This document shows, one piece after another, positions 1 through 64,000 of a DNA stretch of 64,000 nucleotides. The DNA is from Antedon mediterranea (Eukaryota > Echinodermata > Crinoidea > Comatulida > Antedonidae). The stretch lies in assembly GCF_964355755.1 (NCBI RefSeq), contig NC_092679.1:10964932-11028931 (forward strand). The letters run 5' to 3'. Each line of letters begins with the position of its first letter. Position 1 is the stretch's first letter. The notes under the pieces were generated by a model that saw only the letters and a list, made by a program, of their open reading frames with translations, ran no database searches and was not told the DNA's origin. Made by a program: the position numbers and the translations under genes.

Positions 1-921
1 CACTGTCATCAGCGTATAGAAGGAGTTTACAATCAGGATCAATACAAGTTACCATGTCATTAACAAAACATAAGAACAAAAGGGGTCCAAGGATACTTCC
101 TTGAGGAACCCCGCATGTAACAGTACAAGATTGAGAGCAATGATCATCAACAGTTACTATTTGCTTTAATTCTTATTGATAAGTAAGATTTAAACCATTC
201 AATAGATCCAATACCCATTAATCATTAGCTTATTAAATAAAATGTCATGATCTACAGTGTCAAAAGCCTTCTTTAAATTGACCAACACCATACCCGAGAA
301 ATTTCCCTTAGAAGTTTGGGTTTTAAGGGAATCAACTAAGTCTATCAAACATGTGTCAGTAGAGAAGGCAGCTCGAAATCCAGATTGATATTTATACAAT
401 ACGTTGTTTTCAGTAAAGTATTTTTCGATTTGAATAAAAACAGCCTTCTCTAAAATTTTAGACATTGTACTGAGTATACTTATAGGGCGATAGTTTCCAA
501 TATGGGTTCTACTACCTTTTTTATAAAGAGGTATGACCTTGGCCTTTTTCATGTCTTCTGGGACTGTACTGGTACTAATTGATAAATTAATTATGTAGGT
601 AATGGGAACTTTTAGAATTTCAGCCCCATCTTTTATGAAGCGGGGAGGTATCTTATCGACACCCGTGCTTTTTGTCGCATTAAGTTGGTTTAATTCACTA
701 TATATAAAGTCTTCGTCCACTGAGTTGACCATAAAGTTATTGCCAATAACGGTTCTATAGAAATCCTTAAGTTTGGACGATGTCATACACATTCTTAGGG
801 GATGGAAGTTTACTGACCAAATTGGCTGCAATAGTAGTAAAATATTCGTTGAAGCAAGAAGCAATTTTGGCTGGGTCGAAACATTTAGTACCATTGGGCA
901 GGTCAATAACCGTTTTAGCAC
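1..921 (-). pseudogene. Element A: reverse transcriptase domain of a CR1-like non-LTR retrotransposon (runs off the window)
   Basis: Read on the minus strand this is a non-LTR reverse transcriptase, which copies element RNA at a nicked chromosomal target. In order I see NYRPISIL, SGFRAAFSTDT, LKKAFDTVDH, a VPQGSILGP block near 80-120 and the catalytic YADD at about 5-16. The rest of the domain lies beyond the window. A stop at 199 and a frame change at about 770-920 against the upstream endonuclease/linker ORF show that it is decayed. The family call (CR1 rather than Jockey or L2) rests on motif style only. Confidence 0.85.
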
Positions 922-1763
922 TATCCTTAGATTTATTACTATAGCCTAGACCTTTAAACATTTTCCATAATTTTTTAGGGTTATTTTTATTTTTTTCAGC
1001 CTTGTTTAACAAATGATTTGATTTAGCTTTATTTATATCACGCTGTATTTTATTTCTTAGTTTGCGAAATTGTATTAATAAGTCGGTATTTATAGTCTTG
1101 TTTTTATTATACATATTTAATAATTTATCTCTGGTTTCAATGTCTTGTAATATTTCTCTAGTTAACCATGGTTCCGTTCTTGGTTTCATCCTAATGTTTT
1201 TAAGGGGGGCAATGGAATCAATAGCAGCCAAAAGTAATGCATTAAATTTATACAGAGCTTCATTTACATCTCCGATAGAGGTAACTACTGACCAATCGAT
1301 ATCTATTAGTATGTTTCTAAATTGATCAACGGTATAGTTTTTTAGTGATCTGATATATACATTTTTATGTCCATTGAACTTAAGTTTAATAGTTTTCCGT
1401 GTACAAAATGTCATTAAGTGATCGCTTAGACCTGTTGCGATTGTACCCGATTGGCTTATCTTATTCTCATTATTACATAATATATGATCGAGGCATGAAG
1501 CAACTGTAGGGCATATCCTAGTTGGTTCAGTTACTTTGTTACTTAAACTAAACATATTTAGAATTTGATTATAGCTATTCAATAAAGATGACTTTGTTAA
1601 AGTACATATATTAAAATCGCCAACAACAATTAATTCACTGTCCATTCCAATTTTAGATAACATATTTTCAAACAGAGTTAGAAAGTTCGTTTGCTTTGGT
1701 GGTCTGTAACATGTTCCAATTATAATGGGTTTGGTTTTAGGCAGGTTCAGTTCAATCCAAAGT
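767..1763 (-). pseudogene. Element A: C-terminal half of the endonuclease and linker to RT
   Basis: The minus-strand ORF carries the second half of an apurinic/apyrimidinic-type endonuclease, which nicks the target to prime reverse transcription. Visible motifs are GTCYRPPK, VVGDFNI (about 1606-1625) and GLSDHLMT (catalytic Asp-His). A Lys/Asn-rich linker ending in KNPKKLWKMF leads to RT. The first half of the domain is not adjacent: it resumes at 5618-5880 because hAT-1 sits between 1764 and 5617. Removing hAT-1 and one AAAGT copy gives an open frame across the junction (EAEVL joined to WIELN). Confidence 0.85.
1759..1763. repeat. hAT-1 target-site duplication, left copy (AAAGT)
   Basis: AAAGT here matches 5618-5622. 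The 8-bp flanks differ (TCCAAAGT against AAAGTACT), so the duplication is 5 bp. Restoring one copy puts the interrupted endonuclease of element A back in frame. Confidence 0.9.
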
Positions 1764-2273
1764 CAGGGTTCGTACGCGTCCTTAAATTCCTTGAAAGTCA
1801 TGGAAAAATAAATCTCTTTTTTCAAGTACTGGAAAGTCCTTGAAATTGGCATTTGTCCTTGAATGTCCTGAAAATTGTTAAAATACAATAAAGTTATATG
1901 AATTCTTTTTAATAAAGTTTTGAAAACACTGAACAATAAAAGTATTAAGTATGAAAGTACATGGAAGATAACAACGTTTGTACGTGCCGACTTTTCCGCC
2001 GCCGATAAATGCTCGTACATGAAATAGGCTTTCTTATCAGGTTGGTTGTTGACTGCAGAACGCCACTGGCCAGTGATGTTCAGATGACAATCACCTTTAA
2101 AAAACTTTGCCCAACTATTCTTTTGTTCCCCCACAGTACATTATTGCATAATAGCTATTACTATTGAAATAAATACTTGGCCCTTTTTGTGTTCCGATTT
2201 TGTTTAAAAATTAATTTAACGAATGTAATATTGTAAACATGCATAGCATTTTAGCATTACACTTTAATTAGTG

Positions 2274-2332
2274 ACTATACTCGCATTCTATTTATAGCCT
2301 CTGATAAGCTATAAATAGAATGCGAGTATAGT
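2274..2332. repeat. Perfect 25-bp inverted repeat (hairpin) upstream of the hAT-1 transposase
   Basis: Arms 2274-2298 and 2308-2332 are exact reverse complements around a 9-nt loop. The right arm ends 112 bp before the transposase ATG, so the hairpin would fall in the promoter or 5' UTR. Nothing else in hAT-1 pairs this well. A protein-binding dyad or a recent local inverted duplication are both possible. Confidence 0.85.
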
Positions 2333-2444
2333 GACCTCTCTCAGCGAGGCTCTCTCACACCGCAAGCGCGTATATTAGCGGTCTCTATATGGCTGCCGAT
2401 GAGTTTTTTATCGTGCGTTTCTCGTCAGTGGAAATCTATCCAAC

Positions 2445-5004
2445 ATGCCGCGTACATGCTTTTTTCAAGAGTCCTGGCTTTTTGATAGCAAATTTTCCCC
2501 GTGGATTAACCGTGCGTCAATAAAAACGGAGGCAAAGTGTAAACTATGTAGAAAAACATTAGATATCTCCAACATGGGACGGTCGGCGTTAATATCTCAT
2601 CAAAACGGAAAAAAGCATAAACAACAAATGGAGTTGAGGTTTAACAATACGACGCAAGAAGTTAATCAATTTTTTAGTAAGTCCAACCCAACAACATCCA
2701 CCACTAAATCTAATAGTACCATCACCAGTATTATTGAACAAGAAGACATACCAGGAACTAGTGTTGATAATAGTATACCGAAACGTACGAACCCAAGTGG
2801 CCCGGCGACGATGCAGTATTTCAGTAGTAGTGAGGAGATTCGTAAAGCAGAAATATTGTGGGCCTTATTCATGACTAACCGGCACTATTCGAACAAGTCG
2901 ATGGATGAAATAAATGAAGTATTCCAGGCGATGTTTCCAGATAGTGGAATAGCTGCAAAATTTAGTTGTGGTGAAAAAAAGTCTGCTTATGTTGTTAATT
3001 ATGGGTTAGCGCCATATTTTAGGTAAGTTTTGTTTGATATCGATTGATATAGGCCTACAATTTAGATTAAATAAATAATTGTAATAGGCATTTCTGTATT
3101 GAGTAATAGCCTGGTGAGTATGAAAAACAAATGTTTTTAGTCTAAGTTTTGTTCATTTTAGGTCATTACTTCTGAAACGTGTTACGGATGAGTCAGATTA
3201 CGTTCTACTATTTGATGAAAGTCTAAACAAAGGTACACAACTAAAGCAAATGGATATCCATGTCCGATTTTGGGCTAACAACCACGTGGAAACTAGATTC
3301 TTTGATAGTACATTCATGGGTCATGCTACTGCTGAGAAAGTCGTCACCGATTTTAAGATATGTGCAGACAAACTAAATCTCGCAAAATTACTTCAAATCG
3401 GTATGGATGGTCCAAACGTCAATTGGAAGTTTTATAAACTTCTCTCTGCCGATATAAAGACGAATTACAATACATCAGTTCTCAACATTGGGTCGTGTGG
3501 CCTTCATGTAATGCACAATGGGTTTCAAAGTGGTGTGCAGTCAATTGATTGGAAGGTCTACGACATACTGTCTAGTTTACAAATACTGTTCAAAGACACC
3601 CCTGCTCGTCGGGAAGATTTTGAGAACGCTACTGGCACACATGTGTTTGGCCTTAAGTTTTGTAAACACAGATGGGTGGAGAATGCTGCAGTTGCGAAGC
3701 GGTTTCTCAGTGTTTTTCCGCACCTTAAAACGTACATCAAGCAGGTGACCGAAAAGAAAATAAATGACCCAAAAACAAAGTCGTATGACACTCTGAAGGC
3801 TGCTTCAGTAGACTTATTTACGGTGCCCAGAATGCACTTTTTTGTGATGGTGGCCACACAAATGGAAACGTTTCTTAAAAAATATCAAACAGATCAACCA
3901 ATGATACCGTTTCTTGAGAAAGATCTAGTGGCATGTTTGAGAGGGCTATTGAGATTGGTCATTAAACCAGACGTCCTTTCCGGGCTCGTGAATGGCCAAA
4001 GTTTCACTAACTTTAATATAGATGAAACGAAAAACCATTTACTTGCTAACAAAGTAGACTGTGGAATATTAGCTTCAGAGCATATAAAGGAGTTGATCAA
4101 GAAAAAGAAGGTGTCCGAGTTACAAGAACTCAGGTTTAAAAATGAGTGCAAGACCATGGTTCTTACAATTGTTAAGAAAGTGCTATCTAAATGCCCACTT
4201 GGTTTCAGAATCGTTCAAAAAGCGAAATTTCTCGATCCAAGAAATTTTTGTTTAAGTGGTAATGCGCGATCTCTTAATGTTGGTAGACTAAAGGCTGTAT
4301 TAAAAATATTAGCAGACAACCAAAAAATCAACCATGACATGTGTGATGAAATTGTTAATCAGGCAAACGAATTCTATGATTTTGTTGTGTTAAATAATTT
4401 ATCAGATTTCACTGAATACGATCCTAAATGTAGAATTGACGAATTTTACTATGACCGCCTTAGCAAAACCACTAAGTATCACGCATTCTGGGGGGTAGTA
4501 AAATTGATTCTAATGCTTTCCCATGGCCAGGCGACTGTTGAGAGAGGTTTTAGTGTAAACAAGGAGGTAGCGGCTGTCAATATGTCAGAGAGTACATATG
4601 TTTCGAAGCGCGTTGTATGCGGTCACATAGCTTCAGTTGGTGGTGTTTTGTCTGTAAAGATAACGCCCCAATTAATTACTTCTGTGAGTGGGGCTAGGCA
4701 ATGCTATAATCTCTATCTTGATAATGAAAAACGTAAAGCGGCAGAATCTTCAAAGGCTATTAAGAGAAAATCGACGATCGATGAGTTAGATAACTTAAAG
4801 AAAGCCAAAAAAAGATGTATTGCTGATATTATGGGTTTAGAAAAATCGTCTGCAAAGTTTTCCGATCAAGCTGAAAGTAAAGGTAGTCTTACCCTCATTG
4901 CCAAAGCTAATAGCTTGCGTAGAACCGCTTCTGAAAAAAAAGAGCAATTAGCTCAACTAGAGGAAGACATTAGACATAAATTAGAGGAAATCAAAAATAG
5001 CTAG
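2445..5004 (+). CDS. hAT-family transposase, two exons (2445-3022, 3162-5004), 806 aa, apparently intact
   Basis: This protein would cut and paste hAT-1. Exon 1 starts at ATG 2445 and ends at a consensus donor (AG|GTAAGT, 3022/3023). The 139-bp intron ends TTTTAG at 3161, and exon 2 continues in the same frame to TAG at 5004, giving 806 codons without a break. The N-terminus has a BED-like zinc finger (C32, C35, H52, H58). The RNase H-fold core shows LFDES (D211), IGMDGPN (D275), the hAT hallmark C-x2-H (C305/H308) and HRW (R363, W364). The C-terminal dimerisation block HGQATVERGFS contains the likely catalytic E653, and a Lys/Glu-rich coiled coil ends the protein. Roles of residues are assigned by analogy to hAT enzymes. 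Activity is not shown. Confidence 0.9.
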
Positions 5005-5605
5005 GCTATTGTGTAGATTAAATTAGCAGAAATTGCTAAGTTATAAAAAATAAACAATGTAAAAATCGTAAAGATCGTTTTGAATAAAGTTCAGAGTGAA
5101 TTAGAATATGGTTTGATTTCTTTTATTTATACCTTCTAAAAAAAACATACGATATACAGAAACGGCATTTAAACTCCGAATTCCGAACGAATTGTAGAAC
5201 GTCATCCTATAGTAGTATCAAATTACCAAATATCGTCGACAGTGCAGTGACTATGGAAACATCAGCCTTTGTTCAATACACGCCGTGACTACCCTCGATA
5301 GGCGCGGAAGTCTGGCGCGGTTCCACAAAGGCTTTACCAGGGAGTTGTTACAACTCTTTACGCTTTACTACCGTTACGTGTCATTTTACTCGATTTCCCA
5401 CGCCTATGTTTTCAGTACTGTATGTTTTTTTAGTGGCTACAGTTAGTAGGCCTACTTGAATTTCTGAAAAACATCGTAACTACGAATTCATTTTTTTTTA
5501 TTAATCTGTTGAACTTAATATTTAGGTATAATAATGTCCTTGAAATTTTAAAATGTTGACATTGAATGTCCTTGAAATGTCCTGGAATTTTACTAGCTCA
5601 CAGGT
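5005..5605 (+). other. hAT-1 3' untranslated and subterminal region
   Basis: Non-coding. AATAAA occurs at 5049-5054 and 5083-5088, so the transposase mRNA probably ends inside the element. A short GC-rich patch lies at about 5275-5340. From about 5530 the GTCCTTGAA repeats lead into the right terminal inverted repeat. Confidence 0.6.
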
Positions 5606-5617
5606 GTACGAACCCTG

Positions 5618-5622
5618 AAAGT
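5618..5622. repeat. hAT-1 target-site duplication, right copy (AAAGT)
   Basis: This is the partner of 1759-1763. It lies directly after the terminal AACCCTG of hAT-1. Confidence 0.9.
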
Positions 5623-5880
5623 ACTTCAGCTTCGTCGGATTCAATATCTGAACGCCGGTTAAACGCGATGTCATCCCTTATATACGTACATACGCCACCG
5701 CCTTTGCGGTCGCGATCTCTTCGTAGAACTGAGTAACCTTCAATTTTAATTTCGTTGTCAGATACCGAATCATCAATCCATGTTTCGCTAATGGAGATAA
5801 TACCAGCTTTACTTTTATATGCAATATCGCGCAGTTCCGGTAGTTTGGGGATTATTGATCTAGAATGTGTATTCCTTTCT
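5623..5880 (-). pseudogene. Element A: N-terminal half of the apurinic-type endonuclease
   Basis: Minus-strand coding sequence with ISETWIDD (the catalytic Glu motif), RRDRDRKGGGV and YIRDDIAF, the standard first half of a CR1/Jockey endonuclease. It continues at 1758 once hAT-1 is removed. There is a frame change at about 5880 against the PHD-like ORF upstream. Whether that is a decay frameshift or a true ORF1/ORF2 boundary is not clear. Confidence 0.85.
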
Positions 5881-6175
5881 ATTTAAACCGCGTGAAGTCT
5901 TCAGGAGCGACGTTATATAATGGGGGTGGCGTTCTTAATCCTATGTCATCGTTATGATTTCCACAGGAATCAAATGAGAGATGTTTCCAGCTGCATTCCA
6001 CGCATACATAATTAAATTCAGTATTGTTGTTTACAATGTACTTGTATCTTTTGGGCGTCATGAAACCATCAGTACACTTTATATGAGTCCACTTATTACA
6101 CTCATCACACGATATGGCTCTGCTTCTGGTAGTGACGCGCCGTTGACATTTACCACAACAATTGTTTGATACACT
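5879..6175 (-). pseudogene. Element A: PHD-like zinc-finger region of ORF1
   Basis: Reading from 6175 down to 5879, the protein has CGKC, then ISCDECNKWTH, HIKC and YVCVEC, a C4-H-C3 spacing that fits a PHD finger. PHD-like fingers occur in ORF1 proteins of some CR1-group elements and may bind chromatin or nucleic acid. The frame differs by one from the 2A-bearing ORF just upstream, so a 1-nt indel lies right after the 2A motif. A treble-clef finger of another class is the main alternative. Confidence 0.7.
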
Positions 6176-6546
6176 GGTCCAGGATTGGATTCGATGTCAC
6201 CACACCATAGTAAGCAGATAATTAAAGTTCTACATGCAAGCTGTCTGGGGTTCCGATGAAAATTATAATCATAATGCGAGAATTTTTTGGTTGATGTAAA
6301 TAGGTACGTATAACACTCACCGACTGCATTCTTGAAATCTTTCGATGTATGGTTATCCAGATAAATTGAAGAAGGGCATAACTTATGAATGACTTGTTCA
6401 TGTTCAGGATGATGGTGTGATCTTTTCAACAACATAACATATAGCGACAGCGCCAGAAAAATACCATTCATACTTCCCGCCATATGTATCCTTATACACA
6501 AATAGAAAGGAAAAGTACACTCACCAATTGTGCTTGACGAAAACAA
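6079..6546 (-). CDS. Element A: N-terminal ORF1 with a 2A self-cleaving peptide
   Basis: The likely start is at MAGSMNG, after a leader. The ORF holds a hydrophobic stretch (SMNGIFLALSLYVMLL), a His-rich segment and then LLWCGDIESNPGP, a full D-x-E-x-N-P-G-P motif encoded at 6175-6198. 2A peptides make the ribosome skip the final Gly-Pro bond. They have been described near the N-terminus of non-LTR elements in sea urchin and other invertebrates, where some also act as signal sequences. After the motif the reading frame shifts by one nucleotide relative to the PHD-like domain. The last roughly 30 residues of this ORF are therefore probably out of frame. Confidence 0.82.
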   Translation of the reverse strand: MFSSSTIGECTFPFYLCIRIHMAGSMNGIFLALSLYVMLLKRSHHHPEHEQVIHKLCPSSIYLDNHTSKDFKNAVGECYTYLFTSTKKFSHYDYNFHRNPRQLACRTLIICLLWCGDIESNPGPVYQTIVVVNVNGASLPEAEPYRVMSVISGLI

Positions 6547-7468
6547 AGGCCAGCACGTCCTCGTTCTGCAGTGGAATGTATCGAGTTATGCGGTAACAAA
6601 ATCCCAGGTGGTCATGGAATGCAAGTGAATTCGCTTCGTCGTTTGGTTGTTAAAAGTCAATGGCTAGATTCTTAGTTAGTACCCTTATCCAATGATCAGC
6701 AGGGTTACCAAAATGAAAAACATCACAGATACACAATCAATCGAAATACAATTACAGAATTCAAACTTTCACTGTAAAACTACCGGTATAATACAAACAA
6801 TCAAAACTAAAAAAATAGCAGGTTAAACTGTAATAAAACTTGTTCAGGTATGGCATAAAATAGCGTTAAAATTGTGATAGCGAATTAATTCCAGTCATAG
6901 CTCAGGCCGGTTGCCATAAGTCATCGGCATCTACTGTAGTCCCCTTTACAATCAATGGTGGAGGCGAGAATATTTGAGTTGAAAGCAACTATCGGGTCCT
7001 AGCGGAGCTCGCTCTTAACACGACCGTTCTGGACGAAGGTGCATACAGGTATGATAATAACATGTGATAATTAATAACAATCATTACATATCATAACCAT
7101 TTTGATGATTATTATTACATATAACAGTTTTTATCGTATTCAAACTAAATTAAGCTTGAGTCATTCTGTGACAAAACGACGTAACTAGTTTTTGAGAAAA
7201 TGTATAGTCATGTGATAATCAACATTTCAAAATTTAAATATAAGTATAAGTAGTAAAGTAAAGTGATATGTCCTCTTTACAGTAACAGACAGTTATTACA
7301 CTACCGTATTAGAAAAACATTGTAACCCATTAAAAAAAATAATTGGAGGCCAATTTCACTGCTAAATTTATGACTACAAAATTGCTTCTAAAGTGTTGTC
7401 CTCTATAATCAGTCAGTAATTTATTAGTTAGTTATTACGTATACAACGATTTCCCAACGTGTCTGTCT
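6547..7468. other. Probable 5' leader of element A, then unassigned sequence
   Basis: There is no coding signal on either strand. 6547 to about 7050 probably holds the 5' end of element A (GC-richer patch at 6990-7050). 7050-7468 is AT-rich and carries ATTATTA runs. The 3' end of element B lies near 7440-7470. I see no terminal repeats. Confidence 0.4.
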
Positions 7469-8892
7469 TTATGATGTGCTTCCATTTTCTGTTTCTATGG
7501 CTAAAGGCGGGTTTCCATCGGGCGCGGTAACGGTAGCCTTAGGAGTGACAAAATTAAATGTTGTACCCCTGGTGAAATGGTTATGATGATCAGAAATTAA
7601 CAAAAAGTTATCCTTAAGGAAAGAAGGCGTATTAAAGTTATAACGAATTTTGTGAACATAATTTAATCTTAAAAACTTATTTCTGAGGCTGACATTAAGA
7701 AACCCAAGATCGGAAAGCTCTTTGGCACCTATGTGAGACCTCGGACCAACATTTAAAATGAAACGTGCCATCTTGTTTTGGGCAGTTTGTAATTTATGTT
7801 TAAGATTCTTATTGACACCGCCGTACCATGCCGAGGCAGAATAGTCAAATGTACATTGTATTAAAGCAGTGCTTAATAGTTTACGACATTTTTTAATCAA
7901 GCACGAACTTTGCCTATGTAAAAACTTCAACCTTGACTTAAGTTTACTGATTAACACTAGTTGCAATAATATCACATGATACATATTGGTCTAAATCAAT
8001 ACCCAAATATTTAACTTGCTTAGTACTTTTGATTCTACGGCCCATTAATTCTACAGAAAACTCTTTAACTTTGTTAAGCTTCGCTCTGCTACCAAAGATA
8101 ATACTTTCGGTTTTGCCAACATGTAAAGATAATTTGTTTTCAGTTAACCAGTCCTGGCACTTAGCTAGGACAGTACTTAATTTATGAGCGATTTTGGTGG
8201 CATCGTGATGAGAATACAGAATCGTAGAATCATCAGCATAAAGCAATAATTGAACATCAGAATCAATACAAGAAGCAATATCATTTAAATAACATAGAAA
8301 AAGAATAGGGCCCAAGATGCTACCTTGCGGTACACCATGAGTAACTATAAGAGGTTCAGAGCAGGTACCATTCACACTGACAACTTGTATGCGGTTAGCG
8401 AGATAAGATTGAAACCAGTCAGTACACTTAAAACCCATGCATTTTAGCTTGTTAATTAAAATTACATGATCGACGGTATCGAAAGCTTTTTGTAAGTCAA
8501 TTAGAACCATTCCAGTAAAAAGGCCTTTGGACTTATTGTTTTTTAAACCGTCGATGAGATTTATGAGGTTGCTTTCAGTTGAATGGGCCTGCCGAAAACC
8601 GGATTGATAGGCATAAAGTATATTATTTTTGGAAAGATACCTTTCAAGTTTCAACTTGTATAGCTACAGATTTTTCAAGAATCTTAGATACCGTAGGCAG
8701 AATACTAATCGGCCGATAATTCTCAACACTTGTTCTAGTATTTTTCTTAAATAGAGGGGTAACTTTAGCAGTTTTAAGATCATGAGGAAAACAATTAGTT
8801 TTAAACGAAAGGTTAATGATATGAGCTATCGGTTCAGCCAAGATTATCGCACCGTCACGTAAAAATCTTGAAGGAATATTATCTAGACCGAC
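7469..8892 (-). pseudogene. Element B: CR1-like reverse transcriptase, 5'-truncated
   Basis: Minus-strand RT in two frames: 8892-7944, then 7984-7469 after a frameshift at about 7965. Motifs in order are GLDNIPSRFL, NYRPISIL, YAYQSGFR, LIDLQKAFDTVDH, GVPQGSILGP, LLYADDS, KYLGIDLD and the C-terminal FDYSASAWYGG. Divergence from element A makes it a separate family. The 5' part of ORF2 and all of ORF1 are missing. At 8890-8897 the sequence passes in frame into Penelope-type RT. Confidence 0.87.
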
Positions 8893-9510
8893 GCTAGGAT
8901 TGCCTGCTTTGTGGATTTTAGGTAGGAAATAAAATCTGCCTGGAACTGGATTGACCTGTGCCAAATGAGGTCCAATCTTAGGATCGATGGAGTGTTTTTT
9001 TATCATCACAGAAACAGATTTGGCCACCTTATTTCCGGGGCGGGATCTGTTGTAAGTTTACGATAATGAAGAGGATTGTTTAGCTGTCTTAAGGACTTCT
9101 CTTCATAAAATTTGATGTCCATAGCAACAGTGACAGAACCTTTATCAGCGGGTTTAATGATGATATCATTACGCTGACGCAATTTAGCAATGGCCTGCCT
9201 CTCTTGTTTTAAGAGATTGTCACATTTATCTGGTTTTGGACATCCTCCTCAATAGCCTGAATAAATGTTTCTAAAGCTGGACAACGATTTTTACATGGAT
9301 TCCAGGAACTTTTTGGTTTAAATTTGTTAACGTTGCCTTCGTTTTGCGTGGTGCTGCTGTCTGAATCAGCAAAACATTCACGTAATTGTAATCTTCTGGA
9401 GAAAGACTCCATATCCAAAGATAGTTTTTGTCTTGGTTTTGGGCAGAATTTAAGTCCTCGGGAAAGAGAACATTGTTCCTATTTATAAAAAGGACGATAA
9501 GTCGCAATTA
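8893..9510 (-). pseudogene. Penelope-like element fragment (N-terminal RT region)
   Basis: The minus strand encodes the N-terminal half of a Penelope-type RT: NRCPALETFIQ, then RNDIIIKPADKGS, and FYFLPKIHKAGNP close to the junction with element B. Penelope elements are telomerase-related retroelements. Frames change near 9210-9270 and 9030-9040, so the copy is dead. Its YADD core and GIY-YIG part are not adjacent. A separate Penelope C-terminus sits at 50.2-51.3 kb. Confidence 0.85.
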
Positions 9511-9735
9511 AAAAATGACAGGCCTGTCGCATTGACATCACTGTTTGGTAACACCCTTAAAAGTCTTGTGATGGAGGATCTAACTAAACACCTTAATGAA
9601 TTTGGCCTTATGTACAACTGACGATTCGCTACTTGCCGAAGCAACTACTTCGTGGACCCTTGGTCTTGATAGAGATGCTGTGCGTATCTATGTGGTCTCT
9701 TTTGATTATTCCCGTGCATTTGATTTCGATATCTC
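9470..9735 (+). pseudogene. Small non-LTR reverse transcriptase scrap
   Basis: Plus-strand reading gives VPIYKKDD, then NDRPVALTSLFGNTLKSL and, after a frameshift at about 9620, SFDYSRAFDF (RT motif with catalytic Asp). It is only about 265 bp, wedged between the Penelope fragment and the BEL element. The RT type cannot be fixed from this length. Confidence 0.6.
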
Positions 9736-11578
9736 ATAACATCCTTACAACCAAGCTGGAGCGAACGTATGGTATCTCAGTTGTGGCAGTTATAAGACAA
9801 GAAATGGACGTCGAATTTGACAAGGTCTTTTTCTGGACAGACAGTATGATAGTTTTGAATTACATTCATAATAGAAATACGAGACTCAGTGTGTTCGTGG
9901 CCAACCGGCTACGCATGATTCATGAGGGCTCGGAACTTAATCAATGGTGTCATGTTAGGAGTAAAACCAATCTAGCTGACCTTGCATCTAATAAATGAGG
10001 ATGAGGTTGCTATGTGGCTATGAGATCCGTCGGAATGGCCACAGCTATTTCAAGGTAGTCCATTGAAAATTGATGATCCTGACGTAAAGGAAGTCTTTAC
10101 GGTAGTAGAACAAAACCGTTGGATGAATGATCTGATTAAGCGGTACTCTTCCTATCACAAACTAAAGAAGGCAGTCGTATGGTGGACTAAATTTATAGGT
10201 TACTTGTCCCACAAATCCGTAACACCAATAATAACAGCAACTGAAATGGAACAGGCCGAGATCAGATATGTACAGGAAGAGTTTTTCAACGAAGAGATTG
10301 ATGCGTTGAAGGGCCAAAGGGATGTGAAGAAAACTAGTTGCCTTGCAAAATTAAACCCGACCTTGGATAAATGTGTGCTAAAGGTTGGAGGGAGATTGAA
10401 GAATTCGGAGTTGGACGAAAATGCCAAGCATCCAATTGTATTGCCGAAGCATCGTCTTTCAGAGGTGATAATTAACGAGGTTCACAAGCGCACAGGTCAT
10501 TGTGGCAGGAATCAGTTAATTAACGAGGTGCGAAAGAAATTTAGGATTGTCACGCTTCCATCGGTTGCGAAAGCATGTGTTACGAGATGTGTCACTTGCA
10601 GAAGATACCAAAGAAAATCCGAAGAACAGCAGATGGCCGACCTTCCATCTAGCAGAGTATCCACAGGGAGTAGACTATTTGCTCATACAGACAGGCATCG
10701 ACTATTTTGGCCTGTTTGAGATAAAACGAGGACACTCAGTATTGAATCGATATGGTGTATTGTTTACATGTTTTACAACCAGAGCCGTACACTTAGAGGC
10801 AGCCCAATCTTTGACAGATTCATGCATAAATGCATTGAGGTTTCTGGCTAGACGCGGTCATGGCGTCAAGACCATTACTTCAGATAACGGAACAAATTTG
10901 GTAGGCGCAAGGACCGAATTGCGACAGGCCCTTAACAGTTTTGAACATGACAAGGTTCAGGAGAAGATGTTAGCAAACAGTATTGATTGGAAGTTTAACC
11001 CTCCAGCGGCATCACATTTTGGAGGCATATGGGAATGTTTAATAAGATCATCACGAAAGGTGTTATACGGTGTATTGAAGGAACAACCGTTAAGGCTTGA
11101 CGATGAAGGGCTTTGCACTCTGTTTTGTGAAGCAGAGAATATTCTGAATAGTCGCTCACTTACTATCAATCAGGACACGCCGGATGATTTTGAACCATTA
11201 ACCCCCAATCATTTGTTAATTGGAGCTAACGTAGCAGGCTATGCACCAGGAGTATTTGTCAAAAAAGACATAGTTAAAAGATGGAGGCAAATACAATACC
11301 TTACGGATTTGTTTTGGAGGGGTAGGAAAAACAAATATCTAACAACATTTCAAGAATGACAGCGATGGCACCGGTTAAGGAAAAACATAAGTGTCGGAGA
11401 TGTTGTAATACTGAAGGATAATTGTCCAAGAGGGCATTGGCCTATGGCTAAAGTGGAGTCAGTCTTCATTGGAGACAACAGTGTTGTCAGAGCATGCAAG
11501 GTAAAAACCCAAACGTCAACTTTGGTTAGACCTATTACCAAGGTTGTGCTACTGCTTGAAGCAGATGGAGAGGTGTAA
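9736..11578 (+). pseudogene. BEL/Pao LTR retrotransposon, 3' half (RNase H end, integrase, C-terminal domain)
   Basis: Frames in order are 9736-9998, 10003-10719 and 10690-11578. The first holds FFWTDSMIVLNYI and ends DLASNK (end of RNase H). Next come the WPQLF spacer and an HHCC zinc domain (VGGRLKN, RTGHCGRN, CVTCRRYQ). The integrase core has TGIDYFG (Asp), ITSDNGTN (Asp) and HFGGIWECL (Glu). The C-terminal DUF5641-like part has LTPNHLLIG and, after TGA at 11357-11359, RGHWPMAKV. Breaks are stops at about 10000 and 10050, a frameshift near 10690 and the TGA. Gag, protease and most of RT are missing. Confidence 0.9.
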
Positions 11579-11744
11579 ATTGTAGAAATTGCTTAGAAGA
11601 TAATCCAATTATATTGCCTTTAATTATTGTTTTGTTTAAGATATGGATTATATGTTACTAAACTTTATCAGTGTATTTATCAGTATATTGTGTGTAGTCT
11701 TGTTGTTGTCTACCTGAATCTAACTCCGTGAACAGAGGTTGTAA
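11579..11744. other. BEL 3' end remnant
   Basis: AT-rich sequence following the BEL stop codon at 11578. It may include the start of the BEL 3' LTR, but no second LTR copy exists here for comparison. Confidence 0.35.
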
Positions 11745-13790
11745 CACCAGAGGCTAAGTACACAGGTAATACTGGCAAGATGCAATGCTATAAATGCAAT
11801 GGAACTGGACATTTGCCCAGCAAGTGCAAATTCTTAAAGGCAGACTGCCGATTCTGTGGCAAACAAGGCCACATACAGGTCGCATATGCAGAGCAAAACG
11901 TCGAACCGCAGGAAAGCTGAACACCACAGCAAAACAAAAACAGAAAAAGTTCCAAAATCAAACCCAAGAAAGGTCCATACAGTCGATACCGACAGTGATA
12001 ATGAGCATCTATTCAGATTGGATGAAATAAACAAAGTTTCTTCTTATCATAAGGCAATATGGATAAAGCCAACAATTAACAACGTGGAAGTGGAAATGGA
12101 AGTAGACACGGGATCCGGACTGTCGATTATGTCAACAAAAGACTGGGAGCGGTATTTTCCGAACACACGATTGGAATCATGCACCCAAGTCTTCAAAACG
12201 TATTTTGGTGAACGTACAAAAGCGAGTGGCCAGCTCAGCGTGAATATAATGTACAATGAACAGCAACATAAAGGCAACTTACATATTGTCGACCATGGTG
12301 GCCCTCCACTATTTGGTAGAGAATGGTTGCAAGCAATTAAGCTACCATGGAGTAATTTGTTCCACGTAAAATCTAATGTTGCTATCACACAAGCCAAGAT
12401 CGATGTTATGATCAGGAAATTCCCGACGCTACTAACCAATAAGGTGAGGCTGCTGAAGAATAAAAAAGGAAAGCTATCGCTAAAGAAAATGCAACGCCCA
12501 TATTTTGCAAAGCTAGAAATGTCCCCTATGCGTTGAAACCGCTTGTGGAGGTAGAATTAAAACGTCTGCAAGAGGAGGGTATCATATCCCCAGTGGTCTT
12601 CAGCGAATGGGCAACTCCTGTTGTCCCTGTAGTTAAAGCAGACAAAACAATACGGCTATGCGGAGATTACAAGACTACGCTGAATAAGTACTTAAAGCCT
12701 GACAGGTACCCACTACCCAAAATCGAGGACATTTTTGCAAAGCTATCAAATGGAGAATAATTCAGTAAACTCGACCTCAAAAACTCTTACCAGCATTTGG
12801 AAATGGAAGATAAGGCAAAGAGCTACTAACCATCAACACACATAAAGGACTATTCAAAGTAATCTTGGATGATATGATCATCACAGGAAGGACAGATGAG
12901 GAACATCTAAAAAATCTAGAGCGAGTGCTAACGCAACTAAATAATCATGGCCTCAGCCTTAACAAAAGCCAAATCATGCGCAGGTTGCCAGCTACCGCAA
13001 AAGGAAGCACCCAAGGCACCCCTACATCCGTGGGAGTGGCCGGACAATGTTTTTGACCGCATTCACATAGACTACTACGCAGGACCGTTAGATGGTATGA
13101 TGTACTTGGTGGTGGTTGATGCCCATTCTAAATGGCCAGAGGTACTGGCAACCAAAGAAAGTACATCGTCGCAAACAATCACATTATTGTGAGGATTACC
13201 CAAGCAATTAGTATCTGATAACGGACCTCAATTTACATCAAAAGAATTCCAAGAATTTATGAAAATGAACGGTATCCGACACATCAGATCTGCGCCAAAT
13301 CATCCCGCTACCAATGGTTTAGCCGAAAGATTCGTTCAGTCATTCAAGGCAGCACTAAAATCGGCTAAAGGAGAAACACATTCTAAACAAATTAAGCTAG
13401 CCAACTTCCTACTCGCATATCGTAACGCACCGCATGCAACAACTGATGCAAGCTTAGCGAAATTGTTCTATGGCAGAGACCTTCGCACAAGACTGGACAT
13501 CATGCGACCTGACATGCAACAACGCGTTATGCAGAGACAAAGTAAACAGAGAGTAAGCCAGGGTAAAGAAAGAAACCTTGATATTGGGCAGAAGGTAGCT
13601 GCACGAGACTACCGCGGTAAAGATAAATGGATCGTGGGTGAGGTGATAGCGAAGCGTCAAAATATAGTGCGCCCCCCCCCCCCTCGCTTAAACAAGTAAC
13701 GAACTTTTGCGTGGGATTGAGAAGTCGCGCCAAAGTTTGTATGGTTAAGAAACAATGAATGAAAAGAGAAAAAGTGGAGGGATGTACTGT
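11745..13790 (+). pseudogene. Gypsy-1: Ty3/Gypsy polyprotein with large internal deletions
   Basis: Segments in order: gag zinc knuckles (CYKCNGTGHLPSKC, then CRFCGKQGH, 11779-11880), aspartic protease with VDTGSGLSIMS (about 12100) and RT start (LKRLQEEGIISP, RLCGDYKTTLNKY, then FSKLDLKNSYQHL). About 60 RT residues are then missing before LDDMIITGRTDEEHL. RNase H and the integrase zinc domain are gone. The integrase core follows at 12990-13690: HIDYYAG, LVSDNGPQF and TNGLAERFVQ (D, D, E). Stops and frameshifts occur at about 11875, 12530, 12760 and 13190. A C13 run at 13674-13686 marks the end of homology. Confidence 0.88.
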
Positions 13791-13793
13791 GCT
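13691..13793 (+). other. Junction segment with polypurine tract before the shared LTR
   Basis: Contains a purine-rich stretch at about 13757-13781 (AAAAAGTGGAGGGA) followed by TGTACTGTGC. This looks like a Gypsy polypurine tract and LTR start, probably that of Gypsy-1, placed 12 bp ahead of the Gypsy-2 LTR start. Confidence 0.45.
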
Positions 13794-13963
13794 TGTCACA
13801 TATCTATCTATATCAAATATATGTGTGTATGACGTCACAGTCGGGAGTTCCCAGAATGCTTGGAAATAAAGTTACACTCTCTCTCTCATTGATCTCATAT
13901 AGTCGTCTGTCATTTTATTTCTTGCAACTAATAATTGCAATATATACGTTTAACAACGTCACA
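13794..13963 (+). repeat. Gypsy-2 5' LTR (about 170 bp)
   Basis: Begins TGTCACATATC and ends ACGTCACA, directly before the primer-binding site. It contains an AATAAA signal (13865-13870) and a CT-rich tract (13879-13889). Most of it recurs at 18607-18624 plus 22774-22905 as the 3' LTR, which is interrupted by a 4.1 kb element. Confidence 0.85.
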
Positions 13964-13978
13964 TGGTGTCAGAAGTGG
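13964..13978 (+). promoter_or_regulatory. Gypsy-2 primer-binding site, tRNA-Leu type
   Basis: TGGTGTCAGAAGTGG complements the 3' end of eukaryotic tRNA-Leu including CCA. It lies directly after the LTR. Reverse transcription of Gypsy-2 would start here. Leu-primed Gypsy elements are known in sea urchins. Confidence 0.8.
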
Positions 13979-14006
13979 TGCATTTTATTGTGTAAAATAA
14001 TTTGCA

Positions 14007-14340
14007 ATGGAATCATTCAGGTTTAAAACCCCTGAAAGTTTTGATTTTGATGGGCCAAGCATTTCCACGCAGTGGAAACGATGGAAGCAGCGCTTCGATT
14101 TATTCATGACAGCCACCGATTCAAACGGCAAGGGCGATAAAACGAAAATAGCGATCCTGCTCACGGTACTCGAAAAACGAGGGCTTGAAATTTTCAACAA
14201 TTTTACATATGTTGAGGGTGAGTCAAAAGATAATTATGACAATGTATTAACCAAGTTTGAGAACTACTGTAAAAAGAGAGATCCAGTCATGGCCATGCGA
14301 GCCAAATTTTGGTCGTATCAACGACCAGAAGGGCAAGGTT
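14007..14340 (+). pseudogene. Gypsy-2 gag, N-terminal part
   Basis: The ORF starts MESFRFKTPESFDFDG and contains WKRWKQRFDLFM and FWSYQRPEGQG, the usual Gypsy gag N-terminus. It begins 28 bp after the primer-binding site. At about 14335-14340 it is cut by a Harbinger transposon. The remaining gag, protease and RT never resume, so about 2 kb has been lost. Confidence 0.82.
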
Positions 14341-16614
14341 AAAGCTGCTTTCACATCGCGCCCGGATTCGGTCCGGCGCCGTGAGAAAATATCGCGAGCG
14401 TTGAGCGCGCTTTCACATCGAGCACGAATTCGGTTGTTCGTGTCACGTACGTTTATTTTGAATTCAACCAAGTGGAACCAACATTGCAATTTTTGCAATG
14501 GAAATCTTTGACAGCGATAGCGATGATCTTGCAAAGCTTAGCCTCTGGCTAAACAAAAAACGCGAACGACAATGGGTCAACATTGTCAATAAAAAAAGAA
14601 AGACGCATGGTCAGTTCGAAACTTTAGTCAGAGAAGATCTTGAAGTGGATCCCGACAAATTTTTTAATTTCTTTAGGTAAGTCTCTAGGCTAACTTATCT
14701 ACTGTTTAGTGTGTGTGTCGATGTCATGAACTTAATTGTTAATTATAGCCTAGTCCGACGGTCAATTGCAACAATATTATGTCATGAGTTTTTTCCGTTA
14801 TCTTTTTAACTGAATGTGAATAGTTTTTATAATGATAATGATTTGAGCTTAATCTTAACTAGGCCTAGGCCTATATATATTGTCGCGTTAAGTTCTTTGT
14901 TAGTTAGGCCTTACATTTTTCAAACTTAGTGTTTATGATATAGGCCTATGTTAGGCCTATACATTGTGTGTCAATGGAAGGAAATAAATGAATGAACAGG
15001 GTAGACGATTAGGCCTACAATGTCATAAGCTTATTAGTTTTTGTAACCTGTAACACCTATTATTGTAGGCCATATAAAATCTACTAAAATATTGATTTCT
15101 GTTGATATTACAACTTGTCTGACTGACTTACTGCATTCATCATTTTTATGTTTTTATTCTCTTCCAGAATGACTGTTCAATTTGAGATATTATTTGATTT
15201 AATTAAGGATGACATCTCAAAAACAGATACAAATTTCAGAAAGAGCATCACACCCAGAGAGCGCCTAGCAATATGTCTAAGGTACGTAAGATTTGATTCT
15301 GCTAGTAGTGCAATTTTTATTGACCTAATATACTGCTCCAAGTGTGTACTAGCCTATAGTAAAACATGATACGATATAGAAAGCCATGTGGGTAACACCT
15401 CGCATCTTTATTAAGTGATGCGCACGATACTTAAACCTTTGTAATAAAAAAAAAAACCCAATGTCAATGTTTAGTGCTTATGAAGAGCCGCGCTAATAAG
15501 TAGGACATTTATGATAATTGAACACATAGAAAAAAGGCGTTTTTATGCAGACCTACATTGAGTTTATATATTTTTTGTATATCTTTCTCTAGATTCCTTG
15601 CCTCAGGAGACAGTTATACCTCTCTGCATTACAATTTCCGTGTAGGAATTAGCACAATAAGCGCGATAGTCTTGGAGGTGGCAGATGCTATCTGGAAAAA
15701 ACTCCAACCAGTATATATGGCCCCGCCTACTAAAGATGAATGGGCCGACATATCAGCCGATTTTGAAAGACGGTGGAATTTCCCAAACTGCGTCGGAGCC
15801 ATTGACGGGAAGCACGTAACAATCAAAGCCCCTGGCAATTCTGGTTCCCTATTTTATAACTACAAGGGAACCTACTTCATTGTGTTAATGGCCTTAGTAG
15901 ATGCAAATTACAATTTCATCTGTGTAGACGTTGGCAACTATGGTTCTAGCAGTGATGGAGGAATTTTCTCTAGAATGCAATTAAAAATTGCTTTAGAAGA
16001 AAATACTTTAGGCATACCACCACCTAAAGTTTTACCAGATATGCCAGAGTTGGGTCCAGTGCCCCATGTGATTGTAGGGGATGAAGCATTCCCCCTCAAA
16101 ACAAACGTCATGAGACCATACCCAGGTAATAAGACAGACTGATTTTTATTTTATTATTTATTGCGGTGGCAGGTCTAAAAAAATATAGCAATACTTTGTT
16201 GACACCAACACATCATAAAGAATTATTAAATAGAATTATTTATATTTCAGGTAAAAAACTTGACAGAAAAAAAAGGATATACAACTACCGCCACAGCCGT
16301 GCTAGGCGAATCTCTGAAAATGTCTTTGGCATCCTGGCCAACAAGTTTCGCATTTTTCATCGTAAGCTGGAGCTGAAGCTGAAGCCGGCCAACGTGGACA
16401 AAGTTGTACTGTGTGCAACAGTCCTGCATAATTTTATACGTAAAACGGGGCCAACACCAATGGGGTCAGATGATCCAGATATATCATCAATAGAATCAGT
16501 AGAAGGCCTACTCAGTTTGGAGCACAGTGGGTTCCACAGTAGCAAAGACGCTATTGACGTCCGAGAAAAACTGTGTAAATGGTTCAGTTCTGATGTTGGT
16601 ATTGTCTCGTGGCA
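14341..16614 (+). mobile_element. PIF/Harbinger DNA transposon, right end missing
   Basis: The left end follows GGTTA and starts AAGCTGCTTTCACATCG. A second GCTTTCACATCG word at about 14410 is a subterminal repeat. Harbinger elements insert at 3-bp TTA/TAA, which fits the left flank. The transposase gene is complete to its natural C-terminal VSWQ, after which the sequence jumps straight into Gypsy-2 pol near 16614. The 3' UTR and right terminal repeat were therefore deleted together with Gypsy sequence. Confidence 0.82.
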
Positions 16615-16648
16615 GGACCGAATATGTCTACCATCAGCGGTCCTATGA
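14498..16648 (+). CDS. Harbinger (DDE_Tnp_4-type) transposase, four exons
   Basis: Exons 14498-14676, 15168-15281, 15593-16125 and 16251-16648 join in frame at GT/AG introns. The N-terminus has LDxxI-type helices and TNFRKSITPRERLA. The catalytic region shows VGAIDGKHV, FICVDVGNYGSSSDGG and IVGDEAFPLK, and the last exon has YNYRHSRARRISEN and LHNFIR. These match the nuclease of PIF/Harbinger transposons, whose partner Myb-like protein is not found here. The final residues after SWQDR are read from Gypsy-2 in the wrong frame. No internal stops, so the copy looks young apart from its lost right end. Confidence 0.85.
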
Positions 16649-18455
16649 GAGAGTTATTAAAGAAGGAAGTAGCGTGGTCTTGGGAAGAACGCCACGACCA
16701 ATCGCTAAAACATTTGCAGAGTTTGTTAAGCTCAGAGCCAGTACTTAAGTACTTTGATCCGAATAAAGAAGTAGTAATCCAATGTGACGCATCATCTTTT
16801 GGACTAGGAAGTGTTTTAATGCAAGATGGTCACCCGATACGCTATAGTTCGCGATCACTAACGTCAGTCGAAATGAACTATTCTCAGATAGAAAAAGAAA
16901 TGCTAGCTATTTGTTTTTCACTTGAAAGGTTTAACAACTATGTCTACGGACGTTCAGTTACGATCCAGTCTGATCACAAACCTCTTGAGTCAATCACAAA
17001 GAAACCAATTCACAAGGCGAGTCCCAGATTACAGCAGATGATGCTACGACTATTAAAATATGATATAAATGTCACATATGTTCCAGGTCGTGAAATGTAT
17101 ATCGCGGACGCACTGAGCAGAGCGGTTCCGATGGAAACTGTCACGAATGATCCTGAAATTCTACAATATCGTATACATGCCGTACATGAGCTGTTGAGTA
17201 TGAGTAAAGCTAGAATAACGGAATACAACAAGCGACTAACGAGGACGAGACACTAAAGGAACTATCGAAACAGTGCCATATTGGCTGGCCTGAGCGACGT
17301 CGGTCAGTCAGCGTAAAGATAAGACAATTTTGGCCGATGCGTGACGAAATTTATGAACACGAGGGACTAATGTTTATTGGGCAGAAATTGATAGTACCAG
17401 AAAGCAAACGAGAATTCATGCTTAACCGCATTCATGATGGTCATTTAGGAATAGAGAAATCCAAGGCCAGAGCCAGAGAGTTGTTGTACTGGCCCGGTAT
17501 CACCAATGCGATTCATGACATGGTATCAAGATGTACGACATGTGCGAAGTACAAACGGAAAAATCAACGTGAACCAATGATACCTCACGAAATACCTGAA
17601 ATACCCTTCTATAGAGTTGGGGCAGACATTTTCAACTTTGGAGGAAATGATCACTTAGTAGTTGTAGATTATTATTCAAAATATCCCGAAGTCGTAACGC
17701 TACGCAACAAAACTGCCAAAGAAGTAATCGGCAGGCTAAAAGCGATTTTCGCGACATTTGTAAGCGACAACATGCCTTTCGCAAGTTTTGAAATGAAAGA
17801 GTTTGCTAAATCATGGGGGATAGAACTAATCACATCGTGCCCCACCTATGCACAAAGCAATGGTCAAGCTGAACGGTGCATACAGACAGTCAAGCAATTG
17901 TTGAGGAAAGCCGCTGATGACTTTCACGGAGACTTTCATTTAGCTTTACTCGCTTATCGAGATGCGCCGTTGGGAGGTATCGGCAAATCTCCAGCACAGT
18001 TGCTGATGAACAGAAGGCTTAGAACACGAATTCCTATCGCATGCGAGCAACTTAAGCCTACACTGATTCCAGACGCACATAATTCGTTGATCGTCAGACA
18101 AGACAAACAGGCGGAATATTACAATCGTGGAACGCGAACGCTGCAATCACTGAAAGGAAACGAGATAGTCCGTCTCAACAAAGGCCGAGAATGGGTCCCC
18201 GCGAAAGTGTTATCTGTTACCCCGAGATCATATATGGTCGCTACGCAAAACGGACAAGTGTATAGACGCAATCGCCGACAATTAAATCAATTACATGAAG
18301 AAGATATTAATGTTGAAGGGGAAGTGGATGAAACTCCTATCGAAACTCCGCCGAGGACACCTGATCCTCAAAAGGAAGAGGTAGTCATGACCAGACCAAA
18401 GCGAAATAGACGTGTACCCAAACATTTCGATGATTTCATAATGGACAAATACTAA
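16615..18455 (+). pseudogene. Gypsy-2 pol: RT tail, RNase H and integrase
   Basis: Resumes in the RT/RNase H tether (MSTISGPMRELLKKE). RNase H shows IQCDASSFGLGSV, EKEMLAI, QSDHKPLE and YIADALSRA. A 1-nt frameshift at about 17235 leads to the integrase frame (17240-18455). This has the zinc domain (HLGIEKSKAR, CTTCAKYKRK) and core motifs VGADIFNF, VSDNMPF and NGQAERCIQ. The region before VSDN is about 10 residues short. The C-terminus (RPKRNRRVPKHFDDF) ends at TAA 18455, followed by a 150-bp 3' UTR. Confidence 0.9.
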
Positions 18456-18592
18456 TTAAAAGACTCATTGTTCATAATTTCTCTGCCAGATATTCATGTT
18501 TTATTATACCCCAAATGTTTACATCATCATAGTTTAATTGTTTCATTAAGAGTTTGATATTGTGATTACGATTGTTGTTGTTGTTAATGTTT

Positions 18593-18606
18593 AAGAAAAA
18601 GGGAGA
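18593..18606 (+). promoter_or_regulatory. Gypsy-2 polypurine tract
   Basis: AAGAAAAAGGGAGA directly precedes the 3' LTR start (TGTCACATATC). It would prime plus-strand DNA synthesis. Confidence 0.85.
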
Positions 18607-18624
18607 TGTCACATATCTATCTAT
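18607..18624 (+). repeat. Gypsy-2 3' LTR, first 18 bp
   Basis: TGTCACATATCTATCTAT matches the start of the 5' LTR. The next LTR base is found only at 22774, after the inserted element. Confidence 0.85.
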
Positions 18625-19540
18625 TAGTGTAGGCTGGTATGTCGTTTATATGAATGTCGTGTATATTTTTTGTTAAAAGCAAACTTTGACTTTATTTCAT
18701 ATCTTGATAATATAAGGAATGAAAAAAAATATGTTGCTATTTTTTCTAAAGAAATTTAAAGGACCAAATTCAAGATGGCCGCCAACATTCAAATAACCCT
18801 ATTTAAAACCAGAATATCACCAACACAAATTATGAATGTGGAACAAGTCCGTTTTGATGGTATTACACATACAATCTATGTACATGTTATGTATACATAA
18901 ACTATGTAAAGCGATAATCTGTCGGCCATCTTGGATTTCAAAATGGCCGCCACTAAAAATTAAATTCTTTAAATAATTTTTGTTGTTTGTACACAATGTT
19001 CTAAAATAGTCACTTCTCATAGGATTGTCTAAATATAAGGCTGTCTAAAGTTGTCAATGTTCTCTATATAATAGATATATAATACCAACCCCTACTACTG
19101 TATGACTCTTTGAACTACCTAATCGTTCAAAGTTGGAGTTGCAAAAGTATGGAACAACTTACAAATTGATATCAAATATTCAGCAACAATTACTTCTAAA
19201 TCTGAATTATAGATCTCATTTCTTTTCATAAAAGTGAAACTTTTATTTCAATGTTTGTATCTCGAACAGGACCACAATATAAAACAAGTGTATTTATACC
19301 TTATTAGCAATTATACCCGCCCCAGGGCGGGTTTCTAAATTAATTTAAAGCCGCCTCAGACCCCAGTGTCTCCCTCTACCCACCAACCTCCACCCCTCTT
19401 CAATAACATCCCACACTATTTTTTTTAAACAAATTCTTCCCAAGACAAATTTCAATTCAACTTTAGGGGTAGGGGTATACATAGCTATGATAGGCCTATG
19501 TTTTAAGTACCGTACGTTGTAAACTGTGTAAATGAATATA

Positions 19541-20086
19541 GTCCAGGAGTAATTAGACTTTGAGGTAGAAATAAATATGCTAAAGCTGAATTTTTCAGGA
19601 TAGGTCCCTAATGTTGTCTGAAACAACATACTAAAAGTCCCCGGGTTTCCCCGTTGTGCTTCAACCCGATAGCGCCATTTTTCAAAATGGCGGCCATCTT
19701 AAAATTATTTACCATATGCTGACAACCAGTAGGTGTAAGTAAACAATCTTGGTGTCAAAATACTCAGAAGACCCATATTTATATTCACTGTAATGAAAAA
19801 GTTTAACAAAAAATGGTCAGAAATGCCTGTTTTGACCTTTGACCCTAAATTTGGATTATCTCAATATCTCATCAACGACTGGCCGTAGAGACTTCAAAGT
19901 TGTCCCAAATTATTCAGAAGATGGCCGCCATTTTGAAAAATGGCCCAATCAGATTGAAGCACAACGGGGAAACCCGGGGACTTTTAGTATGTTGTTCCAG
20001 ACAACATTGGGGACCTATCCTGAAAAATTCAGCTTTAGCATATTTATTTCTACCTTTGGCGCTTTTTTTGTCTAATACTCCTGGAC
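19541..20086. repeat. Inverted repeat (fold-back) with ~160-bp arms
   Basis: Arm 19541-19700 and arm 19918-20086 are near-perfect reverse complements. Both share the words CCCGGGTTTCCCCGTTGTGC, TTCAGGATAGGTCCC and AAAATGGCGGCCAT. The 217-bp spacer carries one copy of the dispersed TTTGACCTTTGACC module. The arms are one mismatched hairpin when single-stranded. Confidence 0.8.
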
Positions 20087-20588
20087 TAATAGGTGTCATA
20101 TTGGCGGATATATATATAATTTAGATACTGCAGTCCCCAGCCTTCTTTCTCCTATCACCATCCCAGCCACAATAACAAACCTAATTCCTCCCATGGAGAG
20201 TTCAAATGTAGTAACTTTTCCTAGTAGAATTCCAATCACGTTATACTTCATTACGCCAGTATTTCCGCTCCTCTTCCTCCCTCCCAACACATCCCAGATA
20301 CTGGGTGATTGTGACGTTTCCGGTACAAATTATGTTATCCATTACTACCAAGTTGTCATAACCCCTCAGTGCCAGTTTTCAGATCCAGTTTAAAACATTC
20401 CCAGTACAGTTTTCCTCCCACACAGTTCCAGTTAATTTGATAGCCTACTACCCCTAGCTTAAGCAAAATTAAATTCCCGGTACAATTGCGGTCATTTTGA
20501 TACCCCATATGTATGGTTACGTGCTGAAACAGAACAAACATCGGAAGTGAGGAAAAGTGGGCCATTTTGACCACATTTTGGCCCCTAA

Positions 20589-20746
20589 TGCTTGGTTCCC
20601 ACTAGAGACGCAACACAACGACGTAACGCAACGTAAGGGATTTGACCAATCACAAGCGATGGATTTATTTGACGGTCGCTTGTCATTGGTCAACTGGTTT
20701 GCGCTGCGTCTACGTCCTTGCGTTGCGTCCTAGTGGGAACCAAGCT
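20589..20746. mobile_element. 158-bp MITE with 16-bp terminal inverted repeats and TAA flanks
   Basis: Ends GCTTGGTTCCCACTAG (20590-20605) and CTAGTGGGAACCAAGC (20730-20745) match exactly. TAA lies on both sides (20586-20588, 20747-20749). Inner ACGCAAC-type words also pair. The 3-bp TAA duplication suggests mobilisation by a Harbinger transposase. Confidence 0.75.
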
Positions 20747-20959
20747 TAACTTGGATCCTAGATGGCGGATGATGTTCAAATGTAGTTTAGAACTTTCCCG
20801 GTACAATTCTGGTCATTTTGATAATATGTAAGGTTATTTGCAGTAACAAAATTTGTCTTTCACTTATAATATAGATTGTGAAATCCTGTATAAATATGGT
20901 GTTAAATAATAAATGCGTTATTGCCATGTAATTCAATGTCTGAAACTTCAGGGCCATGG

Positions 20960-21830
20960 TCACCAGTATGGTTGGTAAGTTTTCAACCTGTCAACTTTTG
21001 GCAGAAGCTTGAAGGAAATAAAGATACAGCTCATTCACAAGCTTCATAGGCAGCATTAACTCCCACTTCTCATCTTCTACAATCTCAACCGATTTCATTA
21101 GATGAGCCTTAAAATGACCACCATTATACACTGGTTTGATGAGTTGTGGTATAAAAACTCATGTACTAGGGAAAGACAAGATACTGCCTGGTGATGGCTC
21201 TTTCCCGAGATGAGTGGAGATGGACAGAGATGACATCAAGAAGCAATTCTTATTTCGACCTGGTGAATTATATGGCTTTTGACATGTAGCATTGTGAAAA
21301 TAGTGTTGAGGCCAGTGCTTTTGTTGAAACTGAACTTGTGTTACCTATACAACAGTGACACAAATATCTTAAATGGAAAACATCTCTAAAAGATGTCACA
21401 GAAGCACATACTCTACAACTTCTGAAACTTTTCTAGATAAATGCTCATGACCACCTGAACTATGGCCGGTTACTTCCACTGTATCACTTCCAACAGATTA
21501 CTGATATTGGAGTTTATGAGACGACATGTATGTGTGACAAAGGGACTGGATTGACATCAATTGATCAACGTCATTAAGCATGGTATCATTGGAATAACAC
21601 AAATTAATGATTTCATCAGAGCTGGCAAATCTAGTTGATGAGTTTGAAAGCCAACGTTTAAAGAGAGATGATATCTTGATTAATGAAGAATGCTGCGATT
21701 CTCACAGAGGTGTTTGTTGGCCATGGCATGATGACATTGGACAGAAAATGTTTGAGGAATTGGTAAAAGTTTTGTAGAAGGCAAACTGTCTATATGGGAT
21801 CCTAAGAAAAGGACGAATATTGGCAAAAAA
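20960..21830. pseudogene. Decayed coding patches, possibly nuclease-type transposase
   Basis: A minus-strand stretch at about 21005-21135 reads openly as HFKAHLMKSVEIVED followed by LVNELYLYF. A plus-strand stretch at about 21440-21540 reads AHDHLNYGRLLPLYH, and at 21620-21770 ELANLVDEFESQRL and WPWHDDIGQKMFEEL. The DHLNYGRL segment resembles the DHLNYARY block of the 51.4 kb nuclease element. No frame is continuous, so the assignment is tentative. Confidence 0.3.
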
Positions 21831-22773
21831 TATATATGACGATGAATACAGGTGACAAACTAAACAAAGTAAAAGAGGACTCCTATAGTGATTCTTTGTC
21901 GTATCACATAGTCAGTTGGTACAGTACTATATATAAGAAAGTATGAGCATTTAGGGGTGAAATGAGGTATTGCAGTACTTTTGCCGATTTGTTTCTGAAC
22001 AAGCTTGTTGGGATCACAGATCAGTCTGTTGAAGTTTGATGGATACCATAGTAGAGAACGAAGGAAGGGCAACGCATTCAAGACAGCTCACTGATTAGAA
22101 ATATTTCATTTGGTAGAGTTAGTTGTCATTTAACTGAAGAAGTTTATGAGATGTTTTAATATGAAGAAGTGTACATACTATACTATACCTCCTAATGGTC
22201 AACATTTTGTGTTAATCACCATGTTGTTGTCATAGGCATATCATTTTGTGTCATTTCAATCTAATTTAATTTAACTTACACACGTTTTAATAAGAAATTT
22301 AACCCATTAAAAAAAATGGCGCCATTTTCAAATTTAAAATTTCCACCATTTTGTGTTAATAACCATGTTGTTGTCATAGCCCTATCATTTTATGTGATTT
22401 CAATCAACGTCATAACTTGCACATGTTTTAATAAAGAAATTTAATCCATTTTTTAAAAATGGCAGCCATTTTGAAATTCAAAATGTCAAAATACTGATGA
22501 AGATAGGTTTATAATAATTTTTATATAGCAGAGAACCCATATGGCATTAATTTTAACTTAAAATATTATTCATAATGGGTGTTACTTTGTCCAATATGGT
22601 ACATTTATTAGATATTTTATGTATTGGCGGCCATCTTGGATTTGACACCCTTAAGCTTTTTTAAAAAAATGGCAACATATTTTGTTTATTACTTTACATC
22701 CTAAAGACACTAAATCAGCTGGAATTTTGTTTTTAACAAAAAAATGACACGAAATTACATAGTGGCCTACACA

Positions 22774-22905
22774 ATCAAATATATGTGTGTATGACGTCAC
22801 AGTCGGGAGTTCCCAGAATGCTTTGTAATAAAGTTACACTCTCTCTCATTGATCTCATATAGTCGTCTGTCATTTTATTTCTTGCAACTAATAATTGCAA
22901 TATAT
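22774..22905 (+). repeat. Gypsy-2 3' LTR, remainder
   Basis: Continues the LTR from ATCAAATATATG through the CT-rich tract to GCAATATATA and matches 13812-13945 closely. The last ~18 bp of the 5' LTR are absent, so the element's right edge is truncated and no target duplication can be read. Confidence 0.8.
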
Positions 22906-23767
22906 AATAAGATAAGATTGACCTATATCTGTAGATGTGCAAGAAACTTCGTTTTTTGATTTTCGAGTCGCGCAGCGTAAGTTACGCGCGATTTTATGAA
23001 TTTCAATGATTGATCATAGATTAAAAACCAAAAGTCATTTTGTATTGAAACTTGGTGAAAATTTAAGTCATATCAAGCGCAAACTTTCTATGGATTAAAA
23101 ATGGCAGGTTGCGCAGAAAGTTACGCGCGCACGCGCGCTTAAAATTTCAAATTGCTAAAAATCCATTTCTAATCAACTTTCTACGCGTTTCATGTCATTT
23201 TGAGCATTTCAAAAATTCCTGCAATATTTTTACGCAGGGCAAAAACATGTTTTTTTGGCTTGATTTTTGTTTTTTCAGCCTTCTCTTACCAACTTTCAAA
23301 CAATTTCGACTTAAAATCACGTCATACGAGAACGTAGAATTGAACAATTTGCGCGCGTTTTTGAAAAAAAAAAATCAAAAATTTGTCAAAATTATACCTT
23401 TTTTTAAACAGTCATAGATTCTAAACTACATGGTGAATTTTATTTTTTTTTACATATTCTGGAAGTTGATGAGTTGTAGATATCGAATAATGTATTAATA
23501 TGGCTAACCGGACATTGTGACGTCATCGTATGGCCACGCGAATATATAATTTAGGATTTTTGTATCTTTCGTAATAGGTCATCACATTTAATAGAGCGCA
23601 TCTCCACTTATCCATTTTCCATTTTCACCCCGATTTTGATATTGTCTAGGTCAATCAATTATCTTTCGCATGAGTTAAAAATATTTTAATTCTTTTGACG
23701 TCATCATGCCTAAAAATTTAAATTACGTGTGGCATTAATTTCATCTTTACAGTAAATTTTAATCTTT
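22906..23767. other. Non-coding repeat-like sequence
   Basis: AT-rich with several ACGCGCG patches (22975-23140) and long T runs (23245-23270, 23400, 23441). One short ORF at 23109-23417 has no recognisable features. No terminal repeats seen. Confidence 0.4.
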
Positions 23768-24340
23768 TAATAGGTTTTTTAAACTACTCGCATCAAAAAA
23801 CGTGCACATTAAATCAAATTATGTTTTAAAATTACAAATCACAAATTATAACTCTTGGCTCTTGTTGAAAAATGAAGTTTTTTGGACAAGTAGTTGTCGA
23901 GAAAATGCAATTTCAGTTTACTTGGTACTTTAAGACTGCTCGCCGGCTTTTGAAAAATTCTGTCCTATCTTTTAACACTAGCAGGTCTAAAAAAGTATAC
24001 TAAAAAGTGGTCCAGAATTGGGACTGCGGTCCGAAATGGTCCCAAAATTTAATGGAATGGTCCTTGACCACATATCTATCTGTACATTCATTTTGGTAAA
24101 GATCTTGTAATTACTTTTTGAGTAATCCTGCTAACAAACAAACAAACAAACAGACAGACAAACAAATGAAAGCACTCAGAAACTGAGTGAAATACTTGGC
24201 AAAATATATCCACTGACTCGGAGCATGTTGAAATATACATTTTTTTTGCTTTAGGTATTAGCTTTACATTGTTAAAATCCTGCTGGGGTTAATAATTTGT
24301 TTAAATAATTTTTTGATACAAACAACTCCGGCATTGCAAC
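23768..24340 (+). repeat. Dispersed repeat R1, copy 1
   Basis: Starts near TTTTTTAAACTACTCGCATC and shares TTTTTTGGACAAGTAGTTG, TCCTATCTTTTAACACTAGC and an (ACAA)n tract (about 24135-24165) with copy 2 at 24606-25200. A third copy lies reversed at 46430-46830. The three copies fix its extent to about 500-590 bp. No coding potential. Confidence 0.75.
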
Positions 24341-24605
24341 AATGACCTTTCTAAAATCAAGATTGACCAGAATAATGATCGAGGAGTGTCTTGAAGCTGT
24401 ACCGATTTGCCGCGCCTCTGCCTTAACCCATGTAGTAATATATCAATTTACCTGAAAATCAATAGGCATGTTCTGTAAGTATATACCTGATGAAATAAGG
24501 AAGGACACACGCTGGTGCTAACAAAACTACTTATCAACTTACAATAGTTTAATTTGAATAACAATAGAACAGCAACGCCAAAAACAAACGGGTGAATTTG
24601 AAAAG

Positions 24606-25200
24606 AAATAGGTTTTTTTAAAACTACTCGTATAAAAAAGCTGGTACACTCAATCAACTTTTGTTTTAAAATAAAAATCACAATTTATAACTCTTGCCTC
24701 TTGTACAAAAATGATGTTTTTTGGACAAGTAGTTCTCGAGAAAATGCAATTTCAGTACACTTGTTACTTTAAGACTGCTTTTGAAAATTGTCTCCTATCT
24801 TTTAACACTAGCCGGTCTGAAAATAATATCATTTTTGTTATTTGTGAAGTTATTAAAAAACCAATTTTGTTAATTTTCAATAGGCATGGTCTGACAATAT
24901 ATATCTATCTACACCCAAAAATTCAGAACGATAACTTGAAAACTGTAGGCGCTATCGTGCTAACAAACAAACAAACAAACATACATACAAACAAAGTGAA
25001 TACTATACTTGGCAAAATTCTTTTTTGCCAAGTAACAAATGAAAGCACTCACAAACTGAGTGAAGTACTTGGCAAAATATATCCACTGATTGAGAGCATA
25101 TTGAAAATTTTTTTGATTTAGTAGGTATTAGCTTTACATGGTTCAAATCCTGCTAGGGTTTATAATTTGGTTAAATAATTTTTAATACAAATAATGACCT
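24606..25200 (+). repeat. Dispersed repeat R1, copy 2
   Basis: Second direct copy, about 840 bp after copy 1. It lacks the tract around 24000-24110 but keeps the AAACAAACAAAC tract (about 24965) and the same tail (GGTATTAGCTTTACAT). 24341-24605 between the copies is non-coding and unassigned. Confidence 0.75.
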
Positions 25201-26011
25201 TTCTGAAGATCTCAAGATTGAACTGGGAAAATATGGACGTCTAAAGAGAATGATTACAATTAAATAATACTCTCTTTAGTGTCCATCGACTCTAGTCTAG
25301 GGATTAGGGCCTTTTATTTAGTGAAATAGTTAATAGGCAATACTAGTAAGTAATGCTAATCATTATTATTGGTACTATAGTTCCACAGAGTTATAGATAG
25401 CCTAATTATTTTGAATTTAGTATAATACTAATAATAGGTTAGGTTAGCCTATCTACTAACTACTATATAGCCTACTACTACTACTACTAGGCCTGCCTAC
25501 CATTGCAATTAGATGAATTGTTCGAAAACAGGCGGATTGATAGGCCTAGCTAGATAGAGTAATACAACACACCTTTCGTAGTACAGCAGGTATTTTGAGA
25601 CAGAAAGTATACTTTTAGTGTTAGTGTTATATATAATCTAGCATAGAATAGCTAGCCGCTAGGCCTATGCCTAATTAAAATCATAGATCCGGTTACCTAG
25701 CTGAACATACATACAGCCATTTGACTTGGAATTTTAAGTAGATAATTGATTACAATACCATCTGTTTGGTAGTGAGGGCCTTCATGTCACAAACAGGGCT
25801 GTTAAAATAATTATTTTCCTAGCTAGAGTGGGAATTAACTTTGGTACCTCCTCTGTTGTTACATTACTAGGGCTAGCCAGTGTCAATTTTAGTACAGTAT
25901 TAATTTGATGATTTGGTACATTAATTTTTTTTTTAAATTTAAATTGTAAAATTGTTTTTCCTTATTCTATACCTCTTTACTTCACACTGTGCTTTATTGT
26001 TTTACGTTTAG
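25201..26011. other. AT-rich non-coding region upstream of the 26 kb exons
   Basis: Holds an imperfect hairpin at about 25233-25292, a CTA/ACT microsatellite near 25470-25490 and AGGCCTA words. May be intron of the following gene. No exon was recognised in it. Confidence 0.4.
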
Positions 26012-26696
26012 TCATGCAGAAAGACATAGCACAGCTTCTGGGCCGACCAGGACAACAGTTTCTACTCACCTTCCTACAACATCGACGCCTATAGAAGGTG
26101 CTCATTTAAGAACTACACTATCTGGTGGTTCAGGTACAAGGTATGAAAATTTAGATATAATACAAATTTTGTTATGAAATATATTACTAATAATATTAAT
26201 ACTTAAATTAGATCACATGGGATTCACATAGTGAACGGTTGCTTTCTACACTCACGATTACATGGCTTCAACACTCACTACTAACTGACTTCTCAATAGG
26301 AACTCTACAAATATAACTATAAAATATAGAAATTGTCATTGATCATAAATTGTTCTTTAGAATTTCTTCAATATCTGGAATTGATAGATTGAGCAGTAAC
26401 TCAAGTACTGTAACCGCTTTTCCAAGTGCTTCCAGTTCTTCAAAACTGTCATCTTCTGAAGATGGAAGGTAAGTTTAAACTAAAATTGCAGCGCTTTACA
26501 CTTTTCTGTTTCACTTAATTGAACAGACAGCAAAATCCTTGTCTGTGGCTTGATAATACCCTGCACTCTTTATACACTATGCCAATCTGATTACTGTTAT
26601 TGAGAAATAAAATGGCATTAAAACTGTTATTTTTTTAGTATAAGCAACATTAAAGAAGAGGACAGACCCAGATGCTCTGCTGAAATATTAAAGTAA
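26012..26696 (+). CDS. Three terminal exons of an unknown Ser/Thr-rich protein (possible host gene)
   Basis: Three open segments are each bordered by splice signals and keep the same phase. Exon 26012-26140 follows CGTTTAG and ends at AAG|GTATGA. Exon 26361-26468 follows CTTTAG and ends at AAG|GTAAGT. Exon 26639-26696 follows TTTTTTAG and ends in TAA. All three junctions are phase 2, exon lengths 129 and 108 are multiples of three, and the frame stays open throughout. The product is Ser/Thr-rich (STASGPTRTTVSTH, SASSSSKLSSSEDG) and ends KEEDRPRCSAEILK. No domain recognised, and upstream exons are not identified. Confidence 0.55.
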
Positions 26697-26848
26697 CTGA
26701 ATTCTGTATACTTTTCATTTTATATGTTACAATGTATTAATTTTAATTACATAGTTTAAAATCCTTTCCCCCTCGATTGCTAGTGTTTCTAATCACAAAA
26801 TTAAGAGGTTGACCTACTGTACAAAGGTACTGGGGAGATATAACAAAT

Positions 26849-26861
26849 TGGCGACGAGGAT
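26849..26861 (+). promoter_or_regulatory. Gypsy-3 primer-binding site, tRNA-Ser type
   Basis: TGGCGACGAGGAT complements the 3' end of tRNA-Ser(GCU) including CCA. It lies 23 bp before the gag ATG at 26885. The preceding 5' LTR could not be delimited, because the 3' LTR is not found in the window. Confidence 0.7.
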
Positions 26862-26884
26862 CGGATTTTAAATTCTAAGTGAAA

Positions 26885-28920
26885 ATGGCTGGAATTTCAC
26901 CACCAGTACCGTTTCTACCTACTATATTTACCGTTTTTACCTATCTATATGCTTGGACCTTTACTATTTTTAATTTATGTTAATGACTTACCTAATTCCT
27001 CTTCCCTCTTAAATTTTGTTCTTTTTGCTGATGACACTAACATTTTGTTTTCATACAAAAATATTACTGAACTTAGTTAAGATTTCCAATTGGCTCAATT
27101 TAAATAAATTATCTTTGAATATTAATAAAACTAATTATATTTTTTTTAATTATAAAATAAAAAATATAGACTCGGTTGTTATTAAAATTAATGATAGTGT
27201 AATCAAACAAGTTATTGAAACAAAATTTCTCGGTGTTATCCTAGACTCAAAGTTATCCTGGCAGTCCCATCGTAACAATATTTCAAATATAATTTCTAGA
27301 AACATTGGAATAATGAATAAACTAAAGCACTATCTCCCACAGCACATTCTTTTATCTTTATATAACACCTTAGTTTTACCCTATATTAATTATTGTAACA
27401 TATCTTGGGCTACCACAGACGAGTCCTGAAGCAACCAATATTGACAACATCTTTAAACTACAAAAACGTGCTACCAGGATTTGTGCAGGGTCAACCAGAA
27501 TAGCTCACACCAAAAACTTATTTAATAAATTTAATATACTTAATGTATTTGATTTACACAAATTACAAACTTATATTTTTATGTATCGTCTAAAAAATCA
27601 CTCTTACCAAATCATATTATTTCTTTATTTCCTAAACAACAACCTGATATTTACAATTACAATACAAGATTTGCTAAAACAAATATTTTATCTGAAAAGC
27701 ATACATTTCATTTAAGAAGAAAATCGATTTTTTATAATGGTCCACAAAACTATGGAATTTATTAAGTATTTCATTAAAATCTCTTCCTAATCTACCTTTG
27801 TTCAAATCTAACCTAAAAAAGTCTTTGGTCGCAGCATATGGCAGCTAAATCTCCTGTTCTTGTTCTTCTTGTTTCTTTTCTTCTTCGCTTAATTGAATTG
27901 AATACCTTTCATATTGTTCATCTTGTAATTTTACTATTGTCTTAGCAATTTAAGCTTCTGTATTTTTATTGTAAGCCGGACTGCTATAGTATACCTTCAT
28001 TATTTTTTAAATTTTATTTTTTTAAATTTTTAACCCCTTTTAACTGGTGGTCGCGACTTAAAGTTGTCCGCAACTTATTTTGACCTCCATCCGCACATTT
28101 TTGATGTTTTTTTTGTTTATTGTAATTTTCTTATTTGCAATTTGTAATTTTTATCTTTTATTTTAAAATGTGTGGAGAAACTAATAAAACAAACAAACAA
28201 ACAAACCTACTCCAGGCAAATCAACGTTAAAGTTTGAACAATGGTTTGGATTTTTTACAAATTATACACTTACGTCTGGAAGTGACCGATGCAATGCTGA
28301 AAGAAGAAAAGCACTTTTACTACATTGTCTTGGTACTGAGGGTCAACGTATTTACAGCTCTTTACCAGAAAGAGAAATTGATCCAGATGATGAAATTAAT
28401 TCATATGATGCAACTGTTGCCAAATTGCGGGCACATTTCAACCCAAGATTAAACGTTGTAGCGGAAAGATACAAATTTCGGCAACGTAGACAACTCCAGG
28501 ATGAAACATCAGATGAGTATGTAAGAGAACTTCGACAGTTATCAATTTCATGTAATTTCGGTGTAATAGCTGATGAAATGATAAGAGATCAGTTAGTTGA
28601 GAAAACTAATTCTTTCCGTATTCGTGAAAGATTACTTCTGGAACCTGAACTTACATTAAATACTGCCATAGAAATTGCAAGGCAATGCGAACATTCTGCA
28701 AAAGAATGCCAAATAATAGGTAAAGCTGAACTACCAGTACCTGTTGAGCAGATACGAAAGAGTACTGTAATTACAAACCTAAACAACAGCCAGCAAAATA
28801 CAAATCTAGTGAGTACTGTTTTCGTTGTGGTTCGAAATCGCACAAAGCAAATGATGTCAAATACAAGGCAAAGAAAGCTAAATGTAATAAATGCCGTAAG
28901 ATAGGACATTTTGCTAGTGT
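26885..28920 (+). pseudogene. Gypsy-3 gag, split by a non-LTR insertion
   Basis: ATG 26885 starts MAGISPPVPFLPT (to 26923). The frame resumes after the insertion at 28212 with PGKSTLKFEQWFGFF and runs open through the gag core (LRAHFNPRLNVVAERYKF). A frameshift at about 28770 leads to two CCHC knuckles, CFRCGSKSHKAND and CNKCRKIGHFAS. In both, the final Cys position is read as Val, which would spoil zinc binding unless small deletions explain it. Confidence 0.85.
26924..28204 (+). mobile_element. Element D: 5'-truncated non-LTR retrotransposon inside Gypsy-3 gag
   Basis: 1,281 bp flanked by 7-bp duplications ACCTACT (26917-26923, 28205-28211). It carries the end of an RT (VLFADDTNILF near 27018-27050, then ETKFLGVILDSKLSW and LYNTLVLPYINYC at 27016-27429). 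The C-terminal domain follows in other frames to about 27850. The 3' UTR ends in an (AAAC)n tail at about 28185-28204, as in several CR1/L2-group elements. Removing it with one ACCTACT restores gag exactly. Confidence 0.88.
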
Positions 28921-29880
28921 TGAAATTGAAAATATTGATGAAACCATATCTGTTAATGTGATGGTTAACAGAAAATTACGCACTGACGTATTGATAGGTC
29001 ATTCAGCAAAAGTGAACATGACCATAGATACTGGTTCACCAGTTACAATTCTACTCAAGAGAATCTATAATCGATATTTTGTCAACGAAGCTCTACAAAA
29101 GGCGTCAATCAAACTGATGACCTACTCCAAGGAACCGATACATGTGTATGGATTTGTGAATTTACCAGTTACGCTTACAAGTGAGCCAGAGAATAAAGTG
29201 CACGCGAAGATTTACATCGTAGAAAAAGGATCGCCTATACTCGGAATGGACTTGATTAGCAACCTAACTATTAACATTGTGAAAGGACAAATTGCTTGCG
29301 TCCAAGTCGCTACAGATACTACTACAACTGATGCTGAATATAAAGAAGAACTGAAAAAGAACTATCCGAGATTGTTCAGTGGGAATGTGGGACCCGCGAA
29401 GGATTTCGTACATAAAGTTATGGTCCGCGAACACTGTACACCTAAAATACAGAAATTACAAAGCTTACCATTTACGGTAAGAGACAAAGTTGCCAAAGAA
29501 CTTGATAGGTTAGAAAGCCAAGGAATTATAGAGAAAATTAATGCAAGTCCTTGGGTAAGTCCTATTGTTGTAGTAGGTAAAAAATCCGGTGATGTACATA
29601 TTTGTATAGATTTAAGAGAAGTTAACAAAGAACTTGTAGTTGACCAATTTCCTTTACCCGATATTTCAGAATTATTCAATTCATTGCATGGTGCTACTGT
29701 ATTTTCTACGTTAGATCTTAGATCTGCGTACCATCAATTAACATTACATAAAGAAAGTACAGTAATACATCAGAACCATTAAGGTATTTGCTAAGGAAAG
29801 AAAATGCATGGTGCTACTGTATTTTCTACGTTAGATCTTAGATCTGCGTACCATCAATTAACATTACATAAAGAAAGTAG
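28921..29880 (+). pseudogene. Gypsy-3 protease and N-terminal reverse transcriptase
   Basis: Protease: TIDTGSPVTILL (about 29020) and SPILGMDLI. RT: QGIIEKINASPWVSP, CIDLREVNKELVVDQ, FPLPDISELF and VFSTLDLRSAYHQL (the catalytic Asp motif). The reading frame is then broken by a local rearrangement (29689-30046). The YxDD segment of RT is missing. Confidence 0.88.
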
Positions 29881-30046
29881 GGATTTAACTGCTTTTATTA
29901 CGCATCAAGGCCTTTACCGTTATAAGAGAGAATGTTTTGGTATGAATTGAGAACTGCTTTGGGAATGTTTGGATACTATGCAAAATTTGTACCAAATTAT
30001 GCGACTACATCTGAACCATTAAGGTATTTGCTAAGGAAAGAAAATG
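29689..30046 (+). repeat. Interleaved direct repeats within Gypsy-3 RT
   Basis: Block a (29689-29762) is repeated at 29805-29878 almost without change. Block b (about 29766-29805, ACCATTAAGGTATTTGC) recurs at about 30010-30046, giving the order a-b-a-x-b. The only native order is a-x-b, so a copy of b-a was inserted. Both switch points share AAAATGC. The frame is destroyed here. Confidence 0.85.
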
Positions 30047-30656
30047 CGTTTGTGTGGGGTACTGAACAACAAGCCACATTTGATAAATTAAAGAATAGTA
30101 TTGCTAAAAGTACTGCATTGAATTTGTTTGATCCCAAATTATCAGTGATTAAGTCAAATTAAAGATAACATTGAAATTCCTATTGCATTTACATCCCGTA
30201 CATTGACAAGTGCAGAGCGTAATTATTCAACGGGAGAGAAAGAAGCATTAGCTTGTGTATATGCTTGTAAAAAATGGCTTAATTACTTATGGGTAACAAA
30301 TTTACATTACGTACTGACCACAAGGCTAAGTTCATGTGCTACAGGTCATAAAACCATGCGAATTGCTAGATAGGCAGAGTGGCTACTTAATTTAGATTAT
30401 GTGATTGAATATAACGGAAAATAATCCTACAGTTGATAATAGTGATGAATATGTATTAAGTTATATATTGGATGCTAACACTTGCATTACAAAACAAGAG
30501 TTAATTAAGGAAACAAATACTGACCATGTGTCAACATTACTTAAGAAGTATATTACAACTGCATGGCCAAGTAAGAAAATGTTAAACGAGGAATTAATCC
30601 CAAAATCATTGCAATGTAAAATAATTGATCAAGCATTTAATCTTTCTTTATTCTGA
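29932..30656 (+). pseudogene. Gypsy-3 RT/RNase H and linker to integrase
   Basis: The tether YYAKFVPNYATTSEPLRYLL and AFVWGTEQQATFDKL precede RNase H in a second frame (AFTSRTLTSAERNYS, GEKEALACVYACKKW, 30170-30300). The linker ORF (30405-30656) reads DEYVLSYILDANTCITKQE. The integrase should follow at once, but the sequence is interrupted at about 30656 by minus-strand retrotransposons and resumes near 39470. Confidence 0.82.
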
Positions 30657-30659
30657 AAT

Positions 30660-31680
30660 ACACTTTCAATACAATGTACTGATTTCCAAAGTGGTTCAGT
30701 TCTTAACTACATAAATGTAAACAAAATACAGCAGTACATAAATGGACAAAAGAAAATATAAAATTAAACCTAAAATTATCAAAAAGTTTTGAAATTTGTA
30801 ATTTGAAAGTTGATACTGTCATATCATAAAGATCATTTTTTATTTTGTTAGGTAGAAAGTTCCATAATTTTGTAGATCTGTAATTAAAAGTTCTTTTACC
30901 TTGAGTATTATTCCATTTGGGTATTATCAAAGTGTTGTTACTTTGACTTCGTGTACCTTTATTGTGACTCTCTTCAGTAAATATAAATTGAGTTGATAAA
31001 TAGGGTGGTGCATGTCCATTTAGGCACTTGAAAAGTAATATTAGAATATGTTCATTCCATTTGTCCTTTAGTGTACTCCAACCAAGTGAGTTTAGGATAT
31101 CACTAACATGAGTTTTGATATCTACAGATAATAATATTCTACCTAATCTATTTAATAAAATTTGAAGAGAATCTGAAAAGTTTACTTTACAATTTGACCA
31201 GACACAACTACAATAATCAAATAAAGGAATAACTAGTGCATTGGCTAACATTTTCAGAGTGTTTGATCTTGGAATAAAATATTTTATACGACGTATAACA
31301 CCAATGCATTTGGCAACTTTTGATGAAAGGCTATCAATATGATCCGCCCATGTTAGTTGAGTGTCAAAAGTTACACCTAAATATTTAAAAGAATTTACTC
31401 TCTCAATAATATGGTTATTAAAAGAAACAGAGATATTTTTAAACTTACTATACATGTGAGTAGTACTAAAAACCATAAGCTTTGTCTTTTTAATATTTAA
31501 TGTTAGTTGGTTACCATTAAGCCATTGAGTAACTTGATTAAAATTTACATCTATTTCATTTTGAAGCCTAAGTGGGTCAGATGAACTACATAAAAGTGTG
31601 GTATCATCAGCATACATGACACATTTACATGATAAAGAATTAGGAAGTGAGTTAACATATAAACTAAAAAGCAATGGTCC
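30660..31680 (-). pseudogene. Element C: C-terminal half of reverse transcriptase and 3' end
   Basis: The minus-strand ORF (31674-30703, 323 aa) begins inside RT and carries VMYADDTTLLC, GNQLTLNIKKTK and FKYLGVTFDTQLTW. The C-terminal domain follows (LVIPLFDYCSCVWSN, GTRSQSNNTLI). The element's 3' end lies near 30660 against Gypsy-3. RT motif PQGSILGPLLF is just upstream in the same frame after a TGA. Confidence 0.88.
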
Positions 31681-32177
31681 TAATATTGAACCTTGAGGAA
31701 CTCAGATATTTACATTCAGTGATTCAGATTTACATGAATTAATACTAACAATTTGAGATCTTTGACTAAGATATGATTTAAACTATTTAAGCTCGGTACT
31801 ATTTATTCCAAAACCCCTTAATTTATTACGCAAGATTTGATGATTTACCATATCAAAGGCCTTTTTTAGGTCCAGGAATATAGCAGCTGTTGAAATAATT
31901 ACTTGGATCTGATTTATCTCCTTCTTTATATATGGGCGTCACTTTTGCTTGTTTCCATTCATATGGAAAAATTGATGTAAACAATGATAGATTACAAATG
32001 TAGCAAAGTGAATCACATATTATTGGTGCTGCTAATTTTAAAAGTTTACAATTTATATTGTCAATTCCGGTGGCTTTATTACTGGAAAATTTGCATATTT
32101 CATCAAAAATATAGTCAGATGCAAGATAATCAAATTTAAATTTATCTACAAGACTGTAATCTGTTGTCTTATTGATA
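31681..32177 (-). pseudogene. Element C: N-terminal RT with an internal deletion
   Basis: Minus strand: SSNKATGIDNINCKLL and KQAKVTPIYKEGD (start of RT), then a jump to AAIFLDLKKAFDMVNHQI. About 60 residues, including the usual NYRPIS block, are missing at about 31895-31905. Two stops follow, in FKSYL and before VPQGS. The element cannot make a working RT. Confidence 0.8.
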
Positions 32178-33564
32178 TTAGTATTTTAAAAATTTACTTG
32201 CTAAAGAATTTCCTATTGACGTAAAATGAATATTTAATTCATTTGCTGTGTCCTTATCCGTAGTTGTATAATTTTCATTTTTATAAACCCTATTTACAGT
32301 TGATTTTGGTTTTGGAATTAGTTTATTTATGGTGTTCCATAGTTTTTTTGGGTTTTTAGTATTTTCTTTGATGGTGTTAGTACAATATTTCTTTTTTAGG
32401 TTCCTGTTGAGATTGTTCACTTTGTTTCTTATTTGTTTAGCTGTGTCCCAATCTTTAGAATCATTAGTTTTATGAGCCTTTTTATAATAATAATCCCTAT
32501 CTTTAGTTAATGTTATGTAATCTTTTGTTATCCATTCAGGAAGTGAGCCTTTGACCCTCTTTGTTTTAAGAGGGGCATGGCGATTACATAGGCTACTGAA
32601 TAAGCTTTTCCATAGTAACCAAGCTGAATTAACATCTGTTGAGAGTTTAATCTGATCCCAGTCAATACTTTTAAGATCATCAATAAATTTATGTTCATAA
32701 ATTTTGTTTAAAGAACGAGATTTAATAAATTTAGGAGGAATATTAACTTTTTTGGTTTTTCTTATTAAATAGGTTAAAGAGTGATCACTTATACCAAGAC
32801 TTGACACCCCTGCTGTTGAAATATCCAAATTTGTAACAAATATTAAATCAATTATAGTTTTACTTGTATTAGTTATCCTAGTAAAATCATGTATTAGTTG
32901 GTTTAAATTACTATTTTTGGCCAATTTATTAATTTTACCTGCATTTTTCTTGTTACTTATATCTAAATTAAAATCACCTAAGATCACAACATCGTTAAGA
33001 GGTGCATTGTTGAAACATAGTGTCAAGTTCATTTAAATATTCAGCCTTTGCACTTGGTGGTCTATAGATATTTCCTAAAAGTAATGGTTTAGAATATGGC
33101 AAGTTAAATTCAACCCAGAGAGCTTCAATACTTTCAACCCTAAAATTGTAGATCTCTTTAAAGCGGATACCATTTTTTATATAGCATAATACTCCACCAC
33201 CTGATTGTGAAAGTTGTCTATCCAGTCTACATATTTCATATCCATTTATCCATATCTCATTATTATCAATACTGCTATTTAGCCAAGTTTCAGTTATACA
33301 AAATATATCATAATTATGTTCATTAAGGAGTGTTTTAACACTGTCCAACTTATTTCTAAGTGACTGGATATTTAAATGAGCAAGTTTAAAACCTTTTTTA
33401 TAAATAATATCGGAATAATCAGAACTTGAGTAACTTAAGGGATTATTATTAAAAGGAAGTTCTGATATGGCAATTTTTCTAAAGCAATCATTACACCACC
33501 ACCTATCTGGATAAGTAAATAGATTATTGTCTATATTATAAGATAAATTAAAGTTTAAAAAACA
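32178..33564 (-). pseudogene. Element C: zinc-finger end, endonuclease and linker
   Basis: Minus strand from 33564 down: CFLNFNLS and WWCNDCFRKI complete a C2-C2 finger whose first half lies at 36931-36960. The same frame continues into the endonuclease (LNIQSLRNKLD, ITETWLN, QSGGGVLCYI, LGNIYRPPS). A frameshift near 33010 leads to VILGDFNLDI and GISDHSLTY, then a Lys/Asn-rich linker to RT (NPKKLWNTINKL). The finger and endonuclease share one open frame, so ORF1 and ORF2 seem fused. Confidence 0.85.
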
Positions 33565-33569
33565 ATTAT

Positions 33570-36500
33570 ACTCTAGTAGCTAGATCAACTTTCGTATGCA
33601 CTTTGAGGTCCAGAGAATTTGACTTCAGAAATTGGTTTAGGGTGGTCAAACAATCATTTTTGGCTTGGTTACACATTTTGAAAATGTGGCGAAAGGTCAA
33701 AAGGTCAGGGTGAAAGGTCATAAGACCAAACACCAATATGTCCTTAAATCTCAACAACCACTGGTCACAGCGAAGTAATTTTGGTCTCAAATTGATCAGA
33801 AGGTATACATTTATATTCAGTCTAATGGGACATTTTAGTTTAAAATGACCGGAAATGCCATTTCTGACCTTTGACCCACAACCCAGGGCATGTATTTATC
33901 TCCGTAACTACTGGTCGTAGACACTTGAATTTGGTTTTAAATTGTTCGAAATATATATTTTGTTATTTGAAAAACATTTTGAAAAATGTTACAAAAGGTC
34001 AAAGGGTCAGGGTCAAGGGTTATATAAACAAATAAATGTACTTGTATCTCGGCAACCACTGGTCGCAGCAAGTCAATTTTGGTCTCAAAATGTTCAGAAG
34101 GCATGCATTTATATTCCGTCTAATGGGGCATTTTAGTAAAAAATTATCAGAAATGCCATTTCTGACCTTTGACCCACATACCAGGGCATCTTCATATCTC
34201 TGTAAGTACTGGTCGTAGAAACTTAAATTTGGTATCAAATTGTTCGAAATATACATATTTACATTCATTGTAATAGAAAATGTGGTTAAAAGATGAACAG
34301 AAAATACTATTACTAATGTTTCAAACAAAAAACATATCTCTACACAACTTATCCTTAGACAGTAATGTTATGCAATATGATACTTTAAATTGTTTCAATT
34401 TCAAGTAGGCCTACAAGTTATTGCTGTCCACGAGAACATTTTGATATAAACGTCAAGCTCAACAGTTCTTTTCAGAATGCTAGAAGTAACTTGCCATGTG
34501 TATCCGATTAAACGCCCCGGGCATTTATTGTTCAAAAGGGTTTTTAGGGGGAGGGGAGGCATCTTTATTTGGGGTATAATATGGTAACATGTATAATCAA
34601 ATAAATACCACCTAGATGTAAAAAATACAGCACAATTAATATAAAAAATGATAACATTATGTCAAAATGCTTGGTAAATTGTAGATTATGGTAATTAATG
34701 AAATGTGTTGTGATACAATTATTTTGTAAATGCATGTGGCGGAGCGTTTATTCCACATGATGTTCTATTGGAGGGAATGGAGGCTTTTATTCAAAGCGGG
34801 TGTTAATTCGAATAAATACTCGAGCTCAACAGTTAAGAATGCTAGAAGTAACTTACTATAGTTACCCGAATAAAAGGTCCGGGCATTTAGTTATTCAGGG
34901 AAGGCGTTTATTTTGTTTGGGTGTAATAATGGTAACATGTATAATCAAATAAATACACCCCAGATAAAAAAAAAAAAAATTAATATAATAAGAATAATAA
35001 CTGGATTAAACCTCATTCTATCCTGTTGCAAGTACAATCATGTAATAAAAGGTATCACAGACAACTATAATAGACCAATTCATTGTCATTATTCCGTAAC
35101 ACTGTTGCATAATATTTTTGAATGTTACCGACAAAACGTATACATAATATGTATAAGTTTTGTCGGTGTATATTATACACGTCTGTTCCCAGTGTAGATA
35201 ATAAAACAATATATGTTTCTGGAGATTTATTATCAATACCACTAGAAACTTTGACATGTTTTAGGTACTGAATTCATTGACAATATAAGCATCAGAGGTT
35301 ATCATGATAAAATCATACTACAACACTGTACTACAGTACACAAGGGTGTTTTCAGGAAAGCTGGACATATTGTACAATAGTAATGAAGCTATGTATTGGC
35401 ATTTAAAAATATGCAAAAGATTGTCAAATTGTAGTCACAAACAAACAGATGATAGAATGAAGATCCATTATGAGTGCAATTGTGTCAGGATAATGATATG
35501 TCATTGTTTTATATCATTATACTGGCACCTGGAAGAGAAGATCCATTTAATGTTATCTATGACAGTGTCACTTTTATTCTAAAAGACAGAAACATTTCGT
35601 TAAAAAGCATAAAGAAGAAAACGAATCATGTAAAGTACCTTTTATCAGTTGAGAAACGAATTATAATTATTAAAATTAGAGTATACACCCGCTTTGAATA
35701 AAAGCCTCTCTCAAATAAACGCCACCATTCCCTCTAATAGAACACCATGTGGAATACGCCCGCCACATGCATTTACACAATAATTGTATCACAACACATT
35801 ACATTAACTACCATAATCTACAATTTACCAAGCATTTTTTTAACTTTTTGATATTAATTGTGCTGTATTTTTTTTTACATCTAGGTGGTATTTATTTGAT
35901 TATACATATTACCATATTATACCACAAATAAAGATGCCTCCCCTGCCCTTTGAACAATAAATGCCCGGGGAGTTTAATCGGATACACATGGCTAGTTACT
36001 TCTAGCATTCTGAAAAGAACTGTTGAGCTTGACGTTTCTATCAAAATGTTCTTGGGGACAGCAATAACTAGTACTTGAAATTGAAACAATTTAAAGTATC
36101 AGTTATTGCATAACATTACTGTCTAAGGATAAGTTATGTACTGGTACTGGTACTGGTATGTTTTTTGTTTGAAACATTAGTAATAGTATTTCTGTTCATC
36201 TTTTAACCACATTTTCTATTACAATGAATGTAAATATGTATATTTCGAACAATTTGATACCAAATTTAAGTTTCTACGACCAGTACTTACAGAGATATGA
36301 AGATGCCCTGGTATGTGGGTCAAAGGTCAGAAATGGCATTTCTGATAATTTTTGACTAAAATGTCCCATTAGATTGAATGTGAAAGCATGCCTTCTGAAC
36401 ATTTTGAGACTAAAATTGACTTGCTGCGACGAGTGGTTGCCGAGATACAAGTATCTATTTTTATTTGTTCATATAACCTTTGACCCTGACCCTTTGACCT

Positions 36501-36925
36501 TTTGTAACATTTTTAAAAATGTGCTACAAATAATAAATATTTATTTCAAACAATTTAAGACCAAAATTAAGTGTCTACGATCAGTAGTTATGGAGATACA
36601 TACATGCCCTGAGGTGTGGGTCAAAGGTCAGAAATGGCATTTCCGGTCATTTTTGACTAAAATGTCCCATTAGACTGAATATAAATGTATACCTTCTGAT
36701 CAATTTGAGACCAAAATTACTTCGCTGTGACCAGTGGTTGTTGAGATTTAAGGACATATTGGTGTTTGGTCTTATGACCTTTCACCCTGACCTTTTGACC
36801 TTTCGCCACATTTTCAAAATGTGTAACCAAGCCAAAAATGATTGTTTGACCACCCTAAACCAATTTCTGAAGTCAAATTCTCTGGACCTCAAAGTGCATA
36901 CGAAAGTTGATCTAGCTACTAGAGT
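33570..36925. mobile_element. FB-1: giant fold-back element with ~1.24 kb inverted arms
   Basis: 3,356 bp. Arms 33570-34803 and 35686-36925 are reverse complements along their full length, with scattered mismatches. Ends ACTCTAGTAGC and GCTACTAGAGT are perfect. It is flanked by ATTAT duplications (33565-33569, 36926-36930). Removing it with one ATTAT rejoins element C in frame through a zinc finger. No ORF with transposase features occurs in the arms or the 880-bp centre, so it must be mobilised in trans. Arms contain tandem-like copies of a module with TTTGACCTTTGACC. Confidence 0.9.
34804..35685. other. Unpaired centre of FB-1
   Basis: AT-rich with no recognisable gene. 34830-34965 is a diverged direct copy of arm sequence at about 34460-34615 (words ATGCTAGAAGTAACTT, AATCAAATAAATAC). 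A small inverted repeat with ACCGACAAAAC lies at about 35128-35170. An A13 run at about 34967-34979. Confidence 0.6.
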
Positions 36926-36930
36926 ATTAT

Positions 36931-37508
36931 TACAAGTTAGCCTAATATTTAAAGAATGTACACTTTTACATAGGTTATTAACATTATTATTAGTAATAAT
37001 ACATAAATCATTATTTTCTGGTAAGATATCGTAATCATTCAGTATTGTCCCGGCTTGATCTTTATTGAGTTTAATACTTTTGGTAGTTGAAATGTCTTGA
37101 GAGTTTTCATTGTCTAGATAGTTTTTAGTTGAAGATAACAATTTAGGACTAAAAGTTTCATTAATTTCGGCATTGACTTCCTTACCTTCTGCTCACCTAG
37201 TATCATGTTGATTGGGACAATACTTTGCTTTATGGCCTTCCTGTTGACAAATCCAACATAATACAGGTGTACCATGTCGACAAACCCGTTGAACATGTCC
37301 TGTTTCACCACAAAAATGACAGGAACTAGATGGTGTCCCCAATCTCCAGGATCTCTTCCGTAAAGCAGATGTTCCATACTTGTTTAGGTGTAATCCATGT
37401 CTTGTGTATTTAGACTGAGGCATCTAGACCACACGTTGACAGAAAAGCTTTAGAATTATTTATAAAGTTACCTTTGAAAATTGATTGTAGTCGTTCGTTC
37501 GCCTGGAG
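36931..37508 (-). pseudogene. Element C: ORF1 remnant (SGNH-like end, two CCHC knuckles, start of a zinc finger)
   Basis: Minus strand from about 37490: YTRHGLHLNKYG is the usual last block of SGNH/esterase-like domains in ORF1 proteins. It is followed by CHFCGETGHVQRVC and CWICQQEGHKAKYC (CCHC knuckles that bind RNA). After one in-frame TGA at about 37193, a low-complexity stretch leads to LNIRLTCNNC, first half of a C2-C2 finger broken by FB-1. Upstream of 37490 the esterase body is missing, so the element is 5'-truncated. Confidence 0.78.
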
Positions 37509-39467
37509 TATTTTTATTTATTTTTTATTTATTTATTTCCTTTATTGCATCAAGTAAGCAGTGATGAAGTTGACATAAATATAATAGTAAATATGTAAAC
37601 ACATAGTATAACACAGTCCAAACAAGTAATACTAAAATAAATCATAGTCCACAAATCAGTCTTTCAATGGCCATCATAGTACATCCAGTAACACAAACCA
37701 ATAGGGGTTCACAATTTGCTTATCATAACTCAGTTACTGATCATTCACCAATCATTGAAAACTCCGTGGAAAGTAATGAAGTTTTTTGTGCGTTGTGTCC
37801 GGACTTTGGGGAGGGTGAACGATCTAACGCGTCGGAGCTGATGGTTGTGTGTGGGAGGTTTAGGTAAGAGAGAGTGTAATATATGATCTTCTTTTTTCAT
37901 TTTATCAAAGAATTTTCTTGACAACTTCTCGCGGCGTTCAGATAGAGTGATGATGTTAAGGTATCTGCGGGTATCAGCATACGAGGTACCATCGGGGCAT
38001 ATTATGTTACACGCTCTTCTTTGGACATGTTCGATTTGGTCAGATTGTGCTTTGGATAAACTCGGGGACCAAACAGCACAGGCATATTCGAGAACTGGTC
38101 GTATCACTGCTTGATAGTATCGGAGCAGTTCCAGTCTATCTAGGCCAGACCTCTTGAGTTGCTTAAGAAAAAACAACCTTGGTACAACGCGCTTGATTAA
38201 ACAGTCAACATGCGTCTGCCACGACAATTTACGGTCAAGATTGACACCTAGTAACTTTGTTTTATTCTTTATATCAAACCAACAGTGTAAAACACCAATA
38301 ACAGGTTGAAAATAAAAGCTAAACTATAAAATATGAGCCTATAAAAATATACAAATGAAAAAGAAAATTTTAATAATTTCATTAATAATACATTTAAATT
38401 GAGAAAAATTACAGTTAAAAATATCTAAAGAATTATTTTTTAAAATACAAGAATTGTACAATGACGAGAGTCTACAGAAAATACCATTTTTACAAACATT
38501 GACACGAGAAAATTTAACATGAAGAAAGGGTTTACTACGAAGATTACGAACAGGAACATTAAAATAAAACAACGAAACAAGATCACAATCAAACTTAGAA
38601 GTAAGACATTTATACAGGAAGTGTATGCTCAACACACTTGACTTCAGATCCATTCACAGTGATTGGGTCAAACTCAGTTGGTGTTCTCTTACATGTAATG
38701 CGCAGTTCAACCGATTTTTTCTCATTCAGTTTCATACCATTTTCTTCGCACCATTTAAATATACTGTTCATACTATCTTGAATTTTGCACTCGGAGTTCT
38801 TATTATATCTTTGGTAAAAGGTGGTATCGTCCATATATTTCATAAGCGGCAGATCGACCTGGAGGTCATCAATGAAGGCAACAAACAGGATTGGACCAAG
38901 CCATGATCCTTGTGGGATTCCTCCGTTTGGTTTTAGCCATGGTGAGAAGATATTCTTCAATTTCACTCTGTGTTTTCTATCTGCAAGAAAAGCTTGAATC
39001 CATGCTACAAGAACTTCGTCGATACCTATGTTCTTTAACTTTCTAATTAAAATGTGGTGGTCAATCATATCATACGCTTTGCTAAAATCCAATAGGAGAG
39101 CACGTACTTCCTCGCCATCATCAGTGGCTTGGTACCAGTGATGCAATGATGAGATGAGGGCGTCAGTTGTTGAGACCCCCTTTGAGCTACCAAATTGGTT
39201 GTTTGATAGTTTGTCTTTCAGCTGGTCCCAAACAAGACTACCAATTAAGCTCTCTACAATTTTTGCAGCTACAGATATTAACGAAATGGGTCGGAGATCG
39301 GTTTGGACACAGCGAGGGAGGTTTATTTTTGGTATTGGCACAATATTAGCCATTTTCCAGTCATCCGGGATATACGACTCTTTTGACTCTATTTTGATAT
39401 TGAGTTGTGGGTCATCTAGACGTTGGCAAATTCCTGATACATAGATTTTTCCAGATATTCTGTTCTG
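37509..39467 (-). pseudogene. Element E: L2-like non-LTR reverse transcriptase, 5'-truncated
   Basis: Minus strand: VPIPKINLP, DLRPISLISVAAKIVE, LLLDFSKAYDMIDHH, NGGIPQGSWLGPILF, MKYMDDTTFYQ and LNEKKSVELRI (39353-38640). After an insertion (38260-38622), KLLGVNLDRKLSWQTHV and the C-terminal YYQAVIRPVLEYACAVW follow (38250-37745). The 3' end carries an (AAAT)n tail read as T-rich at 37509-37541. YMDD replaces the commoner YADD or YVDD. Motif order and the SPWL..GGIPQG block suit the L2/Daphne group. Confidence 0.85.
38260..38622 (-). mobile_element. 3' end of another non-LTR retrotransposon nested in element E
   Basis: Minus strand: FLYKCLTSKFDCDLVSLF, VPVRNLRSKPFLHV and KNGIFCRLSSLYN match C-termini of non-LTR RTs. 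It ends in an A-rich tail beside AACAAAG of element E. It interrupts element E between VEHT and KLLGV. Possible 3-bp flanks (TGT) are too short to be sure. Confidence 0.65.
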
Positions 39468-40380
39468 CAGATCATGGACCAGTACTGCACATCAAGGTAT
39501 TGTACGAACTAAAAACAGGATTAGAGAACTATACTGGTTTCCTGCTATAGATCGTAAAGTAGAAGATAAAATTCAGAATTGTGAACCGTGTCAAAATAGT
39601 GATAAGACGGCTAAAACTTACAATGCGCCATTACAACCAGAATGGCAAAAAGTTGCTATTGATATAATAGGCCCATTTGAAAAGGGACCTAGAAAGTGTA
39701 GATATGCTATTGTGCTAGTTGACTATTTCAGTAAATGGCCAGAAGTTTCTTTTACTAATGATATTACATCTACATTTGTATGTTATTTTCTAGACCAGAT
39801 ATTTGCAAGAGAAGGATTACCAAATGAGTTGGTATCCGATAATGGGAAACAATTTGTATCCATAGAGTTTGAAAATTATTTAAAAGAGAGAGGTATTAAG
39901 CACATTAGAACATCATTGTACAATCCTAAAAGTAATAGATTAGTTGAGAGAATGAATAGAATTAAACATACCATTCAAATGGCCAATGAAAATAATAAGA
40001 ATTGGAATGAGGCCATGTTAGAATTTCTCATGATCTATCGATCTACACCACATGCTGTTACACGCATATCTCCTGCAGAATTATTACATAAGCGTAAATT
40101 AATTACTACACTAAATGTAAGACCTACAGATGGTTACCAAAATGGAATTAAAAATACTGAGGTAAAGGAATGAGTTAAAAAGTTCCAAAGTAAAAGTAAG
40201 AAGTATTACGATGATAAGAAAAATGTGAGGAAACCACAATTTAAAGTTGGAGATTCAGTACGAATTAAGAATCCGAGACATGTTGATAAATCAAGTAATA
40301 AGTTCTATACTGGAGGTAAAATTAAAAGAATTGTTAGTAATGCTACATATGATGCTTTACATAATGTCTTAGATCATTTA
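39468..40380 (+). pseudogene. Gypsy-3 integrase
   Basis: Continues Gypsy-3 after the 8.8 kb block. Zinc domain end (ENRIRELYWFPAI-like, CEPCQNSDK), then core motifs VAIDIIGPF, LVDYFSKWPEV, LVSDNGKQF and SNRLVERMNR, i.e. the D, D and E residues all present. A TGA at 40171-40173 follows NTEVKE, and the C-terminus continues as KPQFKVGDSVRIKNP to about 40370. Start is frame-shifted near 39500. Confidence 0.88.
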
Positions 40381-40545
40381 TCTTATATTTATATTATATT
40401 TTATTTATGTTATTTAAGGAAAGTCTTTAAACAGTGATTGGGTTCGCTTGTGACAATCCTGGCTTTTTGTTTCATTATATATTTTTATGTATTCTGTTGT
40501 AATTGTAATGAGCCGATATTGAATAAATCAAGTCAAATCAAATAA
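40381..40545 (+). other. 3' tail of an unidentified retroelement
   Basis: AT-rich, with GAATAAATCAAGTCAAATCAAATAAAA at its end split by type: an AATAAA word and short TCAAA repeats resembling a non-LTR 3' terminus. No coding sequence. Confidence 0.35.
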
Positions 40546-42355
40546 AATCTTCTCTGTTTGGCAAGGGAAAAGTTAAACTAGCATCAAAGCTTGAAAAAAT
40601 CAGTAATCTAGAGAAAATGGATGTGTTTTATTCAGACACCCCCCCACAAATGAGGGGATACACAAAGCAGGCATCTCATTGATGCAACTAATGTGGTAAT
40701 CCATTAAGAGTAAATGGTAGCGAAGGGTAGCTTAACAATAGAGCGTCTACCTCATCCAGTGGCGTATCCAGGATTTTGAAGTTGGGGGGGGGGGGGGGCC
40801 GGGAATTGCCAATTTGCCGACAAAATTGGTGTCATTATCTGTACATACAAGACGTCTCTGATCAATATATGTTCTAGGATTACATAGTCATATTGTCTTA
40901 TATGGGATAACGATGCAAAATTAAAACCAAACCAACATTATCTGTTAGTATGTTGTATTCATATTACAATAAAGAAAGAATTAGGAAAATCTGATTTGTA
41001 GTATAGGGTGTAAAACATCGCCGAAATGATCGTTTTTAGCCACAAAAGAAGTAAAACAATTTGCGGCCTCAGTCGACAATTCTATTAACTACGCCATTTT
41101 TGGTTAAAATAATTACATATAATTACGTTTTTTAGTAATTTATTTTATATATCACCATTGGAAATATCAATAAAACATGTTATTAAATGCTTATAAAATA
41201 TATAAAGTTGTTTACTTAACGGAATTTGGACAAATTCATTGCTCTAACTTTGTGTAGTAACGATCAGAGAGATTCATGGTACACGCGCGAGAGAAAACAT
41301 TCAGCTGCGGGTGATTCGCATCCACCAATCAAATCAGCTAGAATCCTAAATCATCCAACCGTGAGCAATGCCAATCCCGAGAAAGCTCAGCTTTGATTGG
41401 CTTACGATGACATCATATCACAAAATGGTAGTTTTGTAGTTGAGCCTCACGGAATATTCTGTTCCAAAAATGAAATAGGACCTACATGGATATTTTTTAT
41501 GGTATATGTGCTTTTTCTTAAAAAATTTTGAATAATAAAGGCCTCATATCGAGAAAAAAAACGGGTTTTTGGCACTTATAATAAATATATCTTAGACAAA
41601 AATTTAAAAGCACATGGCATGTGGAACTATATAATCTCTTAGCGTAGGAAGACATACAAATCCCAGGTCATGAGAGGCTCAACTGCATGCAAAAACAAGG
41701 TTTTAGGGTAAGGTCAAAGACTTTTGAGTAAACAATCTACAGCGTACGGCCGTACGTACGTGCTACACATTTTTTACGTGTTTCGTTAGATGTAATGAAA
41801 ATAAAAAATAGTTGATCTGAAGGGATCAATGATGATATGATATGTAAATAAACAAACACTCAAAAGAATTATGTTTACAGTTCAATTATTGTCAGAATAA
41901 ATAGTTTATTTTTTTTCCCGGCACCTTTGTTTGCCGACGGCCGCGATGATGTGCCGACGGAAACGAAATCAGGGGGGGCCCGGGCCCCCCGGCCCCCCTA
42001 CTGGATACGCCACTGACCTCATCCTACAGCACTGGAGGAAATTAGCACATATTGAAATTGATGCCACCAAATACAGTTGAAAAAACATCAATGGTGAACT
42101 AACACCAGTCCTAACATTAGACTAATATGCTAATATGTTATCTGTTTTAACTGTAAATCGGGAAATGGTAATGAGATGTGTACAACGAATAGATGTAATT
42201 GTACAACGAATAGATGTAATTGTAGAAAGAGTAAGCTTAAATGCTTAAGTGCATGTGGGTCATGTATGGGCAAATGTGAAAATGGCTCATGTAACTTTTC
42301 ATTAAGTGACCATGATTTTTCTGATGAGGACACCCAGGCTTTACTGACACAGTAA
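40546..42355 (+). pseudogene. Nuclease-type transposase C-terminus with Cys-rich tail (split by a MITE)
   Basis: Plus strand: SLFGKGKVKLASKLEK (the conserved stretch after the last nuclease Asp motif of this family), then RLPHPTALEEIST across the MITE, NGELTPVLTLD and, after a 1-nt shift, the Cys-rich tail CTTNRCNC, KLKCLSACGSC and MGKCENGSC. It ends TLLTQ at TAA 42352-42354, with AATAAA at about 42420. This is a related but different family from the 51.4 kb element, whose C-terminus is acidic instead. Assignment is from family resemblance. The upstream part is absent. Confidence 0.6.
40757..42015. mobile_element. 1.26 kb non-autonomous hAT element
   Basis: Perfect 15-bp terminal repeats CAGTGGCGTATCCAG and CTGGATACGCCACTG, flanked by 8-bp duplications ACCTCATC (40749-40756, 42016-42023), the hAT standard. 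A G14 run follows the left end and G/C runs precede the right end. No ORF. Excision with one duplication joins the host coding sequence as RLPHPTALEE. Confidence 0.92.
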
Positions 42356-42589
42356 TAATCTGGCTAGTCTCAACAAAAAAAAATCATCAGCTTTCATCTA
42401 AGTGACGGTGTATGTTTTAAATAAAGTTGATTATTTGGTAAAAATAACATATCATTGTACGTCTATAATTACATGTACTGTAGATTTTAAACTATTACCA
42501 ATAATAAGGAATCTTTAGTAAGCAACCGACTGGGAGCAATATCCAAGTTTTGGTGTTATTACATGATGAATGTGATTTTTTTCTCAAGG

Positions 42590-42800
42590 TTTTCTAAGGT
42601 TAAAAGTCAATAAAACCATACTTCTTGTCACAATTGGACATAATGTTCAATTATACCAAATGAGACATACATGTTCTTAACAATTTGAGACCAATATGAA
42701 GATTATGCGACCAGTAGCTATCGAGATATAATAAGCTGAGGTCAAAGATTATACTGTGTATACTGTATAGTATATGACACAAAATTAACAGAATTCAGCA
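42590..42800. repeat. Single copy of the dispersed 'GACC' module
   Basis: Contains ACAATTTGAGACCAATATGA and CGACCAGTAGCTATCGAGATAT, the same phrases seen in the FB-1 arms, at 19.7-19.9 kb and at 54.4-55.1 kb. Degraded: the GACCTTTGACC core is reduced. 42356-42589 before it is plain 3' flank. Confidence 0.6.
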
Positions 42801-42953
42801 CTAACAACATGTCATATTCTTCATTTCAGGTCATAAATGCCATAATCTTTTTCTGTGTGCAATATTCCGTAACCAGAATTCGTCATAGTGACAAGTTCAA
42901 ATCTAGTTTTACCACATTTTGTTTTATTTTAACTTCAATTATATTTTCTAGGG

Positions 42954-43214
42954 ATGTATCAACCTTCTTCCACGTCTTCTCTTTTTCCTTATGATTTTTC
43001 TTTTTGCACTCCTCCTCCCTCTCCTGCTTCTGCTCATTCTCTAGAATCATCTACAACTAATTCTCTACCTACGCTCCAATCTTCTCCTTTCTTTCCTTCA
43101 AGCCAGTATTCTTCTCCACTTCACACCCCTACTTCTAATATATCCCTAGTTTGTTTTCCACCAACTCCTCCTAATTATCCTTCCTTTGGCCCCATTTACC
43201 CTTTCCTCACTTAG
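42954..43214 (+). CDS. Possible exon, Pro/Ser-rich
   Basis: An 86-residue ORF directly after a splice-acceptor-like TTTTCTAG. It is rich in Ser, Pro and Thr (CTPPPSPASAHSLESS, PPTPPNYPSFGP) and ends in a stop. Low complexity, no domain. It may be an upstream exon of the SAMD3-like gene or chance. 43215-43419 is non-coding. Confidence 0.3.
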   Translation: MYQPSSTSSLFPYDFSFCTPPPSPASAHSLESSTTNSLPTLQSSPFFPSSQYSSPLHTPTSNISLVCFPPTPPNYPSFGPIYPFLT

Positions 43215-44081
43215 TTCCCCAACTGCGTTTTCTGTTTCATGGTATAGTATTGTTTTATTGCTTTCTATACTACTGTAACCCCAGAAGTTAAAGTCACGCT
43301 ATAGAGGGCGTTCATAGAGAGAACCTCGTGGGTAAAAAGAGAGAGGTGAGATACATCATTGCTGTCCATCACATTTTTAAATATGTTTGTTTTACTTTCA
43401 TAAAGGGATGTGATGTACCCAGCGGACAATAGGCCATTCTTCTACATAACCAAATTCAAGTTGTGCAACAGATTCTTCCATTGGAAAGTATCAGATAAAA
43501 GGAAAGACCTCTTCCTTCTAAAAGGCGTGAAATGATTCGAATATTGGCCAACGACATTTTCAAAAAATGTTGTAAACCAACAAGGTTGCTTCAAAGGTAG
43601 TTTCAGAATGTTCAGAAAGTTTTAAAGTCTGTTTGGATGATATAGTTGTTGGAACTGGTCAGGATTTAAAAAAGCTATGAAGGATATTCATTCAAAAAAA
43701 AAGATTGGAGTTTAGACGATATAAAAGACTATCTTGATAATACATATCCTACTGTACGGCTTCTTATAAATGATGGCACTAATTCCATTGCAAATTTAAA
43801 GTATGAGTGGCCATTTCTGTTTGAGAAAATTGGATTACTCCATCATTTCAAAAGATTAGTGGGTATTGAAATATTTGACAGTTAGTACTAACTAAAATTC
43901 CCAGAGTATTACAGTTCTGAGTTCATGAATGCAAAACAAAGAACAGCACTCAGGAAAATTTTGAAGGAAATAGTGGAAGCAAAGCATGATGGTACCAAAG
44001 GCCCTGATGTTCTTGGCCTTTTGATGGTATTGGCAACATTTTTCGGAGGAAACAAATGAATTAATAATTGTTAATGTTAAT

Positions 44082-46380
44082 CCCCAGGCAGTCCAATATT
44101 TGCCCTTGGTGACTTCAATCATTGTCGTCTGAATCGTGTACTGACAATTTTTAAGCAGTACTACATCACATATACAACAAGGGGAGATCGAACACTCGAT
44201 TTATGCTACGGAAACATAAAAAAAACTTACAAGTCCTATAAAATGCCTGCTATCGGAGCCTCTGACCACGACATGATCCAGCTATTGCCTGTTTACAAAC
44301 AGAAGTTGAAGTCCGCGAAACCACAAAACAGACACATTAAATTATGGCATCATGAGAATATTGAACGCCTTCAAGATTGCCTTGATAAAACGGATTGGGA
44401 TTTATTTATTAATTCCGCTGCGGACATTAATGAACTAACTGAATCTGTCTCGTCTTACATCAACTTCTTCGTGAAGACTTGACCATTCCATGTAAATGTG
44501 TCAAAGTTTTTCCTAATGATAAACCGTGGGTTGATAAGAGCGTTAAGGTTGCTCTTAGAAACAAAAGGTTAGCATTCAAATGTAATGATAAAAATAAATT
44601 AATACAAGCAAAACACCAGTTAAAAAACAGTATTAAAAAGAGTAAAAATAAATTTTAAAAAAAAGGTTGAAAATCACTTTAAGGATAAAATGGAATGATA
44701 AAAGATTGATGACAGGTTCTAAAAAGAAGGCTTCCTTTGAGAAGCTTTCCGGGTTTGATGAAGCAAGCCTGGCGGAATCCTTAAATAAATTCTATACCAG
44801 GTTTGATGAGTCAAACTTTAAAGTAGGTCAACTGAGATTTGTAAAAATTTAGTTTCTGAGAGTAACCCATTGATAACCTTAGATGAGGTAAGACATCTTT
44901 TTTGCAGGACTAAATCGAATAAAGCCGCAGGCACTGACAGACTTGGTGGAAAACTGATTGGAAGTTGTGCTTCGGAACTGGCATACATTTTCAGCACATT
45001 TTTTAAATGTCGCTTAGTTTATCAGTTCCATCTATTTGGAAACATTCACTTATTGTTCCTGTTCCAAAGCTGTCACCTGTTATTAGGCTTTAAACGATTT
45101 TCGTCCCATTGCATTAACTTCGCTAGTTATGAAATGTCTTGAGAGGTTTGTAGCTAGTCTGATTAAGCCTGTTGTTGAAAATAAGTTTGACCCAATGCAG
45201 TTTGCATACAGAGCGCATCGTGGTGTAGAGGATGCTACAGCAACACTCCTACATTTCATACATAAACATATAGATCAAAAGGGTACTTATTCAAGAGTTT
45301 TATTTTTTGACTTTTCCTCGGCCTTTAATACAATCCAATGTCATGTTCTTTTAACCAAGCTCTTGAAACTCAACATTAATCCATCATTGTGGGTTAGAAA
45401 CTTTCTCAAAGTCAAAGTAAACAAACACACCTCTAATATACTCTACAATAATACCGGTTTGCCACAAGGATGTGTCTTATCCCCCTGCTGTACATCCTCT
45501 ACACCAATGACTGCTGCCCTCTGTCCGATTCCTGTATGGCAGTCAAGTATGCCGACGACACTGCTCTTGTGGGTCTAATCACAGAAAGTAAGCCTGACTC
45601 TATAAATGAATATTATAATGAGGTGTCAAGGTTTACTGACTGGTGTAATGATAATTATTTAAAATTAAATACCAAAAAGACATGTGAAATGATAATTGAC
45701 TTCCGGAAAATAAATTACATGAAAATCTGAAAATTGGAAACGATAACATTAGGGTTGTGTCTGAATTCAAATATTTAGGTACCACTATTGATGATCGGTT
45801 AAAATGGAACCAAAATACACTCAGACTTTATAAAAAGGGTAAACAAAGACTTTAATATATGATATGCGTCAGCTAAGAAAATTTAATATTGACAACACAA
45901 TTCTTAAACTTTACTATAATTCTATGATTTCTAGTGTTATTTCATTCTGTTCTACAATCTGGTTTAACTGTTTAAGTCAAAAAGATTATGCATTATGCAT
46001 TATTAAATAAAATACACAGAAGGATTTAGGATTACTGCAATGACCATAGATGATATGACATCTACCTATGAAAATACTGTGATCTCTATGGTAAAACGTA
46101 TCCTATCAAAACCTTCTCATCCCCTCTTCAAAGCATATAATTTTCTCCCATCATTAATCCGACTTCAATCCCACCATGTATGAACAACTCGTTATTCCAA
46201 ATCATTTATCCCTAAGTCAATTACAGTTTTCAACAACACCGTTACTAGATAACTTGGTTCTGTTTAAGTAATTTATTGTGTATAATGTTTTTGTACAATT
46301 TTGTATAGTGTGTGTATTATGTTCTTAGTGTACAAAAAACGAATTTTATTAGACCTAATAAATGCTGTGAGAGCAGTGCA
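44082..46380 (+). pseudogene. Element F: Rex1/L2-group non-LTR retrotransposon in the SAMD3-like intron
   Basis: Begins within the endonuclease (FALGDFNHCRLN, TLDLCYGNIK, GASDHDMIQL). Linker and RT follow: SNKAAGTDRLGGKLI, FDPMQFAYRAHRGVEDA, LFFDFSSAFNTIQCH, TGLPQGCVLSP, VKYADDTALVG and LKLNTKKTCEM. The C-terminal domain is in shifted frames to about 46250. A 3' UTR with AATAAA (46357) ends near 46380. At least five frame breaks. HRGVEDAT and FSSAFNTIQ are typical of the Rex1-like elements common in fish and invertebrates. It lies just after a donor site, in the intron. Confidence 0.83.
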
Positions 46381-46429
46381 TTATCATTAAAGTATGTTAT
46401 AATGATTCTATTTTAAGGTCTATTTATAT

Positions 46430-46830
46430 ATGTAATCGCGTGTGATTGTTTGTTAGCAGGATTACTCAAAAAGTAATTACAAGATCTTTCCCAAAAAAAA
46501 AAAATACAGATAGATATGTAGTCAAGGACCACTCCATTCAATTTTGGAGGCGTTCCGGACCATGGTCCTAATTCTGGACCACTTTTTAGAATTATTTTCA
46601 GACCTGCTAGTGTTAAAAGATAGGAAAGAATTTTCAAAAGCCGGTGAGCAGTCTTAAGTAACAAGTAAACTAAAACTGCATTTTCTCGAGAACTACTTGT
46701 CCAAAAAACTTCATTTTTGTTCAAGAGGCAAGAATTATAATTTGTGGTTTGTAATTTTAAAACGTAATTAGATTTAATGTACACGTTTTTTGATGCACTC
46801 GTTTGTTTTTTCGCGTTGCTGTTCTATTGT
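46430..46830 (-). repeat. Dispersed repeat R1, copy 3 (reverse orientation)
   Basis: Its complement matches 23768-24130, including TTTTTTGGACAAGTAGTTC, TTAACACTAGCAGGTCTG and GGTCCTTGAC. It ends near AGCAGGATTACTCAAAAAG. Lies in the SAMD3-like intron. Confidence 0.75.
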
Positions 46831-47631
46831 TAGTCAGCTGAAGCTATTGTTAGTTGAAAGGCTGGTTACATAACCATTAGATCAAACTCGCATACACATG
46901 CTTGTAGTGAAATTAGCCTAAATCACACATAGCATTAAGACACACAACATTTTTCCAGAGACTAAATATGTAGAAGAATTTTACAGTAGACGGAGGTATG
47001 CACTCTCTGAGTGGCTTTCTAGTTATTATTGTTATTGTTTTACAAAATACACAATTGTATTTATTGTCTACCATTTCACTGTAATTATAATTTGGATTGC
47101 AATTTACTTCTGCCCACCTACATTTGAAGATGTTGAGCCATGTGTTGTTTGTAGAACAGACAAGACATTTTTAATATGAATTTAATCTGTTTCATTTAGG
47201 TGACAAGTTTAGAAGCCGATATTTACACTGAAGTTCTTCCAATCACTCCTTGTATAATAGCCCTTGGTAAGTAATAATGCAATGAAACTCTAAAAAAAAG
47301 CATTGGAAAAGTTTTTTTTTCATGTTATTGCATTTACTATGTTTGTTGTTGAAATGTTATATATTCCATCTTTTAAAATGTTTATTTCAATATTCAATTC
47401 AATTATCTATTTTGTCAAGCACTTTGGCTCGAAAATTGTCTTGCATGGGTAAAATACAGACAGTATGACCAACAGGATAAAATACAAATGCAATACATAC
47501 TAAAATTTCAGGAAAAGGTAAAACATGGCAAGTAGTAAAATATCATTAAATGGTTAAAGAACAGAACACTATATGCAAAACTTAGATAATACATATATTG
47601 AGCTAGCATTAATGTTACGATACTGTTAAAT

Positions 47632-47783
47632 ACATAATAGAAAAATAACGCTTAAAATAGAACGACCTTTCGACTCCATCATGGGGTCATTATCAAGTCC
47701 AATGACCCCATGATGCAGTCGAAACGTCGTTCTTTTTTAGGCGTTATTTTTCTATTATGTATATTTACAATAAACGTACCCTC
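47632..47783. mobile_element. Short palindromic insertion with Penelope-end motif
   Basis: Arms 47632-47691 and 47701-47760 pair over about 60 bp around a 9-nt loop, with about 4 mismatches. The right arm reads ATGACCCCATGATG then GTCGAAACGTCGTTC, the CGAAACGTC wording common at Penelope-element ends. The direct repeat CGATACTGTTAAAT flanks the insertion (47618-47631, about 47786-47799). So this is a real insertion, not a chance palindrome. Confidence 0.7.
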
Positions 47784-48355
47784 ATTCGATACTGTTAAAT
47801 TTCCAGAAAAGTTCTTTGTCACAGCTGCTTTCTTTTTAATACAGGTACTTCAGCACTGACCTCAACTTCTTTCATGCTAGTTGTTGACCGAGAAATAGTA
47901 ATTTGCAACATCCACTCCCCATTAGAGGCATTATGCATGTTGTTTGCATCCTTTTTCGTTTTTAACATTGAATATGGAGATAAAAACAGTGCAACTTTAG
48001 AGTTTGTGCAATGGTAAGTATTAATATTTAAATGGTATTTAAGATTCATGTTAATTAAATGTTGCCTTTTCAGATGCTCCTGGGGTATGAAAAATAAAAA
48101 ACTCTCTACTTTTGTTTAATCAACAATGTTGTCCCTTGTAATCACTAAGAATTATCTGAAGTCTCATATCAAAATATAATGAATAATTTGTCATGCCTGC
48201 TTGTATTTTATTTTTTTTTAGCTGTTTGGTTCGCATTAACCCTATTGGTCCAAAACAAAGAAAACCGTAAAAAACAAAAAAGAAGTAGTGTTAATCCAAA
48301 AGCAGTTTCTCTCATCAATGGGCTGAAAGATTTTGAATCTGATTGGAGCCAGTAA

Positions 48356-48623
48356 GAAAGTTTTTTGAAAGTAACACTAAATGGAAATTTAGGTAAATTG
48401 AAATACCCAGATGATCATTAAATAATTTCTTACTAATAATTATGTTGTACTAAAATAATCACTATTCACTATGCGACCGAGAAGGTAAGACGTACATACG
48501 GAGCTCCGCCACAAATATTTTATACTTTGCCAACACTACACATGGTTCTTAATCTTTAGGATTTCATAAAGTAGTAAGTTATTTTACCTTTAAATTGCAT
48601 CATTAACAGTATTTAATCATTAA
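48356..48623. other. Non-coding gap
   Basis: AT-rich 3' flank of the SAMD3-like gene. No feature seen. Confidence 0.4.
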
Positions 48624-49055
48624 AATGAGTACTAGAAAGAGTAAAAGTTGGCCGATCCAACACCTATAACTGACTCAATTGAAATTTCCCCTACTACTAG
48701 TGACACGTCAGCACAAATAAACGCCCTTAGTAGTGAGCTCCAGAAATTGGCAGCTGATATTAACTCAAAAATTGACAATGGAATTAAATCAATAAAGATA
48801 ATCAACAGGTATTGATTAACAGAATGGAAGAAATAGAAAATAAACAATATGTTATGGAAAAATCACTGGAATTTGTTTCGGAAAATACAACTAAAAAAAA
48901 ATCGGAAGTGACTGGACTGGAGGCTGGCTCACTTCAATTGAGGGGAACTGAAAGAAAAGGGTGACAGAAAAAGGAGAAGGAATTACTCAAAATGGAAAGA
49001 TACACTAGGAGTTTAAGATTTTGAGGCATCCCAGAAAAGGAAGGATGTCACAACA
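48624..49055 (+). pseudogene. L1/Tx1-like ORF1 fragment (coiled coil)
   Basis: ATG 48625 gives MSTRKSKS. After small shifts the frame reads DTSAQINALSSELQKLAAD, NRMEEIENKQYVMEKSLEF and MERYTRSLRF with GIPEKEG. A long heptad-type coiled coil followed by an ERYTRS..RF.GIPE start of an RRM is the layout of L1/Tx1 ORF1 proteins, which bind element RNA. Stops at about 48665, 48815 and 49022. ORF2 of this element is absent. Confidence 0.6.
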
Positions 49056-49484
49056 AGTGTTTTAAAGTTTTGTTCCATTGTACCATATGAGGGGGTCATT
49101 CATGCATAGCGGCCTCTTGGATTGGATGATGGGGTGGTATATAAAGTGTGTGCGGGGACGGTGCGAGGTTGAACAAGGAGTTGGGAGTAAGCTGATAGGG
49201 TGTGGGAAACTACTAATGTTGTATGGATAAGATGCTAAGCGGAGAAAATAAAGAAAACCAAAAAGTAAGAGATATTTGATGCACACTTCAGCGATATTGT
49301 AGTCTTGTAATAAATAACTTCTAAACTAAGGTTTCTTTTACGGCTGATAATTGAGTGGTACAGGATTGAAGGACGGCTTGACTAATGGAATAACCAAAAC
49401 ATTCGGGAAACCAGAACACTTGTGAGTACAAAACCGCAGTGGAACGTGATATAGTTTTAATGATATTATTTGTGTTTTACGCAT
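49056..49484. other. Unassigned, LTR-like segment
   Basis: Holds a TATATAAAG box (49139-49147) and an AATAAAG word about 110 bp later (about 49247), the arrangement of a short LTR promoter and poly(A) signal. Without a second copy or clear TG/CA ends it cannot be called a solo LTR. Confidence 0.3.
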
Positions 49485-49920
49485 ACTTTCAAAACTCTTA
49501 GAAAGTGCTGTGCATGATCAATTATACTTGTATTTAAGAACTAACAACCTTATTGATCCCTTCTAATCGGGCTTTAGAAAAGATCACTCTACAGAAACTA
49601 CTCTTTTAGATGTTACTGATTATATTTTGGATAACTTTGATAAATGTGTTTCATCTGCTTCTTTATTTCTTGACTTGAAGGAGCATTTGATACAGTTAAC
49701 CATGAAATATTACTTACCAAATTAAGGAATTATGCTTAAATGATATTGCACTTCACTGGTTTAAATCATATTTAAGTGGATGATCTTAAGTTGTTTGTAT
49801 AAATTAAAAAAAATCTGAAACCATGAATGTTAATATTGGTGTCCCAAAAGGATGAATACTGGGACCTTTAGTATTTATTTTATATATTTACTATGATGAT
49901 ACATCAGTAAATTGGATACT
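49485..49920 (+). pseudogene. Non-LTR RT scrap
   Basis: Plus strand: LSKLLESAVHDQLYLYL, SGFRKDHSTETTLLDV, then shifted frames with LFLDLK and TVNHEILLTKLR, and MNVNIGVPKG with ILGPLVFILY. The YADD core is lost. 49921-50176 after it is AT-rich without features. Confidence 0.7.
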
Positions 49921-50176
49921 ATTAGAGAAAAGAAGAACGGTTGCAGAAATAATGCTATAATGTTATTATGTACAACGCTTGTCTGTGAAATAGCCACCTG
50001 ATTTGAAAATTACATGGCATTTTTATCAACGTGTAAACTATTGTCAAACAAATTATTGTGATTATGAATATGGAATAGATACTAAGATTATGAATTAACA
50101 AAAATTATATATGTGAAAAAAAAATAGAATCATTAAAAAGATTTATTCGGTTGATATTACAAATAAAATACAATAG

Positions 50177-51340
50177 TATATCTGAACCGTAATTGAAATA
50201 GTAAATAACGAATTATTTACCTGACGTTTCGACAACTATCAATTGGCTTTCTCAAACTGTAGTGACACGTATGTCACCGTTGACCTCTAGATTACGGGGT
50301 CAACACATTGGTCCACACTTGACTGAGTTTGTAACTGCACTCATCTCTATTAAAATTGGGGGTCTTCCTGATCCAGATGGATTCCTTAACCCAGCGTCTT
50401 AATCCCAATCAACAGAGTGATTTGTTCAGTTTGGTCAGTAATTGCTGTTGATTTCTGTTTGCGATTGTTTGCGTTTCGATTGTGTGTAGCTCATTTCGAG
50501 ACCAAATCAACGTTCTTTTGGTGTTCTTTTAGTCGAGTGCCCAATTTTCGTCCTGTCTCACCAATATACGATCTGTTACAACCAGCACAGGGGATCTTGT
50601 ATATGCAATCTGTAATACTGAGGGGTGGTACCTTATCTTTTGGCTGCTTACGGATGGTGTCCAAAGGTCTCACTGCGGTGAAAACCCCTGCTTTTTTTAA
50701 ATGTCGTTGGGCTCCGTTTAATACTCCTTTTACATACGGAATGACTACCATCGTTTTGGTGTTCGGCTTGTCCAATTCTGTCCTATGTTTGTTGTCTTTA
50801 GTTGTGTTCATGTCGGTTTGTACTTTTTTGAAAGTCTACTTAGGATATTACCACACTGTGCTAGAGTATCTTTGATGTGACGTTCCTCTTTGTTTTTATC
50901 TGTCTGCTCAGTTATGAGTTTCTCTTTTCTGTCGAAAAGTGTTCTCACTCATTGAAATTCAGGTATTGGTCTGTGTGTGATTTCTTTCTGTAAACTGTTA
51001 ACTTTAACGAACCATCCTCCTTTCTATGAACCAGGTAGTCTAGAATAGGAAGTTTTCCTTCATTTTCTTCTTCATACGTAAACTTGATGTTGAATAGTGG
51101 TATCTCCATTGTTTAAATATTGTGTCCAACGTAAGACTGATCCTGTTTTGATGATTTCCAATTTTAATAGGGATGAGGGCGGTTACAAACGCAGTCAAGT
51201 GTAGACCAATGTGTTGACCCTGTCATCTAGAGGTCAACGGTGGCATATGTGTCACTACACTTTGGGAAAGCCAACTGATAGTTGGCGAAACGTCAAGTAA
51301 ATAATTCGTTATTTACTATTACAATTACGATTGAGATATA
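50177..51340 (-). mobile_element. Penelope-like element, 3' part with GIY-YIG endonuclease and inverted terminal repeats
   Basis: Minus strand: [16 protein letters not shown]-like start (about 51090), [29 protein letters not shown], then an open ORF (50811-50491) with MVVIPYVKGV, PKDKVPPL and the endonuclease DCIYKIPCAGC with RSYIGETGRKLGTRLKEH. The Gly of GIY is replaced by Cys. The GIY-YIG nuclease nicks target DNA. RT upstream is missing. Arms 50177-50359 and 51158-51340 are inverted copies carrying CGAAACGTC, like the pseudo-LTRs of Penelope elements. Confidence 0.85.
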
Positions 51341-52141
51341 ACTAACTATTATATTTTATTAAAAATGTAGTCATTCAATGAGTGTATAATACATGGTTAG
51401 TTTCAACAGTAAATTCATTTTAGACTGTGGGCTACCGTAACCCCCCCTCCCCCCCCCTGGGGATTTTATGACCCATACATTTTTGGAAACCTCACACATA
51501 TAGGTTTTCAAATCAGGTTGTCTGCACATTGCGCAGTGGTGCGTAAACCGATGAGGGCGCTTTTTCCAAAATGGCCGCCAAATTTAATAAAATATTATAT
51601 ATATTGATAAAACAGTAATTTATATGCTAAAATTAACTTGTTTTTTAATTGTTCTGTATTGAAATAATGTGTGGTCAGGTCATGGTATATGTTTGTATTC
51701 CGAAAAGTCAATATAGAGGGCGCATTTCAAAATGGCCGTCGAAAATCATAAAACTTAACAAAATTGAAGTAATTACTAGAAATGATTATATAAACAATCA
51801 GAAAAATGTCAGAATGTCATTTTACCATTCAATAATTTAACTGGTACTGACATTATTTGATTAAACTAATAAAATAATATTATTATTATTAAAATAATAC
51901 AAAAACTTCTATCAAACAAATTAGTTGATGCATGACATTCAACTTTAAACCAATCAGAACACAGATAGCAGTGTAGTAGTCTAGTTGATCAGTTGTATGA
52001 AACCAGTCTAGTCTATATAACATTGAGCTAAATTATCGAAGAAAATTGTGCTTTTTCAACAACAAAGTTAATTCATAGTAAGTATTACAAGCAATTTGCT
52101 CTCCTAGTACAGTACATGGTGCAAAATGTGGACTAGCCTAG

Positions 52142-54410
52142 GCCTAGGAGAACTTGGTAAAACTGCACAGTTCTGGCTTAACTATATGGATCGAGTTTGG
52201 CTTATCCTTCAATTTCAAAGAGCAACTAAGAAAACAATTTTGATTTGCATTTAGCTAGCCTACAAAGAATGTGTAGTCTGTTTTTTAGCTACGACCACCT
52301 AAACTATGCTAGATATACAATGGTGTATTTCCTGTCTCTCCTAAACATATCAGAGACACATCCCGGAGCAGAGGAGCTCTTGCGACACAATGGTTTCAGC
52401 GTTAAACGATCACAAATTCCGATGTCGAGAAATGCTGTTGACATCACAATTGAACAAACTATCAACCGTCACGCAAAGTGCCATGGTGGAATCATAGGAT
52501 TCAGCAGGAACTATTCGGCATATCATAGGTGGTGCACGACAAGACACAGTAGGGCTGGTTACCTGCAAGCCACAATGGAAATGGCAGACATGGATAACAT
52601 GGAATCGACTTCACACAAGGGCTTGAAGTCCTCACACATCATCAACAGTGAACAAGATACTTGCAAGGGTTCTAGCAGCATTTCATAATTTTGTAAATCC
52701 TTTTGTTGTTGAAAACAAGAACGTCCTCTACTGTCTGTCATCAGGTGCACCAGTATCAGATGAGATCGAACGTGATCTCCTCCAGGCTGATAATATTGGA
52801 AAACAGGCTTACGACAAATTTGTTACGCAACGACTTGTTGAAGGCACAGTAAGTTTTCATCATCCAATCAAGAAGTGTAAACTAAAGACATTTGTACAAC
52901 TTGCCAAATCCTGTAAGATCTCGGGACAGTCAAAGAAGACCAAAGAAGTAAAAGCTGAAAGAAATGTATTTGGTCAGCTTGTACTTTTAGCAATGAAGCA
53001 TGACATTAGTATGGAGAGGGTGCTTAGTTTCTCATTGGGCCCTGTTCCATGGGCATTTGCAACGGCTGATGGTGTTCCAGTGAAGACAGACAAGGCAAAG
53101 CTTATGCATGCATTGGTAGGCGAATCGAACACAATAGAAAGGCCGGCTGGAGAAACCACATATATTGTTCACTGAATGGCTCTGCTGCAAGCACAGATGG
53201 CTTTGCCTGATACATTTGGAGACCTGGCAGAGAGTATATTTGGACAGCTGCCTAAGGTAAAACGTGTGGACTTTGTAACTGATACCTACCTCCCACTATC
53301 AATCAAAGGAATTGAAAGGGCTAGAAGAGGTTCTTCTAAATCCCATATAATTAAAGGAGTCAAGACTAAAGAGCCACGAGACTGGAAATCGTTTCTGTCA
53401 AGCGATGACAATAAGATGACACTAACAGAATTTCTACTAAGTGAATGGAAAAAGAATAAATATGCACCAAGTCTTCATGGAAGAGAAGTTGTATTTGGCT
53501 ATACGAATAAATGCATAAGTCTGAAGAGCAATGATGGCCAAGAAACTATGTCTGAGGAACTTACAGAGTTATCGTCAACACAGGAAGAGGCTGATACGAA
53601 GTTGATTCTCCACTGTCTGCAAATTGCCAGAAATTCATCATCCAATTCTACCATAATCATTCGATCTCCAGACACAGATGTCTTCATTCTTCTGCTTCAT
53701 CACACCCAGGAACTGACTCAAACAATACTATTTGATACAGGTGTTGGCAATAAAAGACGTCTTGTAGATGTGCATAAAGTCATAAGTGATGGGGGAAATG
53801 ATGTGTGTCATGCCCTTCCCGCATTACATGCATTCAGTTGTTGTGACACAACCAGTGCATTTGTTCGTAAGTGGAAACTACTACCTTTGAAGATCCTCAA
53901 ACAGCACCAGGAATTTCTTGGTGCATTTCTGACTCTTGGCCGATCATTGGAAATTGCAGATGAAACTCATGAAAGCTTGGAGCATTTTGTGTGCCGTCTT
54001 TACAACACTAAATCTACTGTAACTGACATTAACACTTTGCGACATGATAAATTTCTGGAAAGATTTAGTGTCAAGCCAGGTGCAATACTTTCGACCTATG
54101 ATGGCATGGATATGAGCCTCCCTCCACCTTGCCGAGATGCTCTTAAAATGCATGTTAAAAGATCTAATTATCAAGCGTTTATTTGGTACCAAGCACACCA
54201 AGCCGTACCAAATATCCCTCAACCAGACGGGCATGGTGTATTCAAAATGAAAAGTTGGACTTGAAGTGGACGGAAGGTGATATGATGCCACATGAGCTGG
54301 TTGACGTATTGGTAGAGGAACAGGAAGAGGAGGATGAGGAGGAGGATGATGATGAGCAAACTGAATTTAACAACTTGATGGACATTTTTTTTGACACGGA
54401 AGAAGACTAG
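52142..54410 (+). pseudogene. NUC-1 protein: transposase-like N-terminus plus FEN/XPG-like (PIN) nuclease
   Basis: Read in order with frame changes at about 52230, 52655 and 54250 and one TGA (53173-53175). N-terminal block: TAQFWLNYMDRVWLIL, SYDHLNYARYTMVYF, HPGAEELLRHNGFSV and DITIEQTINRHAKCHGGI. Middle: LYCLSSGAPVS. Nuclease: VPWAFATADG, VDFVTDTYLPLSIK with ERARRG, TQEEADTKLILH, IIRSPDTDVFILL and AFSCCDTTSAF. The EEAD, DTD and CCD motifs have the order and spacing of FEN1/XPG acidic sites. In the 53176 ORF they are residues 137-140, 166-168 and 223-224. The C-terminus is a Glu/Asp tract. The family is common but unnamed in invertebrate genomes. Nuclease activity is inferred only. Confidence 0.7.
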
Positions 54411-54448
54411 ATAATCTTGTTATTGAAACTTTTATTGTAAATAGTAAG

Positions 54449-55080
54449 AAATGGCATTTCCAGTTACTTTTCCATACAACATTCTACTAGAGCAACTATA
54501 AAACCACATGTTCTGAAAAATTTGCAACAATTTCCAAATGTATACTACCAGTAGTTAGAGAGATATGACAAAACCAGGTCAAAGGTCATAAAGGTCATAA
54601 ATGTCACTTCCGGTAATTTTTTGACAAAATGTTTCATTAGAGCAAATAGAAATATGCATATTGTAAACAATTTGAGATCATTTACAAGTGTCTATCATGT
54701 AAAGTCAATGTTATGTCTTTAAAATATGGAAAAAAACCCAATAGTGCACTTTTATTAGAATTGTTGGCAGCCATTTTGACAAAACGGTCAGAAATGGCAT
54801 TCCCAGTCCCCTTTACATAAAACTCTCCATTAGAGCAAGTATAAAACCACATGTTCCAAACAATTTGCGACAAATTCCAAATGTGTACTACCAGTAGTTA
54901 TAGAGATATGACAAAACCGGGTCAAAGGTCAGAGTGACAAAAATGTCATTTCCGGTCAAATTTTTACAAAACTTTTCATTAGAGCAAATAGAAATGTGCT
55001 AACTGTAAACAATTTGAGACCATTTATAAGTCTCTACCATGAGTGGTTGCCAAGATAGAGGCACCTGAGCCTATGGGCAG
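54449..55080 (+). repeat. Two tandem copies of a ~310-bp module in NUC-1
   Basis: Copy 54449-54787 and copy 54788-55080 share GGCATTTCCAGT/GGCATTCCCAGT, TATAAAACCACATGTTC, CTACCAGTAGTTA, GAGATATGACAAAACC, GGTCAAAGGTCA and CATTAGAGCAAATAGAAAT. The same phrases occur in the FB-1 arms and at 19.7 and 42.6 kb. Confidence 0.85.
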
Positions 55081-55239
55081 CCATTTTGAAAACGCGCCCT
55101 CACAGGAATACGCACCACTGCGCAATGTGCAGACAACCTGATTTTAGTTCGTATATGGGTAGGGTTAAAAAAAATACTGGTCCCGAAAAATCCCCAGGGG
55201 GGGGGGGGAGGGTCCCGTGTTTGAGCCCACAGTCTATTT

Positions 55240-56719
55240 GTTTAATCATAGTTGTAGGTGGCTGCCAAAATAAGTTAAAATATTGAGTTATAAAAGAAAC
55301 AAACTTTTAGAGATACCCTGATGTATTTATTAAATATAATGTATGTATTTTACAAAATGTGTTGTTTAGCAAAGATTATAATAGTTCCCCACTATGCAGG
55401 ACCAGATAGATAAATTGATGGCATTATGGTATAATTTACAAATTTAGAAAAAAATTGAAAAATAATTAATTAATAACTTATTATCTATATTATTTCCTCC
55501 ATGATTGTATGTTGTACTGTACTAAAATAATTGTTTACAAAATAAATGATTACAGACTATTTCCTGTTTATTTCAAACTTTAGCTGTTATATTACAGTAT
55601 GTATGATATGAGATATGTCAGTGAAATGCTCGACGCTGATTGAAAATTTACTCGGCACTAACTAGCTTAAGTCTACCCTAAACTACTCGCTGCTGATTGG
55701 CTGCAACTGCTCTAGCATGTAGTATGTACACAATTTTAGGCCTCGGAAAAAGGCGTGGGAGGCATATATTTGTTGGGTGTAATGGTAATATGTATAGTGT
55801 AATCAAATAAATATCGGGGAGTTTATTGTTCGGGGGAGGCATTTATTTTTGTGGGTGTAATATGGCAAAAGTATAGTGTAATCAAATAAATACCTCCTAG
55901 ATATGGCCAAATTATAATAATTAATATCGTTTTCGAGAGAGGCGTTTATTTCGAATAAATACGGTAATATAGCAAAGCAGTCAGGTCTCCGACAAAAAAC
56001 ATACACAGGAAGACGCAAGGAAGTTTTTTTATTGGAATGTGTATTATTTGTAAACTTCAGAGTAGTAATGTAGTGAAGAGAAAGACATCAACAGAGGACG
56101 AGGTTAGTAGCTATGCACACGGTGTATCAGCCTTACATTGTGTATACAAAAGTTTTGATAACGGTACCTTCATCATATACACTGCGGCGTCGGCTGAGAG
56201 ATATGCGCGGAGGTGCGCTTGCCTAGTCTACAGTACATGAAAAATGTGTGAAATATTTAACTCTCTCTAGAATTCATTTATAGTTAAATTTAAACTTTCA
56301 AAAAAATCTATATTCCGGAAAATGGTATATTTTATGCATAGGGGTTTTATATTTTGAATTTATGAAATATTAAATTCTAACTTTTTTTTTTGTCTTTTGT
56401 GAGATTCACTCACTTTTATTTCATTCTTTACAATTGTTACAATAATCTATATCAATTTTGTTTCTAACTTTAATTCACCAACTGGAGACTTATATATAAC
56501 TGGTAACATTCTTATCTTTGCAAGCTTGATTCTGCATAAGTCTGATTATTTTATATTTAACTGCAAACATACAGGTGAGATAAAACGATGCACTGTATAT
56601 AGAGGAGTTTTAATCCATGGTTATGGTTGCAGTAATAAATAATGTATGTATATGTAATGTAAAATAATAATGTTAATCTTCTAATTATGTTGTTGTCATC
56701 TATGTCTTTCGTTTCAGAA
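55240..56719. other. Non-coding region with an FB-1-related repeat
   Basis: 55750-55975 contains two copies of a ~90-bp unit (GGGAGGCATTTATTT, TGGGTGTAATATGG, AATCAAATAAATAC) also present in FB-1 at 34515-34615, 34875-34965 and 35880-35970. The rest is AT-rich. An ORF at 56037-56240 has no features. TTTCAG at 56714-56719 precedes the Gypsy-4 gag reading. Confidence 0.55.
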
Positions 56720-57535
56720 TACAACTACAAAAAAGTTGAAAGAAGGAAAGTGGACCTCAGCTAACTTAGCAGCGCTGAGAAAATTCAAGCGTACTGCTCA
56801 GCTAATATTTATCGGACCTCTCAAAGAAAAGAGTGAAGATGTCAAAGTTCACTATCTGCTCATATGGATAGGTGAAACGGGTAGAGACATGAAAGATAGC
56901 TGGGACCTCACAGAAGAAGAAAATATATAAGTTTGGATAAGCACTGGGAGAAACTAGAGAACTATGTAAAATCACAGTCTAATTTTAGAGTGTCAAGATT
57001 TAGATTACAGGCACTGAAGCAAAACGAAGGTGAGACAATCGACTCATTTTACACAAGAGCAAAAATAATTATAGAGGATTGTGGTTACACAGATAAAGAA
57101 GAACTAATAAATACAATCATAGCTGGTGTACGCGACAATAATATAAGACGAAAACTAATCGCAAAAGACGGACAACTAACGCTTAGTGACGGACTGAAAT
57201 AAATTGGTACCCAGAAACAGATGACGAAAATACAGGACAGCATTGCGCATGTTCAGTCGATAAAGAGATATGCCAATAAATCAGCTTTTGGAAAGAGTAA
57301 ACATAGCTACAGTAAGTGACCAAATAACATTGACTGTACACGTTGTGGGGAATAGCACCCTAAAAATGAATGCACAGCCAAGAATACGAAGTTTTACCAT
57401 TGTGAACGAAAACAAACATAAAGCTGACAGCCTATGGTAACAACAAAATAACAGTGTATGGAGCGACAAATATCACTTGTACTCATGGTACAATGATCAA
57501 GAAATTGAAGTTCCATGTTACAGAAGACAAGGGTA
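56720..57535 (+). pseudogene. Gypsy-4 gag and protease remnant
   Basis: Gag: NLAALRKFKRTAQLIF, VHYLLIWIGETGRDMKD, then after a stop WEKLENYVKSQSNFR, LKQNEGETIDSFYTRAK and NTIIAGVRDNNIRRKL. The knuckle region is degenerate (CTRCGE with HPKNEC, 57315-57375). Protease C-terminal part: KLTAYGNNKITVYGAT. The DTG motif itself is not found. Confidence 0.75.
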
Positions 57536-57589
57536 AGACAGCCTGTCTAGACTTCAACCAATCACACTGAACTGTTTAGCAAGCTCCTT

Positions 57590-57803
57590 CAATTTTAATG
57601 ATTGTTCAATTTAATGCTTCGCAATTTTTAAATTTTTATATCTTTGTATTTTTTATTATTGTTTACTTATATGTTCAAGTGCAGTATATGGAGAGCCATC
57701 TCGATGGTGCTTTGCAATCATGGCAATCCTCAGGGTGCTGCACCGCTGTCTTGTTGTTATGTATTTTTGTGCCTGAAAATTGAATAAAATAAATAAAATA
57801 AAA
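57590..57803 (+). mobile_element. 3' end of a non-LTR retrotransposon inserted in Gypsy-4
   Basis: Non-coding 3' UTR type sequence ending in an (AATAAA)n-like tail (about 57780-57803). Gypsy-4 protease/RT linker resumes at about 57804 (VERCDITEVNSDSPKG). Exact left edge uncertain. Confidence 0.55.
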
Positions 57804-59480
57804 TGTCCAGTGGAACGATGCGATATCACTGAAGTGAATTCGGATTCACCAAAAGGCATACTAACCAAACAGTATCCAGAAGACAGTTTCGAAGAGGCGT
57901 AGGGAAATTTCCAGGAAATTACAAAATTGAGCTAAAAGATGGAGCAGAACCTGTTGTGCACCCACCCAGACATGTTCCAGAATATCAAAAAGCCGCTCTG
58001 AAGAAAGAATTAAACAGAATGATGGACCTTGACATCATTAGAAAGGTAGATCAACTCACAGATTGGGTTAACAGTGTTTAGGTAACAAAGCCATCAGGAG
58101 ATCTGAGAACATGCCTTGACCCCAGGGACTTAAATAAATGGGTCAAGAGACCGCATTACTATACACAGACACTTGATGAAGTTGCCACAATATGTTCTAT
58201 TGTAACATTTTTAGTAAGCATGACAACAATTATTACAATCTTAGACACAAATATGCAATGAATGTACCTTTCTCAAGACTAACTTGTGGCCAAAACTTTA
58301 TTCATATAAATGGACCTAAACTTTATTTCTGTAATAAAATTCCAAGCATGGTGCATAAGCATGGCAAAAGTTTAAAAAGGTCCATTAAAGAATATCTTTC
58401 ATTAATGTATACCTCAGATGGTAACCTAATTAATTAAGATACTTTATTCTATTTTTTTTTTCCATTTATATAATGTATGTAAAGATTAAGTGTTGTATTA
58501 TTATTATTTGTATAATGTAAAGAGGGACTACAGCGACAGGCCCATTGGGCCTTTTGTAGTCTCTCGACTATATATATTATATGCCAACCACTGTTATGAT
58601 ATAATATTTTTGGTCAATAAATGTTTCTTGAATTGAATTGAATTGAATGACATACTACCTAGACTACAAGGTGCAAAGTATTTTACAAAAACTTGATGCA
58701 CGATCAGGGTATTGGAGTATCAAACTTGATGACGTCTCTGAAACACTGACAACATTTAACACCCCATATGGACGTTATTGTTTTAAGTGCTTACCCTTTG
58801 GGTTAATATCCGCACAGGACGTGTTCCAAAAGAAAGTTGATAAAACCTTTGATGGTCTAAACGGTGTTGTAGGGATAAGCCGATGATATGGTAGTATTTG
58901 GAGAAGATGAAAAAACTCATGATGCGAATCTCAAGAAAGTTATGGAGAAAACTAGACAGGTCGGTCTAAGATAAAATATTGACAAATGCTTTGTAAAAGA
59001 AGGACTAATAATAATTTAGGTATTTGTATATAAGCGCCAGAATCAACTAAACCGAAGTAAAAATCAAAGGCGCTTATATTGGATGTTAAAAAGATGCGTT
59101 TTAAGTTCTTTATAAAAAATAGCAATAGAAGTTGAATGACTGAAATCAGACAGCGAAAAAATTGCCGCAATTCAGGAAATGCATGCACCTACATGCAAGG
59201 TAGAATTACTCTTGGTACTAGGAATGGTTAATTACTTAGGACGTTTTAGAGTCGATCACCAAGAAAAATCTGAAAAACATACCAGCAAGATTATTGAGAA
59301 TGCTACTCAGGATACAACCGTAGGAGTATACCGTTGAATATGTACCGGGCAAAGACATCCCAGTAGCTTATGGACAGGCAAAGGTGAAGAGCTCAAAGAA
59401 ATTAACTGCACTATTGATGAAATAGTAAATGCGTCGACCGCTTCCAGGATTGAGAAAATTAGAGAAGAAACTACAAATGA
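57804..59480 (+). pseudogene. Gypsy-4 reverse transcriptase, interrupted
   Basis: RT: KFPGNYKIELKDGAEPV, HPPRHVPEYQKAALKKE, VTKPSGDLRTCLDPRDLN up to TLDEVAT (58188), then after an insertion KLDARSGYWSIKLDD, FNTPYGRYCFKCLPFGL, DVFQKKVDKTFDGL and a damaged DDMVVFGED. A further foreign block lies at about 59010-59140. The tether KIAAIQEMHAPTCK and NYLGRF follows. RNase H is almost wholly lost (59270-59400). Confidence 0.82.
58190..58648 (+). mobile_element. 5'-truncated non-LTR retrotransposon in Gypsy-4 RT
   Basis: Short ORF 58192-58437 is an RT C-terminus (NYYNLRHKYAMNVPFSR, CGQNFIHINGPKLYF, LKRSIKEYLSL), followed by a 3' UTR with AATAAA (58615) and an (ATTGA)n tail at 58629-58647. Gypsy-4 RT resumes at once (ILPRLQGAKYF). 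Target duplication not clear. Confidence 0.78.
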
Positions 59481-60130
59481 CGATCAATTGCAGGCCGTTT
59501 CAAAAATGATAACAAAAGGTTGGCTGGAATACCACAACGAATGTCCAGAGCAAATCCTCGCATTCTGGAATTTTCGAGATGAGTTAGTAGTGCACGACGG
59601 AATTGTACTAAAAAGAAATCGTATTGTAATTCCAAAAATAATGAAGCAAGATATTCTTGAGCAAATACACACAGGCCACCAAGGCATTGAAAAGTGTAGA
59701 CTGAGAGCGCGAGAAAGCGTATATTGGATTGGCATAAACAGCGACATCAAAAATATGGTCAAAAAATGTGAATCTTGCCAAGGAAACCAAACTTCTCAAC
59801 AGAAAGAACATTTTAATCCACATAGAAGCAACTAAACCGTGGGACATAGTAGGATAAAGGAAATGATAGTGGATTATAGTTCTTTTGTTATTGTCTGCAA
59901 GTTAACTTTGATAACTTCAATGGAAATTGTGAGCAAACTTAAGATAATCTTCTCAGAGTTTGAAATACCAACAGTTTTCATAAGCGTGAACGCGAGAAAA
60001 TATGAATTTTTGTTCATAAAGGAATACAACTTCAAACACTCCACAAGCAGTCCTCATTTCCCACAATACAATGGGAAGGCAAAGCAATATGTAGGTGTCC
60101 CAGTAACCAATAAACATAACAATATATAAT
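59410..60130 (+). pseudogene. Gypsy-4 integrase, catalytic residues lost
   Basis: Linker EINCTIDEIVNAS and zinc domain VIPKIMKQDILEQIH, GHQGIEKCRLRARESV, MVKKCESCQ. After a stop at 59833-59835 the core reads DYSSFVIVCKL. The second Asp motif has become ISVNARKYEF and the Glu motif NGKAKQYV (Glu to Lys). The first Asp region is also missing. This enzyme could not work. Confidence 0.8.
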
Positions 60131-60999
60131 TTAATATACATTTATTTTCAGGCAATCGTATTATTGTGGACGAGGCCAGAAGGGCATATATAACAAACAG
60201 ACGACAACAGAGTTAATTGGTGATAAGCCATGAAGAGGTAATAATAAATCAAGAAAAAAAACCATGTAAAATAACATTTTATCAACATTAATTGTTATTA
60301 TTATTTATTTTTAGCATTATTATTATTGTTACGTCTTCAAAGGTTGATCCTATAACTCACCGCATCCTTATCACTATCTTATTATTGCTTGTGAATATTT
60401 ATTATTAATAAGTTTTGGTACCAGTATTTTTCAGGCTCTTGTGGTAAAGGCCCGGACAGTACAGAATGAAATAATGAAAAGGTAGACCTAATTCATGTTT
60501 ATTTTGTTTTTTTGCAAAACTTTATTTTATTTTATTTAGTTTTTTTTATTAATTTATATATTTTGTAACATAGTTTTTTTGTGTACTGACTCATATTTTA
60601 GACAGTTTTTATGAATTATTTTAATAGTGTGATATGAACTGGAGAATAAGGAAATTAGATACTTAAAAAATTAGTTTTTAAATTATTGTGTGCTCATTTT
60701 TACCATAGCTACTACAGATTGAGGAGGGGCAGAATGGCATTAATTATAAGTTGGATCGACTGGTGAGTTGTCAAAACCAGGAAGTTAACAAATAATTTTA
60801 CAACTTCCTACGTAAACCAACAATTCCGCCTTACTTTTTCCCATTACTCTCTGGTAAGTTATTATCAACAAAGAATATTTGTTGGGGGACAGTCCGATGT
60901 CTTGTTGTACAGCACAAGCATGAATTACTAACATAATAAAGTCAAAATTAAACCATATTTTCACTTACTTTAGTGGACTTAAATCAACAATATGGGTGC
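60131..60999. other. Non-coding gap
   Basis: Strongly AT-rich with T runs at 60505-60560. No terminal repeats, splice-bounded ORF or known motif seen. Confidence 0.45.
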
Positions 61000-62091
61000 C
61001 AAGTCGGCAAAGAAGCCTGAAGGCTATTGAAAACAATTATGCGGCAACAATCATGCATCTGGAGAACATGTCTACATCACAAAGGGGTGAAGAGGCTGCT
61101 TACGGCCAGAGGCATCATGAAGGCAATGAAAACCACTAGATTTGTAATTCTAGCCAAATGTAGTGTGGGTTTCCAGCATGAACACATATTCATAGGCCAT
61201 GTTTAAGGAAATCATATAGTACACCACATTAAAGTTGATAAGGCTCAAGACAGTGCCTGAAGAATCATCAGCTATATAAGCTGACTAATGATTAATAATA
61301 AATATTAATAATAATAAGATAGAACCAATTTATGTATCATAATTTATTATCTTCTTCAGGTGAAAATCAGCAGACTTACATAAACCTCAACAATAGAAGG
61401 CAGTCCTGTTTGATCTCCGAAGCTACCCCAGACAGCAGTGATTTCAGTAACATCTTGGATGATACTGTTAAGTACCTTGATGCAAGATCTGCAAAGAACA
61501 AAGGACCATTGTTTTGTTTCGAAATATTTGACATTTTGAAATTGCCCCATGATAGGCAGGCAATGTCAACCTATGGTGACAGAGACATTGAACTGCTTGT
61601 AAAGCATTTTGAATCTGTGTTGACAGATGATGAAATCAAAGCGATCCCTGATAAATGGTCAGATTTGAAAATTTGGATGTCAGCCCACAGAGGAGTTGGA
61701 CGATTTTTTGATTTATATGGGGATCTGCTAAGAGAGAATCCACCATCTGAGTAAAGCTCTTGTTGTGGTGCAGGCCCTTCTCACTCTAAGTCCATCCAAA
61801 GCTGCTTGCGAAAGGAGGTTCTCCACTATGAATCGGGTAACATGCCACAGAACACAATCTAATGCAGATATCTGCAGATGGATGTACTCCCCAGATAAGG
61901 CGGTAGAACATTGGTTTTTCTCTGCTAAATGTACAAGGCATCTTGAGCACAAGACCCCAGCAAAAGCGAATGTTGTGGTTGATGAAGAATCAGAATCTGA
62001 GGAGAAACATATTGTTGAAGAAGCAGCAGCAGAATTCGAATCTCGATCAGAGGATATGCCTATCGATGAAGAATCAGATTCTGATTTTTAA
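61000..62091 (+). pseudogene. hAT-related transposase, ZNF862-like group, C-terminal half
   Basis: 61010-61160: RSLKAIENNYAATIMHL, then after a 1-nt shift ARGIMKAMKTTRFVILA. After a probable intron ending CTTCTTCAG (61360): TVKYLDARSAKNKGPLF, YGDRDIELLVKHFESVL and IPDKWSDLKIWM. After a stop at 61752, LLTLSPSKAACERRFSTMN, the hAT dimerisation and catalytic-Glu block, then an acidic tail ending DEESDSDF at 62091. It resembles ZNF862-type hAT-derived proteins. Not closely related to hAT-1. The N-terminal half and terminal repeats are not visible. Confidence 0.7.
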
Positions 62092-62267
62092 GTAAGTCTG
62101 GCAATCAACTAAAAAATGTTGAACATTACATAATTCTACAACAATGTACCAAGATTATTCAATTAGCCATGCAGTATAGACCAATTTTTTTTAAAATACA
62201 TTACACGCCATTATTAATTATTTTTTACTGTACTTATTATTGATTAACATTTCTAAAACAATATGTG

Positions 62268-62640
62268 CAACTGTAAAGAAAAGAAATTTATAAACCAACA
62301 TTATTAAAGTCTTTATAATATCTGGCTTCATTCTTGAGTCTCCATCCAATTCCTTTTTCCAGTTACTGTTCTAGAATATTATAAATTTACTCACATGGGT
62401 TTGCTTTAGAAGAGTCAATTTTATTTTTAAAAACCAATTAGTTTAAACTACACATAATTTAATTATAAGAAACAATTACATTATTAAAGTACTTTTTATT
62501 TTAAATTTAACATGATAAAGAAAAGAAATTTATACAAACCCAATATTATAATATATGGCTTCATATTTGGGTCTCCATCCAATGCTTTTTTCCAGCTACT
62601 TTTGTAGAATATAGTTCTTTAACTTTACATGCATGGTTTA
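62268..62640 (+). repeat. Direct repeat in the 3' flank of the 61 kb hAT relative
   Basis: 62268-62400 and 62514-62640 share AAAGAAAAGAAATTTATA, ATGGCTTCAT/CTGGCTTCAT and GTCTCCATCCAAT. Copies are about 246 bp apart. 62092-62267 and 62641-62890 are otherwise AT-rich and featureless. Confidence 0.7.
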
Positions 62641-62889
62641 TTTGCTATATTTAAATACTGCCACTCAGTCTCACTGTGTGTTTGTGTTTAAAAACTAATT
62701 AGTTTATTAAATTGTACTTTTTATTTGATATTTAACATGATATTTGTGAAGACTCTCTTTCATTTGTGTAAAGTCCACCTTATAGTAAAATTCTTGAAGA
62801 AGAAATACAGTAAAATTGAGTTAAACTAGTGGGAAAGTAAAAAAGGATGAGGGCAACCAAAATGATGAGGGCAACCAAATATTTTAGGA

Positions 62890-63446
62890 TTCTGCGAGCC
62901 CTGATTATACCATTGTATAAATCAGGTGATCATAAAGACCTTAACAATTATAGAGGAATATATCTCTAATATCTACTGTATCACGTCCAGGGTGGTTTTA
63001 GAGCTAATCTTAGATGCGAAGATCACATTTTTGTTTTAAAAAGTGTTGTCTCTTGTAGGCTTATCGAAAAGAAAAATACTTACATGGCATTCTTGGACTT
63101 CCAAAAAGGCGTTCGATACTGTATGGAGGGATGGAATGTTAAAAGCTGTATGGGACTGTGGTATAAGACGTATATGGCGGCTGATATATTCATTGTATCA
63201 TAAGTGTGAGGGTACAGTAACATTTGGAGATATTACAACAGATCCTTTTGAAAATGAGGAAGGTGTAAAACAAGGCTGCATCATTTCTCCTACACTTTTC
63301 TGTATTTTTATTAACGAGTTTGTAAAACTTTTAAAGTCACAAAACGTTGATATTAGAATCTCTGACATTTAATTATGGTTGTAATACTTGGTGTAATGGA
63401 AGTAAAGCAGATATTGAAAAGTTAGAACAAATATTTTAAGGACATC
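62890..63446 (+). pseudogene. Element G: RTE/L1-like non-LTR reverse transcriptase
   Basis: Plus strand: LIIPLYKSGDHKDLNNYRGI, then QGGFRANLRCEDHIFVL, TYMAFLDFQK and AFDTVWRDGMLKAVW after a 1-nt shift, YHKCEGTVTFGD, EEGVKQGCIISPTLFCIF and NEFVKLLKSQ. The YxDD block is lost after 63370. The C-terminal region begins at about 63380. Truncated at both ends. Confidence 0.78.
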
Positions 63447-63955
63447 ACGCAATACGCCTAAAGAAACTCTCTATGGTGACCTAATTGTCTGGGTCAATCA
63501 ATCAAATATTTACCGGTACAGAATGAAATTTGTAGATAGAATTATTATGATGGATATGCATAGGTGGCCAAAGCTAATATTAACAATGATAAACCAAGGA
63601 TGTAACTTCCAAGATTTTCGTTTCAAGTTTCTAAATTTACCGGATAAGCTTTTCTCAGAATGTAATAAACCTAATATTGTTATGCAATTAAGAGAAGGTA
63701 ACGCAATACGCCTAAAGAAACTCTCTATGGTGAACTTGTCTGGGTCAATCAATCAAAAATTTACAGAATGAAATTTGTAGATAGAATTATTGTGATGGAT
63801 ATGCATAGGTGGCCAAAGCTAATATTAACAATGATAAACCAAGGATGTAACTTCCAAGATTTCGTTTCAAGTTTCTAAATTTACTGGATAAGCTTTTCTC
63901 AGAATGAAACCTAATATTGTTATGCAATTAAGAGAAGGTAAAGATTACTTAACGC
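63447..63955 (+). repeat. 254-bp tandem duplication in the C-terminus of element G
   Basis: Unit 63447-63700 is repeated at 63701-63948. Both start ACGCAATACGCC and encode FVDRIIMMDMHRWPKLIL, with a few indels separating the copies. Each unit is one segment of the RT C-terminus, so the second copy would shift the frame. Copies differ by about 10 changes, so the duplication is fairly recent. Confidence 0.85.
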
Positions 63956-64000
63956 CATGGTTTTTAAATTTCAAAGATACCAATTATAAATTGTTTCAGT

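Follow-up and report, generated by a model that had tools for sequence, protein, structure and literature searches.

A probable Academ-type transposon derivative with a degenerate FEN1/XPG-like nuclease domain in the crinoid Antedon mediterranea

The element, its ends and its copies

The window, the whole stretch of 64,000 bp of Antedon mediterranea DNA that was analysed, contains a transposon of 3816 bp at positions 51421-55236, read on the plus strand. It is flanked by target-site duplications (TSDs) of the sequence TTT (51418-51420 and 55237-55239) and ends in perfectly matching terminal inverted repeats (TIRs) of 13 bp, the left one being TAGACTGTGGGCT (51421-51433, plus strand) and the right one its counterpart at 55224-55236 (minus strand). 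Inward of these lie subterminal inverted repeats, a left one with a C-run (51442-51570, plus strand) and a right one with a G-run (55084-55212, minus strand), which pair to 92% between 51442-51467 and 55187-55212 and to 82% between 51479-51570 and 55084-55175; overall, the inverted right end matches the first 159 bases of the element at 79%. The 3' non-coding part contains diverged direct repeats (54439-55041) with spacings of 343 bp and about 150 bp.

The left end was readable at no fewer than 12 loci of the host genome (the whole 200-bp left end at 11, part of it in one miniature copy), and the right end could be followed to its last base at no fewer than 13, the whole query being covered in 8 of them; these counts are lower bounds, as the genome searches scored part of their candidates (113 of 722 in one of them). 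At some loci the element ends carry a mismatch. All nine loci with both ends readable showed an exact 3-bp TSD (TTT, TTA, CAA, TAG, TAG, CAA, ATA, TTG, AAA), a count that stands apart from seven one-ended loci (C7:21699991, C1:28805678, C10:8463303, C2:20543660, C3:14593514, C4:25292553, and C11:15147354). Two further copies of 3812 and 3817 bp are located at other sites, and the three copies together differ in 14 alignment columns. The first-pass annotation had described a bounded element with 13-bp perfect ends, subterminal pairing and TTT flanks; the genome-wide recurrence of the ends, the TSDs and the near-identical copies at different sites bear out this description and show that the ends and the gene move together. 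For a related palindromic family, a single copy was inspected, and it too has a TSD of 3 bp. The left end of another family (L060) reads TAGTCTGGGAGCCC, and for the twin copies of the L058 family no TSD was readable because they are identical through the left flank.

Comparison by BLAST with an undeleted copy (L015/L014) located an internal deletion junction with a 3-bp overlap at 52146-52148, at which about 2.9 kb, mostly coding sequence, is missing from the window copy. The full-length element measures about 6.7 kb, and the right end is missing from the only undeleted copy that was detected. The junction is common to 11 of the 12 loci examined, which overturns the view of an element that is short by nature and indicates that the derivative was presumably mobilised in trans. 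The window copy is a dead derivative that was mobilised recently.

The undeleted copy contains a single frame of 1360 aa, and the full-length protein (1360 aa or more) is composed of an N-terminal Cys/His-rich region (recognised by eye), a DDE-like core and a C-terminal FEN1/XPG-like nuclease. In the window copy, the deletion took out both D regions of the D-D-E-like pattern, and the gene is disrupted by a frame break where frame 52230-52688 gives way to frame 52627-53175 and by a TGA stop at 53173-53175. Frame 52230-52688 is what remains of the transposase-like core's C-terminal part (motifs NYARY and TIEQTIN; plus strand, as are all coding features described here), in which the conserved Glu codon at 52452-52454 is the proposed E of the D-D-E triad (E708 in the L014 frame). 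The degenerate nuclease domain extends over 53068-54153. Its first catalytic position (53170-53175) reads His followed by TGA, i.e., VH-stop, where the undeleted copy has Asp-Gly (VDG). The remaining conserved columns comprise the second carboxylate (53281-53283, VTDTY), followed by a conserved Lys and Arg, the E-A-D block (53587-53595, QEEADT), the D-T-D block (53671-53679, SPDTDV), and the last carboxylate (53845-53847), which lies within CCDTTSAF here and within GCDTTSAF in the undeleted copy. An acidic C-terminal tail (54168-54410) is out of the nuclease frame. The annotation of a single gene with FEN1/XPG-type acidic blocks thus stood with respect to the blocks, which lie in a frame open for 362 aa (53176-54264), but the gene is not intact and its first catalytic block had been overlooked.

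The nuclease domain and the transposase-like core

The metal-binding carboxylates of FEN1/XPG nucleases are seven in number and follow the order D, D, E-x-E/D, D-x-D, D. In eight families of the elements studied here, the only invariant acidic residues are likewise seven (D33, D70, E172, D174, D200, D202, and D258), they follow the FEN1 active-site layout, and a Lys and an Arg are invariant as well. In an alignment of 21 sequences, for which matches had to cover more than 200 profile positions (a length narrowly missed by L124 and the two L066 frames), E172, D174, D200, and D202 were conserved in 21/21 of the sequences reaching the respective column, D258 in 20/21, D70, K78, and R85 in 18/18, and D33 in 15/15. 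In the L066 frames, the last site reads GND and GNE. In a wider set (A9, whose profile was built without L061, a protein with a C-terminus cut short), L134 has Glu at the first site, and both L149 and L150 have Asp at the counterpart of E172, so that only the counterparts of D70, D174, D200, D202, and D258 are invariant.

When the A9 profile was searched against the PDB, the top five matches were all Exonuclease 1, with a best E value of 6.3e-6 and a next best match at 0.52; a narrower profile of eight sequences (A2) found Exonuclease 1 at E 0.065. Alignment of A9 by hhalign to 19 archaeal FEN1 sequences, an author-chosen set (A6) from 53 archaeal loci, gave 39.8, a value reached by none of 200 column shuffles (mean 15.2, maximum 25.3), and the narrower profiles likewise gave 0/200. 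The hhalign probabilities were modest over several profile comparisons (14.7%, 3.2%, 8.3%, 18.9%, 27.5%, and 49.6%). In an unguided alignment, D33, D70, K78, D200, D202, and D258 fell on D27, D80, K87, D173, D175, and D236 of FEN1; the E-x-D block was offset by two residues, with E172 on the second, not the first, residue of E-x-E. Judged from these comparisons, the C-terminal domain is FEN1/XPG-like, and the earlier proposal to this effect is upheld by the Exonuclease 1 match, the shuffles and the carboxylate layout. Shared with FEN1, XPG, and EXO1 are this layout, the Lys and Arg behind the second carboxylate and the GCD block, whereas the window family differs by E-x-D in place of E-x-E, by the fusion to a transposase-like core and by an XPG_I score below the cut-off.

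The curated Pfam cut-off for XPG_I was reached by none of the proteins; the best was L149, whose sole Pfam match is XPG_I (E 0.023, 15.5 bits vs. a cut-off of 24.9), and neither the three window frames nor seven long proteins gave an XPG_I match. Among the matches listed, an XPG-like one lay next to 13 of 17 long transposase-like frames; of the four others, the two that were fetched (those besides C4:14282716 and C7:22466951) both contain the nuclease motifs. Searches with phmmer against the PDB yielded no match for L149, an iron transporter for L150 (E 1.2) and a ribosomal protein for the window frame (E 0.45), and the weak Pfam/NCBIfam matches of the window pieces (NYN, E 0.11; Phage_HCP1, E 0.08; PaaD, E 0.025) were taken as chance. 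AlphaFold2, run on the window protein as a single sequence, gave no confident model (pLDDT 40.7), and Foldseek with this model returned nothing at E ≤0.001, Hsp70 and others appearing at E 0.045 or worse. Viral contigs yielded no relatives, either with the window family or with FEN1/XPG/EXO1 exons as queries.

Upstream of the nuclease, and in the same polypeptide, a D-D-E-like pattern is conserved in the undeleted copy and in related families. Academ transposons are listed as DDD/E in PMC9587614. The proposed catalytic residues in the L014 frame are D291/D294, D459, and E708, with Gx[FL]H behind the second D and the motif TIEQTINRHAK around the E, and their spacing is similar across seven families. 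Pfam DUF6589 scored over the cut-off in two of the seven long proteins (L058 and L061) and below it in two more as well as in L134; L014 of the window family, L059, and L064 gave no DUF6589 match. Comparison of the middle domain with solved structures returned no transposase but only a kinase domain, so that the DDE assignment rests on pattern and spacing. The match in question, to a cGMP kinase (E 0.0014; 0.03 with a longer profile), was taken as chance because it spans the interval that separates the conserved D blocks. At another locus of the host genome (L133), DUF6589 lies next to Helicase_C. Pfam detected no helicase in the seven long proteins. We infer that DUF6589 is the Academ core; the literature searched contained no mention of DUF6589.

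Assignment to Academ and alternative readings

AcademX is a lineage of the Academ DNA transposons, and its nuclease is of the XPG type. PMC10045372 describes AcademX as encoding a nuclease and having TSDs of 3 or 4 bp, and AcademH as having a helicase and TSDs of 9 or 10 bp. The window family has TIRs, TSDs of 3 bp at all nine loci with both ends readable, and a large protein with a transposase-like core and an XPG-like nuclease, as AcademX does, although the window copy has been reduced to 3.8 kb, its nuclease is degenerate, and neither the two D regions nor the first nuclease carboxylate are left in it. With AcademH, some related families share the DUF6589 match, the presence of this domain in AcademH being deduced from L133, but the window family has a nuclease rather than a helicase and 3-bp rather than 9-10-bp TSDs. 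In size, it is near the mean of curated bivalve Academ consensus elements, given as 5565 bp in PMC10294476. Because of the 3-bp TSDs, the nuclease and the helicase-linked DUF6589 relative in the same genome, we regard the window element, with a probability of about 0.82, as a non-autonomous internal-deletion derivative of an Academ-type (AcademX-like) cut-and-paste transposon, full-length copies of which encode one protein with a DDE-type core and a FEN1/XPG-like nuclease, the link to Academ being drawn from published descriptions. The Academ relationship suggested in the first-pass annotation agrees with this reading, and the element most likely represents a known kind of animal transposon and not a novel type of transposition.

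The same annotation had considered that catalysis might lie solely with the nuclease, by a non-DDE chemistry. A window copy that encodes mainly the nuclease domain and a middle domain that matches no solved transposase would suit such an enzyme, but we consider it very improbable, as a conserved D-D-E-like domain shares the polypeptide with the nuclease both in related families (some with a DUF6589 relationship) and in the undeleted copy, the window form was produced by deletion, the first nuclease carboxylate is lost in it, and staggered strand transfer typically leaves exact TSDs of fixed length such as those found at all nine readable loci. A captured or domesticated host nuclease gene with coincidental transposon ends is the least probable reading of all: it could appeal to the frame open over 362 aa, yet the unit recurs with the same ends and differing TSDs at other sites. 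When the genome was scanned with XPG_I, four of six candidates were matches, each above the cut-off and each located elsewhere, three of which were read by eye as host FEN1, XPG, and EXO1 exons, the fourth being the weakest (33.8 bits).

Somewhat less improbable, but still unlikely, is a separate, unnamed DDE superfamily that gained an XPG-like nuclease independently of Academ. It draws on the patchy occurrence of DUF6589 above its cut-off and on the comparison with Academ by description rather than by sequence, with DUF6589 as a putative Academ core. Against it stand the TSD length and accessory nuclease, both as reported for AcademX in PMC10045372, and the AcademH-like locus with DUF6589 and a helicase in the same genome.

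Possible division of labour and significance

In the Academ-type transposon proposed here, cutting and joining of the transferred strands, 3 bp apart, would fall to the DDE core, the FEN/XPG domain may cut or trim the other (5') strand or a flap at the ends, and the deleted copies lacking both D regions would have been moved in trans by the protein of a fuller copy. Since deleted copies have spread, this protein would need to act fully in trans. Tn7 combines a DDE recombinase, TnsB, with a second nuclease, TnsA. By analogy, we tentatively suggest that two predicted active sites of unrelated origin are joined in one polypeptide, with DDE serving the transferred and FEN/XPG the non-transferred strand, so that a single eukaryotic chain would correspond to TnsA and TnsB together; the proposed split of labour would be shared, whereas the nuclease folds are unrelated. 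Ds-type derivatives of Ac are internally deleted, keep intact ends and have spread without a transposase of their own; the window derivative resembles them in all three respects but belongs to another superfamily.

Eight families, at 28-41% identity to the first, have retained the XPG carboxylates, and the nuclease is therefore probably required for transposition and not baggage. While the window copy itself is ordinary, the analysis brings large, otherwise unnamed proteins of this genome that combine D-D-E-like and XPG-like parts into a single mobile-element framework, and the role of the nuclease in Academ-type transposition becomes testable.

Mobile termini and an internal deletion

The element at window 51421-55236 is bounded by perfect 13-bp inverted ends, TAGACTGTGGGCT, inside which a weaker inverted repeat is found (79% across the first 159 bases), and is flanked by TTT on either side. 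In DNA searches of the host genome (354 Mb, 18 contigs), the left end was complete at at least 11 loci and partial at a twelfth, a miniature copy, and the right end reached its last base at at least 13 loci, at least eight of which matched across the whole query. An exact repeat of the three flanking bases was present in all nine loci with both ends readable (TTT, TTA, CAA, TAG, TAG, CAA, ATA, TTG, and AAA), a count which omits seven loci with only one readable end, and extended to four bases in none of the nine. One of these is the miniature copy (C2:10602301-10602395, 95 bp, TTG duplication), which is hardly more than both ends of the window element. The inverted ends, their occurrence at multiple loci, and the exact duplications confirm the termini and TTT flanks proposed in the first-pass annotation: the element is genuinely mobile and duplicates 3 bp of its target.

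The same element at C10:8463303 (L015/L014), which is without the right terminus, contains an open frame of 1360 aa preceded by one of 161 aa. In alignment with this copy, the window copy is an internal-deletion derivative: a single event at window 52146-52148, where the junction shows a 3 bp overlap, has removed about 2.9 kb, including the upstream 161-aa frame and the residues of the 1360-aa frame up to about 605. The junction was found in 11 of the 12 loci examined, C10:8463303 being the only exception. Three copies, that of the window and those at C1:40309 and C3:19688, measure 3812-3817 bp; 14 columns of their alignment vary, of which 6 fall in C or G runs. Together with their different target duplications, this indicates that the deleted form itself has been mobile, repeatedly and recently. 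In all three, the first of the nuclease motifs holds a stop codon, and the protein that moved the deleted copies was therefore presumably supplied in trans.

Further elements were noticed. L066 (G000:C5:28736493-28740334) is a near-perfect palindrome with arms of about 1.67 kb (97%), the ends TAGACTAGGC, a GTA/GTA duplication, and the C-terminal part of an XPG-like domain in each arm. A 303-bp stretch near its end occurred in at least 40 places at 97-100% identity among 1853 first-look candidates, a count that takes in both arms of some elements; the type thus looks abundant and recent. The L060 family (L139/L141, G000:C10:12118939 on) has terminal inverted repeats over 850 bp, within which lie tandem units, some about 289 bp long and others approximately half as long. 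In window 39445-40173, a 242-aa open frame resembles, by eye, a retroelement integrase.

The transposase-like core and probable relationship to Academ

Upstream of the nuclease, all seven aligned proteins reaching this region contain, in this order, the motifs DNxD, [FYVA]D, Gx[FL]H, and D...E..N, the last of which reads DITIEQTIN in the family of the window element. The residues proposed as catalytic are 164-175 and 219-249 positions apart; for one family, alignment of the E block required a one-residue gap shift. The string TIEQTINRHAK, listed earlier as part of an N-terminal block, is the E block of this core. The domain is a putative DDE core interrupted by a large insertion. Profile searches of PDB with the core found no transposase. 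The PFAM domain DUF6589 was detected over cut-off in two of the seven long proteins; another two had weaker matches under it (E values 0.0004 and 0.019), and three, including L014 of the window element's own family, had none; the match of L134, a more distant lineage, is also below cut-off. Among the matches listed, a nuclease match adjoins 13 of the 17 long frames (at least 17 were found with 800 aa or more and the transposase-like domain), and both of the two inspected among the remaining four contain nuclease motifs by eye.

AcademX and AcademH elements are described with duplications of 3 or 4 bp and of 9 or 10 bp, the types being tied to nuclease and helicase (PMC10045372), Academ is listed among the DDD/E superfamilies (PMC9587614), and curated bivalve Academ elements have a mean length of 5565 bp (PMC10294476). 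The duplication length and the nuclease of the window family both agree with AcademX as described there, so that the suggested Academ affiliation is probably right; judged from these published descriptions, membership is likely rather than proven. At L133 (G000:C5:20779500-20787500), a DUF6589 frame of 397 aa adjoins a convergent Helicase_C frame of 470 aa, and a similar DUF6589 frame is located at C9:8123266. L133 looks AcademH-like, and DUF6589 would accordingly be the Academ core.

The FEN1/XPG-like nuclease domain and its proposed role

Across eight families of this genome, with 28-41% identity to the first, precisely seven acidic residues are invariant (D33, D70, E172, D174, D200, D202, and D258), as are a Lys and an Arg following the second of these seven. 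The seven carboxylates have the FEN1 active-site layout. Among the members of a set of 21 sequences that reach the respective column, conservation is 15/15 for D33, 18/18 for D70, 21/21 for E172, D174, D200, and D202, and 20/21 for D258. In three more distant lineages, Glu occupies the first site (L134) or Asp replaces E172 (L149, L150).

With a profile of the eight sequences, the top PDB match was Exonuclease 1 at an E value of only 0.065, whereas a wider profile (seven of the eight plus L149, L150, and L134) matched Exonuclease 1 at 6.3e-6, the top five all being Exonuclease 1 and the next match having 0.52. When the wider profile was compared by hhalign with archaeal FEN1 (19 sequences), it scored 39.8; FEN1 profiles with shuffled columns (n = 200) averaged 15.2 and peaked at 25.3, and reversed FEN1 gave 16.3. 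Narrower profiles scored 30.0 and 33.7 (shuffle maxima 26.9 and 28.2), the transposase-like domain taken from these proteins 15.7, and probabilities were modest throughout (3-50%). An unguided full-length alignment placed D33/D70/K78/D200/D202/D258 on FEN1 D27/D80/K87/D173/D175/D236, with the E-x-D block displaced by two residues; the partner of R85 depended on the profile, being FEN1 R94 in one case and a Glu in the other. Structure prediction gave no usable result for the fold. The sequence profiles support the earlier assignment of the C-terminal domain as FEN1/XPG-like. XPG_I matches over cut-off in the genome number four, all at loci other than those of this element, and three of them, read by eye, are exons of host FEN1, XPG, and EXO1.

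The loci display a two-domain protein with conserved carboxylates, mobile ends with a 3-bp duplication, and the spread of a form that has neither of the two D regions. In the proposed mechanism, the DDE core would nick and join the 3' ends with a 3-bp stagger, the FEN/XPG domain would cut or trim the 5' strand, and the deletion derivative would be mobilised in trans. The first-pass annotation had instead considered the nuclease as possibly the only catalytic part, in which case the transposition chemistry would differ from that of DDE enzymes; such a new chemistry finds no support here. That the nuclease alone is the transposase is unlikely, because the window copy arose by deletion from an element with a 1360-aa frame and a conserved D-D-E-like core lies upstream of the nuclease in related proteins.

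A divergent lineage formed by L149 and L150 (G000:C2:33496800 and C8:971600) has a more FEN-like nuclease with the motifs VFDGY and AEDTDILVLL, and XPG_I, under cut-off, is the sole PFAM match of L149. This lineage is a useful bridge to the canonical XPG nucleases.
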